Source: a virus. From it: a stretch of 35,619 nucleotides of DNA. A program made the position numbers and the translations under genes. The notes under the pieces are model-generated. The model did not search any database. It was not told the origin of the DNA and saw only the letters and a program-made list of their open reading frames with translations. The stretch is from positions 1 to 35,619 of IMG/VR virus record IMGVR_UViG_3300046167_000371; one strand, 5' to 3'. Shown here in pieces: positions 1-35,619 of this stretch; the stretch's first letter is position 1; each line of letters starts with the position of its first letter.

Positions 1-1
1 T

Positions 2-248
2 GGTGAGGAGGTCATGGAGCACCTAGCGTCCACCAAGCCCGAGGTGCTGGCAGGTCTCGTCGCCCGGCTGATACCCCAGTCGCATGGCCGAGGAGGCTAT
101 CAACGGTGAGGAAGCAGGGAAAGGCCAGACTAATCAAGAGGTTACGATCCGTCTTGTATCGCAGGCTATTGAACAGCCAGCACTACCAGCACGAGAGGTG
201 GAGGGTGAACTACTACCACCACTAGAACGTGAGGACTTCATCGAGTAG
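2..248 (+). CDS. C-terminal part of probable terminase small subunit (frameshifted)
   Basis: The window opens inside a gene. One frame reads GEEVMEHLASTKPEVLAGLV and on to LIPQ, then stops at 107-109. From about position 80 another frame reads RMAEEAINGEEAGKG, then EVTIRLVSQ, and ends in DFIE with a stop at 246-248. Joining the two by dropping one base near 78-83 gives a continuous C-terminus. Its 'KPEVLAGLVARLIPQ ... VTIRLV' pattern resembles the tails of small proteins encoded just upstream of phage large terminases. Calling it the small terminase rests on that resemblance and on position. The DNA-binding part lies outside the window. An alternative is a separate 54-residue ORF starting at ATG 84, but no good ribosome-binding site precedes it. 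Confidence 0.45.
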
Positions 249-249
249 C

Positions 250-264
250 GCACCATGTTGGTGC
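250..264 (+). repeat. Hairpin GCACCA-TGT-TGGTGC
   Basis: A perfect 6-bp inverted repeat with a 3-base centre begins one base after the stop codon at 246-248. It is not followed by a T-run, so it is not a classical intrinsic terminator. It could be an RNA-stabilising hairpin or a protein-binding site. Its right half belongs to a 9-base direct repeat seen again at 356-364. Confidence 0.4.
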
Positions 265-369
265 ATGAGTGTGGAATCAATATTGTAACTGACTTAAATA
301 TACATTTAAGGAAGTTAGGAATGGCTTAGGTACGTACATGTTCCACGCACTACTATGGTGCATGTGTAT

Positions 370-388
370 GCTAATGATAATCATTCTC
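370..388 (+). promoter_or_regulatory. Fur-box-like palindrome
   Basis: The 19 bases GCTAATGATAATCATTCTC match the classical Fur box consensus GATAATGATAATCATTATC at 17 of 19 positions, with an intact core TAATGATAATCATT. The site lies about 130 bases upstream of the large terminase start. Fur is the iron-responsive repressor of many Gram-negative bacteria. Whether it binds here is unknown. The same bases also fall within a tiny hydrophobic ORF (338-406), so the match could be a coincidence of coding a run of Met, Ile and Leu. Confidence 0.35.
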
Positions 389-519
389 ATCCCCGCTCGT
401 ACCTAGGCTGGCCAAGCGCTCAGGGCTATGGGCCTCGCTGACCCCCGCGACCCCCCTGCAGAGATTTTTCCCCCTTTAGGATAAAAAATATATAGGGGCA
501 TTCCGAGGAAGGAGCCTCT

Positions 520-1923
520 ATGAACATCGACATCCCTGCCGCATTTACCCCCCTCTTAGAATCCTCCAAGCGATACCGAATCTGCGTAGGGGGTCGGGGG
601 TCTGGCAAATCGATGACGGTTGCCATGATGTGCATTCTGGAGGCGATCCAAGGCAAGAGAATACTGTGCTGTCGTGAGTTCCAGAACTCGATCCAAGAGT
701 CTGTACACTCACTGGTGGCCAATCTGATAGAGCAGACCGGCGTGGGTGGCTTCACCATTACGCGCGACCGGATATCCCACTCTAGCGGCGGCGAGTTCAT
801 CTTCCGTGGACTCAGCAGGAACATCGAATCGGTGAAATCACTGTTCGGCGTCAACGTGGTGTGGATTGAGGAGGCCCAGACGATCTCTGAGGAGTCGCTG
901 AGGGTGCTGACGCCCACTATTCGTGAGGCCGGATCGTATTTCATCATGTGCGCGAACCCACGGAGCCAAGCAGACCCGTTCACCGAGACCTTCCTGAAGG
1001 GTAGGGAGGGCGTTTTGCGGGCTGACGGACACTTCGCCGACGAACTACACACTATTCTGCGTGTCAACTACGACAGGAACCCGTTCTTCCCCGAGGAACT
1101 GGATCTGGAGCGCCGTAGGGACAAGAAAACACTAAGCCACGCCATGTACAACCACGTCTGGGAGGGCGAGACACTCGATGAGGTCGATAACAGCCTTATT
1201 CTGGCCGACTGGTTCGACGCCGCGCTCGAAATCGGGGAGCGGATCAAGTACCGCGAATCGGGGGCACGGGTTGTCGGACACGATATCTCGGACACTGGTA
1301 AGGATGCGAAGGCGGTGGTGGTCAGACACGGTGCACGTGTCCTCGACATGGGACTCATGCACGACGGAACGGCCTCTGACGGCCTTGATTGGGCGCTCGA
1401 CTACGTCAACCGCTACCACGCGGACTCGTTTGTCTACGACCAAGACGGTATTGGCTTGGGTCTGGCGCGAGAGGTTGAGAGAGGTCTCGGGTCTCGGAAC
1501 ATCGCTATTACCGGCTTCCGTGGCGGGGAGAGTCCTCGCGATCCGGATGCAATGTACGATGGCCACCGTAAGAATCGCGATGCGTTCTTCAACCGTAGGG
1601 CGCAGGCTTTCTGGGATGTACGCGAACGGTTCTGGAAGACATATCAGGCGCTGGACGGCGAGATGCACGACCCAGACGAGTTAGTGTTCCTGCCCAGCGA
1701 CCACGAGATGATCTCACAGTTACGGTCTGAACTCTGCCGACTGCCCTTGAAACCACATCAGGGCGGCAAGATCCAGATTATGCCGAAGACCGAGATGGCT
1801 AAACCGCCACTATCACTGCCCAGCCCGAACTTGGCTGACGCGTTCGCCTACTCATTCAGCGTGCAGGACTTCCTACAGGGGAGTTGGGCACAGCCTATTG
1901 AATACAGGGAGTCATACATTTGA
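520..1923 (+). CDS. terL: Terminase large subunit (packaging ATPase and nuclease)
   Basis: This 467-residue protein is the DNA-packaging motor that docks on the portal and cuts concatemers. The N-terminal ATPase has a Walker A loop GGRGSGKS at residues 24-31. It also has a Walker B strand, VVWIEEA, at about 113-119, with the catalytic Glu in the EE pair, and a coupling-like motif around CANPRSQADPF (144-154). After the linker WEGE (214-217) comes an RNase H-like nuclease with acidic residues in GHDISDTGKD (253-262), YDQDG (306-310) and SPNLADAFAY (435-444). The layout resembles the PBSX/Terminase_3 type. The start is set by GAGGAAGGAG at 505-514. It is intact, unlike several neighbours. Its TGA overlaps the TTG start of the next gene. 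Confidence 0.95.
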   Translation: MNIDIPAAFTPLLESSKRYRICVGGRGSGKSMTVAMMCILEAIQGKRILCCREFQNSIQESVHSLVANLIEQTGVGGFTITRDRISHSSGGEFIFRGLSRNIESVKSLFGVNVVWIEEAQTISEESLRVLTPTIREAGSYFIMCANPRSQADPFTETFLKGREGVLRADGHFADELHTILRVNYDRNPFFPEELDLERRRDKKTLSHAMYNHVWEGETLDEVDNSLILADWFDAALEIGERIKYRESGARVVGHDISDTGKDAKAVVVRHGARVLDMGLMHDGTASDGLDWALDYVNRYHADSFVYDQDGIGLGLAREVERGLGSRNIAITGFRGGESPRDPDAMYDGHRKNRDAFFNRRAQAFWDVRERFWKTYQALDGEMHDPDELVFLPSDHEMISQLRSELCRLPLKPHQGGKIQIMPKTEMAKPPLSLPSPNLADAFAYSFSVQDFLQGSWAQPIEYRESYI

Positions 1924-2279
1924 GCGAATTTAGGCCAGTTGTAGGATACGAAGACACATACGCGATCTCCGACGCAGGAGAACTAAAGCGAACGGCCCCT
2001 GCACGTGGTGCTCGGGTCGGGGCCATCTTGCGCCCGCATGTCGGCCCTAACGGCTACCAGATGCTACTCCTGTCTAAGGATAACAAGAAGAAGTCGGCGT
2101 ATATCCACCGCCTCGTGGCCGAGGCTTTCTGCGACAAGCCCGAGGGCGACGTGGAAGTTAACCACATTGACGGCGACAAACTAAACAACACTCCGGCCAA
2201 TCTTGAGTGGGTAACCCACGGCGAGAACATGGCGAAAGGCTATGAGACCGGCAACCACAGGTGGAAAACAGCGGCATGA
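1920..2279 (+). CDS. Free-standing HNH homing endonuclease (NUMOD4 + HNH_3)
   Basis: This 119-residue protein begins with a NUMOD4-like DNA-binding module (GYEDTYAISDAGELKR, residues 9-24). An HNH_3 nuclease follows: IHRLVAEAF around 61-69, NHIDGDKLNN around 81-90, NLEWVTHGEN after it. These proteins make a site-specific break in DNA lacking the element and spread by repair. It sits between large terminase and portal, with no sign of an intron in either. The likely start is a TTG whose TTGA overlaps the terminase stop, preceded by AGGGAG at about 7 bases. Its own stop overlaps the portal start as ATGA. The fit suggests it is translated as part of the packaging operon. The family call is firm; activity is not shown. 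Confidence 0.88.
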   Translation: MSEFRPVVGYEDTYAISDAGELKRTAPARGARVGAILRPHVGPNGYQMLLLSKDNKKKSAYIHRLVAEAFCDKPEGDVEVNHIDGDKLNNTPANLEWVTHGENMAKGYETGNHRWKTAA

Positions 2280-4408
2280 TGGAAGAAGACGATATCAAAG
2301 CGATTATCTCGAATGAGATGTCGAACTGTTCCGGAGATGAGTGGGTAGACCGGAAGCGCCTCGCTATGGACTACTACAACGGGCACGAACCAAAACCGTC
2401 TGGCATCAAGGGACGTTCCGAGGTCGTTTCCACCGATGTGAGCGATGCGGTCGAGTGGCTGATCCCTAACATTATCGAGAGCCTGTCGGGCAAGTCCGTC
2501 AAGTTCATGCCCTATGTCCGCTCAGGACGAAGATCAGGCCGACCTAGAAACCGATTTCACGCACTTCGTATTCTCTGAGGAGAACAACGGCTTCCTTAAC
2601 CTATATGAGGCCACTAAAGACGCCCTCCTGACCGGAGTCGGCGTCCTGAAAATCTATTACGACGACAACCCCGAGCGGGTGGTCGAGCGGTACTCCGGCC
2701 TATCAGAGCCACAGCTACAGGCTCTGCTATCTGACCCCATGATAGAGGTCACGGAGATTGAGAGATCTGAGACAGACGGCACTGCGGTGACGGCGGCTCG
2801 GATTACCCGACAAGGTAGAGTAATGGTCGAGGCCGTTCCTGCCGAGGAGTTCCGTGTAAATGACGACGCTGACAGTCTTGATCTGACCGACGCCCGTTTT
2901 GTTGCACACACTACTCGCAGGACGGCTTCCGACTTACTACGTGCTGGGTATGACCCCGATGTGATCGCTGACGCCCAACAGGGTTATCTGGATCGCACGG
3001 TCGGCGACGAGACACACAGCGGCTTGGACATCGACGAGAGCCAGAAGCTGATCGTCGTTACCGAGGCGTTCCTCTCTATGGACATTAACGAGGACGGCAT
3101 ATCCGAACTCTGCAAGGTTACCTGTATAGGCGAGAGCGAAATCGATGCGATCCTCGACATCGAAGAGATCGTAGAAATCCCCTTCGTGGCAATGAGTGCC
3201 ACCCCGATGCCACACCAGTTTCTGGGCCTCAGCGTATTCGAGCGGCTCAAGCAGGTGCAGGACATAAAGACGGCGGTGCTACGTAGCACGCTGGATAGCT
3301 TCTACCAGTCAGTGAACCGCATTAAGGTGGTGCAGGAAGGTCAGGTCAACATCGACGACCTACTGGTTAACAGACCCGGCGGAATTATCCGCGCCAAGGG
3401 TCATAACGCGGTCACCGAACTGGGTGGCACCTTCTTCGGCGGTGAGGCGTTACAGCTACTACAGTATGCTGATGTACAGAAGGAGGCGCGGGTAGGCGTC
3501 AGCCCAGACATGGCTGGCCAGTCTAACCTAGTCAACAACGAGTCGGCACACGGCGTAGAGCGCATGATGTCGGCAAAGGAGATGCTCGTTAACCTCATGG
3601 TGAGGAGCATCGCCGAGACGGGCGTCCGGCCCGCATACAAAATGATTCGTGACCTCATGGTACGTTTCCAGAACGGTATGGTGCCCTACAAGTTTAAGGG
3701 TAACTGGATGAACGTAGACCCCAGCACATGGGGCGAGCGTAGCCGGATGATGGTGACGGTCGGTGCCGGTGCCGGTGACAGCCAGAAGAAACTGATGGCG
3801 TTGCAGACACTCTTCCAGACACAGATGCAGTTCAAGCAGATGCCAGACAACGTGATGGTGGACACTAAGCAGTTGTTCAACTCACTGGACGACATGGTCG
3901 AACTGGCGGACTTGGGTGAGGCCGAGAAGTACTTCATGAACCCTGACACGCAAGAGGGTCAGCAGTTCGCAGCAGAACAAGGCCCAGCAGGATCAGCAAC
4001 AGCAACAGCAGATGATGCAACAGCAAGAGCAACAGTTGCAGATGCAACAGCAGGCGCTACAGGCACAGATGCAGGTCGCGGCAGGCGGAGCAGACCAAGG
4101 CTCAGGCCACCATGCAGAACGGCCAGCTGAAAGAACAGATCAACGCGATGAAGGCACAGCACACTCAGGAACTCGAACAGATGAAGACGGCGCTACAGGC
4201 GGCGAAGGATTCGGCCAAGCAGGCGTTCGACTACGACAAGCTGAAGACCGACACGGCGTTAAAGCTAACCGAACTAGAGACCAACTCGAAGATGCAGTTG
4301 GAAAGAGAATTACAGGCAAACAAGGAAAGTTTGAATGGCTCAGGACGGGCAACTGATAAGGGAAGCGAGAAGGGGCAGGCAAGCGAAGAAAGAACTGTCC
4401 CTAATTGA
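2276..4408 (+). CDS. Portal protein (three apparent frameshifts)
   Basis: The portal is the dodecameric ring at one capsid vertex that binds terminase, adaptor and scaffold. The product starts MMEEDDIKAI and runs through a typical N-terminus ('DVSDAVEWLIPNI', 'SGKSVKFMPY'). It breaks near 2513-2517, resumes as SAQDEDQADLE, and continues to a DTQEGQQ stretch. It breaks again near 3967-3970, enters a Gln-rich coiled coil (residues of the MMQQQEQQLQMQQQ type), and breaks a third time near 4079-4082. It ends in a charged helix (TKAQATMQNGQLKEQ). Each break is fixed by dropping one base, giving about 709 residues. A fourth such event near 4320-4333 would end it at TGA 4332-4334, exactly before the next gene. 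The length and Gln/Lys-rich tail suit portals of podovirus-like phages. Confidence 0.85.
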
Positions 4409-4589
4409 GGAACACATCGAGCAACGCAAGTGGGCGCTGTTCGAGACCTTCTGTAGTGATCGCAATCAAGAGGATGACTACGATATTAGAAGCCAAGCTA
4501 TCGCGCTAACTAACCTAGAGGATTTCCTCAAGGAGTTAGTCACCACCGGCATATTGGCCGAAAAACAACACGAAGGAGATGATATATGA
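4335..4589 (+). CDS. Small conserved protein between portal and scaffold
   Basis: This 84-residue charged helical protein begins MAQDGQLIREARRG and ends in LAEKQHEGDDI. Small proteins of this type, opening with a basic helix and ending in a 'VVTTGxLAxKQ'-like stretch, commonly sit between portal and scaffold genes in phages with this capsid module. Their role is not established to my knowledge. AAGGAAAG lies about 6 bases before the ATG. The start lies inside the portal tail as drawn, but would follow a TGA directly if the portal has one more single-base error. The stop overlaps the scaffold start as ATGA. Confidence 0.75.
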   Translation: MAQDGQLIREARRGRQAKKELSLIEEHIEQRKWALFETFCSDRNQEDDYDIRSQAIALTNLEDFLKELVTTGILAEKQHEGDDI

Positions 4590-5701
4590 GCGAAGGTGCA
4601 GTCCACCCTAATTCTACGGATACGGGCGCTAGTGCAGTCGATCAAGTCGCTGACATGCTGATGCAGAGCGATAAAGGAGAGGCACACCAGATTGGTGCGC
4701 CCGATAACGTAACCGATACTCCGGTGGAGTACGGTGAAGAAGAAGTAACCTCGGAAGAAGTCGAGGCAGAATCAGCAGGCTTTGAAGACGGCGATGTCGA
4801 AACGGAAGAGTCCCAGCTAGAGGAAGCAGTAGACGACCATGAAGAGGTAGGCGGTCTCGAAGCCTTAGCCAGTGAACTTGGGCTAGACAATGATAAGCTA
4901 GTCGTCGATGACGACGGTGATGTCTTTGTTAAGCTGAAGGTCAACGGGAAAGGACGAGCACGTCTCACTCAAGGACGCGATCAGTCAGACGCAATACTAC
5001 AAGGCTAATGAGGAGAAATCCCAGATCCTTGCGGAGGAGCGTAAGACGTTCGAGTCCGAACGCACGCAAGTTGCAGAGACTATTGGCCAACGCCTCCAGT
5101 ACATCCAGAACATTGGAAACGCACTGGAGCAGAAGCTGATGGGCGAGTTCAACTCTATCGACTGGAATCATCTTAGGATGTCTGATCCAGCCGAGTGGGC
5201 GGCTAAACAGCAGGAGTTCCAGTACAGGCAACAGGAACTACAGCAGATGGGCGAAGCGGTAGGCCAGCAGGTTCAATTCCAGAACCAGCAGGCTGACGAA
5301 GAGTTCATGCGTGAGCGTCAAGAGACGCTAGCACATGAGCGAGTAGCGCTGACCCAAGCCATCCCCGAGTGGAACGACGAAGAGAAGATGGGTGCAGAGA
5401 TGCACAGCATCATCCAGTACGCCAGAGAGAACGGCTTCCCTGATGAGGAATTGCAGGACGTGACGACTGTCGCGCCATGTGGTAACCCTCCGTAAGGCGA
5501 TGCTGTACGATCAAGGCAAGAACCGTCGCCGAGAAGAAGGTGAAGAAGGCTCCCAAGATGCAACGCGCGGCAAATGGACGATTTGTGCAGAAGAAAAAGT
5601 CACAGGTCGATAGTCTAGTGCAGGCCGCTAAAAACGCGAAAGGTGCCAACAAAAGGATGTTGGAAAGAGACGCAGTAGCGAGCCTCCTTATGGGAGAGTA
5701 A
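4586..5701 (+). CDS. Capsid scaffolding protein (three apparent frameshifts)
   Basis: This protein lies directly before the capsid gene and has the composition of a scaffold. The first half is very acidic (Glu/Asp runs over residues 45-95). A long Gln/Glu coiled coil follows (EERKTFESERTQ to QFQNQQADEEF), and the tail is basic (VAEKKVKKAPK to LVQAAKNAKG). Scaffolds direct capsid assembly and then leave, with the basic end usually touching the coat protein. The frame breaks near 4941-4946, 5465-5473 and 5521-5526. Each is mended by removing one base, giving about 370 residues that end MGE at TAA 5699-5701. GAAGGAG precedes the ATG. The reconstructed tail is convincing because all three joins restore family-like sequence without stops. 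Confidence 0.8.
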
Positions 5702-5704
5702 ATC

Positions 5705-6787
5705 ATGGCTAATTCAACCCTAGCCCCTACGACAGGCAACGTGGATGCCTTTAACCTCAAGTCAATCGAGACCGGAGGAGTAATTCACGAAGACGTAATG
5801 GACAAAATTTTCGATATCAGTCGAATTCCTTTGCCCTTTACAGACATGGTCGGCAAGACCAGCCACAAGAACGAGCGGTTCGATTGGGTCCTGGATGAGT
5901 TAAATCCGCCCATGCTGAATAACCAGCGAGTTGACGGTCAAGACGCGGGCGACCTCGTTTCGATCACTGGGGGCCGTGTAGGCAACCATAGTCAAATTAG
6001 TGATAAGGTTATAGCCGTAAGTTATAGAGCGGATAGTTCGGACACTATTGGCCGGGCGAAAGAATTGGCCTACAGGCTGACTCGCGCTAACCAAGAGATC
6101 CGACGTGACGTAGAAGCGGCCTCTCTGTACAACCAAGGCTCTAAGGCCGGTACAGACGCTGTTGCAGGTATCACTGGTGGACTGCCTTCATGGATTGAGA
6201 CTTCTGTCTTCAATGCTGACGGTACTGCCGGTACTGCTGGTGGATACAACTACACCAGTGGCCTGACTACGGGCGCTACGGCTGGCACGGCGGCACCTGT
6301 GTCGTTAAGTGCATCAAGGACGCTATCCAGTCCGTGTATGAGGAAGGTGGTGAGGTATCAGTACTGATGTCTACTCCTTCAGTGATCACTGGCATCTCGA
6401 CGTACATGTTCAACGAGACTGCCCGTATCGCGACTCTGCAAGCAGACCAAGGTAAGAGTGGTGACAAGGCTAAGGCACTCGCCTCTGTTAACGTCATCAT
6501 CTCCGACTTCGGCACGGTTAAGCTAGTACCTAACCGACTGCAACCAGGGCAACGGTGCCGTTGACGCTGGAACTGGTCTTGTTACCAGCGAGAGCGACAA
6601 CATCTTCCTGTTGGATCCAGAGTATGTATCTCTGTCCTACTTGGAAGGCTACCGCACGGATACCTTGGCTAAGACTGGACTGGCAGAGAAGCGCCAGATC
6701 AGCGTTGACTGGGGACTGCGCGTCCACACTGAGAAAGCCCACGCCATGATTACCGGCGTTGACGGATCAGCGGAAGCAGTAGAGTAA
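5705..6787 (+). CDS. Major capsid protein, SU10/DUF5309-like (two apparent frameshifts)
   Basis: This is the shell-forming coat protein. The N-terminus (MANSTLAPTTGNVDAFNLKS, then FTDMVGKTSHKNERFDW) and the block with QISDKVIAVS, ELAYRLTRANQEIRRD and GLPSWIET match the SU10-type (DUF5309) capsid family as I know it, which has an HK97-like fold. The frame breaks near 6301-6313, where one base appears missing, so that SLSA runs into IKDAIQSVYEEGGE. It breaks again near 6541-6551, where one base appears extra, and resumes NGAVDAGTGLV. The end is DGSAEAVE. The repaired length is about 360 residues. GGGAGAG precedes the ATG. A strong terminator follows the stop by 8 bases, which would let this abundant product be transcribed more than the downstream genes. 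Confidence 0.88.
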
Positions 6788-6795
6788 AGCTAAAC

Positions 6796-6826
6796 GCCCC
6801 CACGCCTTCGGGCTGGGGGCTATTTT
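6796..6826 (+). terminator. Intrinsic terminator after the capsid gene
   Basis: A GC-rich hairpin, GCCCCCA at 6796-6802 pairing with TGGGGGC at 6814-6820, closes over an inner GCC-TTCG-GGC stem with a stable tetraloop. TATTTTC follows. It lies 8 bases after the capsid stop and 28 bases before the next start. It probably lowers read-through from the head genes into the tail genes. No promoter is obvious between it and the next gene, so read-through is probably only partly blocked. Confidence 0.85.
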
Positions 6827-6853
6827 CATTCGACCAGAATTCAAGGATCAAGG

Positions 6854-7198
6854 ATGACCGACCTACACTACGTTGAAAACGGAACGGGAGTTGAGTGGAA
6901 GCACTCGGCCCACGAAGATAAGATGTATGTCCGCAAGTACGCGGCTAACTACGACGCAGTAGCAGAGTTGGCTCAGGCAGTACGCAACGACGGCGGCACC
7001 AGAGATCTGGATGGCTTCCGTATGGTTGCGACCATTCCCATCGAAGTGTTTAGCGCGGCCAACGACGGGCGCTCCCACGATGGACGTTACAAAGGATTCC
7101 TGCAACTCGGCGCTAAGGATCAACAGCGCGAGTTCGCTAGCTTCTTCCAAGAGGAAGACATTAAACCGTTCATGCTGAACGACAACTTTAGGATCTGA
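6854..7198 (+). CDS. Hypothetical virion-module protein, 114 residues
   Basis: I do not recognise this family. The protein is soluble-looking, with no signal peptide or membrane segment. It starts MTDLHYVENGTGVEW and ends in PFMLNDNFRI, with a mixed alpha/beta composition and a 'DGFRMVATIPIEVF' strand-like stretch in the middle. AAGG lies just before the ATG and the gene is the first after the capsid terminator. The stop is followed after one base by the next start. Its position after the capsid gene suggests a small head or connector component, but no sequence feature proves this. Confidence 0.7.
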   Translation: MTDLHYVENGTGVEWKHSAHEDKMYVRKYAANYDAVAELAQAVRNDGGTRDLDGFRMVATIPIEVFSAANDGRSHDGRYKGFLQLGAKDQQREFASFFQEEDIKPFMLNDNFRI

Positions 7199-7199
7199 T

Positions 7200-7421
7200 A
7201 TGCCACTCATTATGCACCGAACCCGTAACCGAGGCGTCACTGGCGTCAAGGCAGGCGGCGGCAAGACATGGCACACAACGGGTGCCTACATAAACATGGA
7301 GGAGTTGAAGAACCTCAGCCCTCCCGACCCGAACGAGCCTCCTGTCCGCATGCTGGCTACTGAGGCCGGTAATGTGATGACCGAGGAAAGTGGCGAGAAG
7401 TTCCTAGCACCGGAGAAATAA
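7200..7421 (+). CDS. Hypothetical small protein, 73 residues
   Basis: This is a short basic-to-acidic protein (MPLIMHRTRNRG at the start, GEKFLAPEK at the end) with a Gly/Lys stretch VKAGGGKTW at residues 16-24. That stretch is not a full Walker A loop, because it lacks the GxxxxGK spacing. The start is preceded by AGGATC and the stop abuts the next ATG. I do not recognise it. Its place between the capsid and fibre genes suggests a minor virion or assembly role. Confidence 0.6.
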   Translation: MPLIMHRTRNRGVTGVKAGGGKTWHTTGAYINMEELKNLSPPDPNEPPVRMLATEAGNVMTEESGEKFLAPEK

Positions 7422-9317
7422 ATGAAGTCACTGATCCCAGACTGGCTCCCGAAACTCTTCGTTAAGGCGGAGGGTTCAGTACGCGAGGCTACGACTAAGA
7501 AGTTTTCGGACTTCAATAAGATTACCGATACCGAGGGCATGGAAGTCGTTGGGATTAAGGGCGGTGCGAACGTGCGTGCCGATTTCCCTGTTGGGGGCGA
7601 GACTGGTGAGGTTACTACCAGTATGGTCGGGCTGGAGCCTGATGACCCCTTGCGAAATGCACGCGGGCAGTTTATGCCCACCAAAGAGTTACCCGAACTA
7701 GAGAACCAGAAAGACGCTAACCGATTCATCGCCAGTGAGATCCAGCGACTCGAACAAGAGATCGATGGCATCGAGGGCGGTGACGTAGACCTTAGCGAAT
7801 ACGCTACGATTGAGTACGTAGACGAAACCGAACTTAACGTCCTGAACGCGGCCATCAAGGTCGCGACTGACGGCGACAAGGTACTGCAAGACCAGATCGA
7901 CGCTATCGACGTTCCTGACGGCGTTGACCTCACCGGCTACGCAAAAGAGGAGTGGGTCACCGAGCAGATCGACGCTATCGAGTTACCAGTCGGTACGATA
8001 GTCTCTGAAGACCCGCCTGAGAATCCCGAGGAAGGGCTGTGCTGGTATGACACTGGCAGGCTTGAGTTGTTCGTGTACGCGAATGATGGCTGGTTCCCCT
8101 GTTCCCCATTGGGCGCACGGGTCGAGGAAGGCGAGGTTGTACAGGCGCAGATACTTCAGCGACTGGATACCGGAGAGTCTAGGCAAGAGACCATCGCCGC
8201 TGAGATCGTTCACGCATTAGGCGAGCAGAGTGCGATTGAGGGCCGAGTCAAAGTTGGCGAAGGCGTACAGCAAGAAATCAAAAGCGATCTAGTCACCCTT
8301 GAGAATAAGGTGAAGCAGATCGAGGGTGCGGTCGGCGAGCATACGCTGAACTTCACTCAGAGCAATCAGACCCCGAGGCATGGCGAGTTCAACCTTCTCG
8401 ACGATACCATGCAGATGGTCTACAAGATCGAAGAGGCGGCGCACATTCAGATCAGCAATGTTGACGCTGACGGCTCGCCTGTCGATATTGACCGAGTCGG
8501 GGTTGGCGATGTCATCCGTCTAGCGCATGGCGCTATGGGCATGGCCGAGTTGCGAGTTACGAGTGAGTCGCAAGGCTTCTTCAGCTTCACCAAGATCAAC
8601 GGCGACCTAAACGAAATGTTTGTCGGCCCATACGGGTTCGTCATGTTGTCGCAGTATGATCCTGCTGGCGTAGCGACTGTGACCTACGTTGACCAGCAAG
8701 ATGAAGTCCTGCGTCAAGACACTCTGACCCTCAACGATTACTTTGAGCGTGTCACCATTAAAACCGAAGGCGCTAACCAGCTACCGGATGACACTGACTG
8801 GAAGGTTAGACAACACAACTCAGAAGGCAAGAACAAGACACTAATACACAGCGTGGGTGGTCAGCTTGGCGTATATAACCTAAAGGAGCCGAACGAGTCA
8901 CATCATGCGGCGACTAAAGGGTATGTGGATTCCAATTCTTACAACGGCGTCCCATCAAGGCCACCCGGCCTCAAGTTCATGTGCAGTATCGTTAACTTGC
9001 CGAATGGGTATTTCCAGTGGTGGGTAAAGGAAAGCACGGGTAATCAGCACCTAGAACTTGCCACCACAGATGGAGATGGCATCGCTTGGGGAACCAATAC
9101 GCCCCGTGAAGACGTTCGCTATAGCGATAACATACCCTTCACTATCTGGGAGGTATCAGGTGGTGGATGGAAGATGAAGGTAACAGGCACTATCAGCCGG
9201 ATTGATTTTCATCCTGACCACGCTCTTTGCTATGTCTCCAACAAGACTGCCCTGAATGGAGGCAACTTCGCTAATGGGTCTGGGCCTTACTACATTACGA
9301 TTGGGGGTATTATTTAA
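7422..9317 (+). CDS. Tail fibre or fibre-like structural protein 1
   Basis: This 631-residue protein has a fibre-like build. The N-terminus is amphipathic (MKSLIPDWLPKLFVK). It is followed by repeated short coiled coils (YATIEYVDETELNVL, RLEQEIDGIEG, LENKVKQIEGAVG), a Pro/Gly-rich 'IVSEDPPENPEEGLCWYD' segment, and a beta-rich body. Near residue 496 is HHAATKGYVD, a motif common in phage fibres where beta modules meet a trimer coil. The end (TALNGGNFANGSGPYYITI) resembles a beta-prism tip. GGAG precedes the start and the TAA overlaps the next ATG. A segment around PRHGEFNLLDD to VGVGDVIRL has a counterpart in the next gene, suggesting duplication. The exact receptor role is unknown. Confidence 0.75.
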   Translation: MKSLIPDWLPKLFVKAEGSVREATTKKFSDFNKITDTEGMEVVGIKGGANVRADFPVGGETGEVTTSMVGLEPDDPLRNARGQFMPTKELPELENQKDANRFIASEIQRLEQEIDGIEGGDVDLSEYATIEYVDETELNVLNAAIKVATDGDKVLQDQIDAIDVPDGVDLTGYAKEEWVTEQIDAIELPVGTIVSEDPPENPEEGLCWYDTGRLELFVYANDGWFPCSPLGARVEEGEVVQAQILQRLDTGESRQETIAAEIVHALGEQSAIEGRVKVGEGVQQEIKSDLVTLENKVKQIEGAVGEHTLNFTQSNQTPRHGEFNLLDDTMQMVYKIEEAAHIQISNVDADGSPVDIDRVGVGDVIRLAHGAMGMAELRVTSESQGFFSFTKINGDLNEMFVGPYGFVMLSQYDPAGVATVTYVDQQDEVLRQDTLTLNDYFERVTIKTEGANQLPDDTDWKVRQHNSEGKNKTLIHSVGGQLGVYNLKEPNESHHAATKGYVDSNSYNGVPSRPPGLKFMCSIVNLPNGYFQWWVKESTGNQHLELATTDGDGIAWGTNTPREDVRYSDNIPFTIWEVSGGGWKMKVTGTISRIDFHPDHALCYVSNKTALNGGNFANGSGPYYITIGGII

Positions 9318-10895
9318 TGAGCCTACCAAATAAACCTTGGGCAGACGGTGACACGTTCACCAACGAAGAGACCGGCGTTAAGTACACCTTCGACGGCGAG
9401 AAGTGGCTCGCGGGCGGTGGCGCTGAGGCTGATGACGCGACACTGGCACTGATCAATGAGGTTGATCGCACCAGCCAAATGCGCGACGAAGCCCTAGACG
9501 CCAAGATAGACCAAGAGTCCAATTTAAACACTGTCGCCCATATTAAGTTCGAGGATCAGATTCTGCGTTGTTACGCTTGGTCTCAGGGTGATAATGAAAG
9601 TCTCGAAAGACAGCTTACCAAGGTCGATGAAGGACTACAGGCGCAGATTGATGATCTGCCCACAAGGGAATACGTAGACAATCAGATTGATGATCTGCCG
9701 AACGACCGAATACGTAGACGACGGCGACCGGCATCTGCAAGGCGAGATCGACCAGATCGCGCTTGCGCTTGAGACGCTACTGGTACAGCGAGAGCACGGT
9801 CAGTGGAAGTATATCGGGTTCATTGGCGATAACATGCCACGCAACGCTGGCGAGTTTGCTTTAGCGTCTGATGATCTCTCATCAAGCCAGAATGTCATTA
9901 CGCTCAATAATATAGACCTAGAGGGAACTACTCACGGGTTTACTGACGTTGAGGTCGGAGACTACCTTGAGATCGTTGACCTCGATGAGCCTGCTAACTA
10001 CGTGTTGTTTACTGTTAAGTCCGCGCCAACGGGGACGGGCATAACTGAGGTTAACGTCGAGTTAAAGGACAAGGGTCAGAACTTCCTGATCGGTGAGACT
10101 TGTGAGGTACGCTTCTTCCAAGTGAATGAGCAGGACTTGCAACTAGATGATCTGGACGCTCGCTATCTAAGGAAGACCGGCGGCAATCTGACCGGCGGCA
10201 TCAACATGGGAACCAACCCCATTATGTCGGTGCAGTATTTGGGCATGACCGGCGCTAAGTGTATCCAAGAGGCGCAAACCACCCGAATCAAGTTTGACGG
10301 CAAAGTGACGATCGCCAAGGCGGGAACAAATAAGGATGGCTTTGTACTAAAGGGCGCGACAGCCGATGGCGCTGATAAAGATTTGCTTAGTGTGTATCAC
10401 AACGAAAGTGGCACTGATGCGATCAACTACAAAGGCAAGCAAGACAGCGCCACTAATCTAGCGACGGTCGGGTATGTCGATACCGCAGTCGGTAACACTA
10501 GTGCGAAGCAGATGTTCACCACTAGCGTATTTGGGCATTCATCAAACAACGTAAACCTCGACCAAGGCTATTGGCACTTTTTGCAAAGTGACTTGCAGAC
10601 CCCAACGGTGGTTGGCTCTGGCGCTAGGGCGATTGTTTACAAGATCAACAACGTGGATTGGTGGAAAGGCAAAGTAGAACTTACCGGCTTTGGCTATGTT
10701 GTTGTGTCGAGCGCCAAGACCGGCGAAGTCATACTTCGGCTGGCAACGTCATCGCAGGCGACCTAAACGCCTTGAACGAGAATGGCGAGGTGGTGCTGAA
10801 CCTTCCGATGGAAGCGAGGACAGTATGGAATGGATACGGCAACTCTCGGCGAGACTCAGCGCATCGAGTTTATCAACGTGTTTAGGGAACTCTAA
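9317..10895 (+). CDS. Tail fibre-like structural protein 2 (three apparent frameshifts)
   Basis: The repaired product is about 525 residues. It opens MSLPNKPWADGDTF, an oligomer-coil region follows with two EYVD motifs, and then a module (MPRNAGEFALASDD to VEVGDYLEI) paralogous to one in fibre 1. Next come RKTGGNLTGGINMG and ATVGYVDTAVG, both typical of phage fibres. The frame breaks near 9697-9706 (one extra base), 10726-10735 (one missing base, probably in a T-run) and 10830-10836 (one extra base). The true end reads TATLGETQRIEF and finishes FREL at TAA 10893-10895, which overlaps the adaptor start. The total is divisible by three after these repairs. It probably forms part of the host-contact apparatus. 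Confidence 0.75.
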
Positions 10896-11548
10896 TGAAT
10901 TACAAACAAGTAAAAGACGCGGCCCAATCCTACGTTGATCGATATGATCAGGAACTGGTCGGCGCGCTGGCGGGCTTCACCAAGGTGGTGGAGTCCAAGA
11001 TCAATACTGCCCTGAAAACGGGTGAGCAGGCTGTACGTGCTCAGATCTGGCTGGAGCGTGATAAAGAGTACTACGGATTGCCCAGCGACTGGGGCGGCTT
11101 CCGCGACGTTGAACTCGTGGAGCGTGGGTCTAACTCAATCAATCAGGGCACCGGCCTTCACCCTATGGGCGGCATGACCCTGATCTACGTTAACCCCGAG
11201 CAGATGAACGGAACAAACCGGCGAGAGCGTCAGCGTTACTACACGGTGATTGCCAACCAGATTCAGGTGGCACCGCCTACTGATAACCAAGTGCTGGAGG
11301 TGGTCTATTACCAGACCGTACCGCCTCTCAGCAATGATACTGACACCAACTGGCTGACGGAGAAGCATCCAGACGCGTACATCTTCGGACTGTGCGCTGA
11401 GATCTGTGCCTTCGCTAAGGACGCCGTTGGGTTTGAACTCTACAAGGTGCGTTTCATGGAGTCGCTCATGGGCATCGCTCAGGACGACCAAGTGACTCGA
11501 TGGTCTGGCCCCTCACTACGAACTTATACGGACGGACTCATTGTATGA
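10895..11548 (+). CDS. Head-tail adaptor, SU10 adaptor-like
   Basis: This 217-residue protein matches the phage SU10 adaptor family as I know it. An N-terminal helical region (VKDAAQSYVDRYD and VESKINTAL) is followed by LPSDWGGFRDVEL, a strand-rich middle with IQVAPPTDNQVLEVVYYQ and PPLSNDTDTNWL, and a C-terminal helix pair beginning HPDAYIFGLCAEICAFAKD. Adaptors form a ring under the portal and join it to the nozzle of short-tailed phages. AGGGAA precedes the ATG and TAATG links it to the previous gene. Unusually, it lies between fibre genes, far from both portal and nozzle. The frame is intact. Confidence 0.8.
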   Translation: MNYKQVKDAAQSYVDRYDQELVGALAGFTKVVESKINTALKTGEQAVRAQIWLERDKEYYGLPSDWGGFRDVELVERGSNSINQGTGLHPMGGMTLIYVNPEQMNGTNRRERQRYYTVIANQIQVAPPTDNQVLEVVYYQTVPPLSNDTDTNWLTEKHPDAYIFGLCAEICAFAKDAVGFELYKVRFMESLMGIAQDDQVTRWSGPSLRTYTDGLIV

Positions 11549-13557
11549 CCAATCAAGAATTATTTGAGCGTGCCGTAGCTGGTAACTGGATCGCTGAGAG
11601 TTTCGATAGGCCCAACGTCAGTGACGGTGTGGGCAAGTTCTATCTCCAAGGCTCCAGCAAGGGCTACACTAACTTCTCTGACACTATCGATGACGGCTCT
11701 GTCGTTTTCTATGCGGCCTTCGATGACGACTGCAACCGTGAGGCTGGCTTCGCCACCTTCAACGCGGCAGACCAATCGCTGACTCCTATCGAGAGCACTG
11801 CCACGCTACAGAATGACAAGTACGTAGACGGCGACGTTGCACCAGTGCCATTCCCCAACGGCGGGACGATTACCGGCACCTTCAACGCTGTAGCCTTTAA
11901 CGCCATCTGGGCGCACATCTGGGACAAGGACAACCCACACGAGGTTGACGCTGGTCAGGTGGAGCAGGACAACGATAACCTGCTAGGCGACAACGTACAG
12001 GACGCGCTCGATAACCTGAGCGGCATCATCGCCGAGTGGGACAACGCGATTAAGTCTACCGCACAGAACTACGTGCAGGAGTTACCGCCACCCAACCCTC
12101 AGAAGGGTGACATGTGGACTGACGTTGGTGTGACCGGCGAGCAGTACGTATGGGAAGGCGCTTACTGGGTGTCTGTTACCGGCGGCGGACTGGGTGTAGA
12201 CCTAGACGACCTCGACTCATACTCCAGCAAGATCACAACCGACGTTGTTGACGACGATCAGCTTTACGACATCCCCCTTGAGCGCGTTATCAGTAGCGCG
12301 ACGGGAGAGGGCAAGTGGGTAGCTGGCGGAGACGGCTCAGGCGCAGTCTTCGTTCCAGAAGCGCCACTCGATGGCCTTCAGTACGGCAGAGAGAACGGAG
12401 AGTGGACTGAGGTTGACGCTGGCGGCGTATGGGACTCTGACGGCATCGAGGATGTTGACGGGAATGCCATTGGCCACTACTACCACCTGACTAACTCTGA
12501 AAACACAAACATCTTTAAGACGACTATCGGATCTGACGAAGTCGAGATGATGGGCCTCACTAGCATCAGCGCTAGCGGCTACCTAGATCAGGACGGCCAG
12601 CCAATCCTAACTGGCTACGCAACTGAGACTTACGTGGACGGCAAAGTCGCCGACATGATTGATAGCACAAAGAAGAACGACGTAGTCGAGGGTACATTCC
12701 AAATCGTATGGGATGACTCAGCCGACGAGAACTATCCGTTCAACGGGCGCATTGGTTACAACAAGAACTCAGAAGACCCTAACTCGCTAGACGGCTCTTT
12801 CATGTACGTCAGCGGGAATCGCGGCACGTTCAGCATAGGCCGTGACGGCGACGTTGAGTTACATGGCGCTTCCGAGATTCAGGGTATCCCTGATGGGATA
12901 ACGGGCGACATGCCGTGGATCAGTGGCTTCCAGTCTGTGCAGGCGCTCCAGATCATTGCCGACTCCGTACAGGCGGTAGAATTCGTAGACGCAAACGGCA
13001 ACAGCATTATTCAGCCAGCGGGAGTAACGAGCGTCAACGCCATGACCGGCAACGTCACGCTTGATTACAGCGATGTCGGTGCGAAGCCGAACTCATACAA
13101 GGCACCAGTTGACAGCGTGAACGGCAAGACAGGCGCGGTTGCTCTGACTGCCGCTGATGTGGGCGCACTGGATTCCAGCTACGAGCCGCCTGCACCAGAG
13201 ACGGCTCAGGGGCTGGAGCGGGATGGTGTTGGTGCGACAGTAGTAGGCGTGTCTGGATTCCAAGGCAACTTCACTAACTTCATGCCAACGAAGAACGGCA
13301 CCTACAGCATGTTCGGCTGTATAGGTCAGCCCACCACTCAGTGGAGCGTCGTTTACTCGGCCAGCTTCTATAAGGACGGGTCTCCCATGATAGCGGGGGT
13401 CGATCTGATCGACACCTTCTCGACAATTAAATCCGCGATCACTGAGGAGACTACTGTCGAAGGACTTCGGACTGCCGTCGTTAGCGGACTCGATCAAGTA
13501 CTCGCCAAGCTACACGCGCTAGAAGATAAGGCGGTAGAAGAGGGACACAAAATATGA
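11545..13557 (+). CDS. Tail fibre-like protein 3
   Basis: The start is taken at ATG 11545, which overlaps the adaptor stop as ATGA, giving 670 residues. The N-terminal third has a domain opening MTNQELFERAVAGNW. PPPNPQKGDMWTD-type and WEGAYWVSV segments follow, common in fibre proteins that join short modules. Near the end are repeats of the type SVNGKTGAVALTAADVGA (about 13110-13170) and a sister copy SVNAMTGNVTLDYSDVGA. These repeats are widespread in phage and phage-like fibres. The tail ends in a short coiled coil (LDQVLAKLHALEDKAVEE). It probably forms a trimeric fibre segment, and its receptor is unknown. The final ATGA overlap couples it to the next fibre. Confidence 0.75.
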   Translation: MTNQELFERAVAGNWIAESFDRPNVSDGVGKFYLQGSSKGYTNFSDTIDDGSVVFYAAFDDDCNREAGFATFNAADQSLTPIESTATLQNDKYVDGDVAPVPFPNGGTITGTFNAVAFNAIWAHIWDKDNPHEVDAGQVEQDNDNLLGDNVQDALDNLSGIIAEWDNAIKSTAQNYVQELPPPNPQKGDMWTDVGVTGEQYVWEGAYWVSVTGGGLGVDLDDLDSYSSKITTDVVDDDQLYDIPLERVISSATGEGKWVAGGDGSGAVFVPEAPLDGLQYGRENGEWTEVDAGGVWDSDGIEDVDGNAIGHYYHLTNSENTNIFKTTIGSDEVEMMGLTSISASGYLDQDGQPILTGYATETYVDGKVADMIDSTKKNDVVEGTFQIVWDDSADENYPFNGRIGYNKNSEDPNSLDGSFMYVSGNRGTFSIGRDGDVELHGASEIQGIPDGITGDMPWISGFQSVQALQIIADSVQAVEFVDANGNSIIQPAGVTSVNAMTGNVTLDYSDVGAKPNSYKAPVDSVNGKTGAVALTAADVGALDSSYEPPAPETAQGLERDGVGATVVGVSGFQGNFTNFMPTKNGTYSMFGCIGQPTTQWSVVYSASFYKDGSPMIAGVDLIDTFSTIKSAITEETTVEGLRTAVVSGLDQVLAKLHALEDKAVEEGHKI

Positions 13558-15717
13558 GCAACGAGAGAATCATTCACTGGCCAGGAGGGTGAGCCACAGC
13601 CGGGCGATACTCATCGTGAGTACGGCCGGACTTGGGTCTATATCCCCATGCCAGAAGGCTCACCAGAGCCGGGCGTATGGAAATCTATCGGTGGCTCAGG
13701 TGGCTCCGGTGGCGGTGGTGGTGGCGGCACTGTCTGGTGGAATGAGATCCAGAACAAGCCGGATGCCTATCCGCCAGAAGATCACATGCACTTCGACTAC
13801 GAGATCCTTGTCGATACCAACGAGGACGGAGACTACGACGGCGAGAAGAACCTTAACGAAGTCCTGAAGGAGTTTCGTGACAAGGTAGACGCCATGATGG
13901 AGCAGATGGTCTTTGGCGGATCGTTTCAGGCTAGCACGGGCACGTTCCTGAAGCTGTCTGACCGAGCCAAGGCTATGGGCTTCGCTGACGGCCAGCCTAT
14001 TCCGCCTAGCGTCACTGAGGATCAGGATAGACTGTTCTTTATCAGTACCGACGCTGGCACCGTTAATGGTGACCAGTATATGGACGGCGACTGGATGGTC
14101 GCGGCTGGTGGCGAGTGGATTCCGATCAACTACGGCAACATTCAGATCATTACGTGGGATGAGATCGGTAACATACCCGATAACATTGTCTACGATGACA
14201 TTGCTTACAAGCCCGAACTAGAGGGCCAGCCCCTTGCCCGTTATATCGATTTCAACGGTAAGGGCAAGTGGATCGAGGCACCTAGCGGTGGCGATGGCGG
14301 TAGCGGCGGAACGCCCGGATTCCACACTCACGGCTTCGATGAGATCATCAACGGGAACGGCGATGACCTTAACGATGTTGTAGGTGACCTTGAGGACTCC
14401 ATAGCGGCCCTACAGGGCGATTTAATCTTTGCCGGTAGTTACAGTGCTCTACAGGCTAGAATCGTTGTAGCGAGCAGTCAGGGCCAGATGAACGGCTTTG
14501 AGGATGGCGCACCACTCCCAGCGGCTGATGGCGACAACAAACGCTACTACGTCATGGTTATTGACGACGGCGGTGTCTTCGAGGAGACGCCAATGTCGAA
14601 GGGCGACTGGCTGATCTCTGACGGATTAGGCTGGGTGCCACTTAACTACGTCTCCGGCGGCGGCGACGGGCAGGCACCTGTACTACCCGGTAGCACAACT
14701 GGCCGAGTGCTCACGTGGGACGACCAGTCCGACATGTGGACTGAGAATACCGAGTTCACCCTGAGCGACGGCGGCGACATCGACATGGCTGGCGGCATCG
14801 AGGCCAAGGGCAATATCAGCATCGCCGAAGACCGTGGTGTCTTTATCGGTGACGGTAGCGGCCTGTACAACCTCCCCGGCATGGAAGACGCAGAGCCACC
14901 TGTCACGTCGGTGAACGATAAGACCGGCGAGGTGGTACTGAACGCGGCTGACGTTGGCGCTTCACCTGCTAACCACTTGCACGAGGGCGTTTACCAGCCA
15001 GTGGGCGACTACGCCCTGACCAGCCACAATCACAATGGGGTCTATCAGCCAGTAGGCGACTATCTCACTACCAGCTTCAGAGAGACTGACCCCACCGTAC
15101 CTGATCACGTAAAGAACATTACGACGACGCAGGTGTCCAACTGGAACACGGCATTTGGCTGGGGTAACCACGCGTCACAGAACTACGCGAAGAAGACTGA
15201 CATACCGACTGTCAGCTACCCGGTTAGCAGTGTTAACGGCAAGACCGGCGCAGTCACACTCAGCGCTGGTGACGTAGGCGCGGCGACCTCTAACCACAGT
15301 CACACTGAGTACGCCCCTTCTAGCCACAGTCATAACTACGCGGCGACCAACCATAACCACTCTGGCGTCTACGCACCAGTAAGTCACTCGCACGCATACG
15401 TTCCCACGTCAGGCAACTCGACGATCTCCGGAACGCTGACCGCTACCGACTTCGTTGCGTCGTCTGATGCTAACAAGAAGAAGAACGTGGTCACCGCCCC
15501 TCTCGGCTTCATCGATGAGTTACGCGGCGTTGAGTTCGAGTGGAAGGATGGTGGCGGAATGTCCAGCGGCGTCATCGCGCAAGAGGTTCAAGAGGTACTG
15601 CCTCACCTTGTGCACGAGGACGTAGGTGGATCGCTGTCAGTGTCCTATATGGGCCTCATTGGATACCTGATTGAGGAGGTCAAAGACCTCCGTAAACAGA
15701 TCGAGGAGATGAAGTAA
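13554..15717 (+). CDS. Tail fibre with HxH motifs and C-terminal S74 chaperone domain (one frameshift)
   Basis: The repaired product is about 720 residues. It starts MSNER at ATG 13554 (ATGA overlap) and changes frame once between 13566 and 13590, where one base is extra, to join SFTGQEGEPQPGD. A glycine run near residue 50 acts as a flexible linker. Two 75-codon copies of one module follow (13912-14136 and 14428-14652). Later come KTGEVVLNAADVGA-type repeats and a cluster of HxH motifs (14971-15392) like the metal-binding needle of T4 gp12. The C-terminus is an S74 intramolecular chaperone: ASSDANKKKN carries the Ser-Asp and a Lys five residues on, followed by GVIAQEVQEVLPHLV. S74 domains trimerise the fibre and then cut themselves off before the serine. 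Confidence 0.85.
13912..14652 (+). repeat. Internal duplication of a 75-codon fibre module
   Basis: The segments 13912-14136 and 14428-14652 encode equal-length modules with the same landmarks. Both have FGGSFQAS or FAGSYSAL at the start, a GFxDGxPxP turn, an RLFFIS or RYYVMV strand, and GDWMV or GDWLI. They end in WIPINY or WVPLNY. The protein similarity is clear but diverged, so the duplication is old. Confidence 0.7.
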
Positions 15718-16782
15718 TGACGCTTCCCAGTAGAGTACCGATTACCCAGAATCAGGTTATCAACGAGTTTACGTCTATCAGCGGTAAGAACCTGAAGGCG
15801 TATTACGGCGCGGCGCCCTGGAGTGCCAGCGTCGGGCAACCTGAAGCTGACTGACTTCCTCGGCAAGTCTAACGACTCGCCTATCGAGTCAACGTGCGCG
15901 GGCGGTGCTTTCACTACTTCCGGTGGCGTAAAGACTTGCACGATCACTAACACGAACGCGACAGGAACCCTGACGGTCACTAAGATTGCACAGGGTAGCT
16001 ATGCGAACTGGGTTAAATACGTCGGCGTCGGCGCTGGTGGGGGAGGCGGCGGTGGCGGCCCTCAGCACCAAACTGAGTCAAACGGCTCTAGATCCGGCGG
16101 TGGTGGCGGTGGTGGTGGAGCGTTATTTGCTCAGAAAACACCTACTAACGGCATGACCTTCACAGGCAAGCCCGGTAAGGCAATGGGCCAAGTCGCTAGC
16201 GGAGCCAAGGGTGTCAACGGACAGCCGACCGCTCTGGGTGGCACTGGCATACCATCTGCGAACGCGGCAGGCGGCGGTGGTGGTGGAGCGTATTCTTCCA
16301 AGGGTGCCTCGGCCAGTACGGCGTCTGGAGTTGCTGGTGGATCCGGTGGTGGTGCTGGTGGTAAGTACGGCGCTTCTGCATCGTCAGGCGGAGTTGGCAA
16401 CCCCGGCAACAATGGGGGTGGCGGTGGTTCCGGTGGTGCAGGCGGTGGTGGATCGATGGGTGCCGCCGGTACTGGATTTAAGTACGGATCTTCTGACCAG
16501 ACTCGCGGTGGCGGAAAAGGCGGTAACGCAAAGACTTATTACACATACGGCGCTATCGGCGGCGGGGGCGGAGGAGCGTCGGCTGGTGACCAGTCTGGCG
16601 GTGCGAAAGGCTCTCCTGACGGAGGTGTTGGCGGAGTTTGTGTCCGAGGGGCGGCTAAAGCTACAGCGGCTTCAGGAAATGGTGGTGGTGGCGGTGGTGG
16701 CGGTGCCCAAGGTGGCGGTGCTACAGGCGAGCCGGGCCGTACTGGTACTCCCGGTATTGTCAAAATTGGTCATCCAATTTAA
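15717..16782 (+). CDS. Glycine-rich tail tip or adhesin-like protein (one frameshift)
   Basis: The repaired product is about 354 residues. It begins MTLPSRVPITQNQV and changes frame near 15812-15822, where one base is extra. It then reads PASGNLKLTDFLGKSN, a motif typical of the N-terminal part of phage tail-tip proteins. From about residue 100 onward it is dominated by glycine runs separated by short Ala/Ser/Thr stretches, ending GTPGIVKIGHPI. Poly-glycine sandwiches of this kind form the tips of adhesins such as the T-even gp38 class, where the loops between glycine runs determine receptor choice. A beta-strand region (TITNTNATGTLTVTKI) lies between the two parts. The gene is followed by a tail assembly chaperone, which supports a receptor-contacting role. 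Confidence 0.75.
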
Positions 16783-16798
16783 GGACGAAGGAATAGAC

Positions 16799-17407
16799 AT
16801 GGAAAAGGTTAAAGTTAGTTACGAGATCTTAGACTATCAGCCAGACGCTGAGTGGATCGCCGTGAAGTTCGATAGACCCGGACAGGAGCCTTGGATCGAG
16901 CAGTTCTCGTTCCCAGACTTCAGCAAGGAAAAGCTACTGGATCAGTTCGGCGCTATTGCGTGCCGACTGGCTGGCGCATGGTCGCGAATCCCTGACCACC
17001 CAAAAGAGTTGTCGATACCTAGCAAGGGAAACCTAGAGGTAGACCCAGAACTCTATATGCCCTACGAGCCTAACATCCAGCCAGACCCAGAGCCTGAGTG
17101 GGATCAGTGGACTCAGGACTGCCTATTGGGCGACATTACCAGCCCACTACAGGAAAGCATTCCGTGGGTCGTTGTTGACCTAACAGAGGAAGAGATAGCA
17201 GAGCGTTTAGCGGGGGCGGCACAACAGGCCCGTGCGGATCGTAATTTCGAGTTGGCTATGACTGACGGAATCGTCTGTGCACCTGACAGTACTGTCGAGG
17301 ACAAAGCGCCTTGGCTTGAGTACCGACAGGCTCTGCGTGACGTTACCAACCAGCCTAACTTCCCGAAAGAGATCCACTGGCCAACTAGCCCGAACTATAA
17401 AGGATGA
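16799..17407 (+). CDS. Tail assembly chaperone-like protein
   Basis: This 202-residue acidic protein ends with the signature of phage tail (fibre) assembly chaperones: a helix beginning RADRNFELAM, then WLEYRQALRDVTNQPNFP and the final IHWPTSP. In this family the YRQALR helix and WP end are conserved. These proteins are thought to help fibres fold or attach. The start is ATG 16799, set by GAAGGAA about 6 bases upstream. A longer upstream reading frame lies inside the glycine-rich gene and is not used. It follows the tip gene, as expected for a fibre-chaperone pair. The stop overlaps the next start as ATGA. Confidence 0.8.
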   Translation: MEKVKVSYEILDYQPDAEWIAVKFDRPGQEPWIEQFSFPDFSKEKLLDQFGAIACRLAGAWSRIPDHPKELSIPSKGNLEVDPELYMPYEPNIQPDPEPEWDQWTQDCLLGDITSPLQESIPWVVVDLTEEEIAERLAGAAQQARADRNFELAMTDGIVCAPDSTVEDKAPWLEYRQALRDVTNQPNFPKEIHWPTSPNYKG

Positions 17408-18107
17408 GCATCATCAAGCGCCTACCGGCGACTATGCAAGAGATACGCTTCAACTACAAAGGTAGTGAGGGCGAGATCAAGGCTAGCGACCGATACGCAC
17501 GTGACATGCGACAGCTTCATCGAGAGGACTGGGATCTCGAAGGCTACGATGGCATGGCCTACGGCCTCCAGTACAAGCTGGATGACTACGGCTGGGGTAA
17601 GCACGGTGACGTTTACAAGCTGAGTAAGGAGCACAGCGACAAGCGTGCTGACGGCGCTATCTCGAACCTGCTAGATAACGACGTTGACTGGGACAGTGAC
17701 GGCCAGAGAGGTAAGTACTACTGGCTGTGGATTGACCAGACCAGTCGTGATCGATCACCCGGTGCCATTGCAGTTAACGGGTGGTGGTACGCAGACGAAC
17801 TTGGCAAATACAAAGTCAAGATGAAGCTAGAGACTGTCGATGACTGGGAACCAGGACGCGATGATCTATCGGCGCAGTCCTCGGCTACAGGCGAGGCTAT
17901 CTGGACGGAACGCGCTACGACTACAAGCTGAACGGTGTAGGAGAGCGTCGCAGAGAAAATACAATTTACGAGTACGAAGACATTATCGATGTGAAGGCTG
18001 ACTACAGGCACATCGTGATGAACTTCACATTGTTTCAGCCGGGTGGGTATGGCCGCAACGCCTATTCCCACGCACGAGTTCACAACGTAACGGTAGAGAA
18101 AATCTGA
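17404..18107 (+). CDS. Hypothetical virion protein, possibly carbohydrate-binding (one frameshift)
   Basis: The repaired product is about 234 residues. The first frame ends at 17931, but near 17890-17897 one missing base, probably in a G-run, joins SATG to YLDGTRYDYKLNGVG. The rest continues to FTLFQPGGYGRN and ends VEKI at TGA 18105-18107. The protein is rich in Trp, Tyr and Asp (KYYWLWIDQTS, GWWYADELGKY) and looks like an all-beta domain. Such composition is common in sugar-binding parts of tail proteins, but I do not recognise a defined family. ATGA couples it to the chaperone before it, and TGATG to the next gene. Confidence 0.65.
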
Positions 18108-18370
18108 TGAGAACTTTCGCAGTCATGTACAAGCCACCTTTCACTCACCCACGAGTCAAGAAGTTTCAGGCTCGTAGTTTTAAGGATGCACTGGCCAAGG
18201 CCGCTAAGAATATTGACGAAGAGTTTGATCCAACGAAGGCACCAGTGATGCTGGTTGATTTCTCAGAGGAGCGAGCAGAGATGGTAGCCGACAGAGGGAA
18301 CGGAAGAATGAGAATTCTAGAAGATGAAAACTACGGAGAGATGACGGACTTCACAAGGAGAGTGTTATGA
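18107..18370 (+). CDS. Hypothetical protein, 87 residues
   Basis: This is a small soluble protein (MRTFAVMYKPPFTHPRVK at the start). It has an alternating strand-helix pattern: MRTFAVMYK, FKDALAKAAKNI, APVMLVDFSEE. I do not recognise the family. The start overlaps the previous stop, and an AAGGAG near its own end serves the lipoprotein gene that follows by ATGA overlap. It was probably kept as part of the tail operon. The frame is intact. Confidence 0.65.
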   Translation: MRTFAVMYKPPFTHPRVKKFQARSFKDALAKAAKNIDEEFDPTKAPVMLVDFSEERAEMVADRGNGRMRILEDENYGEMTDFTRRVL

Positions 18371-19206
18371 AAGGTTTAGTAATTGGATTGGCGTTGTTGA
18401 GTTTTTTGGGTTGCGCGTCAGCGGATCAGAAAATGCAGAGCAAGGCCAACTACAGGGACGCCCAAGTAGAGGCTATCAAAGTACAGTCAGAGATGAGGGT
18501 TAACCAAGCACACGCCGAGGCTCTAGAGAAGAAGGCAATGTGGGAAGCGCTAGCGTCTGTTGCTAAAGCCAATCCCGAGGCGGCATCTAACGTCGCAATC
18601 GTTGCGGCTGTTGCGGCGGCACGTGAGGGTGGCGATGGTACTCAGCAGGCTACGGGCATGGCCCTGATCAAGACCGAGCGTGACGTTACTGCACTCGACT
18701 GGGCCAAGGTTATGACGGCTCCGGTACTGGGCACACTGACTCAGGTAGGCATCGCGGCTGTTAACAGCGACCTCCAGAAAGAGATCAGCAGGAACAACCG
18801 TGACGTTAACATGAAGCAGGAAGAGAACCGTGGGAAGATCTTCGACGTGATCCCATCAATCGCTGGCGCGGCTGGTAGCACTATCACGATGACTGACAGC
18901 ACCTACGTCGGCAACGACTTCAATAACGATGAGCGCGTTAACTACGTGATCGGTGATCCGGCTGAGGCTGATGACCTGATCGACACGGTTATCGATGAGA
19001 CATCTAGCTTTGGGATAGTGGACGATGAGATTGTTGACGACACTACTGACGATACTACGGACGATACTACGGACTCTGTTGACGGCAGTGATGTTGACGA
19101 CTCTGGTGACGATACTACTGACGACACTACTGACGGTGGCGACGATGCAGTGGATTGCTCCTCTCCTCAGTTTAGTCCAGCACCGCCCGAGTGCGATGAG
19201 TCATGA
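18367..19206 (+). CDS. Predicted lipoprotein with DDTT repeats
   Basis: This 279-residue protein has a lipoprotein signal: MKG, a hydrophobic core LVIGLALLSF, and a lipobox ending LGC at about Cys16. Signal peptidase II cleavage there would anchor it to a membrane. An Ala/Glu-rich helical region follows (EAIKVQSEMRVNQAHAEALEKK and ANPEAASNVAIVAAVAAA). The final third is very acidic, with DDTT repeats at 19036-19071 and 19108-19131. The tail CSSPQFSPAPPEC has two more cysteines. AAGGAG sits 6 bases before the ATG. Phage lipoproteins include superinfection-exclusion factors, outer spanins and occasional virion parts. None of these can be chosen from sequence alone, and no inner spanin partner is seen. 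Confidence 0.7.
   Translation: MKGLVIGLALLSFLGCASADQKMQSKANYRDAQVEAIKVQSEMRVNQAHAEALEKKAMWEALASVAKANPEAASNVAIVAAVAAAREGGDGTQQATGMALIKTERDVTALDWAKVMTAPVLGTLTQVGIAAVNSDLQKEISRNNRDVNMKQEENRGKIFDVIPSIAGAAGSTITMTDSTYVGNDFNNDERVNYVIGDPAEADDLIDTVIDETSSFGIVDDEIVDDTTDDTTDDTTDSVDGSDVDDSGDDTTDDTTDGGDDAVDCSSPQFSPAPPECDES
19036..19131 (+). repeat. Short tandem repeat encoding DDTT units
   Basis: Twelve-base units close to GACGATACTACG occur three times (19036-19071) and twice more (19108-19131) in the lipoprotein gene. Each unit encodes Asp-Asp-Thr-Thr. Units of exactly four codons can be gained or lost by slippage without breaking the frame, so copy number may vary between relatives. Confidence 0.8.
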
Positions 19207-19388
19207 TGGGTGAAGTACTTTTCGGTGGCCTCGTATACGCTCTCAAGGGCACGAGGCCATTCGTTGAACGTGGCTGGGTGAAGAAGTGCACAGTCAAAAC
19301 TGATTGGAAAGTAGTGCCGCGCAATAGCGTGGGCACGAGGGAGTGTGGCGACATACTCCTGCAACTGGAGAAGTGCAATGGGAATTGA
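19203..19388 (+). CDS. Hypothetical small protein, 61 residues
   Basis: A short basic protein (MMGEVLFGGLVYALKGTRPF at the start, LLQLEKCNGN at the end) with three cysteines, and no clear membrane segment or domain. The start overlaps the lipoprotein stop as ATGA, and its last bases overlap the next gene's start. The tight coupling on both sides supports it as a real gene, but there is no strong ribosome-binding site of its own and I do not recognise it. Confidence 0.5.
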   Translation: MMGEVLFGGLVYALKGTRPFVERGWVKKCTVKTDWKVVPRNSVGTRECGDILLQLEKCNGN

Positions 19389-19950
19389 GACTGGTCAATA
19401 TGTTACGGATCTAGATGAGGCATGGCCAACGGCTAATGACTCGATCTCGATGGGCGATGACCACTTGAGATTGATTAAGACGGTGCTAAAGAATACGTTC
19501 CCAGAGGCCAAAGGGCCGCAGGCACCCAACTACTACCCCGAACTGGCTCAAGGCTCCATCATCCACAACGTGGCTGGTAAGTGGGCCGAGACCGAGAACG
19601 TAAAGATCGACACGTCTGGCAATATCACCTGCGCGAACCTTACGGCAAGCGGCAACGTGGTCAGCCAGTCGGATGAGAGACTGAAGCATAAGACGGCAGT
19701 CATTACCGACGCCCTCGACAAGGTCAAGACTCTCGACACGTTCACGTATGTCCCTAACGAGGAAGGCGTGCAGTGTGGGATGCCTTACATGGAAATGGCG
19801 GGCGTCTCAGCACAGCAAGTTCAGGCGGTATTCCCGCAGGCGGTACAGCAGACAGAGAACGGATACCTAGCCGTGGATTACTCACGGCTCTGCGTTATTC
19901 TACTGGAGGCTGTTAAGGAACTTTCGTATAAGGTGGAGAACCAAGCGTAA
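19378..19950 (+). CDS. Small fibre-like protein with S74 chaperone domain
   Basis: The start is taken at ATG 19378 (GGAGAAG just upstream), giving 190 residues. The N-terminal half (MGIETGQYVTDLDEAWPT and GDDHLRLIKTVLKNTFP) resembles short head-attachment domains of phage fibres. A small beta segment (GNITCANLTASGNVV) leads into an S74 domain. This has SQSDERLKHK, with Ser-Asp and a Lys five residues on. The later part has the motif GVSAQQVQAVFPQAV and ends LAVDYSRLCVILLEAVKEL. S74 domains cut themselves off after helping a trimer fold, so the mature product would be only about 95 residues. Alternatively the domain stays attached and acts as a chaperone. The stop overlaps the nozzle start. 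Confidence 0.8.
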   Translation: MGIETGQYVTDLDEAWPTANDSISMGDDHLRLIKTVLKNTFPEAKGPQAPNYYPELAQGSIIHNVAGKWAETENVKIDTSGNITCANLTASGNVVSQSDERLKHKTAVITDALDKVKTLDTFTYVPNEEGVQCGMPYMEMAGVSAQQVQAVFPQAVQQTENGYLAVDYSRLCVILLEAVKELSYKVENQA

Positions 19951-21535
19951 TGCTTATCAATGTACGCGGCATAGGTGAAGTCGGGGTCATATCTGATGTG
20001 GCTCCGTGGGATCTGCCGCCCAACGCTCTGACAGACGGACGCAACTTCCGAGTTGTGTCTGGCAAGATTCAGGCATCAGGTGGATCGCAGATCGTCAACA
20101 CTGCCGGATCGGCTAGCGGCGACATTGGCCACATCATGCAGAGCAATGACTTCGAGGGTAACAGCACGTGGCTTGTATGCACTGACAGCACCATCGAGAG
20201 TTACTTCGATCAGAAGTTCCACACGGTACTGCGACTCGATAGCGAAGTAGATGAGCACGCGTGGACTAGCTGTCAGATCGGTCAGGTCACCTTCATCAAT
20301 AACGCGTCGGTTAATCCGGTCTACTTTACTGACTGGGACGCCAACGCTGAGGTGGCCATCAAGCTACCTTGGGTATTCGGCGGAGACCTCTGGGAAGACC
20401 GAGGCGTCTACGCTCGCATAATGCAGTCGCACAAGAACTTCGTTTTTGCTTTAGGCATGACTGAGCCAGATCCCGTGACGGGTGCCTCTACCTACTACGA
20501 GGACAGAGTCCGGTGGTCGCACCCTTGCGAGCCTAACGGCGTGCCCTACACGTGGGAAGGGCCGGACGTTGATCCGTCCAGCCTAGCCGGGTTACCTGAC
20601 ACTCGGTCGCGGCGGCAAGATCGTCGGGGCGGAGAGCCTGCGTGACAGCTTCGTTATCTACAGCGAGAAGGCACTAAACGTGCTCGGACTTTACAGGTGA
20701 TGCCCTCGTATGGCGCAGAAGGACTGTCTCACAGAACGCTGGCCTGATCGGTCGGGACGCACTGGTCGAGGTATCGGGCCGCCACTACTTCATATCGAAT
20801 GAAGATATCCTAGTGTTCGACGGTAACCAAGCCCAGAGCCTGCTCCACAATCGACTACGCAAGCGATTCGCTAGCACGCTGAACGAGGACGCACGTCACA
20901 CGTCGTTCGCGGCACACAACAAGATGATGGGCGAGGTCTGGTTCTGCGTACCCGAGGAAGGCTACGACGAACCTAACATGGCTTACGTCTTCAACTACCG
21001 AGATGACACGTGGTCGCTGAGAGACCTCAGCACTGAGCGCACGTTCTCACACGCCTGCTACGGCAACCAGCCCACAGTTATTAGTGCGTGGGATGACTGG
21101 GAGGGCGTCTGGGCTAACGAGCGTACTACATGGGCGACCGCTAACAGGCAGGCGTTCGATGGCGTTATGATCGGATCATCCGGCCCTGACGTTTACAACA
21201 TCGACACGCAGAACCCGCACGAAGAAGGTCTCACTACTTTTATCGAGCGGACTCACCTACCGATAGTCGGCCACGATGACGTGAGCACTATCACGCGCCT
21301 GTACCCACAGATCGAGGGCAAGACCCCGATCAAGATGTCTGTCGGCTCACACCACTACGCTGGTGACGCCGCTAGATGGGCAGGCGACAAAAGAGACTTC
21401 AGTCCGGCAACGCAACGCAAGATCGATGTCAGGACTACGGGTGAACTTCACTCGTGGCGTGCTGAAGGGCCAGCTAACGGAAACTTCAACATCAGCGGTG
21501 TGGATGTGGAGTGGTCACCGAGTGGAACGCGATGA
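19950..21535 (+). CDS. Tail nozzle / stabilisation protein (two apparent frameshifts)
   Basis: The repaired product is about 527 residues. The opening MLINVRGIGEVGVISDVAPW, followed by ALTDGRNFRVVSGKIQ, is the hallmark of the tail nozzle or 'stabilisation' proteins of short-tailed phages. These form the tube below the adaptor. The middle is beta-propeller-like, with repeating strand motifs such as ISNEDILVFDG, YVFNYRDDTWSLRDL and GSSGPDVYNIDT. The frame breaks near 20588-20596, where the T-pair in GGGTTACC seems one base too long, restoring GYLTLGRGGKIVG. It breaks again near 20683-20688, with one extra base, restoring VLDFTGDALVWRR. Both are single-base removals. The stop overlaps the next start as ATGA. 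Confidence 0.85.
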
Positions 21536-21765
21536 CTTATAGAGCAGAGCCAGTACCAGAGGAGACGGATGAGATTCTCGCTGAGTATCTCGACCGTCAG
21601 TTCTTCGGAATTGATTCGCACCTGTCGCGTTTCATCGCACCCGTTATCGGCGACATGCCGCTACGTCGGGAAATCGGAGCAATAGTTTATGTCCGTGAGA
21701 AAGGATTTTACGGATGCGTTGAGGATCAAGGAGAGATCGTATGGAAGAAGTTAACGCTGACTTAA
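21532..21765 (+). CDS. Hypothetical small protein, 77 residues
   Basis: The start is taken at ATG 21532 overlapping the nozzle stop. The protein (MTYRAEPVPEETDEILAEYL at the start, IVWKKLTLT at the end) has an acidic helix followed by short strands (GAIVYVREKGFYGCVED). Small proteins with this strand pattern sometimes follow nozzle genes and may be tail or needle components, but I cannot name a family. It overlaps the next gene by 25 bases. Confidence 0.65.
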   Translation: MTYRAEPVPEETDEILAEYLDRQFFGIDSHLSRFIAPVIGDMPLRREIGAIVYVREKGFYGCVEDQGEIVWKKLTLT

Positions 21766-22178
21766 TTATCTACCCACGGGTAGCGAACATTAGACAGGAG
21801 TGGCACTGGGTCAAGCCAGCAATCGAAGAGATTCTGCATCTCGACCCTCACCTCACCTACAGGCCGGAAGACGTTTACCACAGTGTACTATCAGGCGAGA
21901 GCCAACTGTGGGTGCATCCTAACTTCTTCAACGTAGCCACCATTGAGACGGATGATTTTACTGGCGACACTGTATTCCTACTGTGGCTCTCATGGGCCAA
22001 GGAGCGCGGAGGAGCGAACGCTGTGACGTTCGCGGACTTCTACGAGAAGGTAGCCAGACAGCTTAACTGCTCACGAATTGAAACAAAGTCATGCCAGATG
22101 CCCGCTGTGGAGTATGCAGTTAGCAAGGTGGGATGGGAGATAACCGAAATTACTTTTGGAAAAGACCTACGGAGTTAA
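21741..22178 (+). CDS. GNAT-like protein of the virion module
   Basis: This 145-residue protein looks like a degenerate GNAT acetyltransferase fold of the sort often found beside internal virion protein genes in short-tailed phages. The helix WHWVKPAIEEIL is followed by YRPEDVYHSVLSGESQLWV, then strands VATIETDDFTGDTVFLLWL, the helix SWAKERGG, and a last part NCSRIETKSCQMPAVEY with a final strand. No clear acetyl-CoA loop (R/QxxGxG/A) is visible, so enzymatic activity is doubtful. AAGGAG lies about 7 bases before the ATG. Its role in assembly is inferred only from position and from the similar placement in other phages. Confidence 0.6.
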   Translation: MEEVNADLIIYPRVANIRQEWHWVKPAIEEILHLDPHLTYRPEDVYHSVLSGESQLWVHPNFFNVATIETDDFTGDTVFLLWLSWAKERGGANAVTFADFYEKVARQLNCSRIETKSCQMPAVEYAVSKVGWEITEITFGKDLRS

Positions 22179-22181
22179 CTC

Positions 22182-23363
22182 ATGGGAAGCAAGAACAAAA
22201 GCAAGCAACAGAATAACAGCCAGCAGGCTTCTACAAATCAGAACGTGAGTTCTGGTATGGGAGTTAACTTTGGCGTTAATCAGTCCGGCCAACAGTCGAA
22301 CTCTGGTAGCAGTAACTTCAGCCAGAGTTCACAGGACGTATGGGGAGCGCAATCGCCTCACCTAGAGAACGTCTACGGCTCTGCTACTGACCAGTACGGT
22401 CAGGCCATTGACTCGATCAACGGTATGCAACCTGAAGTGCAGGGTCAGGTATCCGGCGCATTCGATCAGGCGCAGGGCGGCTATGGCAACCAGATGAATG
22501 GTGGCTACGCCCAACAGCTACAGGGTCAGGTCGGCCCTAACAGTTACGTGAACGCCCTGAAGGGCGACATGATGAACGACGCAAACATGATTAAGCAACA
22601 GAACCTCGGAGGTCTGGACGCCAGAGCGGCGGCATCAGGCATGTCGGGTTCGTCTGGGTATCACAACTCTGCAAACCAGATGGCTAATAATGTTGACAAG
22701 GCTACGTTGCAGGGCATGAACAACCTAGGGTTCCAAGCCCACAACCAGGGCGTGCAGAACCAGATGAACCTTGCCGGGATGATGGATCAGAACCAGCAGT
22801 TCGGCGTAGGTAATATGCAGAACATGCAACAGGGCGCGATGAACCAGTTCAACCCAGCGATGGCAGGGCTGAACGCTACAGGCGCTTACGGACAGATCAT
22901 AGGTGGCCCTACCACGCTGACCCAGTCGGCTGGCGGTGGCTCAAGCAGTTCAAACAGTTCTGGCTTCAGCAACGGCATGAACGTCGGCATGAACACTTCG
23001 CAGAGCGGTGGCTTCGGCAACTCGGCTGGCGGGTCTTCAGGCTCAGGCTCATCGAGCGGCTGGTCGTTTGATCCCGGTGGCGCAATGACCGGCATGGGCG
23101 GAATCATGGCGGCATCTGATATCCGACTGAAGGAGAACATCAAGCACGTAGAGCAGGTAGACGGCGTCAACCTGTACACATGGGATTGGAAAGATGACGC
23201 ACCTGTCACATCCGACATGAACTACGGAGTAATTGCACAGGACGTGGTTAACAGCCACCCAAGCGCAGTATCAACTGGTGACCACGGATACATGATGGTC
23301 GATTACAGCAAGTTAGGCAGGGCCGGTGAACTGGCTGTTGCACGGATGGGAGTTCAATCATGA
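22182..23363 (+). CDS. Gln/Gly/Ser-rich virion protein with C-terminal S74 domain
   Basis: This 393-residue protein has a low-complexity N-terminus rich in Asn, Gln, Ser and Gly (MGSKNKSKQQNNSQQ). A helical middle follows (GLDARAAASGMSGSSGYHNS, NMQNMQQGAMNQFNPAMAGL), of the kind seen in ejected or inner-tail proteins. After a long Ser/Gly linker comes an S74 domain: AASDIRLKENI, with Ser-Asp-x-Arg-Leu-Lys. Further on it has YGVIAQDVVNSHPSAV, and a MMVDYSKLG ending. It is the third S74 domain in the window. In an ejection-type protein such a domain is less usual than in a fibre. GGAG precedes the start, and the stop overlaps the next ATG as ATGA. Confidence 0.75.
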   Translation: MGSKNKSKQQNNSQQASTNQNVSSGMGVNFGVNQSGQQSNSGSSNFSQSSQDVWGAQSPHLENVYGSATDQYGQAIDSINGMQPEVQGQVSGAFDQAQGGYGNQMNGGYAQQLQGQVGPNSYVNALKGDMMNDANMIKQQNLGGLDARAAASGMSGSSGYHNSANQMANNVDKATLQGMNNLGFQAHNQGVQNQMNLAGMMDQNQQFGVGNMQNMQQGAMNQFNPAMAGLNATGAYGQIIGGPTTLTQSAGGGSSSSNSSGFSNGMNVGMNTSQSGGFGNSAGGSSGSGSSSGWSFDPGGAMTGMGGIMAASDIRLKENIKHVEQVDGVNLYTWDWKDDAPVTSDMNYGVIAQDVVNSHPSAVSTGDHGYMMVDYSKLGRAGELAVARMGVQS

Positions 23364-23791
23364 GTGGAAGAAGCAGAAGCGGTGGCAGTTCATCTGGCGG
23401 AACCGCTAGCGGCAACATGGCTAACGCACAGTCACAGGTCGGGCAGGCTACGCAGAAGGGCACTAACGACTGGCTATCAAACCTAATGGGCAACCAGTCA
23501 TCAATGATAGGTCAGGTGCTAGGCCCGTTGATTCAGGGTGGCCAAGAGATGATGGCCAGCAACCCAGGCATGAAGAACTTCATGGCCGACACGGGACAGA
23601 AGGCTCAGGAGTTGGGTCAGGCTGACTGGCTACAGAACTTTGCCGAGGCGGCTAAGGGATGGGCACCTACACCACAACAGCCACAGGCACAGGCGGGACA
23701 GCAGACACCTTTCTACTTCAAGGGTCTCGATGAAGGCCAGCAGGCTAAATACAACCAGTACCTAAATCATCAGGCGAAGTACGGGAGATAA
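23360..23791 (+). CDS. Gln/Gly-rich small virion-module protein
   Basis: This 143-residue low-complexity protein opens with Ser/Gly/Arg (MSGRSRSGGSSSGGTASGNM). A helical central part follows (DWLSNLMGNQSSMIGQVLGP and QKAQELGQADWLQNFAEAAK). It ends with a Gln/Pro stretch and the basic helix YNQYLNHQAKYGR. It resembles the small helical proteins that accompany internal virion proteins, but no family is recognised. ATGA overlap with the preceding gene indicates co-expression. The composition matches its S74-bearing neighbour, suggesting they work together in the inner tail or core. Confidence 0.6.
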   Translation: MSGRSRSGGSSSGGTASGNMANAQSQVGQATQKGTNDWLSNLMGNQSSMIGQVLGPLIQGGQEMMASNPGMKNFMADTGQKAQELGQADWLQNFAEAAKGWAPTPQQPQAQAGQQTPFYFKGLDEGQQAKYNQYLNHQAKYGR

Positions 23792-23793
23792 GC

Positions 23794-25233
23794 ATGTCAC
23801 TTATGGACTACGCAAGTGAGGCTGACGCCTACAAGCGTTTGCTTCAGACGCCAGAGATTGGCGTCACAGAGGCGCACTACAATGCTCCCGCACAGGCACC
23901 GGCACAGGCACCCACGTCGTTAGCGGCTTCACAGGCGCAAGCGGTACAGCAGGATAGCCTTCTGGAAATGCCACAGTCTCCGCTTGAGCAGGTGGTGGAG
24001 AAGAACGGCAAGGCTAAGACACTCGGCAAGATGGCGCTCACGGCGCTGTCCGGCGGACTGCTGGCTCCCGTTCTGATGCCCGAACTCATGGGCGCTGGCA
24101 AGAAGTACGAAGCCGAGATGGAAGCCTACAAGAAAGAGAAGACCACGGCTAACTTGGCGGAGCGGATCTCTCAGATCGACTTCGACAATATCCAGCCGGA
24201 GGACGTTCCGTACCTTGAGTTGGCTAGTGGCAGTCTCGGTGAGTTCGGTACTGACATGCTCGCATCTCAAATGGTGGGCATAGGCGGTGACGAAAAGATT
24301 GCTGAAGCATATGGCTACACCCCATACCAGTGGTCACAGTTAAGCCCAGAGAAGAAGCGTGACCTGAGCGACAGGTACTTGGATCAGACCGGCGGCGAAG
24401 GAGCCTTCGACTACCGACAGCGTGCAGAGGGTAAATCGCCTGAGCAGTTGCAGGAGCAGAAGTCTGCCGAATTGTTTGGCTCGGCTGAGGGTCAGCAGTA
24501 CGGAGATGATCGAAAGATTATCACTGGTGTGCGCGGTCAGGTTCAGGCATACGACCAAGGACTCGAATCTCTCGGCGGCATTAAGACGATGCTCGAAGAT
24601 CCAGAGAATAGCGACGCGACTGGCTGGCCTCGAATCATTCGTGACGCTATCAACACGAACACGAAGGAAGACGGCTCGATGGATGCAGAGATGGCGGCAG
24701 GCGTTGTCGATCTGATCTCTCAGGCTACCTTCGGGGCGCTGTCACAGAGTGAGTTGGACTTGCTGAAAGGCGGCTTAATGGATCCGACCAAGTCTAAGGA
24801 ATATAACCTCGGCACTATCAAGACTGCCATGAAGCGTATCGAGAACGATAGGGCGCTCGCCCTTGAGTCGGCTCAGGGCGCGGCGGATAGGTATAAAGGC
24901 TGGGAGGGTCAGAAAGACTACGACACTTTATTCAAAAACGACTGGCTGTACAACAACGTCGGCGAGGGTAGCAGGATGCCATCCATCCCTGCCTACGGTA
25001 ACAAGGAAGAGATCAGCTTCAAGGACTACACGGAGTTCGCGCAATCACAGCGTGGCCCTTTCGATGAACCACTGACTCGCGATGAACTGGTAATGGGATT
25101 CGCTGAGTTGAGGGAGCAGTCAGAGGGTGAATACAACGCCATGATGGAGAAGCAGAAAGCAGACGCAGAGGCGGCAAAGCGAGCGAGGCTCGGCCTTGAT
25201 CGACCGTGGCCGACAGTGGCTGGACAGGAGTAG
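23794..25233 (+). CDS. Internal virion (ejection-type) protein A
   Basis: This 479-residue protein is mostly helical and rich in Ala, Gln and Glu. It begins MSLMDYASEADAYKRLL, has an Ala/Pro/Gln linker (residues 29-50) and a short hydrophobic stretch ALTALSGGLLAPVLMPELM near residue 80. The rest is soluble helix with GAFDYRQRAEGKSPEQL and a C-terminal Lys/Ala helix (AMMEKQKADAEAAKRARL). Its position in a run of large proteins after the nozzle genes, and its composition, fit the capsid-core proteins that short-tailed phages eject to extend the tail across the envelope. No enzymatic motif is seen. GGGAG precedes the start. Confidence 0.65.
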   Translation: MSLMDYASEADAYKRLLQTPEIGVTEAHYNAPAQAPAQAPTSLAASQAQAVQQDSLLEMPQSPLEQVVEKNGKAKTLGKMALTALSGGLLAPVLMPELMGAGKKYEAEMEAYKKEKTTANLAERISQIDFDNIQPEDVPYLELASGSLGEFGTDMLASQMVGIGGDEKIAEAYGYTPYQWSQLSPEKKRDLSDRYLDQTGGEGAFDYRQRAEGKSPEQLQEQKSAELFGSAEGQQYGDDRKIITGVRGQVQAYDQGLESLGGIKTMLEDPENSDATGWPRIIRDAINTNTKEDGSMDAEMAAGVVDLISQATFGALSQSELDLLKGGLMDPTKSKEYNLGTIKTAMKRIENDRALALESAQGAADRYKGWEGQKDYDTLFKNDWLYNNVGEGSRMPSIPAYGNKEEISFKDYTEFAQSQRGPFDEPLTRDELVMGFAELREQSEGEYNAMMEKQKADAEAAKRARLGLDRPWPTVAGQE

Positions 25234-25235
25234 AT

Positions 25236-26681
25236 ATGGATATCCACGAATGGAAAAGACAACAGAAGGAAGCTAAGGCGGCAGAGGAATCTGCGGCACG
25301 GGCGGCTAGTGCGGCTCAGGCGACTCCTCCCTCAGAAGTTGAGAAGACCTTCTCTGGCTTTATGAGCAACCTTGGAACCGACGCTATCAGTATCGGCAAG
25401 GGACTTGCCTACCCGTTCCAAGAGCCGGAAGAGTTCTTTGGCGGAATGAAGAGCCTTGTTGTTAACGAGGAAGGCGACTGGGACGCTGGCGGTCTAGTGG
25501 ACGCTGGCGGTGCTGTCGTTGATCGCTACAAGGAGATCATATCAGACCCGTCTCAGTCACTGTATGACCAGCCCCTATCGACAGCGATGGACATTGCGTC
25601 TCTGGCCTTTCCGGTCAGGGGCGCGGCCAAGCTATTGCCTGACGGGTCTATGGCGCAGAAGGTGACCGAGGGCGCGGCTAACGTCGTCCAGAATATGGAT
25701 CCAGTCTCTATGGCCACTACAGGCGTTGCAGGACTGAACGCACTGGCGACCAATCCTCAGAAGCTGACAGAGAGCGTCATCAAGCCATCCAATGGCAGGA
25801 CTAACCGAGAGTCAGATCCCGGCTATCGGCAGGAGACTATGACCTCCGCGCTGGATCGAGAGATCACTCCGAACAAGCAGGGCATGGCTAGGCTGGATGA
25901 TCAGATCCAAACAACTGGCGCACAGATAGATGAGTTGCTCATTAACTCGCCTGTGATCATCAACATGCCAAAACTTGTAAACGGGTTCGAGGACTGGGCG
26001 AAGGCTCAGGTCTCTCAGACGGACAACAATTACGCGGCGATCAGATCAAAGGTCGAGGCTAAGTCTGCTCAGATAAAGTCGCAGTACGGCACCACGCCTG
26101 ACGGCGACTCCATCGTCGGCATTAACGGCGAAGGTCTACGCAAGATGCGTCAGTCCGCTGACGGTGACGTGAACCACAATCGTGTGAGCCAGCAGAACGA
26201 CTCCGCTCAGGTCGCGGTAGACAAACTGTATGCAAACTATCTGCGCGAACAGCTTTCGACCCAGATAGACGGCGTCGGCGCATTGAACGCTGAGATGCAC
26301 ACGCTACTCAAGATCGACGACATGTACGGCCCAGCCTATAACAGGCTGAACCAGAACAACCCAGTAGGACTCGGGACTGTTGCTGGCATGGCCACAGGCG
26401 CACCTGCTATCAGCTACGGCCTACAGGCTGGTGAGCCACTGGTTGCGGCTGGTGGTGCGGCGGCGATGTTTGGCCCACTGCTGAACAACCCGACAGTCCG
26501 TGGAGCGATGGCAGGCTCTGCACACAGGTCACGACGCGCTGGTGGTGGTAACAACCCCGTATCAGGTCTGTTCGGCGCGGCGGCACGTGATCGCAACAAC
26601 GTACCCTTCTACCTCCGACAGGGCGGCAACGCACTGGAAGGACTCTTCTCCGAGGTACAATCGCAAGAGGAGGAGCGGTAA
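25236..26681 (+). CDS. Internal virion (ejection-type) protein B
   Basis: The start is taken at ATG 25236, with AGGAG about 6 bases upstream and the previous stop ending at 25233. This gives 481 residues. A charged N-terminal helix (DIHEWKRQQKEAKAAEES) is followed by an Ala-rich region. Then comes a long helical body (MARLDDQIQTTGAQIDELL, KMRQSADGDVNHNRV, VDKLYANYLREQL) in a pattern I know from internal virion proteins. Near the C-terminus is a hydrophobic glycine/alanine segment (LGTVAGMATGAPAISYGLQA and LVAAGGAAAMFGPLL) that could insert in a membrane. This suits a protein delivered into the envelope at infection. The TAA overlaps the next ATG. Confidence 0.7.
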   Translation: MDIHEWKRQQKEAKAAEESAARAASAAQATPPSEVEKTFSGFMSNLGTDAISIGKGLAYPFQEPEEFFGGMKSLVVNEEGDWDAGGLVDAGGAVVDRYKEIISDPSQSLYDQPLSTAMDIASLAFPVRGAAKLLPDGSMAQKVTEGAANVVQNMDPVSMATTGVAGLNALATNPQKLTESVIKPSNGRTNRESDPGYRQETMTSALDREITPNKQGMARLDDQIQTTGAQIDELLINSPVIINMPKLVNGFEDWAKAQVSQTDNNYAAIRSKVEAKSAQIKSQYGTTPDGDSIVGINGEGLRKMRQSADGDVNHNRVSQQNDSAQVAVDKLYANYLREQLSTQIDGVGALNAEMHTLLKIDDMYGPAYNRLNQNNPVGLGTVAGMATGAPAISYGLQAGEPLVAAGGAAAMFGPLLNNPTVRGAMAGSAHRSRRAGGGNNPVSGLFGAAARDRNNVPFYLRQGGNALEGLFSEVQSQEEER

Positions 26682-27958
26682 TGGCTAGCCCTTTAGGTTT
26701 ATTCACGAAGGAGATGCTAGAGAAGCTGGCCAAGAAGAGTGGCGACACTCAGGTCGCGACGACTGGCGGTAGCTATAAGAAGGCCGGTGACATTCTAGAG
26801 AGGGAGGGCATCTTCGGTAACGTGCTCGACTACGGCGCTGGTCGTGGGCACGGCACCGAGTTCCTACCCGGTAACGCGAAGTCATACGAGCCGAACCCGA
26901 AGCCCGGATACTCTCCCGACTTCACCGAGTCACCCGATGAGATGTACGACGGGATCGCAAACCTTAACGTGCTGAACGTCGTGCCGGAACCAATGCGGCA
27001 GGAGATCGCTGGCGACATCCTCGGCAAGCTGAACAAGGATGGCGTAGCGGCAATAGGTGCCCGTTCATACGGCGACGTGATGAGCGCAAAGAGTCCACAG
27101 TTGCTGGACGACGGCGGCATCATGACGCAGAAGGGTACGTACCAGTACGGCTTTGGTGGTGAGAACGAGGGGTTGGTTGATTACCTGAAGCGACAGGCCG
27201 ATGAGTTCCCTGATCGTGAATACGAGATCACGAAGGAGCCGCTCGCGGCTACTGGGGCAATGGTCAAGAGGACGAAGGGATTGATCGCGCCTATGGCGGC
27301 GGCAGGACTTGCGGCTGGTCAGTCAGAAGAGTCTGAGGCTGGCCCAGCGCTCGCTCTGGCGAAGGGAATTGATCTGGATAGGCTGGTAAGCGCATGGCAG
27401 AAAAAGGTCTCCAGAGAGCCTGACATCGCTCCTGAGACGCATCTACAGAATATCATGCACGACAAGGACTTCGTTAACTACAACGACTGGTCTACGTTTG
27501 CTCGGAAGCAGGACGGCGGCAAGAACGGTGAGACCTACTTCAACGGTCTGAAGCCAATGCTGATGGACATCTCGAAGCACTCGAAGGTGGGCAAGGACAA
27601 GCGCCTGATGATGGGCCTGACCAAGTACGCGAAGACTCGTTTCGCTGATCGCAAGGCTCAGGGATTCCAGAAGGGCGCGGCTGATCCCATGTCACTGCTA
27701 CCCGTTGCCGGTATAGGCGCGGCGGCGGCAAGTCTGGCGGCACCCCACATCAAGGACTCTGGAATGATCAGCGCCCCACGGAGTGACGGCCTAGCCGAGT
27801 TCACGCAGGGCGCACGCAACCTACAGAGAGACCTCAAAGGCAGTCCCATGAGTTTACTCTTCCCTGACGGGATCGTTAACTACCTTGAGACTACTAACCG
27901 ACGAACCGAAGACCCGAACGCTAAGACGCGTCTGGGCGCACTAATGGACTTCTTATAA
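26681..27958 (+). CDS. Internal virion protein with class I methyltransferase-like domain
   Basis: This 425-residue protein carries a Rossmann-type methyltransferase module. After a helical start it has motif I VLDYGAGRGHGTEFL (residues 48-62), an acidic strand end YEPN (69-72) and a motif IV-like IANLNVLNVVPE (92-103). A helix and a strand GVAAIGARSYGDV follow. A hydrophobic linker (LIAPMAAAGLAAG) then leads to a second, helical part containing LQNIMHDKDFVNYNDWSTFA, and another Ala-rich segment (VAGIGAAAASLAAPHI). The linker style is typical of ejected phage polyproteins. The domain could methylate host or phage molecules early in infection, or be inactive. The substrate is unknown. GAGGAG and TAATG coupling support the start. 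Confidence 0.65.
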   Translation: MASPLGLFTKEMLEKLAKKSGDTQVATTGGSYKKAGDILEREGIFGNVLDYGAGRGHGTEFLPGNAKSYEPNPKPGYSPDFTESPDEMYDGIANLNVLNVVPEPMRQEIAGDILGKLNKDGVAAIGARSYGDVMSAKSPQLLDDGGIMTQKGTYQYGFGGENEGLVDYLKRQADEFPDREYEITKEPLAATGAMVKRTKGLIAPMAAAGLAAGQSEESEAGPALALAKGIDLDRLVSAWQKKVSREPDIAPETHLQNIMHDKDFVNYNDWSTFARKQDGGKNGETYFNGLKPMLMDISKHSKVGKDKRLMMGLTKYAKTRFADRKAQGFQKGAADPMSLLPVAGIGAAAASLAAPHIKDSGMISAPRSDGLAEFTQGARNLQRDLKGSPMSLLFPDGIVNYLETTNRRTEDPNAKTRLGALMDFL

Positions 27959-29457
27959 TGTTAGCGAGAGCAAAACTAGCGAACAGGACAGCGCCCACTC
28001 TTCAGGACGAAAGCATCTCGGAAACTATCGAGAGCGGAATGAAGAAGGGTCTCATGGCGGCTGGCTTCGATGAGGATACCGCTACCAGTGCGGCACCTTG
28101 GCTATCGATACTCCCTGAGTTCCTACCTGGAGTCGGTGGCGCTGTCGGTGCTGACAACACGCGTAAGCACATGGCCGATGGTAACTATGGCATGGCCGCG
28201 CTTGAGGGTGGCCTGACGGTCGCTGGTGAGGCGTTCCCTGTCCTAGGTGACCTAGCGAAGTGGGCGATACTCGCACCCGCGCTAGCGAAGAAGACGAAGG
28301 TTCCCGAGGTGCGTCGCAGTACCGAGGCAGAGAGACTACAAGGCCCGCGCAGTAAGGCGACCGGCGAGTACACCACCATGCCGAAGGGCAGGCGTGAGGC
28401 TATGGTAGGAACGTCCCCAGGCAAGACTAGGGAGGCACTCGCTAGGGCCGGTGACTACGAAACTGTCATGACCGATACCTACGACATCAATAAGCTACCG
28501 ACCCTGTCTACGAAGGATATGGAGGGCGCGGCAATCATCCCACTGCGAGGTGATCCCACTGCGGCGGGCACGCTAAGTCAGATGTCGGGCGTACCTATCA
28601 GGCCGCTGAAGCTACAGAGCGGTGCACACTATCCTCTGGCTTCTGCCGCAGAGCGCGGCGGGAAGGATAACGCGGCGTGGGAATCTACGTTCAAGATCGC
28701 AAACCCATACCAGCAGAAAGTGGTAGATGTCGCTGAAGCGAACAAGTCAGATAATATCTGGGGCGCTTACGACATGATGGACATGGGTTCTTCTAACTTC
28801 TCTACGATGCCGGTAGAGGCGGCTCTGAGGGAGATGGAGACTATGGTGGAGGCTGGGGCTAAGTACCCCAAGAAGATGGTCAAGCAGATTGATGACCATG
28901 TGAGGAGCGTCAACAAGGGTAAGTTCAAGGACTTCCCAGGCATGAATCACCCAGACGCTGAGGCTTACCTAGCGCGACCTGGTTATCAGGACGCACGCAA
29001 GGCTATCACCAACAAGATGTCTGGAGAGGAATTCAAGGACGCGGGCTTCCCGAACATGCACCAGATCTATCGAGACATAGCCATCCCAGAGTTGCACGGC
29101 AACGCTATGGGGACTAACGGACAGATGCTGGTGAAGCTGAACCCGAACGCGGCCATTGACGACCTGTCTGACCACAGGTCATACGGCTGGCGTATTCCTA
29201 TAGCGAGAGGGCATAACGTGATCGGCAAGTTTGGTAGGCCGATAGAGCACGAGGAACTGTACACTGGCGCTCATAGAGATATGAAGGGGATGTTGACCGA
29301 CCCTGATGGGAAGGCGGCTCAAAGACCGATGAGCCGAACGGAGAAGATGAACACCACGGCGTGGACTAAGCCTGGTGGTGATAAGACTGACGGCTTCCAG
29401 AAGGTGACTGATAAGACCTTGCAGAGCCTGCTCGACATGGGATTCCTTTTCGACTGA
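27958..29457 (+). CDS. Large internal virion protein C, last gene of the late operon
   Basis: This 499-residue protein has an N-terminal part with hydrophobic segments (APWLSILPEFLPGVGGAVGA, FPVLGDLAKWAILAPALAKK). A linker rich in basic and polar residues follows. The globular C-terminal part contains MEGAAIIPLRGDPTAAGTL, LQSGAHYPLASAAERGG, WESTFKIANPYQQKV and DHRSYGWRIPIARGHNVIG. The last part reminds me of domains in large phage polyvalent proteins, but I cannot assign a function. Its place after the methyltransferase-like protein and its membrane-like N-terminus suggest an ejected protein. The ATG overlaps the previous TAA and has no strong ribosome-binding site, so translation probably depends on coupling. 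It ends DMGFLFD at TGA 29455-29457. Confidence 0.65.
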   Translation: MLARAKLANRTAPTLQDESISETIESGMKKGLMAAGFDEDTATSAAPWLSILPEFLPGVGGAVGADNTRKHMADGNYGMAALEGGLTVAGEAFPVLGDLAKWAILAPALAKKTKVPEVRRSTEAERLQGPRSKATGEYTTMPKGRREAMVGTSPGKTREALARAGDYETVMTDTYDINKLPTLSTKDMEGAAIIPLRGDPTAAGTLSQMSGVPIRPLKLQSGAHYPLASAAERGGKDNAAWESTFKIANPYQQKVVDVAEANKSDNIWGAYDMMDMGSSNFSTMPVEAALREMETMVEAGAKYPKKMVKQIDDHVRSVNKGKFKDFPGMNHPDAEAYLARPGYQDARKAITNKMSGEEFKDAGFPNMHQIYRDIAIPELHGNAMGTNGQMLVKLNPNAAIDDLSDHRSYGWRIPIARGHNVIGKFGRPIEHEELYTGAHRDMKGMLTDPDGKAAQRPMSRTEKMNTTAWTKPGGDKTDGFQKVTDKTLQSLLDMGFLFD

Positions 29458-29648
29458 ACCCATAAATAGCCCCCTACTCTCACGGCCACGTCCTTGTGGC
29501 ACACGCAAATACTGGCGTCCAAGCTGTATACACGGTGATTTCGGGGGAGGTACTCAGGGCGCTCTATGCGCCTTTAGAGGCCGATTCGCTGTACCTATAG
29601 TAGACGTGCGGGTTACCCCTATCGTCTCTCACAGCGGCTCTCAGGCTC
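29458..29648. other. Gap between convergent transcription units
   Basis: Plus-strand late genes end at 29457 and the minus-strand operon ends at 29649, so this 191-base gap should stop transcription from both sides. Two short hairpins are visible: GCCAC/GTGGC at 29485-29500, and GGCGC/GCGCC at 29558-29572 followed by TTT. On the minus strand an ATAGGGGTA element (29611-29619) resembles the TATAGGGGCA before the terminase gene, but this short similarity may be chance. No gene is supported. Confidence 0.6.
29556..29575 (+). terminator. Weak intrinsic terminator candidate
   Basis: GGCGC and GCGCC form a perfect 5-bp stem, extendable by G-T and A-T pairs, with a 5-base loop TCTAT and a following TTT. 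It lies about 100 bases after the last late gene. The stem is short and the T-run minimal, so it may work only weakly. Confidence 0.4.
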
Positions 29649-29771
29649 TCACAGGGCACTACAGACGCGACTTAGATCTAGTATGCTGTAGATGCAGACA
29701 AAACTTACTACTGCTCCGATCAGGATCAACCCGACCGTGTTCAATGGACGCCACACGCGCTGGCTTTTCAT
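29649..29771 (-). CDS. Small single-pass membrane protein, 40 residues
   Basis: A 40-residue ORF begins MKSQRVWRPL, with three basic residues, followed by a hydrophobic segment LNTVGLILIGAVVSFVCIYS (residues 10-29) and a short tail ending VCSAL. AAGGAGG lies 6-7 bases before the ATG, a strong ribosome-binding site that supports a real gene despite its size. It is the last gene of the minus-strand operon. The positive-inside rule predicts the N-terminus in the cytoplasm. Possible roles include a host membrane modifier or small lysis-related protein, and none can be chosen from the sequence. Confidence 0.65.
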   Translation of the reverse strand: MKSQRVWRPLNTVGLILIGAVVSFVCIYSILDLSRVCSAL

Positions 29772-29792
29772 AAATCCTCCTTTGTTTTCATG

Positions 29793-30134
29793 TTAGGTTC
29801 CTGTCTCTAGTTTGATCTCGTGCTTGTCTCCGGTCTGAGCAATATCGATGCAATTGCCTGTCGTCCCGTTGGCTCCGAGTATGACGCCCTGCTTGTTTGG
29901 CATCTGCGTGACCGTGATCCCGTTGACCGTGCATGTCTCCGCGTAACCTTGGTCTTTGCATACTAGGTTTAGCGGTAGGCACGGGGTGTGAACTCTCGCA
30001 ATCTCTCCGCAGAGAGATACCGATGGTGGTGTGTCACATTGGTAATCGACACAACTGTCATTGAAGCAAAGCGTGAAGGGTAGTACTGGAGACTGCAAAG
30101 CAATCCCCAGTACCACTGCGGCAACGTCAGACAT
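29793..30134 (-). CDS. Cysteine-rich, possibly exported protein
   Basis: This 113-residue protein has an uncharged hydrophobic N-terminus (VAAVVLGIALQSPVLPFTL) that could be a signal or membrane segment, although the usual basic residues are missing. Eight cysteines follow (about 23, 28, 33, 42, 52, 59, 68 and 95), an even number that suggests disulfide bonds and therefore an extracytoplasmic place. The last part (QTGDKHEIKLETGT) is hydrophilic. TAATG joins it to the SSB-like gene. The family is unknown to me. With the small membrane protein after it, it forms a pair that looks envelope-directed at the end of an otherwise nucleic-acid operon. Confidence 0.6.
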   Translation of the reverse strand: MSDVAAVVLGIALQSPVLPFTLCFNDSCVDYQCDTPPSVSLCGEIARVHTPCLPLNLVCKDQGYAETCTVNGITVTQMPNKQGVILGANGTTGNCIDIAQTGDKHEIKLETGT

Positions 30135-30400
30135 TAGAACGGAAGGTCTTCATCTGCCGCCGCTGGTGCAGGCGCTGGTGCCGCCCGTGCTGGTGCCTGA
30201 CCCTGACGATCCTCATCGAGGTCATACAGGTTGAGCCACCCACTGAACTCTGGGCCTACTGGCATCGAGTCCACCTTGATCGACACGCTCTTGTCTTCGC
30301 GTATGAACGCTCGACCGACTGTCACGTACCGATTCTTTTCCTGACCATTCGCGTCAGTATACTTTCCTACCGTAGCTACTACCTTTTTAAATTGCTTCAT
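30134..30400 (-). CDS. Single-stranded DNA-binding-like protein
   Basis: This 88-residue protein starts with a beta-rich core (FKKVVATVGKYTDANGQEKN, RYVTVGRAFIRED, VSIKVDSMPV), a compact OB-like pattern. An Ala/Pro linker then ends in the acidic tip DEDLPF. Such tips (DDDIPF in E. coli SSB) recruit partner proteins in replication and repair. The core is shorter than bacterial SSB, so it belongs to the small phage/plasmid type. AAGGAG lies 11 bases before the ATG. The gene directly follows the annealing protein gene, the usual pairing of a phage recombinase with an SSB partner. Confidence 0.75.
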   Translation of the reverse strand: MKQFKKVVATVGKYTDANGQEKNRYVTVGRAFIREDKSVSIKVDSMPVGPEFSGWLNLYDLDEDRQGQAPARAAPAPAPAAADEDLPF

Positions 30401-31123
30401 TTATGCGGCACTCCTTGCCTGTTTAACAAAAGTTTTCTCGGCGTCAGTTAGACGACCGAACACTGCCTTCCTCTCGTAAGAGGTTAGTTCACCGATGGTC
30501 TCTTGCAGGAGCGAGAGACTGTCTTGCTGGTGTGCGTCCGTGATACTGGCACTCACCTCATCCAAAAACGTATTGGCCGTGGACAGCAACTGACGCCATT
30601 CGTTTTTAAATGCAGTTTTGCGACCGGGCGGGGCATCATTAAAGATGTCCACTCGCTCGACTTCACCCAGCGTGACGTGCACGAACTCGTGAAAGCCACT
30701 AGCGTCCTGCGCGGCGATCAGTTGCTCCGCCTTGCTGAAGCTAGACTCAGCTACCACGTGCTTGAGGTCTCCCAGGTACAAACCCATACCAATGCCGTGC
30801 ATGGCAATCGTCTTCACCAGGCACCGCATGGTATTGTCTGACACCAATCGGCTATCTGGATTGCTGACTGCTTTATTTCGATGATCCATGACCGGCAGTT
30901 GCATCTCGTGGGTGATGTCTCCCACCGTGACTCCGGTCTTGACCATCATCGTCCCGTCAGGGAACGTCATTGGCTCGGTGAAGTAGTACGTGCTGTTCGG
31001 ATACTCCTCGAACAACGCGTTGAACGCGTAAGCCCAACTCAGATACGACAGGCCACCTTTCTGCTCTACTCCTGCGCTAACGTCCTTGCGCGACAACTTG
31101 ATGTAGCGATTAACCTTATCCAT
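30401..31123 (-). CDS. Single-strand annealing protein, Sak/DUF1071 type
   Basis: This 240-residue protein matches the DUF1071 (Sak-type, Rad52-like) annealing family. It has GGLSYLSWAYAFNALFEEYP near residue 25, then YYFTEPMTFPDGTMMVKTGV, MQLPVMDHRNKAV, and the helical segment NTMRCLVKTIAMHGIGMGLYL, which in this family is the most conserved part. These proteins bind and anneal complementary strands in phage recombination and replication. The C-terminal third is a helical, less conserved extension. GGGAGG lies about 5 bases before the ATG. The SSB-like gene follows, as expected. No exonuclease partner is visible in the window. Confidence 0.85.
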   Translation of the reverse strand: MDKVNRYIKLSRKDVSAGVEQKGGLSYLSWAYAFNALFEEYPNSTYYFTEPMTFPDGTMMVKTGVTVGDITHEMQLPVMDHRNKAVSNPDSRLVSDNTMRCLVKTIAMHGIGMGLYLGDLKHVVAESSFSKAEQLIAAQDASGFHEFVHVTLGEVERVDIFNDAPPGRKTAFKNEWRQLLSTANTFLDEVSASITDAHQQDSLSLLQETIGELTSYERKAVFGRLTDAEKTFVKQARSAA

Positions 31124-31396
31124 TTAACCTCCCTGTTCGAGTTCATATATGAGGCGCGATAAATAGAACTGCGCCTTCTTGCAGTCTTCCAATTCCGCGC
31201 CCTTAAATTGGTGGCGGTGCATATATTTGTAGACCTGGCCTCGCAAATAATCGTTAACGCCCGAGCCTAGCATCATGTGAATATAATCGATGCACTCGAC
31301 TTCCGACGTGGTGTAGTGGCGTGGCCTGTTGACCGCGTCCCACTCTTCCGGCGTGGCGTCGTTGAGCCTGACTGATGAAACGTCCCTGATGCTCAT
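31124..31396 (-). CDS. DUF3310 family protein
   Basis: This 90-residue protein has the DUF3310 signature: NRPRHYTTSEVECIDYI (about 23-39), YLRGQVYKYMHRHQFKG and the helix LEDCKKAQFYLSRLIYEL. The family is common in phages and is often labelled nucleotide kinase-like, but it lacks a P-loop here and its activity is unclear. The start overlaps the previous stop as ATGA, and its TAA directly precedes the ATG of the annealing protein gene. It was probably kept in the operon for a role in nucleotide or DNA metabolism. Confidence 0.85.
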   Translation of the reverse strand: MSIRDVSSVRLNDATPEEWDAVNRPRHYTTSEVECIDYIHMMLGSGVNDYLRGQVYKYMHRHQFKGAELEDCKKAQFYLSRLIYELEQGG

Positions 31397-31572
31397 ACGG
31401 CCACCTCGAACAAGTCGTTGTCCTGCTCGACCTCGTAGCCGTCAGCGAAGAAGGTGATCACCGTGAAGTGGCGACCCTCTGGCTCATCGTCATCGACCAT
31501 CATTGCGTCACAGTAACCAGCGTCCAGCGCTGACTGCTTGTTGTTGAAATACAGCGTCGCGTTATATCTCAC
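31393..31572 (-). CDS. Small hypothetical protein with GTG start, 59 residues
   Basis: A GTG start at 31572 overlaps the previous stop as GTGA and is preceded by GGAGG 8 bases upstream. The product opens MRYNATLYFNNKQSALDAGY, has an acidic centre (VDDDEPEGRHF) and strands (TVITFFADGYEVEQ). The end, FEVAV, overlaps the next ATG as ATGA. An ATG two bases upstream is followed at once by a stop, so GTG is the only sensible start. The family is unknown. The coupling on both sides supports expression. Confidence 0.7.
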   Translation of the reverse strand: MRYNATLYFNNKQSALDAGYCDAMMVDDDEPEGRHFTVITFFADGYEVEQDNDLFEVAV

Positions 31573-31775
31573 ATTAAATCCTCCGCTCTATTGATAAGTT
31601 CGTGACTCGCGTCGAGTAGTGCCTCCCATTTTTCGACGAAGTCCTGACAAGGAAGGCCGTGATCCTCAGCGAGCGATACGATTGAACTGATCGGTATCTC
31701 TTCTACACGAGAAACGTCGTTCACTATCGACCACATGTCACGGTTGCGATCTTCCATAACCCATTCTTTTTCCAT
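31569..31775 (-). CDS. Small acidic hypothetical protein, 68 residues
   Basis: The start is taken at ATG 31775 because GGAGG lies 5 bases before it; the upstream in-frame ATG at 31787 lies just before that site. The product (MEKEWVMEDRNRDMWSIV at the start) is acidic and largely helical (SSIVSLAEDHGLP, FVEKWEALLDASHELINRAED). No domain is recognised. The stop overlaps the next gene's GTG start. Confidence 0.7.
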   Translation of the reverse strand: MEKEWVMEDRNRDMWSIVNDVSRVEEIPISSIVSLAEDHGLPCQDFVEKWEALLDASHELINRAEDLM

Positions 31776-31799
31776 ACAAACCTCCATGCCTGCAATTAG

Positions 31800-32264
31800 T
31801 TAGCGCGCGTTACCATTCATCAAATACAGCGATTTCTGAGGCACGAAAAAGGCCGGTCGGGGTAGGTCACTCCGCCAGAATTCTTCCTGCTTCGCCTCTC
31901 TGGCGAACATGCCGCCGTGTATTTGGTAGTTGCCGTTGATCCCCGTAACGAGGTAGAAGAACCTGTCGTCGGGGTCTGACTTGTGAATGATGAGGCAACC
32001 GTTCCGGTACTCAGTGCTACGCACGTCTACGTCATCAACGTCTACGTCACCTCTCTCCCCCTTGCCGCTCCAATAGCGGTTCAGGTGTTTAGCGACGGCC
32101 TGCTCCTTGAGCACGCCTTCGATGTGAAGTTGCCAGTCTTTGGCGTTGGTCTCTAATCCATGAGTCGGCTTCGATCCGTTGGTCTTTAGATTCTCGATCT
32201 GCCGCATGGCACCCGCCTGTGCCCCGAGGAGCATCTCGGCGGGCGTCAGCCGGACTTCAACCAT
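31800..32264 (-). CDS. Conserved phage protein, possible PD-(D/E)XK nuclease fold
   Basis: This 154-residue protein has a helix WQLHIEGVLKEQAVAKHLNR (44-63) with Glu49 and Glu54. A run of acidic residues leads to DDVDVRSTE (77-85), then a strand CLIIHKSD, a strand RFFYLVTGI, and a final QIHGGMFAREAKQ helix. A helix with Glu, then Asp-Val and Asp-x-(Arg/Lys) on a strand, is the layout of PD-(D/E)XK nucleases, here with Arg in place of the usual Lys. I have seen similar proteins in many phages as 'hypothetical'. The nuclease idea is an inference. It overlaps the phosphoesterase stop by 8 bases, so its translation is likely coupled. Confidence 0.6.
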   Translation of the reverse strand: MVEVRLTPAEMLLGAQAGAMRQIENLKTNGSKPTHGLETNAKDWQLHIEGVLKEQAVAKHLNRYWSGKGERGDVDVDDVDVRSTEYRNGCLIIHKSDPDDRFFYLVTGINGNYQIHGGMFAREAKQEEFWRSDLPRPAFFVPQKSLYLMNGNAR

Positions 32265-33243
32265 ACTTGTCTTGCAGGTAGGCGTAGGACACTGGCATGT
32301 AATCGAACTCCCCGGCCTTGCAATCGTGAAGCATCCAGATGCCCGACCACGTTGTATCCGTCCCGGTCTGGCTGGTTAAGTACGATTCCTGGTGGGAGTA
32401 GAATATTCCTGCCATGAGTCCAATTCTACGTCGGCCTAGCACGTCGCTGGTCTCCGCTATGTCGCGAGTCTGTACGTGACCCTGAACGAACGACTGGTGT
32501 CGCTTCGTCAGTCCAGCACGGGCGCTTGAAATACTGCGTCCCATGACCCCGGAAGTTACGTAATGAACGAATGCTATGCCCTCAATCTCGCATGGCGCCA
32601 GGAACGGGAACACCTCCCAGCCTGACCGTTCATAGTCGAGCATGTCTAAGCTGATAACGTCTTCCCATGCCGCGTCAGAATTCACAAAACGTGTCACGCG
32701 GTCTTCGTGGTTTCCTAGCGTGATCACCCTCCGAGGATTCCAGGCTTTTCGCTTCCCCTTCTTTAGTCGCGCTATCTCCTTATCGATTGGCGCATTCAGT
32801 CTGGCCCACGCGTTATTGGCACTCTCAAAATCTGCCATTATGCGCTTGCCCTCCATGTGTTTGCCGCCCTTCTTGTCCCACGAGGACAGCGAGGGAAAGT
32901 CTGCGTGGTCGCCGAGGTGAACGATCACGTCCGGCTTCATCTTCACCGCATATTTCCCGGCCCACTCTAGGTGGTCAGTGTTAACGTCCGGTTTCACCTG
33001 AGTGTCCGGTATCACCATGATGCGCTTACCTCTAACTGAGGAAGGGCGCGTGGTCTCTGTAGATTGGGGGGTGGATTTCATATTGTTCGAGTTCCTCTTC
33101 CGTGAGCGTGTCGATTTCTTTGCTGATTCGGAGATAGTGCTTTCCGATTTTGTCGTGGTTGGCTCGGGCGTACTTGGCTCGCTCGGTGCAGGTTGAGCGG
33201 CCCAGAAGCGCATTGAGTTCAGCGTCGCTTTCAGATCGGCCAT
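32257..33243 (-). CDS. Calcineurin-like metallophosphoesterase
   Basis: The start is placed at ATG 33243 because GGAGG sits 5 bases before it; the product is 328 residues. The first 75 residues are Ser/Thr/Pro-rich and disordered-looking, and are encoded over the end of the upstream gene. The catalytic domain follows: KRIMVIPDTQ (D-x-Gln in place of D-x-His), VHLGDHAD, TLGNHED, a lone His region IAFVHYVTS and GHVQTRD (Gln in place of the last His). These Gln changes are common in the phage version. Members of this fold cleave phosphodiesters or phosphomonoesters with two metal ions, and the substrate here is unknown. A later start at 33081, with GAGG 10 bases upstream, is possible. Confidence 0.85.
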   Translation of the reverse strand: MADLKATLNSMRFWAAQPAPSEPSTPEPTTTKSESTISESAKKSTRSRKRNSNNMKSTPQSTETTRPSSVRGKRIMVIPDTQVKPDVNTDHLEWAGKYAVKMKPDVIVHLGDHADFPSLSSWDKKGGKHMEGKRIMADFESANNAWARLNAPIDKEIARLKKGKRKAWNPRRVITLGNHEDRVTRFVNSDAAWEDVISLDMLDYERSGWEVFPFLAPCEIEGIAFVHYVTSGVMGRSISSARAGLTKRHQSFVQGHVQTRDIAETSDVLGRRRIGLMAGIFYSHQESYLTSQTGTDTTWSGIWMLHDCKAGEFDYMPVSYAYLQDKYG

Positions 33244-33514
33244 AAATTCCTCCATGAATTTCGCGCCACAGCGCTATGTGATTTACAGGGTGACCCTCCA
33301 TCTCCTTGTGTGCCCATGCGGACAGCACGAGACAATTCTTAGGGTCGAATCGGACACTCCAATTGCCTCGGGCAATGAAGTGGGATAGCTGTAGACCTTG
33401 CGGTTTGTCGCTATAGTCTTTGCCGGTAAGCTGGCAAATGAAACCAGCCTTCTTCCGCATGACATCGCTCATGTGCTTATCGGCGGTCAAACGCTTGATG
33501 CCTCTAAAACTCAT
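33032..33514 (-). CDS. NinG/HNH-like nuclease or recombination protein
   Basis: This 160-residue protein resembles the lambda NinG/Rap group. A basic N-terminus (MSFRGIKRLTADKH) leads to CQLTG, with Cys27. Then comes LQLSHFIARGNWSVRFDPKNC, with His45, Arg54, Asn60 and Cys61, followed by AHKEMEGHP with His69 and His75. The order Cys ... His ... Asn-x ... His fits an HNH-like metal site. NinG/Rap proteins process recombination intermediates. The ATG overlaps the previous stop as ATGA and has GAGGTGA upstream. Its last 70 codons are overlapped by the next gene's N-terminus in another frame. Nuclease activity is inferred from family resemblance. Confidence 0.7.
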   Translation of the reverse strand: MSFRGIKRLTADKHMSDVMRKKAGFICQLTGKDYSDKPQGLQLSHFIARGNWSVRFDPKNCLVLSAWAHKEMEGHPVNHIALWREIHGGIYGRSESDAELNALLGRSTCTERAKYARANHDKIGKHYLRISKEIDTLTEEELEQYEIHPPIYRDHAPFLS

Positions 33515-34365
33515 GGCGTCACCTCGTATATTCCGTAGTCGTTAATTCCATTGGGGACATCCACAGTCCTGATCAGCGCATTCTTTTTGAATGGCCGGTA
33601 ATCAACCTTGTGGTGCCACCTGTTAAACCTCCAAGCAACCTTGGCAACGTCTGGGTGCAGGTCAGCGATCATCTGAGACTTGGGTAGAGTTCCCTCACCC
33701 TTGTAGAACTCCTCAGTGTTGCCGCCCTTCATCCGCTGAGTGGTCACCTTGCCGCAGAGGAACGCGTTAAACTGAATCGTGCAAAGCCCGTCCTTCAGGA
33801 CTCTGAGCGATAGGTCTGTGTCCTCGTTGTACCTACCGCGCCACCGATATGGTGCAGAGTTCTCGATGAGCAAGCACGAGTAGATTCTGGTGTTAGCCAC
33901 GAACGGTGGCACCGCATCAGTCCGCTTGCAGAACGAGTAGTAGTTGAGTCCCGAGATCGGGACGTTGGCGTACCTGTCAGTGAAGTCCTCTGCCGCGCAG
34001 AGAGTCTTGCCCGACCGGATGACCCACTTCTTGTTTCTGTTCAGGTAGTGGAACGCGTCGATGTTGTCGTCCATTACCCAGTGGCGTTTGAATCCTTCCT
34101 CGGTAGATAGATCCCATGCGTAGTTGCGTGCCGCACCCGGTCCCTTAGACTTACTGTCACCTAATTCGTCGCAGGTGTCGTAGTCGTCTAGGTAGGACTG
34201 GGGCAGTACGTGTATCGGGCACGAGTACTTGGCCGCGTATAAATCCCTCTCTGCGGCCTCGACGATTAACCGATACGGCACGCCCATGCTATCAAGGGCA
34301 CGGGCTGTCAACATGTTCTCCCACCTACCCTTCGACACAATAAAGATCGGGTAGCGTGGAGTCAC
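33511..34365 (-). CDS. TET/JBP-associated-type glycosyltransferase (TAGT-like)
   Basis: This 284-residue protein matches, as I recall it, the TAGT family: GT-A glycosyltransferases found beside TET/JBP-type oxygenases in phages that make glycosylated bases, and related to the base J glucosyltransferase. It has YPIFIVSKGRW (5-15), PGAARNYAWD (76-85), HWVMDDNIDAFHYLNRN (95-111) with the metal-binding Asp-Asp-Asn, and ANTRIYSCLLI. RWRGRYNEDTDLSLR (174-188) and TTQRMKGGNTEEF follow. The start is GTG 34365: AGGAGG lies 8 bases upstream and GTGA overlaps the previous stop. An ATG at 34413 has no such site. It would transfer a sugar to a modified base. The oxygenase partner, if present, is outside the window. 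Confidence 0.8.
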   Translation of the reverse strand: MTPRYPIFIVSKGRWENMLTARALDSMGVPYRLIVEAAERDLYAAKYSCPIHVLPQSYLDDYDTCDELGDSKSKGPGAARNYAWDLSTEEGFKRHWVMDDNIDAFHYLNRNKKWVIRSGKTLCAAEDFTDRYANVPISGLNYYSFCKRTDAVPPFVANTRIYSCLLIENSAPYRWRGRYNEDTDLSLRVLKDGLCTIQFNAFLCGKVTTQRMKGGNTEEFYKGEGTLPKSQMIADLHPDVAKVAWRFNRWHHKVDYRPFKKNALIRTVDVPNGINDYGIYEVTP

Positions 34366-34604
34366 TTGTAGATCCTCCTCTCTGGGTCTCTGTGCGGGCG
34401 GTGTGGATGCCATGCCGACTTAGTCTTACCTGTCAGCTTCTGACCGATCAGTTCAGCGAAGGCGTCGAGATCATCCTCAGTCTCAAAACGGAAAATGATC
34501 TGCGCGAACGGCTCCTGCTTTTCCTGAACGAACTCCGGCATCTGTTGCCACTCGGACTGGGCCATTGATTTAGAGTCGATGACCACCGACTTCTCGAAGG
34601 CCAT
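34362..34604 (-). CDS. Small conserved protein upstream of the glycosyltransferase
   Basis: This 80-residue protein has a core FAQIIFRFETEDDLDAFAEL (33-52) followed by IGQKLTGKTKSAWHPH and a basic tail. A 'RFE(T/S)xEDLDAFAxLIGQxLTxKTKSxWxP' pattern recurs in small phage proteins I have seen near DNA-modification genes, sometimes attached to ParB-like domains. The pairing with the TAGT-like gene through a GTGA overlap suggests a shared task. The ATG overlaps the previous stop as TAATG. Its function is unknown. Confidence 0.7.
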   Translation of the reverse strand: MAFEKSVVIDSKSMAQSEWQQMPEFVQEKQEPFAQIIFRFETEDDLDAFAELIGQKLTGKTKSAWHPHRPHRDPERRIYK

Positions 34605-34873
34605 TAATGCACCAGCCTTAGATGACCACCCTTGGTCGGTGTGAAGCTAGGCTCAAACTCGATAGGGTGAATCCATATCAGTTTCATCCCGGTGGTAATC
34701 TCCTCCACGTAATCCAGGGCTTCATCTTCCCCGTAACCCTCCTCAGCGAGTCGCATCATTACGACCTCGCTTGAGTAGCAGGCGACTGGGGTGCCATCCT
34801 CTGCGTAGACACAACCCAACAGGGCGTCGTCAAAGTCAGCTAACATTTCGATCTCTCCTATTTCTTCATCCAT
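34604..34873 (-). CDS. Acidic hypothetical protein, 89 residues
   Basis: The start is taken at ATG 34873, which has a strong GGAGGAGGAG about 8 bases upstream; a longer frame to 35017 lacks such a site. The product is very acidic (MDEEIGEIEMLADFDDALLG, then EEGYGEDEALDYVEEITTG) and ends with strands KLIWIHPIEFEPSF and LRLVH. The second half looks like a small alpha/beta fold, with conserved-looking VYAEDGTPVACYSSEVV before it. I do not recognise it. The stop TAA overlaps the next start. Confidence 0.7.
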   Translation of the reverse strand: MDEEIGEIEMLADFDDALLGCVYAEDGTPVACYSSEVVMMRLAEEGYGEDEALDYVEEITTGMKLIWIHPIEFEPSFTPTKGGHLRLVH

Positions 34874-35087
34874 GAAAATTCTCCTCCTCCGGATCAGGCT
34901 CACGGCTCTGCTCCCACTCTGGTGATCCCGGTTGATCCCAAGTGGTGTAGTCCATGCCGCGCTCCGCGATCCACTCCATGCCTTCGGGGCAGACTCTTTC
35001 CGTGGGTAGCTTCTCAATGCGCTTACCCTCCCGTAAGAATCGTTCCGTCTCCTTGGCTATCTGATCTCTAAGGTTATCTTTCTTCAT
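34866..35087 (-). CDS. Hypothetical charged protein, 73 residues
   Basis: This charged helical protein (MKKDNLRDQIAKETERFLRE at the start) continues with ERVCPEGMEWIAERGMDYTT and an acidic tail ending EEENFHG. AGGAAAGAG precedes the ATG. It overlaps the previous gene by 14 bases and the next by 8. No domain is recognised. The strong ribosome-binding site for the next gene lies inside its last codons. Confidence 0.6.
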   Translation of the reverse strand: MKKDNLRDQIAKETERFLREGKRIEKLPTERVCPEGMEWIAERGMDYTTWDQPGSPEWEQSREPDPEEENFHG

Positions 35088-35265
35088 CGCTCTTTCCTAA
35101 TGCGAGTGCGTTCTTGTAATGGGTTCGAGTTAGTTCCCGAAGGTGCTCGGGAACGTGAGTGGACATAAACTTTTTCTGGCGGTCTGCATCGCCCTGCATC
35201 TCTAAGAGCGCTAGGGCGAACACCCTGGGAGGATGGTCTGCATCCCACCATGATTTACTGCTCAC
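35074..35265 (-). CDS. Hypothetical small protein after the reductase, 63 residues
   Basis: This small protein (MSSKSWWDADHPPRVFALAL at the start) is mostly helical, with a Trp pair near the start and LLEMQGDADRQKKFMSTHVP, then RELTRTHYKNALALGKSDEER. Its ATG overlaps the reductase stop as ATGA. I do not recognise it. The position next to the reductase may hint at nucleotide metabolism, but no motif supports this. Confidence 0.6.
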   Translation of the reverse strand: MSSKSWWDADHPPRVFALALLEMQGDADRQKKFMSTHVPEHLRELTRTHYKNALALGKSDEER

Positions 35266-35619
35266 AACTCGCAGGCGTCACCGACACAGGCCGCAGTCTT
35301 CGCGCCCTCGGTGGTGTCACCTCTCTCGTAAGTTGGGAACAGCGACCAGTCGATGACCGGCATCGCTTGCTTCATGATGTCGTACTCGGCCTGATCGATA
35401 GCCTCGTAAGGTGCCTGGCGATAAGTGCCACCGTCATGAGGTAGGAAACTCATCCCGGTAACCGAATCCCAGTTATCCCATACCCACTGGCACACAGCGA
35501 ACCACGAAGAATCATCATAGTAGGTGGTAGCGCTTACCATGTGCGTTGCCCACGCCTCGCCGTACAGCTTCGCGAGTTCAAGCTGATCGATGCTCGACAT
35601 GTTCTCGACGCAGAGAGAA
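35262..35619 (-). CDS. nrdJ: Class II ribonucleotide reductase, C-terminal part
   Basis: The window ends inside this gene; the frame stays open past ATG 35600 to the edge. The visible 118 residues match the C-terminus of adenosylcobalamin-dependent reductases: WVWDNWDSVTGMSFLPHDGG, TYRQAPYEAID and MPVIDWSLFPTYERGDTTEG. The final ACVGDACEL has two cysteines separated by four residues, like the C-terminal redox pair of Lactobacillus leichmannii reductase. This arm re-reduces the active site. The enzyme makes deoxynucleotides without oxygen and needs vitamin B12, so infection may depend on host or environmental cobalamin. Catalytic residues lie upstream, outside the window. It is the first visible gene of the minus-strand operon. 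Confidence 0.85.
   Translation of the reverse strand, partial: SLCVENMSSIDQLELAKLYGEAWATHMVSATTYYDDSSWFAVCQWVWDNWDSVTGMSFLPHDGGTYRQAPYEAIDQAEYDIMKQAMPVIDWSLFPTYERGDTTEGAKTAACVGDACEL

Follow-up and report, generated by a model that had tools for sequence, protein, structure and literature searches.

Two overlapping genes on the minus strand of a phage DNA fragment most likely work as a two-part DNA glycosyltransferase. The fragment, hereafter called the window, is the whole of the 35,619-nt virus record IMGVR_UViG_3300046167_000371 and leaves 1 kb upstream of the gene pair. One gene encodes an enzyme of the TAGT family, and the other a small protein with a domain that we refer to as KTKS. We consider it somewhat better than an even bet that the two form one two-subunit enzyme, which would depend on its KTKS subunit and represent the minimal form of a ParB–TAGT DNA-modification module. 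Co-expression of the two small genes should then suffice to test DNA glycosylation. One large TAGT clade, furthermore, gains a near-obligate partner domain absent from Pfam as well as a link to ParB. The features are the following:

33511..34365, minus strand: TAGT (PF20691), predicted GT-A glycosyltransferase, 284 aa from GTG (Pfam, phrog_842, fold of the relative L028, codon positions, motifs)
34362..34604, minus strand: KTKS-domain protein, 80 aa, with the motifs WxxMPEF and KTKSxWxP (adjacency or fusion to TAGT)
34374..34379, minus strand: AGGAGG, likely ribosome-binding site of the TAGT GTG start (read from the sequence)

The gene pair and its enzyme

Phage genes for terminase and portal lie on the left side of the window. 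A leftward block occupies the right side, with an RNR C-terminal fragment, small genes, the 80-aa gene, TAGT, an HNH/NinG-like gene, a metallophosphoesterase, DUF3310, and the Sak single-strand annealing protein, the direct neighbors of TAGT thus being the KTKS gene and the HNH-like gene. The latter (33032-33514, minus strand) overlaps the TAGT stop by ATGA, and an HNH-like frame likewise follows TAGT in the relative L004 (by eye). Elsewhere in the window, a 73-aa protein (34869-35087, minus strand) matches the SutA RNA-polymerase-binding domain in Pfam at 29.7 bits (cut-off 29.3 bits) and might be a phage-encoded RNA-polymerase-binding factor.

An earlier sequence-only reading had placed a TAGT-like enzyme with an intact DDN motif at this position, and this identification was confirmed. 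The open frame 33511-34413 (minus strand; 300 aa from ATG 34413) matches PF20691 at 161 bits (E 4.8e-47), far above the curated cut-off of 27.5 bits, and phrog_842 matches the same frame at 174 bits. Judged from the letters around it, the likelier start is GTG 34365 rather than ATG 34413, owing to the AGGAGG upstream, the overlap with the TGA of the 80-aa gene, and the GTG start of L004 at the same place. The overlap takes the form GTGA, which joins the GTG of TAGT with the TGA of the 80-aa gene. This coupling, also pointed out in the earlier reading, is present in the window, though the junction is kept in only 4 of the 172 non-fused loci; what is conserved is adjacency or fusion. The small gene had been called conserved as well, and its near-obligate partnership with TAGT is new in this analysis.

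Compared with L004, L005, and L006, the window TAGT differs by 6.5–12% at codon positions 1 and 2 and by 40–64% at position 3. Third-position differences are thus about five to six times those at the first two positions, which marks TAGT as a gene under purifying selection. For the KTKS gene, the one pair with a YN00 estimate (window and L005) gave a dN of 0.097 and a dS of 1.288.

The DDN motif keeps both its aspartates in all 86 distinct rows of the clade and its asparagine in 85 of them. Invariance across the 86 rows extends over D115, D116, N196, E197, D198, R96, N97, G230, G231, H267, and H268. The DD and ED motifs are also retained in the TAGT of phage T6. Going by the predicted fold, and with the usual roles of these two motifs, the enzyme probably uses a metal and a nucleotide sugar.

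The enzyme was modeled in the fused relative L028. The AlphaFold2 model is confident in the catalytic domain (mean pLDDT 83.9 overall), with the KTKS part and the tail poorly resolved. A structure comparison, serving as a second look at candidates from Foldseek, found the nearest solved folds in ppGalNAc-T2 (Z 13.9, 219 residues, 4.3 Å), cellulose synthase, and hyaluronan synthase, all of them GT-A. Through this relative, the window TAGT is predicted to combine a GT-A fold with the DD and ED motifs by which we define membership.

The KTKS domain and the ParB link

Relatives of the 80-aa protein have in common the core WxxMPEFxQ...xRF...D...F...IGQKLTxKTKSxWxP, and W19, M22, and P23 are invariant in all 61 aligned KTKS sequences. 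The domain gave no match above cut-off in Pfam. It may be the same as phrog_22103 (function unassigned), to which 13 of 25 members gave a match (best E 4.9e-4; E 0.14 for the window). BTG and other weak matches (best E 0.0045 in Pfam and 0.099 in the PDB) lay below the cut-offs, were inconsistent between members, and were put down to chance. The AlphaFold2 model of the domain has a pTM of 0.48 and no confident independent fold; a structure search with it yielded one candidate chain and no match at Z ≥ 2, which is not proof of a new fold.

Among the matches listed, KTKS lies adjacent to TAGT or in the same frame in 91 of the 92 TAGT loci, the window included. These 92 are the loci of L001–L093 with a clade-profile TAGT match, T6 being without one. 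Both parts share one frame in 15 of them, 11 by the automatic count and, in addition, L085, L086, L088, and L091. The lone exception is L092, with a TAGT 22% identical to that of the window. Searching with the KTKS alignment alone led to a TAGT in 98 of 98 new loci among the matches listed (77 viral and 21 on contigs filed under bacterial/archaeal genomes). These counts do not represent independent events, since 31 of the 77 viral loci share their contig with a locus of the first set, whose 80 loci had been retrieved by TAGT similarity. In these KTKS-retrieved loci, TAGT is usually the next gene and sometimes one gene further.

When the gene families around the first 92 loci were clustered, TAGT was counted 92 times and KTKS 62 times (overlapping frames were dropped). 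As the next-commonest family occurs in only 18 loci, KTKS and TAGT appear to pass together, as one cassette, from phage to unrelated phage. Draws on PF20691 that were independent of KTKS (395 and 398 genomes) gave six genomes above the cut-off, two of them centre genomes chosen for KTKS, and 13 further matches below it. The other four genomes are L213 with KTKS and ParB, L205 with ParB and no KTKS, L209 with neither, and L206, which is without KTKS and has a ParB-like neighbor that was recognized by eye and not by the profile. KTKS is therefore the mark of one TAGT clade and not of all TAGTs. In the TAGT tree, built by a quick method from groups pre-sorted by similarity, the KTKS clade is a single branch with an SH-aLRT of 98.

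Several cassettes carry additional genes. A second small KTKS-like gene lies directly 3' of the KTKS–TAGT fusion in Aeh1, POP12, and phiAS5 (L085:5894-6094, L086:5858-6037, L091:3894-4094). Between KTKS and TAGT, L111 (3188-4051) and L150 (3200-4048) have a SAM-methyltransferase-like gene, which perhaps modifies the sugar. Extra sugar enzymes inside the cassette comprise GT4-type enzymes in L155 and L159 (above cut-off) and L178 (below) and a second TAGT in L168. In L156 (1858-3192), one frame joins a GT32-type DXD glycosyltransferase, ParB_N, and KTKS and is followed by TAGT; weaker overlapping Pfam matches there (PF05704, PF12919, PF18152) were set aside in favor of PF04488 and PF02195.

In 17 of the 98 KTKS-retrieved loci, a longer, ParB-like protein (by a ParB profile built here) carries KTKS at its C-terminal end, and in L188 ParB, KTKS, and TAGT occupy one frame. 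The scanned ParB-like proteins match PF02195 (ParB_N) above cut-off in L174, L177, L187, L190, L156, and L165 and below it in L181 and L188; those of L176, L184, and L186 gave no match. Two clades without KTKS also have a ParB gene within 1.5 kb upstream of TAGT (45 of 79 L092-like and 10 of 11 L206-like loci), and none was found near TAGT in the four T6-like loci. Inspection of the other 34 L092-like loci by eye showed another TAGT-like gene upstream in about 14 and a radical-SAM gene in 4, with some loci truncated where the contig stops. Radical-SAM profile matches lie near 17 of the 79 L092-like loci, and Radical_SAM is also found beside TAGT in L092 and L186. Again by eye, L092-like TAGTs stand in tandem arrays (L239, L249, L252, L256) or beside a radical-SAM gene upstream (L228, L232, L260, L267).

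The window itself contains no PF02195 match, fused or adjacent. As the 80 loci of set A gave no ParB match either, the DNA link of the window is one of kinship only. Within a set of 50 records (49 with the cassette, plus that of L092), ParB_N was found in one, the L092 record. Of the ParB-bearing rows in the tree (built by a quick method and rooted at the midpoint), 11 fall into one group, L186 branches off basally in the KTKS clade, and L176 and L188 lie elsewhere, a placement which suggests that the window lineage may have lost ParB.

Proposed mechanism and the choice of acceptor

We propose that TAGT would use its DD and ED motifs to transfer a sugar from a nucleotide sugar to the DNA of the phage itself, and that the KTKS protein would bind TAGT, DNA, or both, and would be needed for acceptor choice or for activity. 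The cassette would then be a minimal descendant of a ParB_N–KTKS–TAGT module whose ParB_N domain makes contact with DNA, and the sugar would shield the DNA from restriction and other nucleases. The acceptor is possibly not hydroxymethylated. In a more specific version, which we rate as less likely than not, the KTKS (ancestrally ParB_N) subunit would present DNA to TAGT, and TAGT would join the sugar directly to a base that carries no modification, or to some other atom of the DNA, independently of any hydroxymethyl group. A single two-gene cassette would then suffice for any phage that takes it up to make its DNA sugar-coated. Such chemistry would open a new route to DNA of this kind and could serve as a candidate DNA-labelling tool.

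The sequence-only reading had the phage glycosylate hydroxymethylated bases. The support for this is partial and covers the DNA-directed glycosyltransferase, in view of the TAGT family, the T6 member, the GT-A fold, and the ParB_N partners in relatives. That TAGT glucosylates a 5-hydroxymethyl pyrimidine, supplied by a TET/JBP oxygenase or by a hydroxymethylase working at the nucleotide level, with the gene lying elsewhere in the phage genome, is in our estimate unlikely. The family name and the T6 precedent speak for it: the T6 TAGT adjoins a gene annotated as thymidylate synthase, read as hydroxymethylase gene 42, and thymidylate-synthase-like genes lie near TAGT in all four T6-like loci. 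The flanks of the KTKS loci, however, are without such a gene in 79 of 80 and 98 of 98 cases.

The proposed search for TET/JBP or hydroxymethylase genes returned nothing in the 35.6-kb window (PF12851, for which the search had no positive control, and PF00303), and PF00145 was likewise without a match there. The same three families gave no match on the 20.4-kb contig of the relative L006, which extends about 18 kb beyond the cassette on the upstream side and carries genes other than those of the window. The forecast oxygenase or hydroxymethylase partner was thus not seen in the window or on this contig, and the oxygenase in particular found no backing among the relatives, though for this fragment a partner could lie elsewhere. 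The 50 records, besides eight complete genomes, are mostly fragments or partial genomes, two 47-kb Vibrio records included, so that a single absence weighs little. TET/JBP (PF12851) turned up in none of these 50 records and in none of 398 genomes, in a search that had no positive control of any kind. A C5-methylase (PF00145) was found in 1 of 50 records, at 28 bits in 1.124.O (from a partly different list of 50). DNA methylases are annotated in the Vibrio phages 1.076.O and 1.124.O.

In favor of a hydroxymethyl acceptor, PF00303 thymidylate-synthase-like genes occur in all eight complete phages above 100 kb. With one 41-kb contig, these make up 9 of the 50 records; the two 47-kb Vibrio records have none. 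Asn-type enzymes take dUMP as substrate and Asp-type enzymes dCMP. By eye, all nine records hold an Asn-type protein, with the ordinary thymidylate-synthase motif in phiAS5, Aeh1, henriette, and POP12 and a synthase-like one in PTm1, which argues against this alternative. The Asn-type proteins of Kuja, the contig of L049, and phages 65 and avDM6 are atypical and could make hmdU, and any Asn-type protein may still act as a dUMP hydroxymethylase. PTm1 has a second, weak PF00303 match that shares the Asp of T6 gp42 at this position (by eye). As all eight complete large relatives carry a thymidylate-synthase-like gene, an hmdU-type route is possible for them.

On the other side of the balance, genes 42 and 56 are tabulated as absent from Aeh1 and 65 (PMC2993671, Table 4). 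The same article states that T4 relatives without the whole T4 modification gene network are probably without major dCMP modifications, some being restriction-sensitive, and going by its Table 4, Aeh1 and 65 would seem to be among them.

Quite unlikely, in our view, is an acceptor other than DNA, be it a protein of the phage or its host or a glycan on the cell surface or the virion. Protein O-glycosyltransferases and polysaccharide synthases come closest among the solved folds, though a GT-A fold is no guide to the acceptor, and the cassette lies among unrelated neighbors. ParB_N fusions and neighbors in relatives, together with the DNA-acting T6 homolog, point away from such acceptors. Finally, transfer of a second sugar onto already glucosylated hydroxymethylcytosine, as in T6 and as in the PHROG and RefSeq label beta-glucosyl-HMC-alpha-glucosyltransferase, is highly improbable, given that the alpha-glucosyltransferase PF11440 was found in 0 of 49 non-T6 records, the eight complete genomes among them (T6 control 859 bits), and that the T6 TAGT falls outside the KTKS clade in the tree, its branch being very long and its placement unsure.

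Comparison with known systems

The T6 enzyme (YP_010067197.1) has a PF20691 match (38 bits) and the DD and ED motifs in common with the window TAGT. In T6, the hydroxymethylase gene is adjacent and all 4 T6-like loci are without KTKS or ParB nearby, whereas the window lacks the adjacent dCMP hydroxymethylase of the T-even beta-alpha glucosyltransferase. In a 2026 paper (PMC13216743), the T6 TAGT was modeled as a GT-A enzyme, assigned as a DNA sugar transferase, and said to act after the alpha-glucosyltransferase; the paper also reports a solitary TAGT in 288 of 753 phage genomes and calls TAGT function yet to be defined.

A second parallel is found in the phage enzyme CmoX, which is accompanied by ParBc proteins (PMC12783734). 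The CmoX neighborhoods and ParB–methyltransferase fusions described there have a counterpart in some relatives of the cassette, where a ParB_N domain stands before the enzyme. The cassette differs in that its enzyme is a glycosyltransferase, its linker is KTKS, and the window is without ParB. Measured against the ParB_N–TAGT DNA-modification module, the window has KTKS beside TAGT and no ParB_N. In the portions of the openly licensed literature that our searches covered, we saw no link between ParB and TAGT and no published name for the KTKS domain; biochemistry on any KTKS–TAGT was not found.

The closest known counterparts are Aeh1ORF087c (Aeh1p093) of the Aeromonas phage Aeh1 and the related proteins of phages 65 and phiAS5, which belong to the same clade and have TAGT parts 56–65% identical to that of the window. 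Aeh1ORF087c has been listed, citing Iyer 2013, as a glucosyl transferase presumably modifying DNA, the base being given as unknown (PMC8056088), and by its locus we matched it to a KTKS–TAGT fusion. Aeh1 and phiAS5, like POP12, differ from the window by their extra KTKS-like gene downstream. In Aeh1, 65, and phiAS5, KTKS is fused N-terminally to TAGT, whereas the window encodes the same two parts as two genes.
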